Part shown: positions 1 to 49,296 of the stretch, piece by piece | How positions within the stretch are numbered: the first letter of the stretch is position 1 | Layout of the letters: each line of letters opens with the position of its first letter | From: Candidatus Mediterraneibacter surreyensis | GTDB lineage: Bacteria; Bacillota; Clostridia; Lachnospirales; Lachnospiraceae | Length of the DNA stretch: 49,296 bases | Direction: 5' to 3' | Assembly: GCA_019118885.1 (NCBI GenBank) | Contig: DWYB01000018.1 | Coordinates: forward strand, 1-49,296 | Position numbers and translations under genes: made by a program | The notes under the pieces: generated by a model | The model's database searches: none | Seen by the model: only the letters and a program-made list of their open reading frames with translations | Told to the model about the DNA's origin: nothing

Positions 1-1706
1 ACCGGCGCGATCATGATCTCATTGCCAAGCATGAGCTGATCCTCGATGCGGCGCGCCATTTTGTCATCCGGGTATACGAATGAGAGCGGTTTGAAATACA
101 TATCGTCTGTTAATGCTGCTTTCATGTACTCGCTGTACAGGTAGGGCAGCAGACGGTACCTGACGCCGACCACGTGACGGAAGTCTTCCACATTTTCAAA
201 CTGGTAGCATTCCTGTTCCCTTGTACCCAGTGCAGCGTGATTTCTCATGAGCGGAGTGAATACGCCCAGCGCAAGGAAACGGAGCAGCAGATCTCTTGTC
301 GTGTCGGCGCCGAACCCTCCAAGATCGGCTCCTGTATAGAGGAATCCGCACATATTCAGTGATGGCATCATTTTTAAGTTGAGCAGGATATGTGACCACC
401 AGGATTTGTTGTCTCCGGTCCAGATGCCTCCGTAACGGTGCATTCCTATATAGGAAGAACGGGAGAACATCAGAAAACGCTTGTCGGGATCGATGCGTTC
501 AAATGCCTCTCCTGCGGCTCTTGTCATATTGAATCCGAACAGGTTGTGTACCTTGTCGTGGCGGACCATCTGTCCGTTTACATTATGATAGAATCTCTTA
601 TAATCGTCCTGACTGTTCGAAAGGCTTCCAAGTTTATCGCCGAGCTGCCATACGCCGATGTCCTCTTTTGTTTCCTCAGACTTTTCACTTCCATCCCAGT
701 TGCTCGTTCCGGTCTCAGCAAATTTGCGCGCCATCTCTTTTGCTTCTTCAAGCCCTTCTTTTGAATAGAAGATGGCAGGTTCATTCATGTCATTCCAGAA
801 GCCTTCGATGCCCTGATCCGTGAGGAAACGGTATTTGTCACCGAACCATTTCCGAGCCTCTGGATTCAATACATCCGGGAAGTGTGTGTCTCCCGGCCAT
901 ACTGCCGCCACGAAGTCACTTCCGTCCTCTCTCTGGCAGAAGTAGCGGTTTTTCACCCCTTCTTCGTAGACGTCGTATCCGTCCTCGATCTTTACGCCTG
1001 CATCAATGATAGGAACGAGGCGGATATGCTGGTTTTTCATTTCCTGAACAAATGCAGGAAAATCTTTGAAACCATCGTTCACGGTAAAGTCTTTGTAGGA
1101 ATCCATATAATCGATGTCCATATAGATCATATCCAGCGGAATATGGTTTTCACGGTAGCTCTGTGCGACCTTTTCAAAATCTTCTTTTGTCTTGTATCCC
1201 CAGCGGCTCTGCCCGAAGCCGAATGCGAATTTCGGCGGGATATAGCTGCGTCCGATCATACCGCGGAACTGTTTTACGATATCGTAAGGAGAGTTCCCGT
1301 CGATGACGTACAGTGCAAGGTCTGCGTCCGCGCAGGAGACTTTCAGCGTGTCCATGCGGGTATAGCCGACGTCAAATGTCAGCTTTGACGGATAGTCAAA
1401 GAAGAGTCCGAAAGTTTTCTTTCCCGTAATGACGATAAAGTTGTGTGCGCCGTACAGAGAGCGCTTGTCTTCTGTGTGGTCCGGATCATCCGTGCAGTCG
1501 CTGATATAGCAGTAGCCGCGCTTGTTGATGCCGCGGTTGGCCTCGCCCAGCCCGTAGACGATGTCATCCTCCTCCATAATATAAGTAAAAGCAAAGCCGT
1601 CCTGCGTGTTGATAACGCCGTATGCAGGTGCACCGTCCGTCTGTGCGATATCAGTCACGACAGCCTCCGTTTCAAAAGGCATTCCATAGATGTATTTGCG
1701 GATCAT
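1..1706 (-). CDS. GH31 family alpha-glucosidase (3' end outside window)
   Basis: This reading frame is open from a start at 1706 to the left edge (568 codons, stop not in the window). The protein is a cytoplasmic-type family 31 glycoside hydrolase that would release glucose from alpha-glucosides; no signal peptide is visible. The GH31 nucleophile motif WNDMNEP lies near bases 780-810, the acid/base region IWTGDNKSWW near 395-425, and GNEIMIAPV at the left edge, as in family members. The start is supported by a perfect AAGGAGGA at 1713-1720. The gene is transcribed leftward, away from spoVAC, and its leader would contain the structured repeat at 1736-1898. The substrate (maltose, isomaltose, sulfoquinovoside and others occur in GH31) cannot be decided here. 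The long open frames on the other strand are shadows of this gene. Confidence 0.93.
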   Translation of the reverse strand, partial: MIRKYIYGMPFETEAVVTDIAQTDGAPAYGVINTQDGFAFTYIMEEDDIVYGLGEANRGINKRGYCYISDCTDDPDHTEDKRSLYGAHNFIVITGKKTFGLFFDYPSKLTFDVGYTRMDTLKVSCADADLALYVIDGNSPYDIVKQFRGMIGRSYIPPKFAFGFGQSRWGYKTKEDFEKVAQSYRENHIPLDMIYMDIDYMDSYKDFTVNDGFKDFPAFVQEMKNQHIRLVPIIDAGVKIEDGYDVYEEGVKNRYFCQREDGSDFVAAVWPGDTHFPDVLNPEARKWFGDKYRFLTDQGIEGFWNDMNEPAIFYSKEGLEEAKEMARKFAETGTSNWDGSEKSEETKEDIGVWQLGDKLGSLSNSQDDYKRFYHNVNGQMVRHDKVHNLFGFNMTRAAGEAFERIDPDKRFLMFSRSSYIGMHRYGGIWTGDNKSWWSHILLNLKMMPSLNMCGFLYTGADLGGFGADTTRDLLLRFLALGVFTPLMRNHAALGTREQECYQFENVEDFRHVVGVRYRLLPYLYSEYMKAALTDDMYFKPLSFVYPDDKMARRIEDQLMLGNEIMIAP

Positions 1707-1735
1707 GTCATTTCCTCCTTTGATCTTATGAATCG

Positions 1736-1898
1736 TAACAGTTCAGCCCGCGCCATTAGCAAAACCGCACTGCGTGCTTACTGCGGCTGCCGCCGCTGTT
1801 TTGCTCATATACTGGCGCTCAGCTCATCTGATTATTAGGAGCCAGATTCTTATGCAAGCATAAATCCGTCTCCTGATAATCAGATGGCTGAACTGTTA
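1736..1898. repeat. 163-bp structured repeat with 13-bp terminal inverted repeats
   Basis: The element begins with TAACAGTTCAGCC (1736-1748) and ends with its exact reverse complement (1886-1898). Inside are two further arms: GCGCCATTAGCAAAAC near 1750 against GTTTTGCTCATATACTGGCGC, and CATCTGATTATTAGGAG near 1825 against CTCCTGATAATCAGATG, the latter capped by TTATG-CAAG-CATAA. A 17-bp core at 1773-1789 is identical, in inverted orientation, to bases 14135-14151 downstream of pstS. It therefore looks like a dispersed MITE- or REP-like element that folds as RNA. It lies between the probable promoter and the start of the GH31 gene, so it would be transcribed in that gene's leader. Confidence 0.7.
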
Positions 1899-1952
1899 TT
1901 ATACATTGTATTATAATGCCTTGGACAGAATAAGACTTGCAGTATTCTGCAA
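1898..1952 (-). promoter_or_regulatory. Probable GH31 promoter region with 16-bp palindrome
   Basis: Reading leftward there are two TATAAT matches (1910-1915 and 1898-1903), neither with a good -35 at 17 bp. Just upstream is the perfect palindrome TTGCAG-TATT-CTGCAA at 1937-1952, placed where a regulator could act on a promoter with a weak -35. The assignment is an inference from position; no known operator is recognised. Confidence 0.35.
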
Positions 1953-1978
1953 AGTTATAACATAAAAATGCTTTTTCA

Positions 1979-2037
1979 ACTGACGTCAACTGACGCAATT
2001 GACGACAACTGACGCAGCTGACCTCAGCTGACGTTAG
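1979..2037. repeat. Array of about six TGACG/TGACC repeats, 9-10 bp period
   Basis: Six short units of the form AACTGACGYM or GCTGACSTYA follow each other with 10-bp spacing (one unit is 9 bp). The array lies between the 3' end of spoVAC and the upstream side of the GH31 promoter region. The helical-turn period places every TGACG on the same face of the DNA. No known protein site is recognised. Confidence 0.75.
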
Positions 2038-2077
2038 AAAAATTTTCTGTTCCGTGTTCCTTTACAAAGGGAACGAG

Positions 2078-2539
2078 TCACTGTACCAGTTTCCAGATCC
2101 AGTAGATAAATCCCAACGCCCAGCTGGTGAAAATACCATACAGGATTACGGGACCGGCAATCGTGAATATCTTGCAGCCGATCCCGAATACCTGTCCTTC
2201 CTTCTTATATTCAATGGCAGGCGCGGCTACCGAGTTGGCAAAACCAGTGATGGGTACGAGAGCTCCTGCGCCGCCCCATTTCGCCAGGCGGGGATAGATG
2301 CCGGTTCCGGTGAGCAGCACACTGATCAGGACGAGCATCAGGGATGTCCAGCTGCTGCACTCGTCGGTGCTCAAGGAGCGGAACTCGCAGTAGTGATAGA
2401 TGATCTGTCCGAGCGTACAGATCGCGCCTCCCAGCAGAAATGCCTTGAGCATGTTCAGCCAGACATTGTGTTTAGGCGTTTTTTCATTGACATATTTTTC
2501 ATATTCTTTTTCTTTTTTTAATTTCTGTATCTTATCCAT
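2078..2539 (-). CDS. spoVAC: Stage V sporulation protein AC
   Basis: The 153-residue membrane protein matches SpoVAC in length and character: a charged N-terminus (KIQKLKKEKEYEKYVNEKTP), then hydrophobic segments around residues 30-50, 63-85 and 115-145, and the motif GGAGALVPITGFANSV typical of the family. SpoVA proteins form the inner-membrane channel that moves Ca-dipicolinate into the forespore and out at germination. The start at 2539 follows AAAGGAGT at a good distance. Unusually, the gene is transcribed away from spoVAD and spoVAE, across a 156-bp shared upstream region, while the textbook order is spoVAC-D-E in one operon. Confidence 0.93.
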   Translation of the reverse strand: MDKIQKLKKEKEYEKYVNEKTPKHNVWLNMLKAFLLGGAICTLGQIIYHYCEFRSLSTDECSSWTSLMLVLISVLLTGTGIYPRLAKWGGAGALVPITGFANSVAAPAIEYKKEGQVFGIGCKIFTIAGPVILYGIFTSWALGFIYWIWKLVQ

Positions 2540-2695
2540 AGAAAGAACTCCTTTACTACCGGTTTCAGCCGGAATTTTTATATCATGACCTTCTTAGTAT
2601 TTTAATTTCGTTCCTTAAATATACATTGCATATTTTACAGAGCAGTGCAGATAATATTTGCATATCAAGAGAATCACAGAAACGAGGATATCAGT

Positions 2696-3841
2696 ATGAA
2701 CCGGATAATCAAAGGAAAACAGAGCCTGCTCTTTGAAAATGCGCCCTATATAGTGAGCGCGGCGTCTGTGACGGGCAGCAAAGAGGCAGAAGGACCGCTG
2801 GGAAAACTTTTTGATATGACAAATGAAGACGATCTGTTCGGCGCGCAGACCTGGGAGGAGGCGGAGAGTACCATGCAGAAAGAAGCCTGCGTGCTTGCCC
2901 TGGGAAAGGCGCATGTGAAAGCAGACGAGATCCGTTATCTCTTCGGCGGGGATCTGCTGAGGCAGGGAATCGCTACATCAATGGGAGTGGAAGCGCTTCA
3001 GATTCCCATGTTCGGGCTGTATGGAGCATGTTCCACCTCGGGGGAGGCGCTGGCCCTTGCGGGAATGAGCGCGGCTGCAGGATACGGGAAATACATGCTG
3101 GCGGTCACATCCAGTCATTTCGGGAGCGCGGAGAAAGAGTTCCGTTTTCCCCTCGGATATGCAAATCAGCGGCCGCTGTCCGCTCACTGGACGGTGACCG
3201 GAAGCGGGGCATTTCTTGTGCGGGCAGCAGAACCGGACAGTGAATCGGAGATCAATTCAGGAGAAAGGCAGATTCGGGAATCCGCTCAAAGCAGCTCTGC
3301 AGAAACAGACACAGTGGCGGAAGTTCCTGCGGAGGATGATATCAGCACCACTCACATCTCCCATGTGCGCATTGCGGGAGTTACGGTGGGAAAGATCGTG
3401 GACTATGGTCTGAAAGATTCACAGAACATGGGAGCCTGTATGGCGCCCGCGGCTATGGATACTATTGTGCAGAACTTCGAAGATACGGGAAGAAGCGAGC
3501 AGGACTATGACCGTATTATTACAGGAGATCTCGGATATGTGGGACAGTCTATTCTGTTCGACCTGGTCAGAGGAAAAGGATATGATATAAGAAAGAAACA
3601 TCTTGACTGCGGGATGACCATATTTGACAGGGAGACTCAGGATACACATGCCGGAGGAAGCGGATGCGGATGTGCGGCGGTCACCCTTGCTTCTTTTATT
3701 CTCCCTAAGATCGAGAAGGGGGAGTGGAAACGGGTCCTTTTCGTTCCTACAGGAGCCCTGATGTCTACGGTGAGTTTCAATGAAGGAGCCAGTGTGCCGG
3801 GAATTGCACACGGAATCGTCCTGGAGCACTGGCCCGGATGA
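2696..3841 (+). CDS. spoVAD: Stage V sporulation protein AD
   Basis: The 381-residue product has the thiolase-like fold signature of SpoVAD, with GLYGACSTSGEALALA around residues 108-123 and the C-terminal HAGGSGCGCAA segment. SpoVAD binds dipicolinate and works with SpoVAC and SpoVAE in the SpoVA channel. I place the start at ATG 2696, preceded by a weak GAGGA, because the conserved protein begins MNRIIKGKQS; an in-frame ATG at 2645 would add 17 unconserved residues. The family is usually about 340 residues; the excess here is a polar low-complexity insert at about residues 179-219, rich in Ser, Glu and Asp. It is followed by spoVAE after 36 bp, so the two are probably cotranscribed. Confidence 0.93.
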   Translation: MNRIIKGKQSLLFENAPYIVSAASVTGSKEAEGPLGKLFDMTNEDDLFGAQTWEEAESTMQKEACVLALGKAHVKADEIRYLFGGDLLRQGIATSMGVEALQIPMFGLYGACSTSGEALALAGMSAAAGYGKYMLAVTSSHFGSAEKEFRFPLGYANQRPLSAHWTVTGSGAFLVRAAEPDSESEINSGERQIRESAQSSSAETDTVAEVPAEDDISTTHISHVRIAGVTVGKIVDYGLKDSQNMGACMAPAAMDTIVQNFEDTGRSEQDYDRIITGDLGYVGQSILFDLVRGKGYDIRKKHLDCGMTIFDRETQDTHAGGSGCGCAAVTLASFILPKIEKGEWKRVLFVPTGALMSTVSFNEGASVPGIAHGIVLEHWPG

Positions 3842-3877
3842 TGAGAGATATACTGAATAAGAGAGGAGAAAAATACG

Positions 3878-4234
3878 ATGGAATATATTACGGCATTTGT
3901 CATAGGAGGTCTGATCTGCGCTGTTGTGCAGATCCTGCTTGATCGGACAAAATTAATGCCTGGAAGGGTCATGGTCCTTCTAGTATGTACAGGGGCGCTG
4001 CTCGGATTCTGCGGTATCTACAAACCTTTTCAGGAGTTTGCCGGTTCCGGCGCCAGCGTGCCTCTGCTTGGATTTGGAAATACATTATGGCAGGGAGTAA
4101 AAGAGGCAGTCGATGAAAACGGATTTATCGGCATCTTCATGGGAGGCTTCAAAGCCAGTGCGGTAGGGATTTCGGCGGCTTTGATCTTCGGATATATCGC
4201 ATCTTTTATTTTTGATCCGAAGATGAAGAAGTAG
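3878..4234 (+). CDS. spoVAE: Stage V sporulation protein AE
   Basis: The 118-residue hydrophobic protein has the SpoVAE (SpoVAEb) signature: an N-terminal segment AFVIGGLICAVVQILL, a second span at about residues 30-48, the motif GSGASVPLLGFGNTL and a C-terminal span ending FIFDPKMKK. It would be the third subunit of the dipicolinate channel with SpoVAC and SpoVAD. An AGAGGAGAAAAA ribosome binding site precedes ATG 3878. It lies directly downstream of spoVAD. The perfect palindrome CCCGGCGCCGGG at 4241-4252 follows the stop, but it has no T-run and is weak evidence for a terminator. Confidence 0.93.
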   Translation: MEYITAFVIGGLICAVVQILLDRTKLMPGRVMVLLVCTGALLGFCGIYKPFQEFAGSGASVPLLGFGNTLWQGVKEAVDENGFIGIFMGGFKASAVGISAALIFGYIASFIFDPKMKK

Positions 4235-4264
4235 ATCCTGCCCGGCGCCGGGATGAAGAGTGTA

Positions 4265-4294
4265 TTGACAGGTTTTGTTTACTGATGATATGAT
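4265..4294 (+). promoter_or_regulatory. Promoter of glmS
   Basis: TTGACA at 4265-4270, an 18-bp spacer and TATGAT at 4289-4294 form a good vegetative promoter 41 bp before the glmS start. The leader is too short for a glmS ribozyme. Confidence 0.65.
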
Positions 4295-4335
4295 AATCCA
4301 CGTATTAGCGGCACAGCAAAGGAGGATTATGCGAC

Positions 4336-6174
4336 ATGTGTGGAATCGTTGGATATGTTGGGGAAGAGCAGGCAGCTCCCATTTTATTAGAAGGATTATC
4401 AAAACTGGAGTACAGAGGATATGACTCTGCCGGGATTGCAGTACGCAACGAGATGTCAGGCGAGATCTCGGTTGTAAAGGCAAAAGGGCGTCTGAAGATC
4501 CTGGCAGAAAAGACTGATAATGGAAAGAGTGTGCGTGGAACATGCGGTATCGGACATACCCGCTGGGCGACTCACGGAGAACCGTCGGAAAATAATGCAC
4601 ATCCCCATTGTACAGATGACAGATCCGTTGTTCTTGTACATAACGGAATTATAGAGAATTATCAGGAATTAAAAGACAAGCTTGTCAAATCAGGCTATAC
4701 TTTTTATTCCCAGACGGATACGGAAATCGCGGTGAAACTGATCGATTATTATTATAAAAAGACAGGAACTCCGCTGGAAGCGCTTACCAGGAGTATGCTT
4801 CGTATCAGAGGATCCTATGCGTTCGGAGTGATGTTCCATGATTATCCGGGCAGGCTTTTCGCAGCGAGAAAGGACAGTCCGCTTATCATAGGACAGAGCG
4901 AAACAGGCAGTCTTATGGCGTCCGATGTACCGGCGATTCTGGATAAGACAAGAAACGTATACTATATTGATAATCTTGAGATCGCAGAACTGACTGGTGA
5001 TGAAATACATTTTTACAATATAGACCGGGAAGAGATCCGGAAGGAAATGGTAGAGATCAAATGGGATGCGGAGTCTGCGGAGAAAGGCGGATATGAGCAT
5101 TTCATGCTGAAAGAGATCCACGAACAGCCGAAAGCGGTTCAGGATATGATCGGCGCCTATGTTAAAGACGGAGCTGTTGATTTCTCAGAAGTGGGACTCT
5201 CAGACGAGGATATGAAAAATCTGGAGAGAATATATATCGTAGCATGCGGTTCTGCGTATCATGTCGGCATGGCGGGAAAATATGTACTGGAGGAACTGGC
5301 GAGAATTCCTGTAGAGGTAGATCTTGCGTCAGAATTCCGCTACCGCAATCCGATCATTGTGCCGAACTCCCTTGTGATCATTGTATCTCAGTCAGGAGAG
5401 ACGGCGGACAGCCTTGCGGCTCTTCGTCTTGTAAAGGAACACGGAGTCCCGGTAATGGGAATCGTCAATGTAGTGGGATCAAGTATTGCCCGTGAAAGCG
5501 ATTATATCCTGTACACTTATGCAGGACCTGAGATATCTGTAGCAACGACAAAGGCATACAGCACACAGTTGATCGCTATGTATCTGATCGCGATCCAGGC
5601 TGCAAAAGTAAAAGAAAAAATCGATGATGAGCGCTATGCCGGACTGCTTGCAGAGATGGAGACACTGCCGTCCAAGATTCAGAAAACCCTGGATGATAAG
5701 GAAAGGATTCAGTGGTTTGCAAGTAAATATGCGAATGCGAGAGATATTTTCTTTATCGGTCGAGGCCTTGATTATGCGATCAGTATGGAAGGAAGCCTGA
5801 AAATGAAAGAGATCAGCTATATTCATTCTGAAGCGTATGCGGCAGGCGAACTCAAACATGGACCGATCAGCCTCGTGGAGAAAGGAATCCTCGTGGTCGG
5901 GGTCCTGACTCAAAGCGAACTGTTTGAAAAGACATTGAGCAATATGGTAGAGGTAAAGAGCCGCGGAGCTTATCTGATGGGGCTTACTACCTATGGCAAC
6001 TACAATATCGAAGATACGGCCGATTTCTCCGTGTATGTGCCGAAAACCGAGTCTTACTTTATGACAAGCCTTGCAATAGTGCCGCTCCAGCTCATGGGTT
6101 ATTATGTGAGTGTGGCGAAAGGTCTTGATGTGGATAAGCCGAGAAACCTGGCAAAATCAGTGACAGTAGAATAG
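4336..6174 (+). CDS. glmS: Glutamine--fructose-6-phosphate aminotransferase (isomerizing)
   Basis: The 612-residue enzyme makes glucosamine-6-phosphate from fructose-6-phosphate and glutamine, the first step toward UDP-GlcNAc and peptidoglycan. After removal of Met the catalytic Cys is N-terminal (MCGIVGYVG). The glutamine amidotransferase domain continues with GIGHTRWATHG and LVHNGIIENY, and two SIS sugar-isomerase domains follow (IVACGSAYHVG and VSQSGETADS in the first, FIGRGLDYAISMEGSLKMKE in the second), ending DKPRNLAKSVTVE as is normal for GlmS. Length is typical. AAAGGAGGATT precedes the start. No glmS riboswitch is present, since only 101 nt separate it from spoVAE, so regulation by that ribozyme can be excluded here. 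Confidence 0.97.
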   Translation: MCGIVGYVGEEQAAPILLEGLSKLEYRGYDSAGIAVRNEMSGEISVVKAKGRLKILAEKTDNGKSVRGTCGIGHTRWATHGEPSENNAHPHCTDDRSVVLVHNGIIENYQELKDKLVKSGYTFYSQTDTEIAVKLIDYYYKKTGTPLEALTRSMLRIRGSYAFGVMFHDYPGRLFAARKDSPLIIGQSETGSLMASDVPAILDKTRNVYYIDNLEIAELTGDEIHFYNIDREEIRKEMVEIKWDAESAEKGGYEHFMLKEIHEQPKAVQDMIGAYVKDGAVDFSEVGLSDEDMKNLERIYIVACGSAYHVGMAGKYVLEELARIPVEVDLASEFRYRNPIIVPNSLVIIVSQSGETADSLAALRLVKEHGVPVMGIVNVVGSSIARESDYILYTYAGPEISVATTKAYSTQLIAMYLIAIQAAKVKEKIDDERYAGLLAEMETLPSKIQKTLDDKERIQWFASKYANARDIFFIGRGLDYAISMEGSLKMKEISYIHSEAYAAGELKHGPISLVEKGILVVGVLTQSELFEKTLSNMVEVKSRGAYLMGLTTYGNYNIEDTADFSVYVPKTESYFMTSLAIVPLQLMGYYVSVAKGLDVDKPRNLAKSVTVE

Positions 6175-6197
6175 AATATTTAGGTCAATCCAAAAAG

Positions 6198-6248
6198 AAA
6201 AGCGCCCTCTGTACACAGATATATTCATCTGTATACAGAGGGCGCTTT
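6198..6248. terminator. Long hairpin terminator after glmS
   Basis: The arms AAAGCGCCCTCTGTACACAGAT and ATCTGTATACAGAGGGCGCTTT pair over 22 bp with a single mismatch around a 7-nt loop. The T-rich tract is better on the minus strand than on the plus strand, so it may work in both directions. Confidence 0.75.
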
Positions 6249-6334
6249 ACAAACATTTAACACAATCCTCCCTGCCGCCTCTTTCCTCATCTGGTATAAT
6301 GATCCTGCACTGATATCAGAGATAAGAAGGAGTG

Positions 6335-6359
6335 GTTTCTGTAGATAATCTACAGAAAC
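6335..6359. promoter_or_regulatory. 25-bp perfect palindromic operator upstream of the RpiR gene
   Basis: GTTTCTGTAGAT is followed by one A and then its exact reverse complement. It lies 15 bp before the start of the RpiR-type regulator and just downstream of TATAAT (6296-6301). Its central GTAGATNATCTAC recurs at 7262-7274. This is the expected layout for an autoregulatory operator. Confidence 0.7.
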
Positions 6360-6374
6360 ATAAAGCGGAGTATT

Positions 6375-7265
6375 ATGAAGAACAATATCACGACACAGAT
6401 CGAATCCGGCTACGCGGATCTGAGAAAATCCGAGAAACAGGCTGCAGATTACATATTGGACCATATGGATCAGGCTCAGGATCTTCCCCTTGACCGTCTG
6501 GCAAAGGCTGCAGGCGTCAGCCAGCCCACCGTGCTCAGAATGCTGAAAGCGCTGGGATATAAGGGATATAAGGACTTTCGCTACCAGTTGGTCGCCGAGC
6601 TTGCTAAGTCTGGAAATAGTGCGGAAGATACAGAACAGCTTCAGCTGATGTACGGCTATACGCTGGATAAGAAGGATGGGCTGGATGAGATACCGGTCAA
6701 TATTACAATGACTACAGAGTGTATGCTGGAAGAGACGCTTAAGAATTTTCCGGGAAAGACCTACAAAAAAGTGATCGGGGCGCTTAAGAGCGCCCGGCTG
6801 ATTGACATTTACAGTGTGGAGAACTCGGAGGTTGTGGCGGTGGACCTGTTGACCAAGCTTCTGTATTTGGGGCTGCCGTGCAGGCACTTTACCGACTGTT
6901 ACCTGCAGCAGATTACTGCCGGTCGTTTGACGGATCAGGATGTGGCAGTGGGCATTTCCTATTCCGGAGAGTCGAAAGATACGGTGGATGCGATGAGAGC
7001 AGCGAAGCGTTCCGGAGCGTGTACGATCGCAATCACGAATTTTAAGGAGTCTACGATCGGAAAATATTCGGACATTCTGGTCTGCACCAGTCAGGACCAG
7101 CATTTCTACGGCAATGCCATCTTCTCCAGATCCACACAGATTCTGATTGTGGACATGATCTATATGGGGCTTATATCATCGGACTATGAGCACTATGTGG
7201 AACAACTGAATAAATGCGAAAAAGTTGTGCGTGATAAGGCGTATGACTATCAGCGAAAACGGTAG
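6375..7265 (+). CDS. MurR/RpiR family transcriptional regulator
   Basis: The 296-residue protein has an N-terminal RpiR-type helix-turn-helix (about residues 20-75, LDRLAKAAGVSQPTVLRMLKALGYKGYKDF) and a C-terminal SIS domain (about 120-270, with GISYSGESKDTVDAM) that in this family senses phosphorylated small molecules. It stands just upstream of the AEP operon on the same strand. Palindromes sharing GTAGATNATCTAC lie before its start and across its own stop codon, so it probably controls both itself and the phosphonate genes. The ligand is unknown; phosphonoacetaldehyde or AEP would fit the context, but SIS domains more often bind sugar phosphates, and glmS is the gene upstream. Confidence 0.9.
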   Translation: MKNNITTQIESGYADLRKSEKQAADYILDHMDQAQDLPLDRLAKAAGVSQPTVLRMLKALGYKGYKDFRYQLVAELAKSGNSAEDTEQLQLMYGYTLDKKDGLDEIPVNITMTTECMLEETLKNFPGKTYKKVIGALKSARLIDIYSVENSEVVAVDLLTKLLYLGLPCRHFTDCYLQQITAGRLTDQDVAVGISYSGESKDTVDAMRAAKRSGACTIAITNFKESTIGKYSDILVCTSQDQHFYGNAIFSRSTQILIVDMIYMGLISSDYEHYVEQLNKCEKVVRDKAYDYQRKR

Positions 7266-7274
7266 ATTATCTAC
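7262..7274. promoter_or_regulatory. Second GTAGATTATCTAC palindrome, before the phosphonate operon
   Basis: This 13-bp perfect palindrome repeats the core of the operator at 6335-6359 and includes the stop codon of the regulator. It is about 90 bp upstream of the TATAAT preceding the AEP operon, which would suit an activator or a looping repressor. Confidence 0.6.
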
Positions 7275-7289
7275 ATCTTAAAGTATGTT

Positions 7290-7336
7290 AAGCCTCTGTA
7301 AAGTTTACATTTCCTTTACAGAGGCTTGATTTTTTC
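7290..7336 (+). terminator. Terminator after the RpiR gene
   Basis: AAGCCTCTGTAAAG pairs with CTTTACAGAGGCTT around a short loop and is followed by GATTTTTTC. It separates the regulator from the transporter operon. The 3' arm also carries one of the TTTACA units of the putative Pho box at 7304-7342. Confidence 0.85.
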
Positions 7337-7342
7337 TTGATA
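7304..7342 (+). promoter_or_regulatory. Putative Pho box upstream of the phosphonate operon
   Basis: TTTACA (7304), TTTACA (7315), TTGATT (7326) and TTGATA (7337) fall at exact 11-bp steps, the arrangement of PhoP sites in Gram-positive bacteria (TTAACA-like direct repeats). The same degenerate third unit, TTGATT, occurs in the pstS Pho box of this window. TATAAT follows at 7365-7370. The last two units are weak, and the first two overlap a terminator, so this is tentative. Confidence 0.45.
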
Positions 7343-7455
7343 GAAACGGCAGGATCGGTGCAGGTATAATCTTACGTGCAGGCCGATGGACGAACCTTAT
7401 GAGCCTGCGGAACAAAGCTTTACTGATCTATAGTGAAGAAGAGGAGTTAAGTATT

Positions 7456-8226
7456 ATGCTTGAGTTGAAAAATGTAAAGAAGAGTTATGACGGCACGCCG
7501 GTGCTCACCGACATCAGCCTGAATATTGAAGACGGAGAGATCGTTTCGATATTAGGACCGTCCGGATGCGGAAAGACGACGCTTCTTAACCTGATCCTCG
7601 GGATTGTGGATTCAGACGGCGGACAGATTATCTACAACGGAGAAGACATCACGAACGTTCCTATGGAAAAGAGAGGGTTCAACATTGTGTTTCAGGATTA
7701 CGCCCTGTTCCCGAATCTGAACGTGTATCAGAACATTACATACGGACTGAGAAATAATCCGGAGATTTCTTCCAGAGAGGAAGTGGAGGATCTGATCCAT
7801 CTGCTGGGGCTTGAAGAGCATTTAAATAAGAGGATCGGACAGCTCTCCGGCGGACAGAAGCAGAGAGTTGCCCTTGCGAGAACTTTGGTAATGAAGCCGA
7901 AGATCCTTCTTCTCGACGAGCCGTTAAGCGCTCTGGACGGCGTGATCAAAGAGTCTATCAAGGACAGGATCAGGACGATTGCCAGAGAGTACAATCTGAC
8001 GACGATCATCGTGACGCATGATCCGGAAGAGGCGCTGACACTCTCCAACCGTGTGATGATCATCAATGAGGGCAGGATCGCCCAGTTCGGCCGCCCGGAA
8101 GAGATTATCAGCAGACCGGAGAACGGGTTTGTTCAGAAATTCATCCTGAATCAGCTGGAGATTAAGAAGAACAATATTTTCACGCTGTTTTCAGGTCAGC
8201 TTGAACAACAGGTACAGGTCGGCTGA
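7456..8226 (+). CDS. AEP ABC transporter, ATP-binding protein
   Basis: The 256-residue protein is a complete importer ATPase with Walker A GPSGCGKTT near residue 36, the signature LSGGQKQRVALARTL near 130, and Walker B ILLLDEPLSALDG. It is of the FbpC/PotA/PhnT group that drives uptake of iron, polyamines or 2-aminoethylphosphonate. I start it at ATG 7456, after GAGGAG, where family homology begins (MLELKNVKKSYDG); an in-frame ATG at 7399 lacks a good ribosome site. The next gene is the permease, and phnW and phnX follow in the operon, which points to AEP as the substrate. There is no long C-terminal TOBE regulatory domain. Confidence 0.93.
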   Translation: MLELKNVKKSYDGTPVLTDISLNIEDGEIVSILGPSGCGKTTLLNLILGIVDSDGGQIIYNGEDITNVPMEKRGFNIVFQDYALFPNLNVYQNITYGLRNNPEISSREEVEDLIHLLGLEEHLNKRIGQLSGGQKQRVALARTLVMKPKILLLDEPLSALDGVIKESIKDRIRTIAREYNLTTIIVTHDPEEALTLSNRVMIINEGRIAQFGRPEEIISRPENGFVQKFILNQLEIKKNNIFTLFSGQLEQQVQVG

Positions 8227-8239
8227 AGGGGTGAGTGTT

Positions 8240-9910
8240 ATGAGAAAGAACAGAGAGATTAAGGCTATTTTTGCGGTGATGGCAGTATTTTTCGCGGGAT
8301 TTCTGGCAGTGCCCATGATCAGTGTCCTGGTGAAATCCTTCACCGGAAACGGAGAAGCAGCATCGCTTTCCCACTACGTCGAGGTGCTGACCGGAAGAGG
8401 CTTCCTGCGCGCTTTGGGGAACAGCTTTGCAATCTCCATATGCAGTGCGCTTCTCGCGACTGTCCTGGCCTTTATCCTGGCATATACGATCCACTACACA
8501 AATGTGGGAAAAAGGTATAAATGGCTGATCAGCAAGGCGGCGATCCTTCCTATGCTGCTCCCGACGATCACTTATGGATTTGCGATCATTTATTCCTTCG
8601 GAAAGCAGGGACTGCTGACACAGCTCTTCGGAAGACAGCTCTTTGATATCTACGGATTCAACGGTCTTCTTCTGGGCTATGTAGTGTATACGCTCCCGAT
8701 CGCATTTACCCTGATCAACAATGCCATGGGGTATATCGATAAGAGATTTATGATCGTGTCAAGGCTTATGGGGGATTCCCCGCTGCAGACTTTCCGCATG
8801 ACGATCGTAATCCCGCTTCTGGGAACCCTGGCAACGTCATTTATCCAGACTTTCTTCCTGTGCTTTACAGATTTCGGTATACCGGCGTCTGTAGGAGGAC
8901 AGTATGAGGTTGTGGCGAGCGTGCTTTACGAAGAAATGCTCGGAAGTATCCCGAACTTTGGCAACGGTGCGGTCGTGGCGCTTGTCATGATCATTCCGTC
9001 GGTAGTAAGTATCACGGTACTCCATATCCTGGAGAAATATAACGTGCGCTACAACAAGATCTCACCGATCGAGCTGAAGAAAGGCGTGAAGAGAGATATA
9101 GTATTTGCAGTATTGAGCGGCGCGGTCCTGATCTGTGCGCTGAGTATGTTCATTGTTATGTTCGTGACTCCGTTCATCGAGGAGTGGCCTTACCGGATGA
9201 ACTTTACACTGGAGCATGTACAGGCAGTGTTCGAAGACAGGCAGCTCTACGGTGTCTATGTAAACTCCGTGATCGTAGCCCTGATCACTGCCCTGGCAGG
9301 CACGCTGATCGCCTATGGCGGTGCGCTGGTGACGGCCAGAAGTACGGTGAGCGGGAAATTGAAGAAGGTGATCGACAGCATCGCTCTGGTGACGAACACG
9401 ATCCCCGGCATGGTCATCGGTCTTGCCTACCTGTTCGTGTTCACAGGGACACCGCTTCAGAATACCTTCCCTATCATCATCATTTGTAACGTCGTCCACT
9501 ATTTCTCGACGCCGTATCTGATGATGAAGAACTCCCTGTCCAAGATGAATGCATCGTGGGAGACGACAGCAATGCTGATGGGAGACAACTGGATGAAGAC
9601 GATCGCAAGAGTTGTGACTCCGAACGCCCTTTCCACACTGCTGGAGGTATTCAGTTACTACTTCGTAAATGCAATGGTTACAGTCAGCGCTGTCATCTTC
9701 ATCGCCGGTGCAAGAACTATGGTCATTACGACTAAGATACAGGAACTTCAGTATTTCAATGAATTTAACGAAATCTTCGTTCTGTCGCTTCTGATCCTGT
9801 TCACAAATCTGATCGCAAGGGCAGTGTTCCGCAGACTGGCGAAGATGAGCGAGAGCAGACAGAAGACGGCAAAAATATACCGTTTTGCTGAAAAGAAGAA
9901 GGCTGCCTAA
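8240..9910 (+). CDS. AEP ABC transporter, fused two-domain permease
   Basis: The 556-residue protein is an FbpB-type double permease: two binding-protein-dependent transport domains in one chain, about residues 50-270 and 330-540, with some twelve hydrophobic spans. In homologous AEP systems these halves may be separate (PhnU and PhnV). I choose ATG 8240 after GAAGGGGTGAG; an upstream in-frame start at 8201 would overlap the ATPase gene by 26 bp. It forms the membrane channel for the substrate bound by the lipoprotein at 9980-10993. The C-terminus is basic (FAEKKKAA) and cytoplasmic. Confidence 0.92.
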   Translation: MRKNREIKAIFAVMAVFFAGFLAVPMISVLVKSFTGNGEAASLSHYVEVLTGRGFLRALGNSFAISICSALLATVLAFILAYTIHYTNVGKRYKWLISKAAILPMLLPTITYGFAIIYSFGKQGLLTQLFGRQLFDIYGFNGLLLGYVVYTLPIAFTLINNAMGYIDKRFMIVSRLMGDSPLQTFRMTIVIPLLGTLATSFIQTFFLCFTDFGIPASVGGQYEVVASVLYEEMLGSIPNFGNGAVVALVMIIPSVVSITVLHILEKYNVRYNKISPIELKKGVKRDIVFAVLSGAVLICALSMFIVMFVTPFIEEWPYRMNFTLEHVQAVFEDRQLYGVYVNSVIVALITALAGTLIAYGGALVTARSTVSGKLKKVIDSIALVTNTIPGMVIGLAYLFVFTGTPLQNTFPIIIICNVVHYFSTPYLMMKNSLSKMNASWETTAMLMGDNWMKTIARVVTPNALSTLLEVFSYYFVNAMVTVSAVIFIAGARTMVITTKIQELQYFNEFNEIFVLSLLILFTNLIARAVFRRLAKMSESRQKTAKIYRFAEKKKAA

Positions 9911-9979
9911 ACAGCATGGCATACGGCCTTCGACATCAGAAATAGAAAATATCATAAGTTTATAAGGAGAATTGTAATT

Positions 9980-10993
9980 ATGAAAAAGATGATTTTTAAG
10001 AGAGCAGCATCACTTACACTTGCAGCGGCAGTGGCTGTGACAGGCATGGGACTTACAGGATGTGACACAGGTTCTTCAGGGGATCAGATTATTATTTATT
10101 CCAATGCGGATGAGGAAGCTATCACGGCGATGGAAAACGCGCTTGACAACAACGGTTATGAGGGGCAATACATGTTCCAGACATTCGGAACTTCCGAGCT
10201 TGGCGGAAAGCTGCTTGCTGAGGGAACAAACATTGAGGCGGATATGGTGACTATGAGTACGTTCTATGTAGAGAGCGCGCAGGCTCAGAACTCTATGTTT
10301 CAGGATCTGACCTTTGATGTAGATACGATCGATGAATTCGAGCCTTACTGTGCACCGATTACCTCACAGGAAGGAACAATCATCGTGAATACAGAGATGA
10401 TGGAGGAAAACAACCTTCCGATGCCGGCATCCTTAAAGGATCTGGCTGATCCGGTATACAAAGGATACCTTTCTGTGACAGATATTTCGGCGTCTTCCAC
10501 TGCATGGCTCCTTATCCAGGCGCTCGTATCCGCATACGGTGAGGACGGAGCACAGGAAGTGCTCACAGGCATCTATGAAAATGTAGGAGATCACCTTGAG
10601 GATTCCGGTTCTGCACCGCTGAAGAAAGTACGTGCCGGAGAAGTGGCTATCGGATTCGGCCTTCGTCAGCAGGCGGTTGCAGATAAAGCAGACGGACTCC
10701 CGATCGACTACATTGATCCGGAGGAAGGAAACTTCAGTCTGACAGAGTCTGTTGCGATCGTAGACAAGGGCGACGACACAAATCCGCTGGCAATGGAAAT
10801 GGCACAGTGCATTATCGAGAACGGGCGAGAAGAGCTGCAGTCCTACTATCCGAACGCACTGTATAACGGAGAGACTACAGATGCGGAAAATAAATCAGCA
10901 AATCCGCAGGTGTTCCCGGAAAAACTGACAGTTGACCTTCTGGAGCAGCACCAGGCGATTTCCGAGGCGGCAAAAGAGGCGGCCGGACTGTAA
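9980..10993 (+). CDS. AEP ABC transporter, substrate-binding lipoprotein
   Basis: The 337-residue protein has a lipoprotein signal peptide with the lipobox GLTGC at Cys28 and then a type II periplasmic-binding fold (IIIYSNADEEAITAM at the start of the mature part), like the FbpA/PhnS group. It would capture 2-aminoethylphosphonate outside the membrane and deliver it to the fused permease. TAAGGAG precedes the start. A perfect hairpin follows it (10999-11031) and may stabilise its mRNA, as binding proteins are needed in excess. The substrate is inferred from the phnW and phnX genes that follow. Confidence 0.92.
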   Translation: MKKMIFKRAASLTLAAAVAVTGMGLTGCDTGSSGDQIIIYSNADEEAITAMENALDNNGYEGQYMFQTFGTSELGGKLLAEGTNIEADMVTMSTFYVESAQAQNSMFQDLTFDVDTIDEFEPYCAPITSQEGTIIVNTEMMEENNLPMPASLKDLADPVYKGYLSVTDISASSTAWLLIQALVSAYGEDGAQEVLTGIYENVGDHLEDSGSAPLKKVRAGEVAIGFGLRQQAVADKADGLPIDYIDPEEGNFSLTESVAIVDKGDDTNPLAMEMAQCIIENGREELQSYYPNALYNGETTDAENKSANPQVFPEKLTVDLLEQHQAISEAAKEAAGL

Positions 10994-10998
10994 ATTCC

Positions 10999-11031
10999 GG
11001 GACGTAGTAAAATCTGATTTTACTACGTCCC
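10999..11031. other. Perfect intercistronic hairpin between the binding protein and phnW
   Basis: GGGACGTAGTAAAA and its exact reverse complement enclose the 5-nt loop TCTGA. No T-run follows, so it is more likely an mRNA-stabilising or processing element, or a partial attenuator, than a full terminator. Confidence 0.75.
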
Positions 11032-11065
11032 CAATCAACAATCAAAGAGAAAAGAGGAAACAGAG

Positions 11066-12172
11066 ATGAAATCATATAAACTTCTTACACCGGGCCCACT
11101 TACTACAACGGATACGGTAAAACAGCAGATGATGTTTGATCACTGCACATGGGACGATGATTATAAGCAGATCACACAGGAAATCCGGAAAGGACTTTTA
11201 AAACTGGCTCATGTATCCGAAGATGAGTATACGGCAGTGCTGATGCAGGGAAGCGGTACATTTGGCGTGGAGTCTGTGCTTACGAGCGTGATCGGATCAG
11301 GAGACGAGCTTCTGATCTGCGCCAACGGCGCATACGGCGAGCGTATGGCTGATATCGCAGACCACGCAGGAATTAAGCATCAGGTATACAATGAGCACTA
11401 CAACAAAGTGCCAAATGCCCAGAAAATCGGCGAGATGCTGGACGCGGATCCGGCGATCACACATGTATCCATGGTACACAGCGAGACGACATCCGGTATC
11501 TTAAATGATATCGAAGCGGTTGGAAAAGTCGTAAAGGAAAAAGGAAGAGTCTTTATCGTAGATGCCATGAGCAGTTTCGGAGGCGTAGACATTCCGGTGG
11601 AAGACTGGGGGATCGATTTCATTATCAGCAGTGCCAACAAGTGTATCCAGGGTGTGCCGGGCTTCTCTTTCATTATTGCAAGACGCGATCTTCTGGAGGC
11701 GAGCGCGGGAAAAGCAAGAAGCCTCTCTCTTGACCTGTATGACCAGTGGAAGACGATGGAAGTAGACGGCAAATGGAGATTTACTTCCCCGACCCACGTG
11801 GTGCTCGCTTTTGCCCAGGCGATGAAAGAGCTGGAGGAAGAAGGCGGCATAGAGGCGAGAAGCAGACGCTATACTGAGAATAACAGGCTTCTCATTGAAA
11901 AGATGGCTGAAATGGGGATTCATCCGTATATTGACAGTACCCACCAAGGGCCGATCATCACGACTTTCTTCTACCCGGAAGAGTGCCACTTTACATTTTC
12001 ACAGATGTATGAGTACATTAAGGACAGAGGATATGCGATCTATCCGGGCAAAGTGACGGAGGCCGAGACGTTCCGTATTGGAAATATCGGGGAAATCTAT
12101 CCGGAGGATATTGAGAAAGTATGCGCGATCATAAAGGAATTTCTGGAGGAATACAATCATGAAGAAAATTAA
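11066..12172 (+). CDS. phnW: 2-aminoethylphosphonate--pyruvate transaminase
   Basis: The 368-residue PLP enzyme transfers the amino group of AEP to pyruvate, giving phosphonoacetaldehyde and alanine. It begins KLLTPGPLTTTDTVK as PhnW proteins do, contains DAMSSFGG with the PLP-interacting Asp near residue 167, and the Schiff-base lysine is Lys192 in SSANKCIQGVPG. Length is normal for the family. AGAGGAAACAG precedes the start. Its last 14 bases overlap phnX, which indicates translational coupling of the two steps of the pathway. Confidence 0.96.
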   Translation: MKSYKLLTPGPLTTTDTVKQQMMFDHCTWDDDYKQITQEIRKGLLKLAHVSEDEYTAVLMQGSGTFGVESVLTSVIGSGDELLICANGAYGERMADIADHAGIKHQVYNEHYNKVPNAQKIGEMLDADPAITHVSMVHSETTSGILNDIEAVGKVVKEKGRVFIVDAMSSFGGVDIPVEDWGIDFIISSANKCIQGVPGFSFIIARRDLLEASAGKARSLSLDLYDQWKTMEVDGKWRFTSPTHVVLAFAQAMKELEEEGGIEARSRRYTENNRLLIEKMAEMGIHPYIDSTHQGPIITTFFYPEECHFTFSQMYEYIKDRGYAIYPGKVTEAETFRIGNIGEIYPEDIEKVCAIIKEFLEEYNHEEN

Positions 12173-12932
12173 GGCTGTGATCTTTGACTGGGCAGGAACA
12201 ACGGTAGATTTCGGATGCATGGCGCCGGTGCAGGCATTTGTGGAAGTGTTTAAACAGTTCGGCATCGAGCCGACCATGGAGGAAGTGCGTGAGCCCATGG
12301 GCATGCTCAAGATCGACCATATCCGCACCATGCTGAAGATGGATCGGATCAAAGCGCTCTGGACAGAGAAGTACGGTAAAGAGCCGGGAGAGGAAGAAGC
12401 GCAGGCGTTGTATCAGATTTTCGAGGAGAAGCTTTTGAGCATTCTTCACCTCTACTCCGATCCGAAGCCAGGCGTGGTTGAAACCGTAAACCGTCTGAGA
12501 AGAAACGGTATCAAGATCGGTTCCACCACAGGATATAATGACAAGATGATGGAAATTGTAGTTCCGGCAGCAAAGGAGAAAGGCTATGAGCCGGACGTGT
12601 GGTTCAGCCCGGATTCTACCGGACAGAAAGGCCGGCCCTATCCATATATGATCTTCCGCAATATCGAGGCGCTGGGTGTCAAGAAGGTGCGCCGTGTCCT
12701 GAAAGTGGGGGATACGATCTCTGATATCAAGGAAGGAAAAAATGCAGGAGTATGGTCGGCAGGCATAGTAGTCGGAAGTTCGGAGATGGGACTGAGCCAG
12801 GAGGAATACGAAGCACTCTCTTCGGAAGAAAAGGAAGAAAAGTGCCGGGAAGTCTCAGAAAAATTCCTGGATGCAGGAGCTGACAAAGTATTCTACACAA
12901 TAGAAGATCTGGGAGAATTTCTCCTCGGGTAG
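12159..12932 (+). CDS. phnX: Phosphonoacetaldehyde hydrolase (phosphonatase)
   Basis: The 257-residue HAD-superfamily enzyme cleaves the C-P bond of phosphonoacetaldehyde to acetaldehyde and phosphate. The nucleophile Asp is residue 10 in FDWAGTTVDFG, which has the W-A-G-T pattern of phosphonatases. The cap carries the Schiff-base lysine region MGMLKIDHIR, and VGDTISDIKEGKNAG is the metal-binding motif. It overlaps phnW by 14 bp with GGAGGA inside the end of phnW. With the transporter it completes an AEP-to-phosphate route. A terminator follows at 13010-13049. Confidence 0.95.
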   Translation: MKKIKAVIFDWAGTTVDFGCMAPVQAFVEVFKQFGIEPTMEEVREPMGMLKIDHIRTMLKMDRIKALWTEKYGKEPGEEEAQALYQIFEEKLLSILHLYSDPKPGVVETVNRLRRNGIKIGSTTGYNDKMMEIVVPAAKEKGYEPDVWFSPDSTGQKGRPYPYMIFRNIEALGVKKVRRVLKVGDTISDIKEGKNAGVWSAGIVVGSSEMGLSQEEYEALSSEEKEEKCREVSEKFLDAGADKVFYTIEDLGEFLLG

Positions 12933-13009
12933 CTGCGGATCCGGTGTGACGGCGTCAGAAGTAATATAGAAAAGTCTCGTCATATTTGATAAAAGAAAAT
13001 GCGAAAATC

Positions 13010-13049
13010 AGCCTCGGTTTGTGCGAACCGGCGCAAATTGGGGCTTTTT
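13010..13049 (+). terminator. Terminator of the phosphonate operon
   Basis: AGCCTCGGTTTGTGC pairs, with some G-U pairs, with GCGCAAATTGGGGCT and is followed by TTTTT. Confidence 0.75.
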
Positions 13050-13054
13050 GCGAC

Positions 13055-13109
13055 TTTACATAGATTTAACATAGACTTGATTTTACATTTTACATTTCTC
13101 TTTTATGAT
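13055..13109 (+). promoter_or_regulatory. Pho box and promoter of pstS
   Basis: TTTACA (13055), TTAACA (13066), TTGATT (13077) and TTTACA (13089) lie at 11-12 bp steps, the pattern of PhoP-binding direct repeats in Firmicutes. TATGAT at 13104-13109 is a good -10 and there is no vegetative -35, as expected for a PhoP-activated promoter. The regulators phoP and phoR are encoded at the end of the same cluster. Confidence 0.8.
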
Positions 13110-13201
13110 GAATAGCGTCGACGGGAGAGAACGAACCGCGGCAGCGCAGACGAAGATGCGCAGTACATAATAACCTGAATTGAAAAAGGAGATTATCGAA
13201 A

Positions 13202-14119
13202 ATGAAGATGAAAAAGTTTATCGCAGTATTAGCAACAGTATCAATGGTAGCAGCTATGGCAGCAGGATGCGGAAGCAGCTCAGACGACACATCTGCTGAA
13301 GGAGATGCAGCGACAACAGAGGAAGGCGGAGATTCCGGAAGCTGGGATGCAGCAAATATGATCACAGCCGTAACACGTGAGGAAGGATCAGGTACGAGAG
13401 GAGCTTTCACAGAGCTGTTCGGTGTTGTCGATGAAGAGGACAACGATATGATCACTCTGGACGCTCAGACTACAAACAGCACATCCGTTATGATGACAAC
13501 TGTATCTGAGAATGAATATGCAATCGGTTACATCTCTCTTGGATCTCTTGATGAGTCTCTTGTAAAGGCTGTTAAGATTGACGGAGTTGATGCTACAGCT
13601 GAGAATATTGAGAACGGAACTTACAAAGTATCCAGACCGTTTAATGTAGCAGTAAAACCGGATTCCGATAATGCAGTGGCTGCAGATCTTATGGCATTTA
13701 TCATGAGTACAGAGGGCCAGCAGGTTGTAGCTGATGAAGGATACATTCCGGTAGCAGATGTTGAGGCTTATGCTGGCGATGCTCCGGAAGGAAGCTGTGT
13801 GGTAGGAGGATCTTCCTCTGTATCTCCGCTGATGGAGAAACTGATCGAAGCTTATGCAGAAGTTAACCCGAATGCATCTATCGAGCTTCAGACGTCTGAT
13901 TCTACTACAGGTATGACAAACGCAATCGAGGGAAGCTATGATATCGGTATGGCATCAAGAGAGCTCAAAGACGAAGAAGCTGCTGAACTTCAGGGAACAG
14001 TAATCGCTACAGACGGTATCGCAGTTATCGTAAACCAGAACAACCCAACAGACGATCTGTCATCTGATCAGGTTAAGAGCATCTACCTTGGCGATGTAAC
14101 AACATGGGATGCCATCTAA
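13202..14119 (+). CDS. pstS: Phosphate-binding lipoprotein PstS, circularly permuted
   Basis: The 305-residue protein has a lipobox at Cys23 (AMAAGC), an acidic linker and all the conserved blocks of PstS, but in rotated order. The usual second half comes first: TREEGSGTRGAF at 58-69, AIGYISLG at 107-114, VSRPF at 143-147, EGYIPV at 179-184. Then comes the usual N-terminal half: GGSSSVSPLMEKL at 202-214, YDIGMASREL at 246-255, DGIAVIV at 271-277 and IYLGDVTTW at 294-302. The protein stops just after this, exactly where normal PstS crosses into TREEGSGT. Phosphate-contact blocks (GSSSV and R-E-E-G-S-G-T) are both present, so it should still bind phosphate. The start has AAAAGGAG upstream. pstC, pstA and pstB follow. 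Confidence 0.93.
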   Translation: MKMKKFIAVLATVSMVAAMAAGCGSSSDDTSAEGDAATTEEGGDSGSWDAANMITAVTREEGSGTRGAFTELFGVVDEEDNDMITLDAQTTNSTSVMMTTVSENEYAIGYISLGSLDESLVKAVKIDGVDATAENIENGTYKVSRPFNVAVKPDSDNAVAADLMAFIMSTEGQQVVADEGYIPVADVEAYAGDAPEGSCVVGGSSSVSPLMEKLIEAYAEVNPNASIELQTSDSTTGMTNAIEGSYDIGMASRELKDEEAAELQGTVIATDGIAVIVNQNNPTDDLSSDQVKSIYLGDVTTWDAI

Positions 14120-14130
14120 AGTAAAGCATT

Positions 14131-14185
14131 AGTTCAGCCGCAGTAAGCACGAGAGTGCGGCTTTGAGAATGCCGTGTGCTGAACT
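14131..14185. repeat. Second copy of the TTCAGC/GCTGAA structured repeat, after pstS
   Basis: AGTTCAGC (14131-14138) and GCTGAACT (14178-14185) enclose an inner stem GCCGCA/TGCGGC. The 17 bases at 14135-14151 are the exact reverse complement of 1773-1789 in the element before the GH31 gene. It lies 11 bp after the pstS stop and could stabilise the pstS message. Confidence 0.65.
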
Positions 14186-14240
14186 TTTACAATTTACACA
14201 CAGAGAAATTCTTGAAGAAAAGATTTCCGCTTTTAAATTT

Positions 14241-14277
14241 TGAGCCGGGCAGATATGAGGCATGTCTTCCCGGCTCA
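14241..14277. other. Hairpin just before the pstC ribosome site
   Basis: TGAGCCGGG and CCCGGCTCA form a 9-bp stem that ends 3 bp before AGGAGG of pstC. It has no T-run. It may moderate readthrough or translation of pstC compared with pstS. Confidence 0.5.
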
Positions 14278-14290
14278 TCAGGAGGAAAAA

Positions 14291-15184
14291 ATGAAATCAA
14301 AAGCATGGACTGAAAAATTCATGCAGGGAGTTTTTTTCGTAGCCGCGTGTGCATCCGTGCTTGCGGTAGCGCTTATTTGCATCTTCCTGTTCGCAAATGG
14401 AATCCCTGCAATGAGAGAAATCGGATTTATCAAATTCATCACAGGAGAAATCTGGCGCCCGAACAGTGAACAGTTCGGAATTCTGCCGATGATCGTAGGA
14501 AGCCTTTATGTGACGGCGGGAGCGATCATCTTCGGTGTGCCGATCGGTATCCTGACTTCTGTATTCATGGCGATGTACTGCCCGAAACAGATTTACAAAC
14601 CGCTGAAAGCAGCAACAGAGCTTCTTGCAGGAATCCCTTCGGTTATTTACGGCTTCTTCGGTCTGGTCGTTGTGGTTCCGCTTATACGTGAATTCGGAAC
14701 TGCACTTTATAAAGCAGGACTGGTGAGCAAACCGGGTAACGGTAACAGCATCCTGACGGCTTCCCTTATCCTTGGCATGATGATTCTGCCGACGATCATC
14801 GGAACGACAGAGAGCGCAATACGTGCGGTACCCTCACATTATTATGAAGGTTCACTTGCGCTGGGCGCGACAAAAGAGAGAAGCATTTTCCGAGTTATCA
14901 TTCCGGCAGCCAAATCAGGTGTGATCGCGGGAATTGTCCTCGGTATCGGCCGTGCGATCGGCGAGACGATGGCTGTAATAATGATTGTCGGTAACCAGGC
15001 AAGACTTACGGGAAGTATTCTGGATGGTATTCGTACTCTTACCGGAAATATCGTAATTGAGATGGGTTATGCGACAGGCCTTCACAGAGAAGCGCTGATC
15101 GCAACAGGAGTTGTACTCTTTGTGTTCATCCTCATCATCAACTTAAGCGTAGCGTTATTGAAGAGGGGGGCGGATCATGAGTAA
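14291..15184 (+). CDS. pstC: Phosphate ABC transporter permease PstC
   Basis: The 297-residue membrane protein is one of the two channel subunits of the high-affinity phosphate importer. It has about six spans and the permease loop EGSLALGATKERSIFRVIIPAAKSGV followed by GIGRAIGETMAVI, diagnostic for PstC. ATG 14291 directly follows AGGAGGAAAAA; an in-frame TTG 51 bp upstream lies inside the hairpin and is unlikely. Its end overlaps pstA by 8 bp. Confidence 0.96.
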   Translation: MKSKAWTEKFMQGVFFVAACASVLAVALICIFLFANGIPAMREIGFIKFITGEIWRPNSEQFGILPMIVGSLYVTAGAIIFGVPIGILTSVFMAMYCPKQIYKPLKAATELLAGIPSVIYGFFGLVVVVPLIREFGTALYKAGLVSKPGNGNSILTASLILGMMILPTIIGTTESAIRAVPSHYYEGSLALGATKERSIFRVIIPAAKSGVIAGIVLGIGRAIGETMAVIMIVGNQARLTGSILDGIRTLTGNIVIEMGYATGLHREALIATGVVLFVFILIINLSVALLKRGADHE

Positions 15185-16061
15185 GCAGACAGAAATCAAA
15201 ATGGTTAATAAGAATACGATAGGGGATAAGTTCAGGACCTATCTGAAACATCCGGGTTCACTGATCGTAATGTTGCTTGTGATGCTGGCGGCGATCGTTA
15301 CATTTGCTGTACTGATTTTTCTGATCGCTTATATCCTGATCAATGGCGTGCCGCACATTACTCCGTCACTTTTTTCACTGGAATACAGTTCTGAAAATGC
15401 GTCGGTAGTTCCGGCTTTCGTAAATACAATTGTTATGACACTGTTATCCCTTATTATTGCGGTTCCTTTCGGAATCTTCTCTGCGATCTTCCTCGTAGAG
15501 TACGCAAAAAGGGGGAATAAATTCGTTGAGATCATTCGTCTGACGACAGAGACACTCCAGGGAATTCCATCGATCGTATATGGACTCTTTGGTATGCTAT
15601 TTTTTGTAAATACTCTGGGATGGGGATTCTCCCTTCTGGCAGGCGCCTTTACCATCGCGATCATGATCCTTCCGCTGATCATGAGGACTACAGAGGAAGC
15701 TCTGAAAGCAGTTCCTGATTCCTATCGCGAGGGAAGCTTCGGACTCGGAGCAGGAAAACTCCGTACCGTATTCCGCATCGTGCTGCCGTCCGCAATCCCG
15801 GGCGTGCTCGCAGGTGTGATCCTTGCGATCGGACGTATCGTCGGTGAGACAGCAGCTCTGATGTACACATCCGGAACTGTGGCTCAGATTCCGGACAGCG
15901 TAATGGGATCCGGACGTACGCTGGCTCTTCATATGTATGTACTCTCAAGTGAGGGCCTTTATATGGATCAGGCGTATGCAACAGCAGTAATCCTGCTCAT
16001 ACTTGTAGTGGGTATCAACGCACTGTCAAGTTTTATTGCAAGAAAACTTACGAAAGCGTAA
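15177..16061 (+). CDS. pstA: Phosphate ABC transporter permease PstA
   Basis: The 294-residue membrane protein pairs with PstC. It has a cytoplasmic N-terminus of about 30 residues, six hydrophobic spans, and the EAA-type loop [26 protein letters not shown] followed by [13 protein letters not shown]. It starts within the end of pstC (ATGAGTAA overlap) after GAGGGGGG, so translation is coupled. PstB follows after 16 bp. Confidence 0.96.
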
Positions 16062-16077
16062 AAGAAAGGGAAAGGAA

Positions 16078-16827
16078 ATGTCTAAGTTAAGTATAAAGAA
16101 TCTGGATTTATATTACGGTGATTTCAAGGCCCTGAAGAATGTAAATCTTGAGATTGAAGCAAATAAGATCACCGCTTTCATCGGACCTTCCGGCTGCGGT
16201 AAATCTACTCTTCTGAAATCCATCAACCGTATGAATGACCTCGTGGAAGGATGCCGTATCGATGGCGAGATCCTTCTGGATGGCGAGAACATCTTCAAGG
16301 GCATGGACGTAAATATGTTAAGAAAGCGCGTCGGAATGGTATTCCAGAAGCCGAATCCCTTCCCGATGAGCATTTATGATAATATTGCATTCGGACCGAG
16401 GACACATGGCATCCGTTCCAAGGCAAAGCTGGATGATATCGTGGAGAAGTCACTGCGTAATGCTGCGATCTGGGACGAGTGTAAAGACCGACTGAAAACG
16501 AGTGCGCTTGGCATGTCAGGCGGACAGCAGCAGAGACTCTGTATCGCCAGAGCCCTTGCGGTAGAGCCGGAAGTGCTTCTGATGGATGAGCCTACGTCTG
16601 CTCTTGACCCGATCTCTACATCTAAGATCGAAGACCTTGCGATGGAGTTGAAAAAAGACTATACTATAGTCATGGTTACACATAATATGCAGCAGGCGGT
16701 ACGTGTATCTGATAATACAGCATTCTTCTTGCTCGGAGAAGTTGTAGAGTACAACGATACGGAAAAATTATTCTCTATACCGTCTGATAAAAGAACAGAA
16801 GACTATATCACAGGGAGGTTCGGTTAA
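16078..16827 (+). CDS. pstB: Phosphate ABC transporter ATP-binding protein PstB
   Basis: The 249-residue ATPase powers the Pst importer. Walker A is GPSGCGKST near residue 35, the Q-loop region is [20 protein letters not shown] (characteristic of PstB), the signature is [15 protein letters not shown] and Walker B is [14 protein letters not shown] start at ATG 16078 (GGAAATG after AAAGGGAAAGG), because homology begins [14 protein letters not shown]; a start at 16036 would lie inside pstA. PhoU follows 3 bp after the stop. Confidence 0.96.
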
Positions 16828-16830
16828 ATC

Positions 16831-17499
16831 ATGCGTAATAGGTTTGATGAGCAGCTGCACTCACTCGACGAGCAGCTTACACATATGGGAGAACTCTGCG
16901 AGACTGCGATCGCAAAAGCTACACAGGCGCTTAAAGACGGCAGTATCGAGCAGGCAAAGATTATTATCTCAGAAGATGAAGAGATCGATCAGATTGAAAA
17001 AGACATTGAGAGACTGTGCTTAAAGCTTCTGCTCCAGCAGCAGCCGGTTGCGAAGGATCTTAGAAGAATTTCGGCAGCGCTTAAGATGATTACGGATATG
17101 GAGCGTATCGGAGATCAGACTTCAGATATTGCAGAGATCATCATTTCTTCTAAAGGGGTTGCGGCGACGGACGAAATCCATGTGATCGGTACGATGGCGT
17201 CAGAAGTCAGCAAGATGGTCCGCAACAGCGTGACAGCCTATGTGAACCGGGATCTTGAACTGGCACAGAGCGTTATGAAGGCTGACGATGAGATCGACCA
17301 GTATTTTGAGGAAGTCCGTGATGAGATGATCGACTTCATTAAAGAAGAGAAAGGTGAGAACGGCAAGAGGATCTTTGACCTGATCATGGTGACAAAATAC
17401 CTTGAACGTATCGGAGATCATGCGACAAATATTGCCGAGTGGGTAGAGTTCTCTATTACAGGCGTACACAAAGACAGCGCGATCATTCACGAAGGCTGA
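16831..17499 (+). CDS. phoU: Phosphate transport regulator PhoU
   Basis: The 222-residue all-helical protein has the two PhoU repeats with the metal-binding-type motifs DMERIGDQTSDIAE (about residue 90) and KYLERIGDHATNIAEWV (about residue 190). PhoU links the Pst transporter with the PhoR kinase and damps the response when phosphate is plentiful. It begins 3 bp after pstB and is followed by phoP and phoR, the usual functional grouping. Confidence 0.95.
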   Translation: MRNRFDEQLHSLDEQLTHMGELCETAIAKATQALKDGSIEQAKIIISEDEEIDQIEKDIERLCLKLLLQQQPVAKDLRRISAALKMITDMERIGDQTSDIAEIIISSKGVAATDEIHVIGTMASEVSKMVRNSVTAYVNRDLELAQSVMKADDEIDQYFEEVRDEMIDFIKEEKGENGKRIFDLIMVTKYLERIGDHATNIAEWVEFSITGVHKDSAIIHEG

Positions 17500-17585
17500 T
17501 GCGCAGAAGACTGCCGGAACTGGCTGTATATCTGAAACGGCAGACGATGATTTAAGAAATACAAAAATGAAGGAGAACTGCAAAG

Positions 17586-18260
17586 ATGATATATTGCGTG
17601 GAAGACGACGACAACATCCGCGAACTTGTAATATATACACTGGAGACAACCGGGCTTAAGGCCAGAGGGTTTGCAGACGGTTCTGCTTTTATGGAGGCTC
17701 TGGCGTTTGATACGCCGGAGCTTATTTTGCTTGATATTATGCTCCCCGGGGATGATGGACTTGAGCTGTTGAAGAAACTGAAGTCTTCGCCTAAGACAAA
17801 GAGCATCCCGGTGATCATGGTGACTGCAAAAGGTTCGGAGTATGACAAAGTAGTTGGTCTGGACTCCGGAGCAGATGACTATGTGACGAAACCTTTCGGC
17901 ATGATGGAGCTTGTCTCCCGTATCAAAGCGGTGCTTCGCCGCAGTGGCAAGGTGGAAGACAGGATGGATATGGAGACGGCCGGTGTACATGTGGATGTGA
18001 AGAAACATGAAGTAACGGTGGACGGCAAAGAAGTTTCTCTGACGCTCAAGGAATTTGAACTTCTGGAAAAGCTGATGCGCAACCAGGGAATTGTTCTGAC
18101 CAGAGATCAGCTTCTGACAGAGATATGGGGATATGACTTCGACGGTGAGACAAGGACTGTTGATGTACATATCAGGACTCTTCGGCAGAAGCTTGGCGAA
18201 AAGGGCGAGATCATTCAGACGGTCCGTGGCGTCGGCTACCGTGTCGGAGGGGTTGCATGA
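17586..18260 (+). CDS. phoP: Response regulator PhoP (OmpR family)
   Basis: The 224-residue protein has a receiver domain with acidic residues EDDD near 6-9, the phosphorylation site Asp50 in LILLDIMLPGDDG and the conserved Lys in VTKPFGMMEL, then a winged-helix DNA-binding domain (about residues 125-222, RTVDVHIRTLRQKLGE and VRGVGYRV). Placed after phoU and overlapping the kinase gene by 4 bp, it is the phosphate-response regulator. It should bind the Pho box before pstS, and possibly the one at 7304-7342. AAGGAG precedes the start. Confidence 0.92.
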   Translation: MIYCVEDDDNIRELVIYTLETTGLKARGFADGSAFMEALAFDTPELILLDIMLPGDDGLELLKKLKSSPKTKSIPVIMVTAKGSEYDKVVGLDSGADDYVTKPFGMMELVSRIKAVLRRSGKVEDRMDMETAGVHVDVKKHEVTVDGKEVSLTLKEFELLEKLMRNQGIVLTRDQLLTEIWGYDFDGETRTVDVHIRTLRQKLGEKGEIIQTVRGVGYRVGGVA

Positions 18261-19579
18261 GAAAAAAGATTCAGAGAAGTATGGTGATGGTGCTCGCTGT
18301 CACCCTGCTTCTTTCTTACATTATATTAACATTGATCACGTATAACAGAAATCTGGATACGCTGGAATCGGAAGTCAGGCAGGAAGCGAAATATATCCAG
18401 GCTGCTATCAATATATCCGGAGCACAGTATCTCGAGGAGATGGATGGTGTCGACTGGACGACCCGTGTCACCCAGATTGATGAGAACGGGGATGTTCTCT
18501 ATGACACGCGCAGGGACAGCAGTACACTTGAGAATCACAGCGGAAGAAAAGAGGTCAGAGAAGCCCTGGCAGAAGGTGAAGGAGAAGATGTCAGAATGTC
18601 TGATACTGTCGGACAGGAAATGTATTATTATGCTCTTCTCCTGGACGATGGAACAGTGCTGCGCGCCTCCAAATCAATGGACGGTCTGGTCAGGACTGCG
18701 CTTGGCAATCTGCCGATCATGGCGGGACTTGCCGCTGTTATGCTGGTACTGGCCTACTTCCTGGCAAAATGGCAGACAAAGCGACTGGTAAGACCTTTAT
18801 ATGAACTCGATCTTGAGCATCCGTTGGAAAACAAGACATATGAAGAACTCACCCCTTTTCTCGAAGCAATGGATAAGCAGAATAAAGAGAAAGAGGCTGT
18901 CTCAAACATGCGCAAAGAGTTCTCTGCAAATGTTTCGCATGAGCTGAAGACGCCGCTTACTTCTATATCCGGTTATGCAGAGATCATGAAGAACGGTATG
19001 GTGCGGCAGGAAGATATTCCTCTGTTTTCCGAACGCATTTATAAGGAGGCGCGACGTCTTATCACTCTTGTTGAAGATATCATCAAGCTCTCAAAGCTGG
19101 ACGAGGAATCTGTTGAGCTGGAGAAGCAGGAGGTGGATCTGTATGAGCTGACGCGTGAGATCGTCAGCCGTCTTGCACCGCAGGCATCTCAGAAAAATAT
19201 ACGCATGGAGCTGTCCGGAGAACCTGTGAATTATTTCGGTATACGTCAGATCCTTGATGAGATGATCTACAATGTATGTGAGAATGCGGTGAAGTATAAT
19301 AATGAGTACGGACGGGTGTCCGTGTGGGTCGGAAACACGCTGGACGGTCCTAAAGTCACAGTATCGGATACCGGAATCGGTATTCCCAAAGAGCATCACG
19401 AGCGGATTTTTGAGCGTTTCTATCGGGTAGACAAGAGTCATTCAAAAGAGCGCGGAGGCACCGGACTGGGGCTTTCTATCGTAAAGCACGGAGCACTCCT
19501 TCATGGGGCGAAAGTCACGGTGGACAGTGCTCCCGGAAAGGGAACAAGGATTGAGATGCAGTTTCCGAAAGAAAAATAA
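18257..19579 (+). CDS. phoR: Sensor histidine kinase PhoR
   Basis: The 440-residue kinase has a first membrane span at about 8-28, an extracellular region at about 30-150, a second span at about 152-171, then the dimerisation and phosphoacceptor helix FSANVSHELKTPLTS with His228, the N-box CENAVKYNN, the G1 box DTGIGIP and the G2 box GGTGLGLSI. It phosphorylates the PhoP partner, whose gene it overlaps by ATGA. No cytoplasmic PAS domain is evident, unlike some PhoR proteins, and the HAMP-like linker is short. Confidence 0.92.
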   Translation: MRKKIQRSMVMVLAVTLLLSYIILTLITYNRNLDTLESEVRQEAKYIQAAINISGAQYLEEMDGVDWTTRVTQIDENGDVLYDTRRDSSTLENHSGRKEVREALAEGEGEDVRMSDTVGQEMYYYALLLDDGTVLRASKSMDGLVRTALGNLPIMAGLAAVMLVLAYFLAKWQTKRLVRPLYELDLEHPLENKTYEELTPFLEAMDKQNKEKEAVSNMRKEFSANVSHELKTPLTSISGYAEIMKNGMVRQEDIPLFSERIYKEARRLITLVEDIIKLSKLDEESVELEKQEVDLYELTREIVSRLAPQASQKNIRMELSGEPVNYFGIRQILDEMIYNVCENAVKYNNEYGRVSVWVGNTLDGPKVTVSDTGIGIPKEHHERIFERFYRVDKSHSKERGGTGLGLSIVKHGALLHGAKVTVDSAPGKGTRIEMQFPKEK

Positions 19580-19622
19580 TAATTTTATATCCTCCGTTTC
19601 CCTATCGAAAGAGCGAATTCCG

Positions 19623-19651
19623 TTGACAGTTTATATGTTGGGCGATAGAAT
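19623..19651 (+). promoter_or_regulatory. Consensus-like promoter directly before a terminator
   Basis: TTGACA (19623-19628), 17 bp and TAGAAT (19646-19651) form a strong-looking promoter. The terminator hairpin starts 9 bp downstream, so transcription from here would mostly give a stub of about 45 nt unless the terminator is read through. Confidence 0.5.
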
Positions 19652-19659
19652 AAATTGAG

Positions 19660-19701
19660 GCATGGAGCATCACATGATAGAAGTGTGCCCATGCTTTTTT
19701 T
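19660..19701 (+). terminator. Terminator of the pst-pho operon
   Basis: GCATGG pairs with CCATGC with inner GCA-CAC/GTG-TGC pairing, followed by seven T residues. Confidence 0.75.
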
Positions 19702-19731
19702 GCACAGAAAACAAAAAAATTCTGAGTTTAT

Positions 19732-19762
19732 AAAACTTTTTCTGAAGCCGGAATGTCTTAGT
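19732..19762 (+). promoter_or_regulatory. ECF-type promoter 1 (OmpA-domain lipoprotein)
   Basis: AAAACTTTTTC, 11 bp, then TGTCTTAGT. The same two blocks at the same spacing occur at 21641 and 24126. The gene starts 67 bp downstream. I infer recognition by the ECF sigma factor encoded at 21841-23967. Confidence 0.75.
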
Positions 19763-19829
19763 TTATGAAAACACTGATAAATTTTCAGTTTGATATCTTA
19801 ACAAAGGAAGAAAAAGGAGGAACTACAAG

Positions 19830-21596
19830 ATGAAACGAAAAATTGCGATCATTCTGTGCGCGGCGCTGGGGGTCATGACGTTGGCTGCGTGCGGGAAAAA
19901 GGAAGCAGAGGAACCTGCGGCAGAGGAGCCGGCGGTTACGGAAGAGGCCGAAGAAGAGGAAAATGCAGAGGGTACAAGTCAGGAAAATGCGATCATGCTG
20001 ACACTGGGAGAAGAGGTCACCGGAACGATAGACGACGGATCGTATGTCTGGTACGCTTTTACGACTGACAATACTCTCGGAACTACGTACAATATTACAT
20101 TTGTTAACGCAACGCCGGAGACAAATGCTCTTCAGGGCAGCCTGATCGATGATGCGGGTACGGAACTGAACAGTGATACTTCAGACAACAACGGCACGGC
20201 GGCTACGATCAGTACAAATCAGCTGGAAGCCGATACAACATACTATGTACGGTTGAATCCGACAGAGACAGACTCGTTGGATTACACACTTACTGTTGAG
20301 AGCCTTGGCGACGGCACAGCCGCAGGGCAGGTGGGAACAGCAGGCAGTCTGTCCGGCGATGAGATTGTTCCGGGAAGCAGTCAGGCTGACGCTGTACTGG
20401 TTCCATTGGGAACAAAGGTATTCGGTACGATGAAGAGTGACACATATTCCTGGTTTGCATTTACTACCGGGGATGTTGCGGAAACGACTTATAATATAAC
20501 ACTTATAAATGCTACTCCGGGAACAGATACGCTTTTTGGAACTTTGTGTGACGAATACGGGGAAGAACTGGGGGAAGCACGTGCTGAGAGTGATGGAACG
20601 CCTGACACGATCAGAGCGGAGGGACTTGAGCCGGACACTACATATTATGTCCGCCTCAAAATGACAACATATGATCCTCAGATCGTTGATTACTCCCTTG
20701 TTGTCAAGGATCCAAACGAGAAAACTACAGCCTACAGGACTGAGGGAAGTCTTTCTGAAGCTAAGGGAACGTCAGTCGCAGAGGATGGATCCGCAGAAGC
20801 TGGTACAAATCCGGATAATGCGGCCATTCTTCCGATCGGAACACAGATAGCCGGAACAATGGACAGTGATGCTTATGCATGGTTTGGATTCACTACAGGA
20901 GAAACCCAGGGGGCTGCCTACAAGATCACACTTGTAAATACTACTGCAGGCAGTGAAAGGATATTCGGAACTCTGTGTAACGAATACGGGGAAGAACTGG
21001 GGGGAGTACGTGCCGAGAGCGATGGAACGCCTGACACGATCAGCGTAGAGGATCTTGAGCCGGACACTACATACTATGTCCGCCTGAATATGCATACATA
21101 TGATGCCCAGACTGTGGGCTATACTCTGGGAGTAAAATCTCCGGAAGAGAAGAAAGCAGAGAATACATATGTTTTTGAAACACCGTTCGAGATCAATGAA
21201 ACACAGGTTCAGTTTGTGCCGGATCAGGCTGAGTTCCTTGACGAGGCAAAGGCAAAAGAAGTGTTGAAGCCCGTAGCAGAAGCGATTCTGGCAGCTCCGG
21301 ATCATTCCGTGCTGATCGCGGGTACAACAGCCACGGACGGTGATCAGGCATCCTCAGTTGTGCTTTCGGAGAAACGTGCCGAAGCGGTGAAAGAACTGCT
21401 TACCGATACTTATAATGTGCCGGAATCCCAGCTTGAGACAATCGGTCTTGGCTATGAGCTGGACCCGTTTGAGAGGGGAAAGGACATCGACGGAAACGGA
21501 AACTTTGTGGAATCAGAAGCCAAGAAGAACAGACGGGTTGTCATTCTGGATATCGATGATCCGATCGCACAGGAACTGCTCAAGAACAATAAATAA
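19830..21596 (+). CDS. Lipoprotein with three beta-domain repeats and a C-terminal OmpA domain
   Basis: The 588-residue protein has a lipobox at Cys21 (TLAAC), an acidic linker, three repeats of about 110 residues (roughly 50-155, 182-292 and 325-435) and an OmpA-like domain (about 448-588). Each repeat has the form G-T-x-(D/S)-Y-W-(Y/F)-(A/G)-F-T-T ... EPDTTYYVRLN and resembles bacterial pre-peptidase C-type beta sandwiches. The OmpA part shows SSVVLSEKRAEAVKELL and EAKKNRRVVIL. OmpA domains bind peptidoglycan, so this lipid-anchored protein may tie membrane to wall. It is unusual in a Gram-positive. It stands before the sigma gene and shares its promoter motif. The exact role is unknown. 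Confidence 0.85.
   Translation: MKRKIAIILCAALGVMTLAACGKKEAEEPAAEEPAVTEEAEEEENAEGTSQENAIMLTLGEEVTGTIDDGSYVWYAFTTDNTLGTTYNITFVNATPETNALQGSLIDDAGTELNSDTSDNNGTAATISTNQLEADTTYYVRLNPTETDSLDYTLTVESLGDGTAAGQVGTAGSLSGDEIVPGSSQADAVLVPLGTKVFGTMKSDTYSWFAFTTGDVAETTYNITLINATPGTDTLFGTLCDEYGEELGEARAESDGTPDTIRAEGLEPDTTYYVRLKMTTYDPQIVDYSLVVKDPNEKTTAYRTEGSLSEAKGTSVAEDGSAEAGTNPDNAAILPIGTQIAGTMDSDAYAWFGFTTGETQGAAYKITLVNTTAGSERIFGTLCNEYGEELGGVRAESDGTPDTISVEDLEPDTTYYVRLNMHTYDAQTVGYTLGVKSPEEKKAENTYVFETPFEINETQVQFVPDQAEFLDEAKAKEVLKPVAEAILAAPDHSVLIAGTTATDGDQASSVVLSEKRAEAVKELLTDTYNVPESQLETIGLGYELDPFERGKDIDGNGNFVESEAKKNRRVVILDIDDPIAQELLKNNK
20538..20680 (+). repeat. Direct repeat inside the lipoprotein gene (copy 1)
   Basis: This 143-bp stretch is close to identical to 20967-21109, exactly 429 bp (143 codons) further on. 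The other flanks of the repeats are much less similar, which suggests recent duplication or gene conversion between the second and third beta domains. Confidence 0.7.
20967..21109 (+). repeat. Direct repeat inside the lipoprotein gene (copy 2)
   Basis: Partner of 20538-20680; both encode GTLCNEYGEELGG-type sequence through EPDTTYYVRL. Confidence 0.7.
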
Positions 21597-21640
21597 GCTG
21601 ACAGTAAGGTACACTCCTTTCAAAAATATTTGCATTTTTT

Positions 21641-21671
21641 AAAACTTTTTCATCTCTCACCTTGTCTTAGT
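21641..21671 (+). promoter_or_regulatory. ECF-type promoter 2 (sigma factor gene)
   Basis: AAAACTTTTTC, 11 bp, then TGTCTTAGT, identical in both blocks and in spacing to promoter 1. It precedes the sigma-factor gene, which points to autoregulation. Confidence 0.75.
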
Positions 21672-21695
21672 ATCAGAAGAGAGGTGAGAAGAGGG

Positions 21696-21884
21696 ATGAG
21701 TTTTATTCAATGGTTTATTTGTCTGATAAGAAAAGATATGAAAGAATTCGGACAGGAAACGGATGAAGATCCAAAAGTGTATGAGAAGGTAGTAAGTACA
21801 TTACAAAATGAAGAGCTTATAGGGAAAAGAGGAGGAAAAAATGAATTACACAGAGGCAGTCAGCCTGGCAAAATCAGGGGATGA
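21696..21884 (+). CDS. Possible small leader ORF overlapping the sigma gene
   Basis: A 62-codon frame starts at ATG 21696 after AGAAGAGGG, about 25 bp downstream of the ECF promoter, and ends 44 bp inside the sigma gene in another frame. The first half has a hydrophobic start (MSFIQWFICLIRKDMK) and an acidic middle. I do not recognise it. Its position suggests an upstream ORF whose translation could affect that of the sigma factor, but it may be fortuitous. Confidence 0.4.
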   Translation: MSFIQWFICLIRKDMKEFGQETDEDPKVYEKVVSTLQNEELIGKRGGKNELHRGSQPGKIRG

Positions 21885-23967
21885 GAGAGGTTTTTCATTC
21901 CTGTACGAGAAGACATATAAGAGTAAATTTTATCTGGCGCTCCAGTATACGAAAGACGAAGAAGCAGCAAAGGACGTACTTCAGGACGCATACTTAAGTG
22001 CTTTTTCAAAACTTGATACTCTGAAAGATCCGGAGTTATTTTCATCCTGGTTCGGAAAGATTGTTGCGAACACAGCGATAAATGCATCTAAAAAGAAAAA
22101 CCCCATGTTGTTTTCCGACGTGGCGGTGAACGGGGAAGACGAGCATTTTGAGTATCAGATCGAGGATGACAATCTGGAAGTACAGCCGGAGCTGGCATAC
22201 ACAAGACAGGAGACAAAAGAACTGGTACATGAGATGCTGGATTCCCTGTCAGAAGAGCAGAAGATGTGTGTGCTGCTGTATCATATAGAAGGGATACCTA
22301 TCCGTGAGATCGCCCAGATGATGAACTGCTCGGAAAATACAGTGAAATCCCGCCTGAACTACGGAAGAAAGAACCTGAAAGTAAGGGCGGAAGAACTTCA
22401 GAAGAAAGGATACAAGCTCTACGGAATCGCTCCGCTGCCGCTGCTTCTTTACCTGCTTCGCACAGATGCGTCTTATATGTGGTCAGACACATCAGCTGCA
22501 ACGGCAGGCGAGGCTATGGAGCATAAAATTCTGGAAGAAATTTCTTCCGGAACCGAAACGGCAGAAAAGGGCGCAGAAGCGGCTTCAAAGGCGGCCTCCC
22601 AGACAGCATCCCAGGCGACGGCGCATACAGCTGCACATACGGCAGCGGGAGCCGCAAAGGCAGGGCTGCTTCACACAGCCGCAGGAAAAGCGGCAGCTAT
22701 TATCATAGGCGCGTGCGTGATTGGCGGTGGAACTTTCGGAGCATACCAGATTGCCCGGAGTATTTCAGAGCCGGAACCGGCACGGGAAGAGACTCAGTCT
22801 CAGGAGGAGTCTGAAGAGCCTGTTCAGGAGGAACCGGCACAGGAAGAGCAGACACCGGAAGAGGTGGTGACAGAAGTGCAGGATGCAGACTATCCGAATC
22901 TGATCGAAGGCAATCTTACGAAGGAAGAGATGGAGTTTGTCCTGGCTTATGGACCGGATGAGATACCGGAAGGAGGGATTGAAAACTCTATACAGTTTCC
23001 GTATTTGTTGCCTTTATTATGCCAAAGTGAAGGAATGGGAGAGGGCCCGATAGAATATTATGGAACGAACGATAATGGGCAGGTTACATTTTCCCTGGAT
23101 GACGTAAACCGTCTGTTTTCTTCTTTCACGGATTATCAGTATTCGGAAGACAATGATACGGATACCGAGTATGGCGTCAATGTGGATGGAGACACGATTT
23201 CTTATTCGGCGGTGACGCTGAGCTATGTGGCATCAGCCGATATTACATCAGCGGAGTATACAGAAGACGAAATGACGATCTACTATACATTCGAACGTGA
23301 CTATGCAGATCCTACAAGCGAAGACATCAGGAGCAATAAAAAAGCTGTGCTTAAGCCAACAGAGAACGGTCTGTTCCGTATCGTAAGCATTGAAGAAGTG
23401 GATCAGAGTTCACAGACTGCGGAGGCCGATGTAGAAGCCGGACAGAATCGGACTGCGGAAAGCGCACAGAGCGCCGGATCTGTAAAAGATGCATATACAT
23501 CTGTTCTTAAGTCGATCAGCGCGCATGAGCCCGGATTTGAGTTTTCAATCGCAGGAGATTCTGCTGAAAGTTATGAGTATTTCCTTCAGGATATGGACGG
23601 AGACGGAACTGAGGAGCTGATCGTAGGAGCACGCGTAGCTGACGGCCCGTTTTACGTGTATGACTGCCGTGTGTTTACCCTGTCACAGAATGGAGGAACC
23701 ACTCTACAGCCGGTAGGGGATGATTTTTCGGCAATGTCTCTTTATATTCCATCAGATGGAAATGGCCTTTTTACATATGAATTTAGTCGTGGAACAGGCG
23801 AGGTTTATATATCCCGAATTACGATAAGTAATGGAAGTCTGGAAAGTAGCAGCTCAGAATCCCGGTTCACGATGGGAGATACCTCAGACCAGCAGTTTAA
23901 AGCTGAGAATGCACAACCTTCGTGGAAAGACATCTCGGATCTGTCAGGACTGGACGGTCTGTCATAG
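21841..23967 (+). CDS. Membrane-tethered ECF sigma factor with extracellular domain
   Basis: The 708-residue protein starts as an ECF sigma factor: region 2 at about 20-86 (DEEAAKDVLQDAYLSAF) and region 4 at about 128-182 (GIPIREIAQMMNCSENTVKSRL). A short hydrophobic patch (196-206) and an Ala/Thr/His-rich linker (240-283) lead to a clear membrane span at about 284-304. Beyond it are a Pro/Glu linker, a domain with no homology I recognise (about 345-510) and a C-terminal domain with a calcium-loop-like DMDGDGTEEL at 584-593. It thus combines sigma and sensor parts in one chain; release or rearrangement would be needed for it to act. AGAGGAGGAAAAA precedes the start. No separate anti-sigma gene is nearby. 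Confidence 0.9.
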   Translation: MNYTEAVSLAKSGDERGFSFLYEKTYKSKFYLALQYTKDEEAAKDVLQDAYLSAFSKLDTLKDPELFSSWFGKIVANTAINASKKKNPMLFSDVAVNGEDEHFEYQIEDDNLEVQPELAYTRQETKELVHEMLDSLSEEQKMCVLLYHIEGIPIREIAQMMNCSENTVKSRLNYGRKNLKVRAEELQKKGYKLYGIAPLPLLLYLLRTDASYMWSDTSAATAGEAMEHKILEEISSGTETAEKGAEAASKAASQTASQATAHTAAHTAAGAAKAGLLHTAAGKAAAIIIGACVIGGGTFGAYQIARSISEPEPAREETQSQEESEEPVQEEPAQEEQTPEEVVTEVQDADYPNLIEGNLTKEEMEFVLAYGPDEIPEGGIENSIQFPYLLPLLCQSEGMGEGPIEYYGTNDNGQVTFSLDDVNRLFSSFTDYQYSEDNDTDTEYGVNVDGDTISYSAVTLSYVASADITSAEYTEDEMTIYYTFERDYADPTSEDIRSNKKAVLKPTENGLFRIVSIEEVDQSSQTAEADVEAGQNRTAESAQSAGSVKDAYTSVLKSISAHEPGFEFSIAGDSAESYEYFLQDMDGDGTEELIVGARVADGPFYVYDCRVFTLSQNGGTTLQPVGDDFSAMSLYIPSDGNGLFTYEFSRGTGEVYISRITISNGSLESSSSESRFTMGDTSDQQFKAENAQPSWKDISDLSGLDGLS

Positions 23968-24013
23968 GAATATTGAACTCCAAAAATTAAATCAATTTTT
24001 GCCCGGAACAGGG

Positions 24014-24042
24014 AGCCAGGTCTGTGTAAGGCCTGGCTTTTT
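24014..24042 (+). terminator. Terminator of the sigma-factor gene
   Basis: AGCCAGG pairs with CCTGGCT around an 11-nt loop that can pair further, followed by TTTT. Confidence 0.85.
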
Positions 24043-24125
24043 GCGTGATACACCCGGAGGATGACAGCCGTGCTTTTCTCTATCCGGTCATGAAAATAAA
24101 AATTTAAAAATTTTTTCAATTTTTT

Positions 24126-24156
24126 AAAACTTTTTCCAAACCCCCATTGTCTAAGT
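24126..24156 (+). promoter_or_regulatory. ECF-type promoter 3 (coiled-coil surface protein)
   Basis: AAAACTTTTTC, 11 bp, then TGTCTAAGT; one base differs from promoters 1 and 2. The gene starts 40 bp downstream, just after the sigma-gene terminator. Confidence 0.75.
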
Positions 24157-24195
24157 AGTGAAAACAGAGATTCAATCATTGAAAGGAGAACTATC

Positions 24196-27100
24196 ATGAA
24201 CAAAAAGACAATGAAAGCATCAGCAGTAATCGTGGGGGCAATGGTAACATCAGCAATCGGAATGCACGTATCTGCCGCAGAGCCGGCGGACAATACCGCA
24301 GAGCAGGCAAAATCAGCAGAAACAGTGTCACAGGAGCAGAAATCTTCTTCCGTCGGTACGGCAGCGGAGAATGTAGAACAGAGCAAAGAACAGATGAATC
24401 AGGCTCAGCAGAGCTACGATCAGTCATCAGAAGCAGCGGGCCAGGCTCAGGCGGAGAAAGATCAGGCCCAGGCTCAGGCAGACAAAACTGAGCAGGAAGC
24501 TCAGGATGCACTCAAAGACGCTCAGGATCAGGCACAGCAGGAAGTAGATCAGGCCGAAGCCGAGCTGGATCAGGCAAAGAAGGATGAAGAGGCCGGTAAA
24601 AATGATCTTGCGGATAAGGAACAGCAGATTGAAGACGCCAAGAACGCGGTGGAAGACGCTGAGAACACTTTAGAGGATGCACGGCAGGACGCTTCGGATG
24701 TGACTGAGGAAGAAGCAGCTGCTGCGGAAGAGACGGCGGATAAAGCGGAGCAGGAAGCAGAGAAGGCTGAGGCAGACAGAGACAGTGCAAAACAGGGATC
24801 TGAAAACGCCCAGTCTGCCAGCCAGACAGCAGATGAGGAGCTGGCGTCAGCAGAAGATGCACTGAAAAAAGCGGAGGCAGGCGTACAGGACGCTCAGTCC
24901 GGACTGACAAATGCCGGCAAAGAGCTGGAGGAGGCGCAGAAAGCATATGATCAGGCTGTGGCGGAAAGCGATACAGATTCGGAAGCATACAAACAGGCGC
25001 TTGCCCTGCTGAATGAGAAGCAGGCGGCTCTCGAGGCGGCCAGGGAAGAACTGGTATCTGCAGAAACAGCAGTCACCGATGCACAACAGAAGCTTACGTC
25101 AGTAAAGGAAGAACAGGCAAAAGCACAGGCAGCGCTGGATGCAGAGAAGGCAGCCCTGGCAGACGAACAGAAGAAGCAGGAGACAGCTCAGACCGAGGCA
25201 GACCAGGCAAAGGCAGACCTTGATAAAGCAGAGGAGACTGTACAGTCGAAGAAGGACGGACAGACTGCCGCACAGAACAAGATTGAGCAGGCAGAGGCGG
25301 CCGTAGAGGATGCGAAGAAGAAACAGGAAGCCGCGGAGCAGGAAAAAGAGGCTGCAAAGAATGCTGTAAAAGACGCTGAGGCAAAGTATGAAGAGGCAAA
25401 GAAGGCAGCCGAAAACGCGGACGAGCAGATCGCGAAAGGCTCTCTTGGATTCTTTGAGTATATGGAAAGCAAAGGGTATGATGCAGACATAGCGATTAAA
25501 TTGCTGACAGGCGATCCGGATACGGTAAAAAAGCTGACACGTTACAGTATGGATACTTACAATAATTATCTCGCAAAAACCAATATGGGAGCCGACGATG
25601 ACGCTACCAGCCTGGAAAATATGAAGCTTGCTTTTAAGTACATCCGTGAGTGCAACGATCTGAGGGTGAAAGGAGATCCTGAAAACGGATTTGATCCCCA
25701 GGAGCCTCTTCTGGTCAACAGCGCGCTGATGGCTATTTCTCAGATGAACATTAATTTCAGAAAAACCAATCATTCAGGAATGTTTGATTTCCGGATTGGA
25801 GAAAATGTAGCCAATTGTCTCGTCAATCCGTTCAGGCTCTGGTATGATGATGAAAGAGAACAATATATGGAATTTCCGGGAACAAGTCTTGCAGGACATT
25901 ACCGGAATATTATAAATCCCGATATATTACTTATATCTGACTCTGACGGAACCTATTTTGTGGGCTATTCTATTACTGGATTTGCCGTGGCTTCAGGAGG
26001 GGGAATCCCATATGCTTATTGTCAGGATTTTTCATATTTTACGCGAAAAGAAACTGACAATACATCGTCCTTATATGGAAAGTCTTATTCTGTAGATGAA
26101 TATGAAGCCCTTTTCAATGAGTATTATGACAGTCTGATGAAAGCAGATGAAGCAGTAGCCGAATGTGAGAAAGCTCTGCAGCAGGCAAAGGAAGATCTGG
26201 CGGCGAAAGAACAGAACGTCCTTGACGCACAGGCTGCCATAGAGCGGGCAGAGGCGGATCTGAAAGCTGCAAAGGAGGAGCTCGCCGCTTTGAAGAACGA
26301 GCTGAAAGATGCCCAGGCGGTCAGAGATGAAATGCAGACTGCTTATAATGTGAAGCAAGAGGCCGTGACTCAGGCGCAAACATCCGTTGACAAAGCGTCT
26401 GAAAAAGTTTCGGAAGCACAGGCGGTTTTTGACACTGCTGCAGCAGAGACACAGAAAGCATCCGAGGCGTATGAAACATTCGAGAGCGTAGCAGCCGGAA
26501 AGAGTGAGATGGTATCTCAGGCGTCCGCAGAGGTGGAAGAAGCGCGGAACGCCCTTTCTGATCTGGACCAGGCCGTCAGCGCAGCCGCAGATGTTCTAAA
26601 TCAGAAAGAAGAAGCTTATGAAGCAGCCCGGACAGCTGTAGAACAGGCGGAAAAATCTTATGAAAACGCACAGATATCATATGCTGAAAAGTCGGAAGCG
26701 GCAGAGATCGCTGCAGAAACGGTGAAAGAAAAGCAGCAGGCTCTTGAACAGGCGGAGACTGCATACAGTGAGAAAGCAGCGGCAGCTCAGGCAGCAAGAG
26801 CGGCAGCGGATGAAAAACGGGGTAAGCTTGACGCAGTTACCAATGCAGAGTCAGCCCTGGCAGCGGCGAAAGAAAATGTGACAGCGGCCATAGAGGCGAG
26901 AGACGTTGCGGCTGCAAAATACGAAGAGCTGCAGAAAAATGTGAGCGAGAAAGAAGAAACGCTGAGAACTCTTGCAGAGAAAAATGAGCGTGCTCAGGCT
27001 CTTACCTATGAAAATGCACTGGAAGGTCAGATCGAGGATGAGGAATTTGCTTACCTGAATACATATTTTGACGCAGTGCGCAGCGCACGCGCCGAACTGG

Positions 27101-27453
27101 AAACAGCGGAAACAGCACTCTCTGACGCGCTGGCACAACAGGAGAAAGACAAGGCGGCTCTGGATACGGCGAAGAAAGAGTACGCGGCAGCGGTTGCCGC
27201 ACAGGCTGTATCTGAGGTCGGTGCTGAGGCCGGCGAGCAGGAAACGGCGGATAATGCAGCGGAAGTTTCGATCGTTCCTACAGATAATCGAAGTGAAGAG
27301 CCGGAAGTCGTATTGACAAGAGCTCCCCAGACGGGAGATAATACATTTATGGCAGGATGGCTGGGGCTGGCAGCTGTATCGGCTTTGGCAGCAGGCGCCG
27401 TTACATGGAAAAAGAGAAAATCGCTGGTACGCACGCAACATGCGGGACGTTAA
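24196..27453 (+). CDS. Sortase-anchored coiled-coil protein with central CAP-like domain
   Basis: The 1085-residue protein has a signal peptide (to about Ala32, HVSAAE), a first Ala/Glu/Gln/Lys-rich coiled coil (about 45-412), a globular domain (about 416-640), a second coiled coil (about 645-1015), and a wall-sorting tail: APQTGD at 1043-1048, a hydrophobic span and a basic end. The globular part resembles CAP/SCP domains (LLVNSALMAISQ, HSGMFDFRIGENVANC, AGHYRNIINPD). The sorting motif is APQTG instead of LPXTG. It would project from the wall as a long stalk. It shares the ECF promoter motif with the lipoprotein and the sigma gene, and may serve in envelope protection or adhesion; function is not known. 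Confidence 0.88.
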   Translation: MNKKTMKASAVIVGAMVTSAIGMHVSAAEPADNTAEQAKSAETVSQEQKSSSVGTAAENVEQSKEQMNQAQQSYDQSSEAAGQAQAEKDQAQAQADKTEQEAQDALKDAQDQAQQEVDQAEAELDQAKKDEEAGKNDLADKEQQIEDAKNAVEDAENTLEDARQDASDVTEEEAAAAEETADKAEQEAEKAEADRDSAKQGSENAQSASQTADEELASAEDALKKAEAGVQDAQSGLTNAGKELEEAQKAYDQAVAESDTDSEAYKQALALLNEKQAALEAAREELVSAETAVTDAQQKLTSVKEEQAKAQAALDAEKAALADEQKKQETAQTEADQAKADLDKAEETVQSKKDGQTAAQNKIEQAEAAVEDAKKKQEAAEQEKEAAKNAVKDAEAKYEEAKKAAENADEQIAKGSLGFFEYMESKGYDADIAIKLLTGDPDTVKKLTRYSMDTYNNYLAKTNMGADDDATSLENMKLAFKYIRECNDLRVKGDPENGFDPQEPLLVNSALMAISQMNINFRKTNHSGMFDFRIGENVANCLVNPFRLWYDDEREQYMEFPGTSLAGHYRNIINPDILLISDSDGTYFVGYSITGFAVASGGGIPYAYCQDFSYFTRKETDNTSSLYGKSYSVDEYEALFNEYYDSLMKADEAVAECEKALQQAKEDLAAKEQNVLDAQAAIERAEADLKAAKEELAALKNELKDAQAVRDEMQTAYNVKQEAVTQAQTSVDKASEKVSEAQAVFDTAAAETQKASEAYETFESVAAGKSEMVSQASAEVEEARNALSDLDQAVSAAADVLNQKEEAYEAARTAVEQAEKSYENAQISYAEKSEAAEIAAETVKEKQQALEQAETAYSEKAAAAQAARAAADEKRGKLDAVTNAESALAAAKENVTAAIEARDVAAAKYEELQKNVSEKEETLRTLAEKNERAQALTYENALEGQIEDEEFAYLNTYFDAVRSARAELETAETALSDALAQQEKDKAALDTAKKEYAAAVAAQAVSEVGAEAGEQETADNAAEVSIVPTDNRSEEPEVVLTRAPQTGDNTFMAGWLGLAAVSALAAGAVTWKKRKSLVRTQHAGR

Positions 27454-27468
27454 GCAATTGGATTCCTC

Positions 27469-27497
27469 TTGTCAGGATGAATTGTCTGTGCTATCAT
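27469..27497 (+). promoter_or_regulatory. Promoter of the GntR-clpC genes
   Basis: TTGTCA (27469-27474), 17 bp and TATCAT (27492-27497) lie 32 bp before the GntR start. No CtsR-type operator (GGTCAAANANNGGTCAAA) is present. Confidence 0.55.
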
Positions 27498-27528
27498 GTC
27501 TATAACACGCCAGAGAAAGGAGCTTACT

Positions 27529-27897
27529 ATGATCATAGAAGTTGATTTTGACAGTGATGAGGCAATCTATATCCAGCTCTGTAACCAGATTATCATGGGG
27601 ATTGCTACATCCGTGATCCGAGAAGGAGATTCCCTGCCTTCCGTTCGCCAGCTTGCAGATACGATCGGCGTGAATATGCATACGGTGAATAAAGCATACA
27701 GTGTATTAAAGCAAGAAGGGTATATCAGCCTTGACAAGAGGCGCGGAGCAGTGATTTCTCTTGATGTGGATAAGATGGAGCAGTTGGAGGAGATGAGGCG
27801 AGAGCTTAAGATCGTGCTTGCGAGAGGCTGCTGTAAAAATATTTCCCGTCAGGAAGTGCATGACCTGGTGGATGAGATATTCGACGATTATGAGTGA
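27529..27897 (+). CDS. GntR family regulator (YtrA subfamily)
   Basis: The 122-residue protein has the GntR winged helix (about residues 8-75, DSLPSVRQLADTIGVNMHTVNKAY) and only a short helical tail (MEQLEEMRRELKIVLARGC), as in the YtrA group. The start at 27529 follows AAAGGAGC; an upstream in-frame ATG at 27496 lies in the -10. It precedes clpC by 42 bp and may control it. In Bacilli clpC is normally headed by ctsR-mcsA-mcsB; none of these are present here. Confidence 0.88.
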   Translation: MIIEVDFDSDEAIYIQLCNQIIMGIATSVIREGDSLPSVRQLADTIGVNMHTVNKAYSVLKQEGYISLDKRRGAVISLDVDKMEQLEEMRRELKIVLARGCCKNISRQEVHDLVDEIFDDYE

Positions 27898-27939
27898 TAG
27901 TGCTGCTTAGACGGAATAAAGACATGCCAGGAGGAATAT

Positions 27940-30378
27940 ATGCATTTATCATACACGAAACAGGCTGAGAACGCCATCAGATATGCTGCAAAAAAAGCAA
28001 AAGAGATGCAGCACCCGTACATTGGAACAGAACATCTTCTGCTTGGACTGCGCAATGAATATTCCGGGGTTGCCGGACAGATTCTTGCGCGAAACGGCGT
28101 TGAAGAAGAAAATATTTACCGACTTATGGACGAACTGATCGTGCCGCAGACAGATGCGCTGGCAAAGCGCAGGCCGGCGGAGAGCCCCCGGTATCGGCAT
28201 ATCCTTGAAAACAGCGGGAAAGAAGCACACAGGCTGCACACGACGCAGGTAGGAACAGAACATCTGCTTCTGTCAATGATCCGGGATGCAGACTGTGTAG
28301 CTACCCGTATCCTGATCACGCTTAATATCAATCTGCAGAAGATTTTCCAGGATATCATGGCAGCGGCGGGGGCGGATCCGAAGGAATATCAGGACGATAT
28401 TCAGGATGACGGGAGAAACCCCCATTCCATGATGGATCAGTTCTGTACGGATATGACTGAACGTGCGGAAGAGGGAAAACTTGATCCGGTGATCGGAAGA
28501 GATCAGGAGATGTACCGGCTTATGCAGGTGCTAAGCCGCAGAACGAAGAATAACCCATGCCTGGTGGGGGAACCGGGCGTGGGAAAAACGGCGATTATTG
28601 AAGGGCTGGCCCAAAGGATCGCCTCCGGAGTTGTGCCGGAGAAGATGAAAGATAAAAGGATATATACGCTGGACCTTCCCGGTCTGATCGCGGGATCCAA
28701 GTACCGCGGGGAGTTTGAGGAACGGATGAAAGGGCTGATCGCAGAGGTTGAATCAAGCGGAAATGTAATTCTGTTCCTCGATGAGATCCATACGATGATC
28801 GGAGCCGGAGGCGCGGAGGGAGCCATCGATGCTTCCAGTATACTGAAACCCTCGCTTGCGAGGGGCGAACTGCAGCTGATCGGCGCTACGACAATCTCCG
28901 AATATCGGAAATATATAGAGAAAGACGCGGCCCTGGAGAGGCGTTTCCAGCCGGTATCTGTGGAAGAGCCGACGAAAGACCAGTGCCTTGAGATATTGAA
29001 AGGGTTAAAAGAAAAATATGAAGTTCATCATAAGGTAGAGATAGAAGAAAAAGCTCTGGAGGCGGCAGTGCAGCTTTCGGAGAGATATATCACGGACCGG
29101 AACCTGCCTGATAAAGCCATAGACGTGCTGGATGAGGCATGCTCTAAAGTCAGTCTGAAAGGCTACAAAGTACCGGATAATCTGCTGGCGATGGAGAATA
29201 CGTTGAAAGAACTGGCGGATCAGAAAGAGGAGAGTATCCGGCGCGGTGATTTCGCGGAGGCCTCACTTGTACAGAAAGAACAGGAACAGGTGGAGAAAAA
29301 GCTGGATGAACTAAAGAAGCGTTTTCAGAAAAAAACATCGTCGCAGCACCCTGCCGTGACGGAAGAAGATATTGCAGAAGTAGTGTCAGTATGGACAAAA
29401 GTACCGGTTCAGAAACTGGCTGAGAGTGATGCGGAGCGTTTGAGAAAGCTGGAAACAGTACTTCATAAGCGTGTGATCGGACAGGAAGAGGCTGTCAGTG
29501 CAGTGGCAAGAGCAGTCAGGAGAGGACGTGTGGGTTTGAAAGATCCTCACCGGCCGATTGGTTCATTCCTTTTCCTGGGGCCGACAGGAGTTGGAAAAAC
29601 CGAGTTGTCAAAAGCACTGGCGGAGGCTCTGTTCGGCAATGAAGAATCAATGATTCGTGTGGATATGTCGGAATATATGGAGAAACATTCTGTGGCGAAA
29701 ATGATCGGATCACCTCCGGGATATGTAGGACATGAAGAGGGCGGCCAGCTGAGCGACCAGGTGAGGACACATCCGTATTCCGTCGTTTTGTTTGACGAGA
29801 TTGAGAAGGCTCATCCTGATGTGTTCAATATCCTTCTCCAGGTATTGGATGACGGACATATTACAGATTCTCAGGGGCGTAAAGTAGATTTTTCAAATAC
29901 AGTGATCATTATGACGTCGAATGCCGGGGCCAAAGCTATTGTTGAGCCGAAAAAACTGGGATTTGCCACAAAAGAAGATCCGCAGGGAGATTATAAGCGA
30001 ATGAAACAGAATGTGATGGATGAGGTAAAGATGCTTTTCCGTCCGGAATTTTTGAATCGTATTGATGAAACTATCGTGTTCCATCCGCTTGATAAGAACC
30101 ATATGAAAAAGATCGTAACTCTGCTTTGCCGCGATTTTACAAGGCGTCTGGCGGACCAGATGGATATTCATCTGACGTTGAGGGAATCGGCGAAGAATCT
30201 GATCGTGGAAAAAGGAACCGATGCCAAGTACGGAGCCAGACCACTTAGGCGTGCGCTTCAGACAGAACTTGAAGATAAACTGGCGGACGCAATTCTCAGC
30301 GGGGAAGTGAAAGAGGGAGATCGCGTGGAAGCGGGAACGGCTAAAAAAGAGATCAGATTTATTAAAACAAATTTATAG
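27940..30378 (+). CDS. clpC: ATP-dependent Clp protease ATP-binding subunit ClpC
   Basis: The 812-residue AAA+ unfoldase has two N-terminal Clp repeats (about 1-145), a first ATPase domain with Walker A GEPGVGKT at 210-217, a middle region with a UVR-like helix pair (about 410-450, EESIRRGDFAEASLVQKEQEQ), and a second ATPase domain with GPTGVGKT at 547-554. It delivers damaged or regulatory proteins to the ClpP protease in the cytoplasm. GGAGGAAT precedes the start. The gene is preceded by a GntR regulator, not by ctsR. Confidence 0.95.
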   Translation: MHLSYTKQAENAIRYAAKKAKEMQHPYIGTEHLLLGLRNEYSGVAGQILARNGVEEENIYRLMDELIVPQTDALAKRRPAESPRYRHILENSGKEAHRLHTTQVGTEHLLLSMIRDADCVATRILITLNINLQKIFQDIMAAAGADPKEYQDDIQDDGRNPHSMMDQFCTDMTERAEEGKLDPVIGRDQEMYRLMQVLSRRTKNNPCLVGEPGVGKTAIIEGLAQRIASGVVPEKMKDKRIYTLDLPGLIAGSKYRGEFEERMKGLIAEVESSGNVILFLDEIHTMIGAGGAEGAIDASSILKPSLARGELQLIGATTISEYRKYIEKDAALERRFQPVSVEEPTKDQCLEILKGLKEKYEVHHKVEIEEKALEAAVQLSERYITDRNLPDKAIDVLDEACSKVSLKGYKVPDNLLAMENTLKELADQKEESIRRGDFAEASLVQKEQEQVEKKLDELKKRFQKKTSSQHPAVTEEDIAEVVSVWTKVPVQKLAESDAERLRKLETVLHKRVIGQEEAVSAVARAVRRGRVGLKDPHRPIGSFLFLGPTGVGKTELSKALAEALFGNEESMIRVDMSEYMEKHSVAKMIGSPPGYVGHEEGGQLSDQVRTHPYSVVLFDEIEKAHPDVFNILLQVLDDGHITDSQGRKVDFSNTVIIMTSNAGAKAIVEPKKLGFATKEDPQGDYKRMKQNVMDEVKMLFRPEFLNRIDETIVFHPLDKNHMKKIVTLLCRDFTRRLADQMDIHLTLRESAKNLIVEKGTDAKYGARPLRRALQTELEDKLADAILSGEVKEGDRVEAGTAKKEIRFIKTNL

Positions 30379-30428
30379 AATCAGCGGTAGAAAAAAACAG
30401 AGCTTTATATTATAATATCGATAGCGGT

Positions 30429-30443
30429 AATGCCTGTGGCATT
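30429..30443. other. Small hairpin after clpC
   Basis: AATGCC-TGT-GGCATT with TTTGC after it lies 31 bp before the next start. A TATAAT at 30411-30416 precedes it, without a good -35. It is too weak to call a terminator with confidence. Confidence 0.35.
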
Positions 30444-30473
30444 TTGCATGAATTACTTAGGAGGAAAAATTAA

Positions 30474-30887
30474 ATGGCAGCTGTAAAAGAATTGTTGCGT
30501 GCAGAAAATGACGGAACACTCAGTTTCGGCGATTACACTCTCAGCGCAAAGACAAAGAAAGACAACTATGAGTTTGAGGGTGATATCTATAAGGTAAAGA
30601 CGTTTGCGGAGATTACGAAGCTTGAGAAAAACGGAATGTTTGTCTATGAATCTGTACCGGGAAGCGCGGTGGAGAATTTCAGAGAGACAGAGAAAGAAGT
30701 GGCATTTACGGTTTCCGCACGAGGCGATGTACAGTTTACTCTTGAGCTGGAGCCGGAAAGCGAATACGAGGTGTTTATCGATGGAGTATCTGCCGGAAAG
30801 ATGAATACGAACCTGAGCGGAAAACTCAGTGTCAGCGTAGAGCTTTCAGCAGATCAGAATGTTCCGGTACGAGTGGCAAAGTGCTGA
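30474..30887 (+). CDS. Conserved protein of unknown function (sometimes labelled endosialidase)
   Basis: The 137-residue acidic protein has no signal peptide, membrane span or enzyme motif. The N-terminal half (LLRAENDGTLSFGDYTLSAK) and the beta-rich C-terminal half (VAFTVSARGDVQFTLELEPE) suggest a small beta fold. From memory, homologues in Lachnospiraceae carry the label endosialidase, which I see nothing here to justify: it is far too short. TTAGGAGG precedes the start. It stands between clpC and radA with its own terminator, so it is probably its own unit, strongly translated. Confidence 0.8.
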   Translation: MAAVKELLRAENDGTLSFGDYTLSAKTKKDNYEFEGDIYKVKTFAEITKLEKNGMFVYESVPGSAVENFRETEKEVAFTVSARGDVQFTLELEPESEYEVFIDGVSAGKMNTNLSGKLSVSVELSADQNVPVRVAKC

Positions 30888-30923
30888 TGTGGCAGGACCG
30901 ATCGGAAAAGACCGGTATACAGC

Positions 30924-30951
30924 GGGGTGGATGACAAGTCCACCCTGTTTT
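30924..30951 (+). terminator. Terminator before radA
   Basis: GGGTGGA pairs with TCCACCC around a 7-nt loop, followed by TGTTTTG. Confidence 0.7.
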
Positions 30952-31007
30952 GAGTTGTGCGCCGGAATTATGTAAAAAGAGTATAACAGGAAAAAGGATA
31001 CATTGAT

Positions 31008-32384
31008 ATGGCAAAAGGAAAGAAAAGCGTATTCTTCTGTCAGAACTGCGGACATGAGGAGGCAAAATGGCTTGGCCAGTGCCCGGCGTGCGGGGAGTGG
31101 AATACTTTTGTGGAGGAAAAGGTAGACAGTGGAATCACGAAAGGAACGGCATCGTCATCGCGTCAGACAAGAGAATCCGTCCGGGAGGCAAAAGTGGTGC
31201 CTCTCACGGAGGTTGCGGCAAATGATGACGCCAGATGCAAAACGGGCATACATGAGCTGGACCGGGTTCTGGGAGGCGGCATAGTACCCGGATCACTTGT
31301 ACTTGTAGGTGGAGATCCGGGAATCGGAAAATCTACCCTTCTCCTTCAAGTCTGTCAGAAATTGTCAGAGGATAAGAAAGTACTGTACATTTCAGGAGAG
31401 GAATCTCAGGCTCAGATCAAGCTCCGGGCAAATCGTATGGGGGATTTCTCTGCAAACCTTTATCTGCTGTGTGAGACAAATCTTGAGATCATTCGGGGAG
31501 TAATCGAAAAAGAACGTCCGGAGATGGTAGTTATCGATTCCATACAGACCATGTACAGCGATGAAGTTTCCTCGGCTCCGGGCAGTGTTTCCCAGGTCAG
31601 GGAATCTACGAATATATTCCTGCAGCTCGCAAAAGGACTTTGCATTCCCGTGTTTATTGTAGGACATGTGACAAAAGAAGGAACTGTGGCAGGACCGCGA
31701 GTGCTGGAACATATGGTGGATACGGTGCTCTATTTTGAAGGCGACAGACATGCATCTTATCGGATTTTGCGGGCGGTAAAGAACCGGTTCGGATCTACTA
31801 ATGAGATCGGCGTTTTTGAAATGCAGCAGACAGGACTTGCGGAAGTAGAGAACCCTTCTGAATATATGCTCAGCGGACGGCCTGAGAATGCATCCGGTTC
31901 CGTAGTGGCATGCTCTATAGAAGGTACCCGGCCCATCCTGATCGAGATTCAGGCACTCGTCTGTCAGAGCAATTTCGGAATGCCGAGGAGAACTGCGGCG
32001 GGAACTGATTATAACCGTGTCAACCTGCTCATGGCGGTTCTGGAGAAAAGGCTGGGTATGGCTTTGGGCAATTCTGATGCGTACGTCAATATAGCGGGTG
32101 GTATCCGAATGAATGAACCTGCTATCGATCTGGGTATCGTAATGGCGATCGTGTCCAGCTTTCGTAACCGGCCTATTGACGAGAAGACTATCGTGTTCGG
32201 CGAAGTAGGTTTGAGCGGCGAGGTGCGCGCGGTCAATATGCCGGAACAGCGCGTGGCAGAGGCAAAAAAACTGGGATTCGAGACATGCATTCTGCCGGAA
32301 GTATCCCTTAAGATGGTAAAGGGAATCAAAGGGATCAGACTGGTGGGCGTGAAAAATATCGGTGACGCAGTAAAGGAGATTTAG
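31008..32384 (+). CDS. radA: DNA repair protein RadA
   Basis: The 458-residue protein has an N-terminal zinc finger (CQNCGHEEAKWLGQCPACGEW), a RecA-like ATPase core with Walker A GGDPGIGKST near residue 96, the RadA motif KNRFGSTNEIG near 259 and a Lon-protease-like C-terminal domain. It is a helicase that helps branch migration in recombination and repair. Length matches the family. The following thioesterase gene starts 3 bp after the stop. Confidence 0.97.
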   Translation: MAKGKKSVFFCQNCGHEEAKWLGQCPACGEWNTFVEEKVDSGITKGTASSSRQTRESVREAKVVPLTEVAANDDARCKTGIHELDRVLGGGIVPGSLVLVGGDPGIGKSTLLLQVCQKLSEDKKVLYISGEESQAQIKLRANRMGDFSANLYLLCETNLEIIRGVIEKERPEMVVIDSIQTMYSDEVSSAPGSVSQVRESTNIFLQLAKGLCIPVFIVGHVTKEGTVAGPRVLEHMVDTVLYFEGDRHASYRILRAVKNRFGSTNEIGVFEMQQTGLAEVENPSEYMLSGRPENASGSVVACSIEGTRPILIEIQALVCQSNFGMPRRTAAGTDYNRVNLLMAVLEKRLGMALGNSDAYVNIAGGIRMNEPAIDLGIVMAIVSSFRNRPIDEKTIVFGEVGLSGEVRAVNMPEQRVAEAKKLGFETCILPEVSLKMVKGIKGIRLVGVKNIGDAVKEI

Positions 32385-32387
32385 AAT

Positions 32388-32816
32388 ATGAAACCATATA
32401 TGTTAAAGGCAAGATATTACGAGACAGACCAGATGGGGATCATCCATCATTCCAATTACATCCGCTGGATGGAAGAGGCGCGGATCGATGTGCTGAATCA
32501 GCTGGGATATCCTTACCGGAGATTTGAGGAGATGGGCTATATGAGTCCGGTGCTCCACGCAGAATGTGAGTATAAGAAGAGCGTGAAATTTGACGATGAG
32601 GTGAAAATCGTGGTGAGTCTTGAAGATTTCGGCAAGGTTAAGTTTACGCTTAGATATGACATTTATAATATGTCGGAAGGCGGGTGCTTAAGCGCATGTG
32701 GAACGACAAGACATTGTTTCCTGAATAAGGATGGACGACCTGTAATGATGAACAGAGAAATGAAAGAGTTTTCTGAAACAATGCAGAAGTTTCTTGGAGA
32801 GAAGACAGAAGAATAA
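32388..32816 (+). CDS. YbgC/FadM-type hotdog acyl-CoA thioesterase
   Basis: The 142-residue protein is a 4-hydroxybenzoyl-CoA-thioesterase-like hotdog enzyme. The catalytic Asp motif is YYETDQMGIIHHSNYIRWMEEAR near residues 10-32, and the strand region YKKSVKFDDEVKIVVSLEDF is typical. It would hydrolyse a short-chain or aromatic acyl-CoA; the substrate is unknown. It follows radA by 3 bp with AAGGAG in the end of radA, and a second, different thioesterase follows. Confidence 0.88.
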   Translation: MKPYMLKARYYETDQMGIIHHSNYIRWMEEARIDVLNQLGYPYRRFEEMGYMSPVLHAECEYKKSVKFDDEVKIVVSLEDFGKVKFTLRYDIYNMSEGGCLSACGTTRHCFLNKDGRPVMMNREMKEFSETMQKFLGEKTEE

Positions 32817-32886
32817 GGCGTCAGTCCGAGAATCGAGAGGAGACGCAGGGCGGAGTATAGAAATATGGACAGAGAGGATGAGAAAC

Positions 32887-33297
32887 ATGGATTATGAGCA
32901 GCTGCGAAAAAGAAGAAATGAGAAGAATGCATTCGGCAATCTGGTCGGTGTAAATATCATGGAAATCCGGGAAGGATATGCGAGGACAGAACTTGAAGTT
33001 CGTCCGGAGCTGATGAACCCGGTGAATTCTGTCCATGGAGGAGTACTATTTACCATGATTGATATTACAGGCGGGTCTGCCGCCGTATCCCATGGAGAAA
33101 ATGTGACTACAGTGGATGCAGATGTCCGCTATCTGCGTCCGGGAATCGGTGTGAATAAGCTGGTCTGTGAGGCAGAAGAGATCAAGAGAGGCAGGCAGCT
33201 CCTTGTCTACAGAGTGGATGTAAAGGATGAGAAAGGAAACATTCTGACAGCAGGAACGGTAACATATATGTCACTGCACGATAAAGTTGCGCTTTGA
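32887..33297 (+). CDS. PaaI-family hotdog thioesterase
   Basis: The 136-residue protein has the PaaI/YdiI motif VNSVHGGVLFTMIDITGGSAA with the HGG triad, and the C-terminal strand AGTVTYMSL. The start at ATG 32887 follows GAGAGGATGAG; an upstream in-frame start at 32794 would overlap the previous gene. It would split acyl- or aryl-CoA thioesters. Two unlike thioesterases side by side suggest a common, unidentified acyl-CoA clean-up role. Confidence 0.88.
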   Translation: MDYEQLRKRRNEKNAFGNLVGVNIMEIREGYARTELEVRPELMNPVNSVHGGVLFTMIDITGGSAAVSHGENVTTVDADVRYLRPGIGVNKLVCEAEEIKRGRQLLVYRVDVKDEKGNILTAGTVTYMSLHDKVAL

Positions 33298-33350
33298 TCC
33301 TGCAGTGATATACAAATGTTAGCTGGCAAATTATATATAGGGAATGAAGA

Positions 33351-33407
33351 AGGCAGCGTATGGAAGCCGGGAATCCGGACGCAGTATGCTGCCTGATTTA
33401 TTTTTAT
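33351..33407 (+). terminator. Terminator after the thioesterase genes
   Basis: AGGCAGC pairs with GCTGCCT with an inner CCGG-containing hairpin, followed by GATTTATTTTTAT. Confidence 0.7.
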
Positions 33408-33411
33408 AAAT

Positions 33412-33460
33412 AAACAGTATATAACAGTTGACAACAGTTCTATACTGTTATATACTGTTT
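33412..33460. promoter_or_regulatory. 49-bp operator-promoter of the YtrA-type GntR operon
   Basis: The arm AAACAGTATATAACAG (33412-33427) recurs as its exact reverse complement at 33445-33460. The vegetative promoter TTGACA (33428-33433), 17 bp, TATACT (33451-33456) sits between and within these arms, so a protein bound to both would block polymerase. The first gene downstream is a GntR regulator, the likely ligand. Confidence 0.85.
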
Positions 33461-33478
33461 ATCAAGAGGAGGACACAT

Positions 33479-33850
33479 ATGAAGATTATAATCAACAATT
33501 CATCAATGGTACCTATATATGAACAGATCATGGATCAGATCAAAGCGCAGATCACGGCCGGCGGTCTGAAAGAAAATGATGTACTCCCCTCTGTCCGGAC
33601 TCTTGCAAAAGAACTGAAGATCAGTGCCCTGACGGTCAAGAAAGCGTACGATAACCTTGAAGAGGAAGGATACACGGTCACGGTTCACGGCAAAGGCACT
33701 TATGTTGCCGCCGCGAACACAGAGAGGATGAGGGAAGAGCAGCGAAGGGAAGTTGAGACAGACCTTGACAATGCTGTTCAGAAAGGCCGCAGGTGCGGGC
33801 TTACGGATGAAGAGATCCGGGAGTTATTTGAGTTGATAATGGAGGACTAG
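33479..33850 (+). CDS. GntR family regulator (YtrA subfamily) of an ABC exporter operon
   Basis: The 123-residue protein has the GntR winged helix (NDVLPSVRTLAKELKISALT, about 33-52; YDNLEEEGYTVTVHGKGTYV, about 60-79) and a short C-terminal helix, as in YtrA. I start at ATG 33479 after AAGAGGAGG; a start at 33428 would lie in the promoter. The next gene begins directly after its stop. It should repress its own operon through the palindrome at 33412-33460, relieved by an unknown, possibly antimicrobial, signal. Confidence 0.9.
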   Translation: MKIIINNSSMVPIYEQIMDQIKAQITAGGLKENDVLPSVRTLAKELKISALTVKKAYDNLEEEGYTVTVHGKGTYVAAANTERMREEQRREVETDLDNAVQKGRRCGLTDEEIRELFELIMED

Positions 33851-34705
33851 ATGATGCTGGAAATTAACGGGTTGGTAAAGCAATATAAAGATTTCACCCT
33901 GAGCTGTTCTATGAAAGTGAAGCGCGGATGTATTACAGGACTGGTCGGAGAAAACGGTGCCGGAAAAAGTACTACATTTAAAGCAGTGCTGGGACTCATC
34001 AGTTACGACAGCGGTGATATTAAACTGATGGGAAAGTCACCGTCAGAGTTGAGTGAGACTGAAAAAGAAAAAATCGGAGTGACGCTGGCTGAATCCGGAT
34101 TCAGCGGTTATCTGAAGATAAAGGATATCGTGCCGGTGATGGCGGCGATGTATCCGGGCTTTGACCGGGAAAGATTCCTGAATCTGTGCCTCAGATTCAG
34201 TATACCTAAGGATAAATGTATCAAAGAATTTTCAACGGGAATGAAAGCAAAGTTGAAAGTTCTTGTGGCAGTTAGTCATAACGCTGATTTTCTCCTGCTG
34301 GACGAACCGACAACAGGACTGGATATAACGGCACGGGAAAGCATTCTGAATTTGTTCCGCGAATATATGGAAGAGGATGAGAGCCGGAGTATTCTCATCA
34401 GTTCCCATATCTCGTCAGATCTTGAGGGACTGTGCGATGATATTTACATTATTCACGAAGGAAAGATCGTCCTGCATGAGGATATGGATAAACTGTTAAA
34501 TGAGTACGGCCTTATAAAGGCAGACGACGGACAGTATGCAAGGTTGGATAAAGAACATATCCTGTCAGTCCGCAGAACGCCTTTCGGCTATGAATGCCTG
34601 ACAGACCAGAAAGGGTACTATAGAGAAAATTATCCTGATATTGTAGTTGAGAACGGATCACTGGACGAAGCGATTACGATGATGACGGGAGGGGAGAGAT
34701 TATGA
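33851..34705 (+). CDS. ABC transporter ATP-binding protein (exporter type)
   Basis: The 284-residue ATPase has Walker A GENGAGKST near residue 36, a divergent signature FSTGMKAKLKVLVAVS, and Walker B FLLLDEPTTGLD. The C-terminal 70 residues are an accessory region as in the YtrB/EcsA-type and bacitracin-type exporters. It abuts the GntR gene and overlaps the permease gene by 4 bp. Exporters in GntR-YtrA operons often answer cell-wall-active antibiotics; the substrate is unknown here. Confidence 0.9.
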   Translation: MMLEINGLVKQYKDFTLSCSMKVKRGCITGLVGENGAGKSTTFKAVLGLISYDSGDIKLMGKSPSELSETEKEKIGVTLAESGFSGYLKIKDIVPVMAAMYPGFDRERFLNLCLRFSIPKDKCIKEFSTGMKAKLKVLVAVSHNADFLLLDEPTTGLDITARESILNLFREYMEEDESRSILISSHISSDLEGLCDDIYIIHEGKIVLHEDMDKLLNEYGLIKADDGQYARLDKEHILSVRRTPFGYECLTDQKGYYRENYPDIVVENGSLDEAITMMTGGERL

Positions 34706-35367
34706 AAGGATTACTGATCAAAGATATAAGATTGATGAGGAGCCAGGGGGCGGTCCTGCTGGGACTGCTTGTGATTGTTGCAATATTTATGGGATTGGTA
34801 AGCGACGTTTCCCCGTCTTTTGTGGTAACATATATCACGATCTTCTTGTCCGTTTTTACAGCCACTACGATAAGTTATGACGAATATGACAACTGTTATC
34901 TTTTCCTTATGACACTTCCGATCACAAGAAAGAAATATGTAAATGAAAAATACGTCTTCGGGATTTTGATCACATTAGCTGCATGGATTATAGGCATGGT
35001 GATTGGCACTGTGATGCTCATAACACAGAAGACTGGGATGTCAGCAGCTGAGTGGATCATAAGCAGTCTCATGTCCATTTTCATAGCAGTTGTATTCATG
35101 AGCGTTATAATGCCGATCCGGTTTAAATTTGACGGAGAGAAAGCAAGGTATGCAAATATTATTGTAATGGGTGCGATCCTTGCAGTTGCATTTGGCGCAT
35201 CAAAACTTATAGATTATATTCCGGAACATATCACAGAAAGTGCAGGGAAATTCTTTGCTGCTCTCGGAGATAACGGGATTGCGGCACTTTCTGCGGTCAT
35301 TGCAGCTGCGGCTCTTCTGATCTCGTATATCTGCAGTCGTCATATTATGGCGAAGAAAGAATTCTGA
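34702..35367 (+). CDS. ABC-2 type permease
   Basis: The 221-residue protein has about six hydrophobic spans (first GAVLLGLLVIVAIFMGLV near residue 14, last IAALSAVIAAAALLISYIC near 195) and the ABC-2 permease pattern TATTISYDEYDNCYLFLMTL near residues 54-73. It would form the membrane part of the exporter with the ATPase it overlaps by ATGA. The two small genes that follow may be part of the same operon. Confidence 0.88.
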   Translation: MKGLLIKDIRLMRSQGAVLLGLLVIVAIFMGLVSDVSPSFVVTYITIFLSVFTATTISYDEYDNCYLFLMTLPITRKKYVNEKYVFGILITLAAWIIGMVIGTVMLITQKTGMSAAEWIISSLMSIFIAVVFMSVIMPIRFKFDGEKARYANIIVMGAILAVAFGASKLIDYIPEHITESAGKFFAALGDNGIAALSAVIAAAALLISYICSRHIMAKKEF

Positions 35368-35377
35368 GGTAGTGCAT

Positions 35378-35572
35378 ATGAAAGAATATATCCATGTAAA
35401 TGTACGTTGGAGAATGCATGGGCTGGCTGTCGCATATGTATCCGAACATCGGGAGATTATTAATCAGTACGCAGCACAGGGTTATCGTTTCGTGACAGCG
35501 ATACCGACGGAAATGAAAATAAACGGATGTATAAGAAAAATGGATTTGATCTTTGAGAAAGAGGCGGTATGA
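35378..35572 (+). CDS. Small protein of unknown function (DUF4177-like)
   Basis: The 64-residue protein begins MKEYIHVNVRWRMHGLAV and has the pattern INQYAAQGYRFVTAIPTE seen in small DUF4177-like proteins. GAGGT at 35366-35370 precedes ATG 35378. It follows the permease by 10 bp and is followed directly by another small gene. No function can be given. Confidence 0.7.
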   Translation: MKEYIHVNVRWRMHGLAVAYVSEHREIINQYAAQGYRFVTAIPTEMKINGCIRKMDLIFEKEAV

Positions 35573-35573
35573 A

Positions 35574-35798
35574 ATGAAAACTTCAGGCAGATGTCCTAAG
35601 TGCGGTTCCAGACGAATTGTGAAGATCCCGGACAATGGGAGATATGCCAACGGAAATAACATATATCTGAGATCAGCAGTTGTGCTTGCGGACAGGATTC
35701 CACTGATAAAGTATATATGCTGCGAATGCGGTTATGTGGAAGAGTGGGTGGAAAGCAGGGAAGATCTTGCAAAGATAGAAGACAGATTCGGGAATTAG
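35574..35798 (+). CDS. Small zinc-ribbon protein
   Basis: The 74-residue protein has two CxxC pairs (CPKCGSRRI and CCECGYVEEW) that would hold one zinc ion. ATG 35574 lies 1 bp after the previous stop, with GAGGCGG upstream. It is the last gene of the GntR-exporter cluster and a strong terminator follows it. I do not know its partner. Confidence 0.75.
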   Translation: MKTSGRCPKCGSRRIVKIPDNGRYANGNNIYLRSAVVLADRIPLIKYICCECGYVEEWVESREDLAKIEDRFGN

Positions 35799-35855
35799 TT
35801 ACCTTTTATTAGACTGCCATCAGATTTTCATTTCCCGACATTTAGAAAGTAATCG

Positions 35856-35899
35856 AGCAGTTATAAAGCTGGAAGAGAGGAGCTTTATAACTGCTTTTG
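35856..35899 (+). terminator. Terminator after the exporter cluster
   Basis: AGCAGTTATAAAGCT pairs perfectly over 15 bp with its reverse complement around a 10-nt loop, followed by TTT. Confidence 0.85.
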
Positions 35900-35976
35900 T
35901 ACGTGTATCAATTTGTGAAATTATCAACAGTGTGATGATAACTATTTACAAGTCATGTAAGTTTGTTGGCAAGTAA

Positions 35977-36200
35977 ACTATTTCAATATTTGATATTGAA
36001 GCTGAATTTAATTTATGTTATCGTGACCGTACTAAAGGATCTCTTCAAATATCTGAAACGTCTGAATACAGTAGTTCTTTGAGGCAGGATCGCCTGAAAT
36101 TCAAACAGAAATTTTTAGAGTCAGCAGTTAGCGGGAAACTTGTGAAAGTGGTGTTTATTCAAGAAGAGCAACGTGGTAAAATAAGGAGGAAGAATGTATG
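35977..36200 (+). pseudogene. Possible remnant of a type I restriction specificity subunit (HsdS)
   Basis: Between the terminator and the Rpn gene there is an open frame with no start codon, running from a stop at about 35975 to a stop at 36200. Its end, LRQDRLKFKQKFLESAVSGKLVK, resembles the conserved C-terminal helix of HsdS proteins (ILQ-A-V-Q-GKLVPQ pattern). The frame is only about 70 codons and lacks any target-recognition domain, so at best it is a fragment. The rest of the 400-bp gap shows nothing else I can name. Confidence 0.3.
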
Positions 36201-37112
36201 AGTAATACGGACGAAAAAAGAAACAATGACAATTTTATAATGCTTCCCACTGTGGACTTCTGTTTTAAAGAGTTGATGAAAAACCCGAAAGTACGTAAAG
36301 GATTTATCGCGGCTTTATTAAGGAAAGATCCAAGCCTGATCCGAAAAACTACACTGATTCCGACAGAGCTGCGGAAAGAAAGTGAAGATGATAAGCTGGG
36401 GATTCTTGATGTTTTGATTGAAATGGCAGATGGAACTAAAATGAATATGGAGATGCAGGTGGCCTACTTTGAATATTGGATAAACAGAGTATTATTCTAT
36501 ATTAGTAAGGTTTATTCCGACCAGATTAAAACAGGCGATTCATATGATATATTGAAACCCTGCATCCACGTCAGCATTTTAGATTTCATTCACTTTCCAC
36601 ATGATACAAAGTGCTGCCGCAAGATTGCATTTTGTGATGTAGAGAATGGAAAACAGTATACAAATCTGATGGAGATTTATATTCTGGAACTCAAGAAACT
36701 GCCGGCGGAAGACCAGAATGAGGCAGGCATCATACGATGGATGCGGTTCCTTGGTGGGAAGAGCCGAAAGGAGTTTGAAGGTATGGCTAAGAAAGATGAA
36801 TATATCGAAGAGGCATATAATGAACTGAAAAGGCTGAGTCTGGATGAACAGAAAAGAATGGAGTATGAACTGAGGCAGAAAGCGGTACGCGACTATAATA
36901 CACAGATAAAAAGTGCGGAAAAGCGCGGAGAAAAGCGAGGAGAAAAACGCGGAATAGAAACAGGCCGTCATGATGCCCTGAGGCAGGTTGTCGGACATAT
37001 GTTAGACGCCGGAAAGTCAGAAAATGAAATATCCGGTCTTATCGGCTGTGAACCGGATGAGGTAATAAGATTGTCGGAAGAGTGGAGAAAGGCTAAATCC
37101 GGACAAATATAG
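36198..37112 (+). CDS. Rpn family PD-(D/E)XK nuclease (transposase-like)
   Basis: The 304-residue protein belongs to the Rpn/PDDEXK_2 family, annotated as recombination-promoting nuclease or putative transposase. It starts with the typical DFCFKELMKNPKVRKGFIAALL, and the nuclease core shows the Asp in KLGILDVLIEM (about 70-80) and E-x-Q in MNMEMQVAYFEYW (about 86-98). The C-terminal third is helical, with a short tandem KRGEKRGEKRG repeat near 240-250 often seen in the family. AAGGAGGAAGA precedes the start. It stands alone next to a possible HsdS fragment. Rpn proteins cut DNA and some have been linked to phage defence; role here is unproven. Confidence 0.88.
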   Translation: MSNTDEKRNNDNFIMLPTVDFCFKELMKNPKVRKGFIAALLRKDPSLIRKTTLIPTELRKESEDDKLGILDVLIEMADGTKMNMEMQVAYFEYWINRVLFYISKVYSDQIKTGDSYDILKPCIHVSILDFIHFPHDTKCCRKIAFCDVENGKQYTNLMEIYILELKKLPAEDQNEAGIIRWMRFLGGKSRKEFEGMAKKDEYIEEAYNELKRLSLDEQKRMEYELRQKAVRDYNTQIKSAEKRGEKRGEKRGIETGRHDALRQVVGHMLDAGKSENEISGLIGCEPDEVIRLSEEWRKAKSGQI

Positions 37113-37149
37113 AAAACGGAAAAATTATTGAATTTTACTTTATTTTATG

Positions 37150-37159
37150 GTAAATTTAC
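37150..37159. promoter_or_regulatory. GTAAATTTAC palindrome before the LacI gene
   Basis: A 10-bp palindrome GTAAATTTAC lies 31 bp before the start and is flanked by outer arms TTTTACTT and AAGTAAAA. A related GTAAATATTTAC lies before the sugar operon. It is a candidate LacI-family site but lacks the usual central CG. Confidence 0.4.
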
Positions 37160-37190
37160 TGGAAAATGAAGTAAAAGGAATGAGATCCCA

Positions 37191-38207
37191 ATGAAAATCA
37201 ATGAAATAGCAGAGCTTGCAGGTGTATCGCCGGCAACAGTTTCAAATGTGCTGAACGGAAGGAAAAATGTAGGTGAGGAAACCCGGAACCGTGTTCTTGA
37301 GATATGCAGAGAAAATGGTTATCATCAGAAACGGAAGAAACGGTTTGAGAGATATGATAATAAGACGATTCTCTTTAATTTCAGCGACTATGACAGGAAA
37401 TTCTATCTGAAGATCATTCACGGAATTAGTGATTATGTTTATTCCAGAGGCTATGATCTGATCATATGCACGAGCAAGTCCTGCCCGAAATTCATGGACT
37501 TTTCTGTGACAAGCGGAACAGTGATGCTGGATATGAAGTGCACAGACTCCATGCTGATACAGAAAGCTTCAGAAGGGTATCCCATTGTTACATTGGATCG
37601 TATTATAGAGGCGCCCAATATTAAAAGCGTTGTAGTGAATAACTATACTCCTATGTGCGAGCTTGTTCAGGGGCTGGTTGACAGAGGGTATCGGAAATTC
37701 AGCTTTCTTGGGGGCATAGATACACTTGACAACCAGGAAAGATATCAGGCGTTTCGGGATGTGTTGGAGAAGAACAGGATACGTTTTAAAAGGGAGAACT
37801 ATCTGATGGGAGATTATTCAGAGAAGAGCGGCTATCAGTCCGCCAGGCTGATGCTCCTTTCAGAGAATATTCCGGAAGTGCTTGTGTGCGCCAATGACAA
37901 TATGGCAATCGGAGCTATGAATGCGCTGAAACAGGAAGGACTGCGGATTCCGGAGGATATTGCCGTGACAGGATTTGACGGTACAGATATGGCTCCTTTT
38001 ATGAAGCTGACCACCGTGGACATTCCGAATTACGAGAGAGGATATCTTGCAGCCCAGTTTCTTTTACAGCTTATTTCGGGAAAAACGAATTCGGAGATGT
38101 TTAAGATTGCTGCAAAGGTTCACTGGCGGGAATCGGTGGGCGTCAGGAATAAGGAAGAGGATCGTTCAGGGAAAAGTACAGTAAGGGGAGAGAACTTTCA
38201 TAGATAA
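37191..38207 (+). CDS. LacI family transcriptional regulator
   Basis: The 338-residue protein has the LacI helix-turn-helix (MKINEIAELAGVSPATVSNV, hinge NGYHQKRKKR) and a periplasmic-binding-like effector domain (CANDNMAIGAMNALKQEGLRIPEDIAVTGFDGTDMAPF near residues 230-270). It should repress, or otherwise control, the sugar operon that begins 350 bp downstream, with a disaccharide or sugar phosphate as effector. Length is normal. The ribosome site AAAGGAATGAG is fair. Two terminator hairpins follow. Confidence 0.93.
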   Translation: MKINEIAELAGVSPATVSNVLNGRKNVGEETRNRVLEICRENGYHQKRKKRFERYDNKTILFNFSDYDRKFYLKIIHGISDYVYSRGYDLIICTSKSCPKFMDFSVTSGTVMLDMKCTDSMLIQKASEGYPIVTLDRIIEAPNIKSVVVNNYTPMCELVQGLVDRGYRKFSFLGGIDTLDNQERYQAFRDVLEKNRIRFKRENYLMGDYSEKSGYQSARLMLLSENIPEVLVCANDNMAIGAMNALKQEGLRIPEDIAVTGFDGTDMAPFMKLTTVDIPNYERGYLAAQFLLQLISGKTNSEMFKIAAKVHWRESVGVRNKEEDRSGKSTVRGENFHR

Positions 38208-38230
38208 ATAGCTTACGATAATGACAATAT

Positions 38231-38295
38231 AACTGCGGAGAACAGGCGGAGCTGATGATTATGTGTTCAGCATGGCGGTTTCTCTGCAGTTTTTA
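38231..38295 (+). terminator. Hairpin and T-run after the LacI gene
   Basis: AACTGCGGAGAA pairs with TTCTCTGCAGTT with an inner GCTGA/TCAGC stem, followed by TTTTTATTTT. Confidence 0.65.
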
Positions 38296-38299
38296 TTTT

Positions 38300-38326
38300 C
38301 CGGGGGGATCATCCTCCGGTTTTTTT
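38300..38326 (+). terminator. Second terminator after the LacI gene
   Basis: CCGGGGGGAT pairs with ATCCTCCGG around a tight loop, followed by seven T residues. Confidence 0.8.
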
Positions 38327-38381
38327 ATTCACAGTTTTATGTAAAATTCTCTGTTTAGTAAATAATAAATAATGTAAAAAT

Positions 38382-38397
38382 AAGTAAATATTTACTT
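38382..38397. promoter_or_regulatory. Palindrome AAGTAAATATTTACTT before the sugar operon
   Basis: A perfect 16-bp palindrome in a very AT-rich stretch (38330-38520) between the LacI gene and the sugar operon. Its core resembles the palindrome before the LacI gene, so it may be the LacI operator. Confidence 0.45.
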
Positions 38398-38404
38398 TTA
38401 AAAA

Positions 38405-38422
38405 GTAAAATTAATACAATAT
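38405..38422 (+). repeat. Direct repeat GTAAAATTAATACAATAT (copy 1)
   Basis: An 18-bp stretch repeated exactly at 38502-38519, where it carries the -10 of the operon promoter. It may be a second, weaker promoter or a duplicated binding site. Confidence 0.6.
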
Positions 38423-38488
38423 ATGTTTTAAAGCGTACAAACTGCACTATATGAATTTGTTATAAATGTGGAAAATGCACAAAGATTA

Positions 38489-38519
38489 TTGACATTAAAA
38501 TGTAAAATTAATACAATAT
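38489..38519 (+). promoter_or_regulatory. Promoter of the disaccharide operon
   Basis: TTGACA (38489-38494), 17 bp and TACAAT (38512-38517). The -10 is within the second copy of the 18-bp repeat (38502-38519). Confidence 0.75.
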
Positions 38520-38556
38520 GAACAAGAAAGCAAAAGAAATTAAAGGAGGCAAAAAA

Positions 38557-39807
38557 ATGAAAAAGCGTAAAGTTGTATCTATTTTACTTGCAGCGGCCAT
38601 GATGACATCCCTTCTGGCAACAGGGTGCGGCGCCGGAGGAGATGAAGGCGGATCATCAGACGGGGATTCAGCCAAGAAGATCACCATCTTCCAGCAGAAG
38701 ACAGAAATTTATGATCAGCTTAAAGACCTGGCTAAAGCTTATGAAGAAGAGACCGGTGTTGAGGTTGAAGTATGGCAGATATCCGGAGATGATTATTATC
38801 AGAATTTGAAGACCTACATGTCGAGTGAATCCGGCCCTACAGTATTCTCCCTTTCCTCTTCAACAGAGATCGAAGAGATGTCCGCCTATCTGGAAGACAT
38901 CGGGGATCTGGAGTTTGTTGACAAGATCAATGACGATCTGATCGCTAAGAGCGGTGACACTATTGTAGGTATCCCGATGACAGCGGAAGGTTTCGGACTT
39001 GTATACAATACAGATATGGTGAGTGCAGAAGACATCAACTCTACAGACGCACTGATATCCTTTATCGAGAAGAGCGCGGCAGACGGAGTTACTGGATTAG
39101 GACTTTCCCAGGAGGCATACTTCCTGATCGGACAGATCATGAACGTACCGTTTGCGCTTCAGGATGATCCGGCACAGTTCTGCCAGGATCTGTATGACGG
39201 AAAGGTTCAGCTGGCGGATGTGGAAGAGTTCCAGGAGTTCGCTGAGATATTCGAGGCGATCAAGGAAAATGAGCAGAACCCGCTGGAAGTTACATATGAC
39301 GCAAACTGCGGTAACTTTGCAACAGGAAAGACAGCGGCTATTCATCAGGGCAACTGGTGCTACTCCCTGTTCTCAAGCTACGATGTTGATTTTGACATGA
39401 GCATTGCTCCGCTTCCGATCGCAGGAAACACTGCTATCTCTGTAGGTGTTCCGTCTGTATGGTGTGTAAATACGGATGCTTCTGACAGCGAAAAGCAGCT
39501 TGCAAAGGATTTCCTGAACTGGCTGTATACAAGCGAGACAGGAACACATTATCTTATGGATGAATTCGGATTCATCCCAGTAGTTGACGGCATGACATCA
39601 GAGAACCTTGATCCTCTGTCAACAGTAGTATCTGAGGCGATTGCAGAGGGCAACATCATTCCGTGGACGTTTAACGAAGAGTGGCCGGCAGGAATCATCA
39701 CAACATATCTGGTACAAAATGCTGAAGAGTTCTTCACCACAGATATGAGTGGCGAAGATTTCCTGAACAGACTGACAGAGTCATTTGTCACGGCGGCTAA
39801 CGAATAA
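38557..39807 (+). CDS. Sugar ABC transporter substrate-binding lipoprotein
   Basis: The 416-residue protein has a lipobox at Cys24 (LLATGC), a Gly/Asp/Ser linker and a family 1 extracellular solute-binding fold (KKITIFQQKTEIYDQLKDLA, later TGKTAAIHQGNWCYS). It would bind an oligosaccharide for the two permeases that follow. I start at ATG 38557 with AAAGGAGG; the in-frame ATG at 38518 lies in the promoter -10. The neighbouring GH65 gene suggests an alpha-linked glucose disaccharide such as kojibiose, nigerose, maltose or trehalose. No ATPase is encoded in the operon, so a shared MsmK-type ATPase from elsewhere is expected. Confidence 0.93.
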   Translation: MKKRKVVSILLAAAMMTSLLATGCGAGGDEGGSSDGDSAKKITIFQQKTEIYDQLKDLAKAYEEETGVEVEVWQISGDDYYQNLKTYMSSESGPTVFSLSSSTEIEEMSAYLEDIGDLEFVDKINDDLIAKSGDTIVGIPMTAEGFGLVYNTDMVSAEDINSTDALISFIEKSAADGVTGLGLSQEAYFLIGQIMNVPFALQDDPAQFCQDLYDGKVQLADVEEFQEFAEIFEAIKENEQNPLEVTYDANCGNFATGKTAAIHQGNWCYSLFSSYDVDFDMSIAPLPIAGNTAISVGVPSVWCVNTDASDSEKQLAKDFLNWLYTSETGTHYLMDEFGFIPVVDGMTSENLDPLSTVVSEAIAEGNIIPWTFNEEWPAGIITTYLVQNAEEFFTTDMSGEDFLNRLTESFVTAANE

Positions 39808-39814
39808 GAGATGC

Positions 39815-39846
39815 GGAAGGGGCGCTCAGAGCGGCGCCCCTTTCCT
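39815..39846 (+). other. GC-rich hairpin between binding protein and permease genes
   Basis: GGAAGGGGCGC pairs with GCGCCCCTTTCC around a short loop. The weak T-run makes it a partial terminator or mRNA-protecting stem, consistent with a need for more binding protein than permease. Confidence 0.65.
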
Positions 39847-39876
39847 TTAGAGCTGATTGGAGAGGAGAAGCATACG

Positions 39877-40746
39877 ATGAAGATCAAAAAGAGATGGTAC
39901 GCGCTGTTTACGGTACCGCTGATGGTAATGTTTTTTTTAATCATCGTCATTCCGTTCATTACCGGAATCGGATATTCCTTTGTCTCATGGGACGGACTGG
40001 CAAAGAGTGAAAAGGTGTTTGTAGGACTTAACAATTACAAACGAATTTTCTCAGACACCCAGTTCCTGACGTCGATCGTACGTACAACAGTATTTACTTT
40101 GGTCACAGTGGTGATCGTAAATGTGCTTGCACTTGCGTTTGCACTGCTGGTAACGACGAAACTGAAAGTGAGAAATATCGCAAGGACGATGCTGTTCCTT
40201 CCATACCTGATCGGAGGACTGATCCTTGGATATATCTGGCAGTATGTTCTGGGAGAAGCCATGACAGCTCTGGCAGATATGACAGGTATGGAGAATATCT
40301 TTTTCAACTGGCTGGTAGACAGTGACTATGCATTTTACGCTATGATCGTTGTCGCTACATGGCAGATGGCGGGATATATGATGATCGTCTATATCGCCGG
40401 GCTGGAGTCCATCTCTGACGATGTGATGGAAGCTGCCCAGACAGACGGGGCGAATTACTGGCAGACGCTTATCCGCGTGAGACTTCCGCTGCTGATGTCT
40501 TCCATAACGATCTGCCTGTTCCTGACACTTTCCAACTGTTTCAAGATTTACGATGTGAACGTATCTTTGACAGGAGGCGGTCCGAATAACTCTACAGAGA
40601 TGGTTTCCATGAATATTTTCAATGAGATCTTTACAAAGAGTAATTTCGGATATGGCCAGGCAAAGGCGGTTCTGTTCTTTATCATCGTCGCGATCATTAC
40701 TCTGATCCAGGTGAAAGTGACAAAAGACAAGGAGGTAACGATGTAA
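39877..40746 (+). CDS. Sugar ABC transporter permease 1
   Basis: The 289-residue protein is a MalF-type permease with six spans and the EAA loop MEAAQTDGANYWQTLIRVRLPLL near residues 185-208. The start at 39877 follows GGAGAGGAG; an in-frame start at 39811 would include the hairpin. It pairs with the permease encoded 1 bp downstream. Confidence 0.92.
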   Translation: MKIKKRWYALFTVPLMVMFFLIIVIPFITGIGYSFVSWDGLAKSEKVFVGLNNYKRIFSDTQFLTSIVRTTVFTLVTVVIVNVLALAFALLVTTKLKVRNIARTMLFLPYLIGGLILGYIWQYVLGEAMTALADMTGMENIFFNWLVDSDYAFYAMIVVATWQMAGYMMIVYIAGLESISDDVMEAAQTDGANYWQTLIRVRLPLLMSSITICLFLTLSNCFKIYDVNVSLTGGGPNNSTEMVSMNIFNEIFTKSNFGYGQAKAVLFFIIVAIITLIQVKVTKDKEVTM

Positions 40747-40747
40747 T

Positions 40748-41596
40748 ATGAAAGGAAAAAAGATAGGAAAGATCCTGATCAATATTCTGGTTATCTTAGG
40801 ATGCTGTATTTATCTGTTCCCTGTCTATCTGATCATTGTCAACGCTTTTAAGAGCAGGGCGGAGCTTTATGAAAATATCCTTGCTTTCCCGAAGCATATC
40901 ACCTGGGAGTATTTTGCAGGAGCTCTTGAGAAGATGGATTTCGTCCGTGCATTCGGCAATTCTATTATTGTAACGGCGATATCCGTGATCATTATCGTTA
41001 TCTTAAGCGCTATGACAGCATGGATGTTCGTGCGCTCAAACGGGAAACTGAGTAATTTCCTTTTGAACCTTCTGATCGTGACCATGTTGATTCCTTTCCA
41101 GACAATTATGATGCCTCTTATGCAGGAAATGCATCTGTTTGGAAATATTTTCGGAGTGCCGTTTCAAGATTCGCTGGGCGGACTGATCTTCATGTACATC
41201 GGCGCCGGAGCGGGAATGGGAGTATTCCTTTTCCACGGGTTTATCAAGGCGTCAGTGCCGGTATCCCTTGAAGAGGCTGCTATTATTGACGGATGCAGCA
41301 TATGGAGAGTGTTCTGGCAGATCGTGTTTCCGATCCTCAAACCGATCACTGTAACCGTAGCCATCCTGGACGTGATCTGGATCTGGAACGACTACCTCCT
41401 GCCGTCTCTTACGCTGACCAGCAATGCAAATAAGACGATTCCGCTTGCGATGTCTCTGTTCTTCGGACAATACAATATCGAGTGGAATATGGCGATGGCA
41501 GCACTGACATTTACTATCGTGCCGGTTATCATCTTCTATCTGCTCTGTCAGAAACACATTATTAAAGGTGTGGCTGCAGGCGCTGTTAAAGGCTGA
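40748..41596 (+). CDS. Sugar ABC transporter permease 2
   Basis: The 282-residue protein is a MalG-type permease with six spans and the EAA loop LEEAAIIDGCSIWRVFWQIVFPIL near residues 175-198. It begins 1 bp after the first permease with AAGGAGG in its end. The GH65 enzyme gene follows after 20 bp, so uptake and breakdown are coexpressed. Confidence 0.93.
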   Translation: MKGKKIGKILINILVILGCCIYLFPVYLIIVNAFKSRAELYENILAFPKHITWEYFAGALEKMDFVRAFGNSIIVTAISVIIIVILSAMTAWMFVRSNGKLSNFLLNLLIVTMLIPFQTIMMPLMQEMHLFGNIFGVPFQDSLGGLIFMYIGAGAGMGVFLFHGFIKASVPVSLEEAAIIDGCSIWRVFWQIVFPILKPITVTVAILDVIWIWNDYLLPSLTLTSNANKTIPLAMSLFFGQYNIEWNMAMAALTFTIVPVIIFYLLCQKHIIKGVAAGAVKG

Positions 41597-41616
41597 GAAA
41601 GGAAAAGGTTATTGCA

Positions 41617-43920
41617 ATGGAAAAGAAATACAGGATACGCGGCTGCGAGCTGAATGAAAAGAATATAACGCTGCAGGAAACGATTTTCCATAATGCCAAC
41701 GGGTATATCGGAGTCCGGGGCACTCTTGAGGAAGGGTGCCCGGAGGGATTCGATACTATGCGTGGAATGTACATTAACGGATTCTATGACATGGCTCCCA
41801 TGAAGCAGGCGGAAAAGCTGTGCAATCTGGTAGAAGACAAAGAAACTATGGTAAATGTGGCGGATACACAGACGATACATGTGTCCTTTGACGGAAGAGA
41901 GTTCTCTATGTTTGACGGAACTGTCTCAGATTATGAGCGTGTTCTTGATATGGAACAGGGTGTGACAGAGCGAAACCTGACGTGGAAGACTCCGGAAGGA
42001 CGCACGGTAGAATTCTCCATCCGCAGGATGACGTCTTTTGAAAACCGGGCGCTGTTTACCATCGACTATACGTTTCGGTCCGTAGATTTTGAAGGACAGG
42101 TGGAGATTGCTTCTTTCCAGAAAGGTCTTGTAAAAAATTACTGTAATCCTGATGACCCCAGACTGGCGGATGAAAGCCCCATGCATCTGATCCCGGCAGG
42201 CGAGGTTTTGGATGAAACCAAAAGCTGTCTGGCAGCAGAAACGGTGGAAAGCAAGCTGACTGTGGTTACGGCTGTAGCTCACCAGATCTTTATAAATGGA
42301 GAAGAGTATAAAGATACAGAGAAAGTATATGCTCCTGAGGAACATCAGGTATGTGTAAGCGGCCGCTTTGAGATCCATCCGGGTGATGAAGTCAGGATTG
42401 TCAAATATACGGTGGTGTGCGACTCTGTCCGGTGTGAAAACTGCATGGAAAAAGCCGGGAAAGTGCTGGATGAAGTACTTGACCGGGGAATCGGATATTA
42501 TTATGAGAAACAGAAGGAATTTTTGACAAAATACTGGGAGAACGCGGAACTGGAGATTGATGGCGACGATGACCTGAATGCTTCGGTGAGCTTCAATATG
42601 TATCAGCTGCTTCAGTCTGCAGGGACGGATGGATACTCCAGCATTGCGGCGAAAGGGCTCAGCGGAGAAGGCTACGAAGGCCATTACTTCTGGGATACAG
42701 AGATGTATATGCTGCCTTATTTCGCTCTTACGGATCCGGAGATCGCAAAAGGGCTCCTTAATTACCGCTATACTATACTTCCGAAAGCACGAGAGAATGC
42801 GGCGCTGCTTGGACACGAAAGAGGCGCGCTTTATCCCTGGAGAACCATTACCGGGCGTGAGTGCTCCGGATACTATCCGTCAGGAACTGCCCAATATCAT
42901 ATTAACGGCGATATAGCTTATGCGGTAATCCTCTATTATCATACGACCGGTGACTGGAAGTTCATGAAAGAGCAGGGCATGGAGATGCTTCTGGAGACGG
43001 CAAGGCTCTGGCTTGATGTAGGTAATTTTTACAACGGAAAGTTCCATATCAACTGTGTGACCGGTCCGGATGAATATACCTGTGTCGTCAACAATAACTA
43101 TTATACAAATGCTTCGGCAAAGTATAATCTGGAACAATTTCTCATCCTGACGGAGCAGTTCCGTGAAGAGCTGGAAGAATGGGAGGAATTCAGAAACAGG
43201 CTGAATGTGACGGAGGAAGAGCTGGATGAAATGAGGCATGCAGCGGAAGTAATGAATCTTCCTTATGATGAAAAACTGGGGATTAATCCTCAGGACGATT
43301 CATTTCTGCAGAAACCGGTATGGGATCTTGCTCACACAGAGAAAGAAAAATTCCCGTTGCTGATGCATTATCATCCGCTTCATCTGTACAGATATCAGGT
43401 ATGTAAGCAGGCAGATACGGTGCTCTCTTATTTCCTGTTCCCGGAATATCAGAGCAAGGAAGTTATGAAAAACTCATTCCTTTATTACGAAACAATTACA
43501 ACTCATGATTCTTCCCTGTCAACTTGTGTGTTCAGTATCGAAGCTTCCAGACTGGGTATGAGCGATAAAGCCTATGCGTACTTTGGGGATTCTGCAAAAC
43601 TGGATCTGCTCAATACGCATAATAATACAAAGGATGGTATCCATGCGGCGAATATGGGCGGCTGCTATATGGCTGTCATCAATGGATTCGCAGGACTGCG
43701 GATCAGCGGGGAAGGCCTGGAGATCGCGCCGGCGCTGCCGGAACAGTGGAATGGATATCGATTCCGTTTCCGCTATCATGATTCCTCAGTGCGCGTATGT
43801 GTAGATAAAGAAAAGATAACTGTTGAACTGGTGCAAGGCGAACCTGTCAGCATGAATATATACGGCAGGAGTGTACGGCTTCTTCCGGGACAGTCCATAT
43901 CAGAAAAATTGAGAGGGTGA
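41617..43920 (+). CDS. GH65 disaccharide phosphorylase
   Basis: The 767-residue enzyme is a family 65 glycoside phosphorylase, inverting, that splits an alpha-glucose disaccharide with phosphate to beta-glucose-1-phosphate and a sugar. It has the N-terminal beta sandwich (FHNANGYIGVRGTLEEG near 25-41), the (alpha/alpha)6 barrel with GHYFWDTEMYMLPYFAL near 351-367, and the general acid Glu486 in VTGPDEYT. No signal peptide is present, so it acts in the cytoplasm on imported sugar. Kojibiose, nigerose, trehalose or maltose specificity cannot be told by eye. The following gene supplies beta-phosphoglucomutase, the expected partner. Confidence 0.94.
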   Translation: MEKKYRIRGCELNEKNITLQETIFHNANGYIGVRGTLEEGCPEGFDTMRGMYINGFYDMAPMKQAEKLCNLVEDKETMVNVADTQTIHVSFDGREFSMFDGTVSDYERVLDMEQGVTERNLTWKTPEGRTVEFSIRRMTSFENRALFTIDYTFRSVDFEGQVEIASFQKGLVKNYCNPDDPRLADESPMHLIPAGEVLDETKSCLAAETVESKLTVVTAVAHQIFINGEEYKDTEKVYAPEEHQVCVSGRFEIHPGDEVRIVKYTVVCDSVRCENCMEKAGKVLDEVLDRGIGYYYEKQKEFLTKYWENAELEIDGDDDLNASVSFNMYQLLQSAGTDGYSSIAAKGLSGEGYEGHYFWDTEMYMLPYFALTDPEIAKGLLNYRYTILPKARENAALLGHERGALYPWRTITGRECSGYYPSGTAQYHINGDIAYAVILYYHTTGDWKFMKEQGMEMLLETARLWLDVGNFYNGKFHINCVTGPDEYTCVVNNNYYTNASAKYNLEQFLILTEQFREELEEWEEFRNRLNVTEEELDEMRHAAEVMNLPYDEKLGINPQDDSFLQKPVWDLAHTEKEKFPLLMHYHPLHLYRYQVCKQADTVLSYFLFPEYQSKEVMKNSFLYYETITTHDSSLSTCVFSIEASRLGMSDKAYAYFGDSAKLDLLNTHNNTKDGIHAANMGGCYMAVINGFAGLRISGEGLEIAPALPEQWNGYRFRFRYHDSSVRVCVDKEKITVELVQGEPVSMNIYGRSVRLLPGQSISEKLRG

Positions 43921-43926
43921 CCGATT

Positions 43927-45396
43927 ATGAAATGCGAGAGAATTTTAGTGGAATACGGTGCTCAGCCGTATGCCGGACTTGATACATATTTTCTGGATAA
44001 TTATGAAGAGATTGATGCGGACCGGAAGAGACCTGTGATTCTGATCTGTCCGGGAGGCGGGTACAGGATGACTTCAGACCGGGAAGCGGAGGCTGTAGCT
44101 GTAAAGTATGTCTCCATGGGATATCATGCCTGTGTACTTCGATACAGCGTTAAGCCTGAGATATTTCCTCGGGCGCTGTGTGAGGTGGCATGGTGTGTAA
44201 ATTATCTGCGAAGTCATGCAGACGAGTATGCCATTGACAGGAACAGGATTTTTGTCCTGGGATTTTCTGCCGGAGGTCATCTGGCAGCCAGTCTGGGAGC
44301 TTTCTGGCAGGAAAAATGGCTGGGAGAACTGCTTGGGGTCAACAAGGAGGAGATACGGCCTGACGGCATGATCCTCTGCTATCCGGTGATCAGTTCCAAA
44401 CAGTACGGTCATATAGAAAGTTTCGAAAATCTGCTCGGGAAAAACGATACAGAAGAAATGCGGGCTTATTTAAGCCTGGAAGACCATGTGACAGAAGATT
44501 TCCCGCCTACATTTATATGGCATACATATGAAGACGACGCTGTTCCTGTGGAAAATTCGCTTCTTATGGCCGGCGCTCTTAGAAAAGCGGGCGTATCACT
44601 TGAACTTCACATATTCCCCCATGGACCCCATGGCCTGTCTCTGGCGAAGGAGGAGACAAGGTGTGCGGCTACTGGGGGCGGGATTCAGAAACACTGCCAG
44701 AGCTGGCCGGATCTGACTGACGGATGGATCCGTGAGATGAAAGAAAACGACTGCAAAGAAGAGAAAAAGGGTATCATCTTCGATCTGGACGGCGTGATCG
44801 TCTCCACAGATAAGTTCCATTATCAGGCGTGGAAAAAGATTGCGGATAAAATGGGAATTGAGTTTAATGAGAAGATCAATGAACGTCTGCGCGGTGTGAG
44901 CCGCATGGAGAGCCTGGAGATCATACTGGAAAAGTATGAGGGCGCGCCGCTGTCAGCGGAGCAGAAACAGGCGCTGGCGGAGGAAAAGAACGGGTACTAT
45001 GTGGAACTTCTAAAGACAATGGATCGGTGCGATGTATCGGAAGAAGTAGTCAATACTCTGAAAAGTCTGAGAAGAAAAGGCTACTTCCTTGCAGTCGGAT
45101 CATCCAGCAAAAACGCGAAGATCATCCTGCGGCAGACAAGGATTGAAGATTTATTTGATGCTGTGTCCGACGGTAATAATATTACCAGATCCAAGCCGGA
45201 CCCGGAAGTGTTCCTGAAAGCGGCGGAGTATATCGAACTCCTGCCCAAACAGTGTGCCGTGGTCGAGGACGCACGGGCAGGAATTGATGCTGCAAAGGCT
45301 GCCGGGATGATGGCAGTAGGAATAGGAACTGCAACAGAGTATGATAAATGCGATCGGAAGATAAAGTCATTTGGTGAGTTAGACCAAATATTTTAA
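43927..45396 (+). CDS. Esterase fused to beta-phosphoglucomutase
   Basis: The 489-residue protein joins two enzymes. Residues 1 to about 265 are an alpha/beta hydrolase of the BD-FAE/acetyl-esterase kind, with oxyanion motif CPGGGY, nucleophile Ser114 in GFSAGGH, an Asp in HTYEDDAVP and a His in GPHGLSLA. Residues 282-489 are a beta-phosphoglucomutase of the HAD superfamily, with catalytic Asp286 and Asp288 in FDLDGV, the cap motif RLRGVSR, SSSKNAK, and VEDARAGIDAAKAAGM. The frame is unbroken; the only nearby Met (MKENDCKEEKK) has no good ribosome site. The mutase would turn beta-glucose-1-phosphate into glucose-6-phosphate. The esterase may deacylate an imported sugar. A terminator follows. 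Confidence 0.92.
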   Translation: MKCERILVEYGAQPYAGLDTYFLDNYEEIDADRKRPVILICPGGGYRMTSDREAEAVAVKYVSMGYHACVLRYSVKPEIFPRALCEVAWCVNYLRSHADEYAIDRNRIFVLGFSAGGHLAASLGAFWQEKWLGELLGVNKEEIRPDGMILCYPVISSKQYGHIESFENLLGKNDTEEMRAYLSLEDHVTEDFPPTFIWHTYEDDAVPVENSLLMAGALRKAGVSLELHIFPHGPHGLSLAKEETRCAATGGGIQKHCQSWPDLTDGWIREMKENDCKEEKKGIIFDLDGVIVSTDKFHYQAWKKIADKMGIEFNEKINERLRGVSRMESLEIILEKYEGAPLSAEQKQALAEEKNGYYVELLKTMDRCDVSEEVVNTLKSLRRKGYFLAVGSSSKNAKIILRQTRIEDLFDAVSDGNNITRSKPDPEVFLKAAEYIELLPKQCAVVEDARAGIDAAKAAGMMAVGIGTATEYDKCDRKIKSFGELDQIF

Positions 45397-45418
45397 AATC
45401 TGTTTAGTGCATTTTAAG

Positions 45419-45448
45419 AAAGGGAGCTGAGTTTTCAGTTCCCTTTTT
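45419..45448 (+). terminator. Terminator of the disaccharide operon
   Basis: AAAGGGAGCTGA pairs with TCAGTTCCCTTT around a 4-nt loop, followed by a T-run. Confidence 0.85.
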
Positions 45449-45520
45449 GTTTGTGCTGTGGTAAACTTTATTGGACATAATAAGTGATAATAGATGTCGA
45501 GCCCGAAGGAGGAATGAACG

Positions 45521-46066
45521 ATGGGATATTTTTATTTTGCCCGGCACGGGCAGACGGTGTGGAATGTAGAAAACAAGATCTGCGGCGCTACGGATATTGC
45601 TCTGACAGAAAAGGGGCATCTGCAGGCGGAAGAACTGGCTCGTGCGATTACGGCCGAAGACATTCATATCGATGAAATCATCTGTTCCCCGCTAATGCGT
45701 GCGGCAGATACGGCTGGACACATATCAGATATTACAGGCGTGCCTGTGCGGGTGGAGATGCGGCTAAAAGAGCAGAATTTCGGGAAATATGAAGGCACAC
45801 CGCGCAATGGCGAAGAATTCCAGCATGCTAAGACCTGCTTCGCTGACAGTTATGAGGGCGGAGAATCCATGATCCGGTTTTGCCAGAGAATTTATAACCT
45901 TCTGGATGATATTAAAAAAGAAGCAAAAGATGGAAAAGTATATCTTCTGGTGGCGCATAATGGTGTGGCAAGAGCAGTCCAGTCCTATTTTACCGATATG
46001 ACGAATGAGGAATTCGCGAAATTCGGAATTAAAAATTGTGAATTGAGAAAATATGAATTTCAATAA
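45521..46066 (+). CDS. Histidine phosphatase family protein
   Basis: The 181-residue protein is a phosphoglycerate-mutase-like phosphatase with the phosphohistidine motif ARHGQTVWN (His9), the second Arg region SPLMRAADTAG, the acid Glu in LKEQNFGKYEG and the second His in VAHNGVARA. It has no signal peptide and probably acts on a small phosphorylated metabolite. GGAGGAATG precedes the start. The VanZ-like gene overlaps its end by 14 bp. Confidence 0.92.
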   Translation: MGYFYFARHGQTVWNVENKICGATDIALTEKGHLQAEELARAITAEDIHIDEIICSPLMRAADTAGHISDITGVPVRVEMRLKEQNFGKYEGTPRNGEEFQHAKTCFADSYEGGESMIRFCQRIYNLLDDIKKEAKDGKVYLLVAHNGVARAVQSYFTDMTNEEFAKFGIKNCELRKYEFQ

Positions 46067-46634
46067 TTTTAACGACATGATTCAAAGTCTGATGACGAAA
46101 GCGGCCTGGTTTCTGAGACTATATATCATACAGTATAAATATCTCCTGATATTTATAGCAGCATTTGTACTGCTGTACATTTTTTTCATGCACTGGCTGA
46201 ATGTGAAATTTCTTAACAAACTCCGGCAGCCTGCGGCGCTGATCAGTCTGGCTGTGGAGCTTGTGGCCATTGCATCGTTTACGCTTTTGTTCCGCGAGGC
46301 GGGTTCTTACCATACTTATGAGCTGGAACTGTTCTGGTCATACAGATTGTGGATTTTCGGGAAAAATATCGCGTTGGGGATGGAAATCCTCAATAATATA
46401 CTACTCTTTTTCCCGTTGGGATTTGTCCTGACTGATGCACTGAAAAAATGCCCGTTCTGGGCAGTGCTTCTCATTTCGGGCGCTATAAGCTGCACGATAG
46501 AATTCAGTCAGTTCTATTTTAAGATCGGATTGTTTGAGTTCGACGATATTTTTAATAATGTGCTCGGAGCGCTTATAGGATGGTGTGTCTTTCATATCCT
46601 GCGAAGTTTGCGGAGAAAAAGGAGAAAAAATTAA
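46053..46634 (+). CDS. VanZ family membrane protein
   Basis: The 193-residue protein has about five hydrophobic spans and the VanZ pattern NILLFFPLGFVLTDALKK near 115-132 and SCTIEFSQFYFKIGLFEFDDIFNNVLGALIGW near 150-181. VanZ proteins raise teicoplanin resistance in some bacteria, but most chromosomal relatives have no known function. It overlaps the phosphatase gene by 14 bp, so the two are cotranscribed. Confidence 0.9.
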   Translation: MNFNNFNDMIQSLMTKAAWFLRLYIIQYKYLLIFIAAFVLLYIFFMHWLNVKFLNKLRQPAALISLAVELVAIASFTLLFREAGSYHTYELELFWSYRLWIFGKNIALGMEILNNILLFFPLGFVLTDALKKCPFWAVLLISGAISCTIEFSQFYFKIGLFEFDDIFNNVLGALIGWCVFHILRSLRRKRRKN

Positions 46635-46650
46635 GTTATCGGAAAAGGAA

Positions 46651-46682
46651 AAAATCGCCGGCCATTGCGGTCGGCGATTTTT
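46651..46682. terminator. Bidirectional terminator
   Basis: AAAATCGCCGGCC pairs with GGTCGGCGATTTT around a short loop; A-runs and T-runs lie on both sides. It lies between convergent genes. Confidence 0.85.
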
Positions 46683-46712
46683 GATATGTTGCATATATAC
46701 TTATTGAATTAA

Positions 46713-46991
46713 TTATTTCAATAAATTCGAATATTCCGGATGTTTTTCAAACCATCCCGCTGCGTAAGAGCAACTGGGAACTGCCTTCAGATTTCGACCT
46801 TGCAGGTCTTTTATCAGTTCTTTCATAAGTTTCCCTGCGATACCCTGTCCTCTGAGAGAAGTATCGACAAAAGTGTGGTTGATGTCTACCGTAGTTTTCT
46901 CGCTGTCTGCATAGGGAAATGTAATCTGCGCGAGCAGATTTCCGTTTTCATTGAGGAGTACAATTTCATTTTCTTTGTGTGTGAATTCCAT
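46713..46991 (-). CDS. GNAT family N-acetyltransferase (small, YjdJ-like)
   Basis: The 92-residue protein is a minimal GNAT acetyltransferase of the group with motif VDTSLRGQGIAGKLMKELIKDL (acetyl-CoA loop RGQGIA) and SYAAGWFEKHPEY at the end. I start at 46991 (MEFTHKENE), with AAAGGATAA upstream; the in-frame ATG at 47030 would add 13 residues not typical of the family. Substrate unknown. It is transcribed leftward, convergent with the VanZ gene. Confidence 0.88.
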   Translation of the reverse strand: MEFTHKENEIVLLNENGNLLAQITFPYADSEKTTVDINHTFVDTSLRGQGIAGKLMKELIKDLQGRNLKAVPSCSYAAGWFEKHPEYSNLLK

Positions 46992-47047
46992 TTTCTTTAT
47001 CCTTTCTTTAATTATAAATAGTATTTGCAAAAATTAGGATCCTATCG

Positions 47048-47689
47048 TTAACTGCGCTTTACTGGGAGCCGGATCACGGTGCGCAGCTTCTCTGGCGCAG
47101 TGCGTCTTGGATCACTCAGATATATTTCATGATGCAGGCGCTTCCTGGAAAAATCTGTTTCCAATCCTTCCTGTTTAAGATAATGTTCCATTTTTCTTAT
47201 CGTTTCCGGTTCGTCATCATAACTTCCTATGTGCATGCACTGCACACAGAGACCTTCACAAAAAGAGTAGAACTCTGCTCTGGAAAAATCACTCTTCTTT
47301 TTCTCTGAAGCCTCCCGGACTGCCCAGTCGAATTCTTTTCTGGTGACAAATTCCGGCAGACGTATCATGGAAATCCACTGGAGATCATCTTTTCGCGAAT
47401 AGTCGAAAACGGCATCAGCAGTGGCGCAGTCCTGATACCATAGCCCTTCCAGAGGTGGTACCACATATGGGAAATATCCTTTGATCTTGTGCTTACCTTT
47501 GTAACTCATCTTTATTGTAAATGCGATCCCGTAAAGCAGGTTCATTGCTGCTTTGTATTCTCCATCCGGTTCATTCGGATTCCCTTTGCCCCTTACAGCA
47601 ACATAATTCATTATCGGTATGTCTATAATACCGGGTTTTTTTGGCGGCAGATAAAATTCTTTATATTCCTTTTTGTAGTCGAATGCCAT
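47048..47689 (-). CDS. GyrI-like small-molecule-binding protein
   Basis: The 213-residue protein has the GyrI-like (SOUL/AraC-effector-related) fold, starting DYKKEYKEFYLPPKKPGIIDIPIMNYVAVRG, followed by KGYFPYVVPPLEGLWY and the C-terminal RLHHEIYLSDPRRTAPEKLRTVIRLPV, typical of stand-alone members. It probably binds or hydrolyses a small organic compound. AAAGGAGAAC precedes the start at 47689. It lies downstream of the WYL regulator and overlaps its 3' end by 29 bp, so the regulator and binding protein form a unit. Confidence 0.88.
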   Translation of the reverse strand: MAFDYKKEYKEFYLPPKKPGIIDIPIMNYVAVRGKGNPNEPDGEYKAAMNLLYGIAFTIKMSYKGKHKIKGYFPYVVPPLEGLWYQDCATADAVFDYSRKDDLQWISMIRLPEFVTRKEFDWAVREASEKKKSDFSRAEFYSFCEGLCVQCMHIGSYDDEPETIRKMEHYLKQEGLETDFSRKRLHHEIYLSDPRRTAPEKLRTVIRLPVKRS

Positions 47690-48668
47690 AATGTTCTCCT
47701 TTCCTATATGATAAATACTTTTTTGTTTCAGCGGTTTCGTCGTGTCCGTGTTTGCTGTCGATAGTGTAAAGATCAGACATTTTGCGGATCGTTTCTCCGA
47801 GTTCTTCTCTTAGAAATTCCGGCTCAAGCAGTTCGGCTTTTTCTCCGAATGTCAGGAGCCATGAAATCAGATTCTCCTTGTTTGTATAATCGGCGTGAAA
47901 GAGCAGTTGTCCATTCTGTAATTCTTCAAAACATCCACTGCCGAATTCTTCAATCAGGCGCCATTTACATTCTTTATCAAAGAGCGCTTTGACGCGGATG
48001 CCACCCGGAAAGATCCGTTCGTTGCTCAGATCGGGATATGGAGCAGGCCGTTTCTCGAATGTGTTTGCTTCATCTAATATAAGAGCATCCATACGGTTTA
48101 GCTTGAAAAGGCGGTAATTTTCTTTCTGAGTGCACCATCCCCATATATACCAGCTAGACCAACAGAAGATCAGATAATAAGGTTCGATTCTTCGGTGTCC
48201 TTCGCCTCCGGGAGCATAATACTGAAATTCGAGAAACAAACATTTATCAATAGCCTTTCGGATCAACTCGATCTTTGGAGCCAGCGTATCCTTGTACCAG
48301 GAAGAAAGATTGATCAGGACCGACTGATCCCCTGTCATAAAATCGGAAGAACCTGCGGAAAGCTTTTCCATCAATTGACCATAACGATTTGTACCGTTGA
48401 CGCTATCTAAACTTCTCAGACCTGCCAGGATATCTTTCATTTCTGATTTCGTCAGTAGTGTGCGGTCAATTCGGAAGTTTTTCATAATAGAAATACCGCC
48501 GTTTGTTCCTTGTCTTGTTATGATCGGAATTCCTGCCTGACATAACGCGTCAATATCTCTGCTTATCGTTCTGCGAGATACTTCGAACTGTTCGGCAAGA
48601 GCCGGAGCAGTTACAGTTTCTTTTTGCAGCAGGATAGATAATATTCCGATAAGACGATCGATCTTCAT
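47661..48668 (-). CDS. WYL-domain transcriptional regulator (YafY type)
   Basis: The 335-residue protein has an N-terminal DeoR-like helix-turn-helix (VTAPALAEQFEVSRRTISRDI, about 19-39) and a WYL ligand-sensing domain (EPYYLIFCWSSWYIWGWCTQKENYRLFKLNRM, about 160-192) followed by the WCX extension. Such regulators sense nucleotides or small ligands. AAGGAGCTGAATATGAAGATCG precedes residue 2 onward, fixing the start at 48668. It would control itself and the overlapping GyrI-like gene. Confidence 0.9.
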   Translation of the reverse strand: MKIDRLIGILSILLQKETVTAPALAEQFEVSRRTISRDIDALCQAGIPIITRQGTNGGISIMKNFRIDRTLLTKSEMKDILAGLRSLDSVNGTNRYGQLMEKLSAGSSDFMTGDQSVLINLSSWYKDTLAPKIELIRKAIDKCLFLEFQYYAPGGEGHRRIEPYYLIFCWSSWYIWGWCTQKENYRLFKLNRMDALILDEANTFEKRPAPYPDLSNERIFPGGIRVKALFDKECKWRLIEEFGSGCFEELQNGQLLFHADYTNKENLISWLLTFGEKAELLEPEFLREELGETIRKMSDLYTIDSKHGHDETAETKKYLSYRKGEHYGIRLQKGI

Positions 48669-48857
48669 ATTCAGCTCCTTTGTAAGGTGTTTTATTTACA
48701 TTATATCATGCCAAATACGACATCTGTATGTCCTGTTTATTGTTAACGGAGAGAAAAACGTACAATTATAATATAGAAGAAAAGAATATTGGAGAAAATG
48801 GTATAAAACGGCAAAATTGTGTGAATTGTCTGAAATAAATAAAAAACAAGAAAAACA
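48669..48857. other. Intergenic region before the rRNA promoters
   Basis: An AT-rich stretch between the WYL gene and the first rRNA promoter. It should contain the leftward promoter of the WYL gene; on the minus strand TATAAT lies near 48703-48708. No gene or RNA is recognised. Confidence 0.5.
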
Positions 48858-48899
48858 TTGACAATTGATTTGGACAGTGATATTATAACACCTGTCGCT
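48858..48899 (+). promoter_or_regulatory. rRNA operon promoter P1
   Basis: TTGACA (48858-48863), 17 bp and TATTAT (48881-48886), followed after 5 bp by CTGTCGCT (48892-48899). The first of three tandem promoters with the same plan. Confidence 0.85.
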
Positions 48900-49013
48900 G
48901 ATGACGGAAACTTAAAACCACATTAATTCAGCTTAGCCGGAGACGCGGAGGCGGAACGACCGGGGAGATGAAAGTGGATGAAGTTTCAAAGGCAAAACAA
49001 ATGAAAAAAGTTG

Positions 49014-49057
49014 TTGACAATGCTGGTCAGATGTGATATCCTATATAAGCTGTCGCT
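49014..49057 (+). promoter_or_regulatory. rRNA operon promoter P2
   Basis: TTGACA (49014-49019), 17 bp and TATCCT (49037-49042), followed after 7 bp by CTGTCGCT (49050-49057). Confidence 0.85.
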
Positions 49058-49110
49058 TGAAACGGACCGAAAGGGAAGCGGATGAGCGAAACAGAAAAAT
49101 AAAAAAGTTC

Positions 49111-49154
49111 TTGACAAAGCAAAACGGATTTGATAAAATATCAAAGCTGTCGCT
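49111..49154 (+). promoter_or_regulatory. rRNA operon promoter P3
   Basis: TTGACA (49111-49116), 17 bp and TAAAAT (49134-49139), followed after 7 bp by CTGTCGCT (49147-49154). Confidence 0.85.
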
Positions 49155-49296
49155 TGAGAGAGAACGACAGGAACCTTGATAACTGAACAATAGACAACAA
49201 CCCTTGAAAATTTCTTTGAAGAGATTTTTATGAACGGTTCATACGAACCAAACACAGTAAAAAAGGGAAGAATTAGCTAGTAGTTAGTTCTGAACT
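49155..49296 (+). ncRNA. rRNA operon leader (5' end of precursor, 16S beyond window)
   Basis: The leader contains CCTTGATAACTGAACAATAG, a sequence type common ahead of clostridial rRNA genes, and ends with AGTTAGTTCTGAACT. The 16S rRNA start motif (AGAGTTTGATC) is not reached, so the gene itself lies just past the right edge. Confidence 0.7.

Follow-up and report, generated by a model that had tools for sequence, protein, structure and literature searches.

The window, a stretch of 49,296 nucleotides from Candidatus Mediterraneibacter surreyensis, carries on its forward strand a pst operon headed by a pstS open reading frame at 13202-14119, the coordinates given earlier. The product is a 305-residue PstS lipoprotein with swapped halves, in which module A (residues 52-190) precedes module B (residues 196-305). 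Its sequence families were PBP_like_2 and PstS, and nothing in the window reached an Rfam gathering score. The features of the locus are listed below.

13055-13094, + strand: Pho-box-like repeats TTTACA, TTAACA, TTTACA and TTTACA (TT[ACT]A[CT]A hexamers), putative PhoP sites
13082-13109, + strand: promoter-like TTTACA-16-TATGAT (10/12 in a consensus scan), overlapping the last repeats
13202-13270, + strand: signal peptide and lipobox, read from the sequence and ending at Cys23, which was unchanged across 52 aligned sequences
13271-13354, + strand: tether with a W48-D49 motif, the W lying 11 residues N-terminal to Arg59; residues 1-44 had pLDDT below 50
13312-16400, + strand: stretch exchanged for a PstS-PstC-PstA cassette of canonical order in two genomes of the genus, L258 and L259; 3′ edge at about 16400-16600, inside pstB
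13355-13771, + strand: module A, residues 52-190, the C-terminal half of ordinary PstS (TIGR02136 positions 162-295 at 13355-13753; 4q8r 120-245)
13751-13792, + strand: new linker, residues 184-197, bridging the former C- and N-termini; between both matches and modelled confidently
13787-14119, + strand: module B and stop, residues 196-305, the N-terminal half of ordinary PstS (TIGR02136 positions 40-157; 4q8r 5-111)
14291-15184, + strand: pstC (TIGR02138, 296.9 bits, cut-off 196.45)
15177-16061, + strand: pstA (TIGR00974, 281.2 bits, cut-off 193.45)
16078-16827, + strand: pstB (TIGR00972, 418.5 bits, cut-off 343.2)
16831-17499, + strand: phoU (TIGR02135, 212.4 bits, cut-off 130.25)
17586-18260, + strand: response regulator, PhoP/PhoB-like by inferred name (Response_reg and Trans_reg_C)
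18257-19579, + strand: sensor kinase, PhoR-like by inferred name (HisKA and HATPase_c)

The lipobox, putative Pho box and downstream pstCAB-phoU described in the first-pass annotation were all recovered, the lipobox ending at Cys23 and the four downstream genes scoring above the cut-offs of their TIGR profiles, with a two-component pair following them. The putative Pho box consisted of four hexamers in the 200 upstream bases, compared with a mean of 0.6 after dinucleotide shuffling, and none of 500 shuffles contained as many. A pair of hexamers with starts 10-13 nt apart also lay upstream of the gene in 16 of the 19 relatives checked. The promoter-like site was weak by itself, because the region held six such sites when 2.5 were expected. 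On the other side of the operon, positions 19830-21596 encode a lipoprotein-like protein of 588 residues, with an OmpA domain at its C-terminus and, by eye, internal repeats. Adjoining the pst genes upstream, positions 8201-12932 hold a permease, a solute-binding protein, a class-V aminotransferase and a HAD hydrolase, which by their inferred names look like a 2-aminoethylphosphonate uptake and degradation set.

The gene had been proposed to be a natural circular permutant, with the conserved PstS blocks in rotated order and the new ends in the loop between TTW and TREEGSGT. All the named blocks were found in the sequence in that order, and profile, structure-database and rotation controls supported the permutation. 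In the genome search, TIGR02136 (NCBIfam ptsS_2) matched with its positions 162-295 at 13355-13753 and its positions 40-157 at 13793-14122, and its match to the window protein (E 2e-55) placed the rotation far beyond chance. The native order scored 188.1 bits in two rotated stretches, below the curated cut-off of 206.6, while the same letters rotated back scored 209.9 bits in a single stretch covering positions 1-295 of 295; it is thus the arrangement of the halves that keeps the model from recognising the window protein. Similarly, the native protein matched canonical 4q8r in two stretches and canonical 4gd5 in two plus a chance piece in the signal peptide, while the rotated-back copy matched each in one. 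The opposite was found for 4h1x, the structure of Streptococcus pneumoniae PstS2, which the native protein matched in one stretch (49-305) and the rotated copy in two, indicating that 4h1x shares the permuted order. A single phage PstS family in PHROGs was matched, likewise in two stretches. Both halves of PstS were therefore present once each and swapped, with the old ends joined and the new ends within one loop, as in a natural permutant. In 49 canonical junctions inspected by eye, the loop between the halves consisted of a W, about 14 residues and then the R of REEGSGT, and it is within this loop that the permuted chain starts and ends.

Such an order could also arise through errors in assembly or sequencing, or through the joining of two gene fragments into a chimera, and the window genome is a draft of 90 contigs whose nearest records include many metagenome assemblies. 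We give this explanation a negligible probability and rejected it, since independent genomes and a solved structure carry the same order: a colinear full-length match was found in 52 of 58 genomes from the genus, including that of the window, a complete A-B open reading frame was present in all 80 loci kept from 231 relatives, permuted PstS occurred in two complete plasmid records (H11 and H12), and a permuted protein had already been crystallised (4h1x). The first-pass annotation had named a normal-order gene on re-sequencing as evidence against permutation; many assemblies carry the rotated order instead. The protein was 100% identical in the nearest named record, Candidatus Mediterraneibacter intestinigallinarum, which belongs to Lachnospiraceae by its NCBI lineage and was 98.5% identical in DNA over 9.1 kb.

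The genuine permutation was not unique to this genome. Genomes were counted from the match tables as permuted when one continuous match spanned the two halves in the rotated order. In the survey of Lachnospiraceae suggested earlier, with one genome per genus, permuted PstS was found in at least 65 of 200 genera, any match at 1e-8 being present in 125. The class sample gave at least 40 of 196 genomes (match in 114) and the phylum sample at least 11 of 299 (match in 195), the latter count leaving out genome G284, whose match lay inside a gene with the module order B-A-B-A. In the class to which an Erysipelotrichaceae record (L080) belongs, permuted order was present in 57 of 247 genomes, three of these being A-B-A-B genes, and a match at 1e-20 in 66. 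These samples overlap, some genomes, including the window's own, being in several. Within the genus, the 58 genomes comprised 52 with a full-length permuted gene, one with a fragment, three with a canonical-order gene only and two with none. Permuted PstS with its own pstCAB-phoU was also found on a plasmid of Treponema saccharophilum, which suggests transfer beyond the phylum; this gene and a permuted one on a Monoglobus plasmid were annotated as ‘substrate-binding domain-containing protein’. Five short unannotated faecal records named ‘Bacteriophage sp.’ (MT837962, MT838544, MT837530, MT838145 and MT837061) gave a colinear permuted-order PstS match and are possibly bacterial contigs filed as phage. 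At locus L178 the permuted gene was split across frames, and the genome concerned (G451) has a canonical one too.

Structure prediction, also suggested in the first-pass annotation, indicated that the chain closes into one fold like that of the solved permuted PstS. The failure to form a single closed fold, which the annotation had named as contrary evidence, did not appear in the prediction. AlphaFold2, run with a 52-sequence alignment that included the window's, gave a mean pLDDT of 87.0 and a pTM of 0.78 with the tether included, and the 44 residues below 50 were the N-terminal ones. With Foldseek, the best solved structure was 4h1x, aligned over the whole chain (E 1.4e-33, TMt 0.89, TMq 0.76, rmsd 2.2, 258 columns). 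Canonical 4gd5 aligned over just 127 columns, as expected if half of the chain is out of order, and other type II binding proteins, including canonical phosphate-binding 4jwo and 4pqj, aligned over about 270 columns with an rmsd near 10 and TM below 0.4. Residues R59, S63, G64, T65, S204-S206, S234, T235, S252, R253, D271 and G272 were unchanged in all 52 sequences, the window's included. We take these motif residues to be phosphate contacts, mapped by motif from the contacts of E. coli PstS, and infer that phosphate would be bound in the usual cleft.

The suggestion that this is the working phosphate receptor was supported by the operon, by the retained motif residues and by the lack of any other convincing PstS in an assembly with a completeness of 90.3%. 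The remaining two TIGR02136 matches had E values near 5e-4 and covered the first third of the model only, and no second, canonical PstS was found in this search of a draft that is 90% complete and from which a second pstS could therefore be missing. The genomic context was mostly the same elsewhere. PstC or PstA lay within 600 nt of 184 of the 208 permuted open reading frames in the fetched loci (193 distinct sequences), two having no room and 22 having neither gene at that distance, and within 600 nt of 41 of the 49 canonical ones. The order PstC, PstA, PstB, PhoU, PhoP, PhoR followed in 67 of the 72 permuted frames with more than 5.5 kb of room. Two adjoining permuted PstS genes were found upstream of the pst genes in L182, L183 and L185, and a [Ruminococcus] torques record (L050) carried a full-length permuted PstS downstream of which no pst gene was detected on the same strand.

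A role as a regulator, or as a scavenger of an anion other than phosphate, would be compatible with the apparent phosphonate uptake and degradation set just upstream and with the existence of a divergent permuted group (L168, L169, L171 and L174-L177, among others) near which no PstC was detected in the stretches fetched. For the window gene we consider it very unlikely, given that the gene heads pstSCAB-phoU behind Pho-box-like repeats, that its motif residues are retained and that no other convincing PstS was found in the 90% complete assembly. The divergent group itself is possibly a receptor with another role. Altogether, we put at about 93% the probability that the gene encodes the working phosphate receptor of the Mediterraneibacter Pst importer in circularly permuted form. 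Cys23 would anchor the permuted protein, which would dock on its cognate PstC and PstA.

To place the permutation in the family, trees were built from the modules set in one order, and permuted PstS fell into two groups with canonical rows between them. Group I contained the window, Lachnospiraceae and 4h1x (support 99/94), and group II mainly genomes from the class of L080 (support 96/93), both values coming from a 76-row tree for which 28 rows, long branches among them, had been dropped after the first tree was seen. Thinning by identity and by hand reduced the rows from 267 units to 104, 76 and 69. The best PstS trees required two changes of order, and forcing one permuted clade was 34.5 log units worse (AU p 0.033), or gave an AU p of 0.074 in a second row set with fast rows removed; these and the following AU tests are weakened because the groups were given their names only once the first tree was available and group II was defined by a list of loci. 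The neighbouring, unpermuted PstC rejected one clade (AU p 1.5e-5), as did PstS plus PstC (1.7e-5). The PstC trees comprised 53 of 57 rows (L258, L248, L181 and L235 dropped), and the tree that rejected one clade had group II itself in two places, although group II as a single clade was not rejected (p 0.267). When the group II rows L211 and L217 were removed, leaving 51, one clade was no longer rejected (p 0.337).

Two origins as a firm claim were consequently dropped, PstS alone being equivocal and the PstC result resting on L211 and L217. That the rotation arose twice is, in our estimate, an even bet. Derivation of both groups from one permutation, whose descendants later parted or moved between PstC backgrounds, falls just short of even odds: both groups are cut in the same loop, and neither the PstS modules nor PstC stripped of these two rows clearly rejects one clade, while the two changes needed by the best PstS trees and the full PstC and combined tests speak against it. 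Both groups also commonly share an aromatic residue 11 positions before the key Arg, mostly followed by Asp. It was present in 134 of 192 distinct permuted N-termini (group I, 112 of 159; group II, 22 of 33), with groups assigned by locus list and five open reading frames lacking the Arg motif left out.

A route to the rotated order is offered by tandem genes. Scanning 257 loci for modules yielded 208 frames of order A-B (permuted), 49 of order B-A (canonical), four A-B-A-B, one B-A-B-A and four fragments; the ratio of A-B to B-A is no frequency, because the loci were chosen for their resemblance to the window and some of them overlap. The four A-B-A-B frames correspond to three genes, one of them lying in two overlapping loci (L231/L238, with L239 and L240 as the others), and the B-A-B-A gene is L092. 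In these genes the same modules as in the window protein are fused in frame, but each chain holds two complete units, unlike the single one of the window protein. PstC or PstA was found within 600 nt of the B-A-B-A frame and of three of the four A-B-A-B frames, the fourth being without room. The copies within a gene were 73% identical in protein sequence in L092 and 79, 88 and 93% identical in the A-B-A-B genes, which indicates that at least the older tandem genes are no assembly slips. An in-frame tandem duplication of PstS would give B-A-B-A; if the leading B, which lies between signal peptide and A, and the terminal A were then lost, the permuted gene would remain. This route requires tandem intermediates, and since such genes exist today, it is open. 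The B-A-B-A gene sits among canonical PstS in the tree and not beside the permuted groups; it attests to the step as such and does not imply ancestry of the window lineage. The window protein has a W-D motif at each end, SWDA around residue 48 and TTWDA at the C-terminus, and this was considered as a relic of tandem duplication. Because group II has the aromatic at -11 too, we kept the motif as a hint only; selection or shared descent explains it equally well.

Exchange of the gene together with its neighbours was detected within the genus. In L258 and L259, the DNA identity to the window in 200-base windows was 82-95% up to 13311, no blastn match was found at 13400-16000, and identity was 69% at 16000-16400 and 81-96% beyond. 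The flanking proteins were closely similar (transaminase 98-99%, phosphonatase-like protein 96-98%, PhoU 95%, response regulator 98%, kinase 93%), as was the signal peptide (89% over 37 residues). In contrast, the mature PstS, which is in canonical order, was 30-33% identical, PstC 37% and PstA 38%, with PstB at 80%. This profile indicates that a cassette running from just past the lipobox to mid-pstB was exchanged and that PstS moved with its permeases. The swap was probably one event, since the PstS sequences of L258 and L259 are identical. A third genome (L260) showed a similar layout at lower identity and without the upstream genes, and a fourth (G966) carried both kinds of PstS, the canonical copy lying in L261. 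The canonical cassette is rare in the genus, which suggests that canonical replaced permuted.

Taken as a whole, a broader scenario may be proposed, which we hold only tentatively: that the rotation occurred at least twice in Bacillota, in the same loop, via tandem-fused PstS and on different PstC backgrounds, and that permuted and canonical PstS-PstC-PstA cassettes have been exchanged whole, from signal peptide to pstB, by recombination.

Among known proteins, the closest counterpart was S. pneumoniae PstS2 (SP_2084, 4H1X), which comes from another organism and has the same permuted order, being colinear with residues 49-305 of the window protein at 42% identity. Canonical PstS of Clostridia (4GD5, 4Q8R; TIGR02136) has the same two halves and motifs in the opposite order. 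The 4H1X entry was released in 2012; the term occurred in no paper of the PMC literature searched, and no description of the structure as permuted was found. Nor was a paper on permuted PstS recognised among the PMC matches listed, in a search that was not exhaustive and had subscription literature mostly outside it. Permuted PstS thus apparently remains undescribed, though the structure has been public since its release. Among ABC binding proteins, the only published natural permutant that the search brought up was TpMglB-2 (Tp0684) of Treponema pallidum, a tethered, circularly permuted ABC-transporter binding lipoprotein for which Type Ic / Cluster Bc was proposed (PMC4990184). Its authors found most of its relatives among treponemes and Gram-positive bacteria and suggest a link to tethering (PMC4990184). 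As described there, TpMglB-2 has a type I sugar-binding fold, not that of PstS; a fourth lobe crossing results from the permutation, and the permuted part is poorly conserved in sequence, whereas both halves of the window PstS keep their motifs. The best fold match of the window protein was PstS, not the type I sugar-binding fold of Type Ic / Cluster Bc. By analogy, TpMglB-2 may be regarded as a precedent for permuted PstS.

Permuted PstS is a real, widespread and probably functional form of a familiar protein. Although PstS counts among the textbook binding proteins, its halves are swapped in about a third of the family's genera sampled. Canonical, permuted and both tandem forms exist side by side with a natural cassette swap, in whichever direction it ran, under one promoter and signal peptide. 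With such a set, direct tests can be made both of duplication as a route to circular permutation and of how binding protein and permease are matched.
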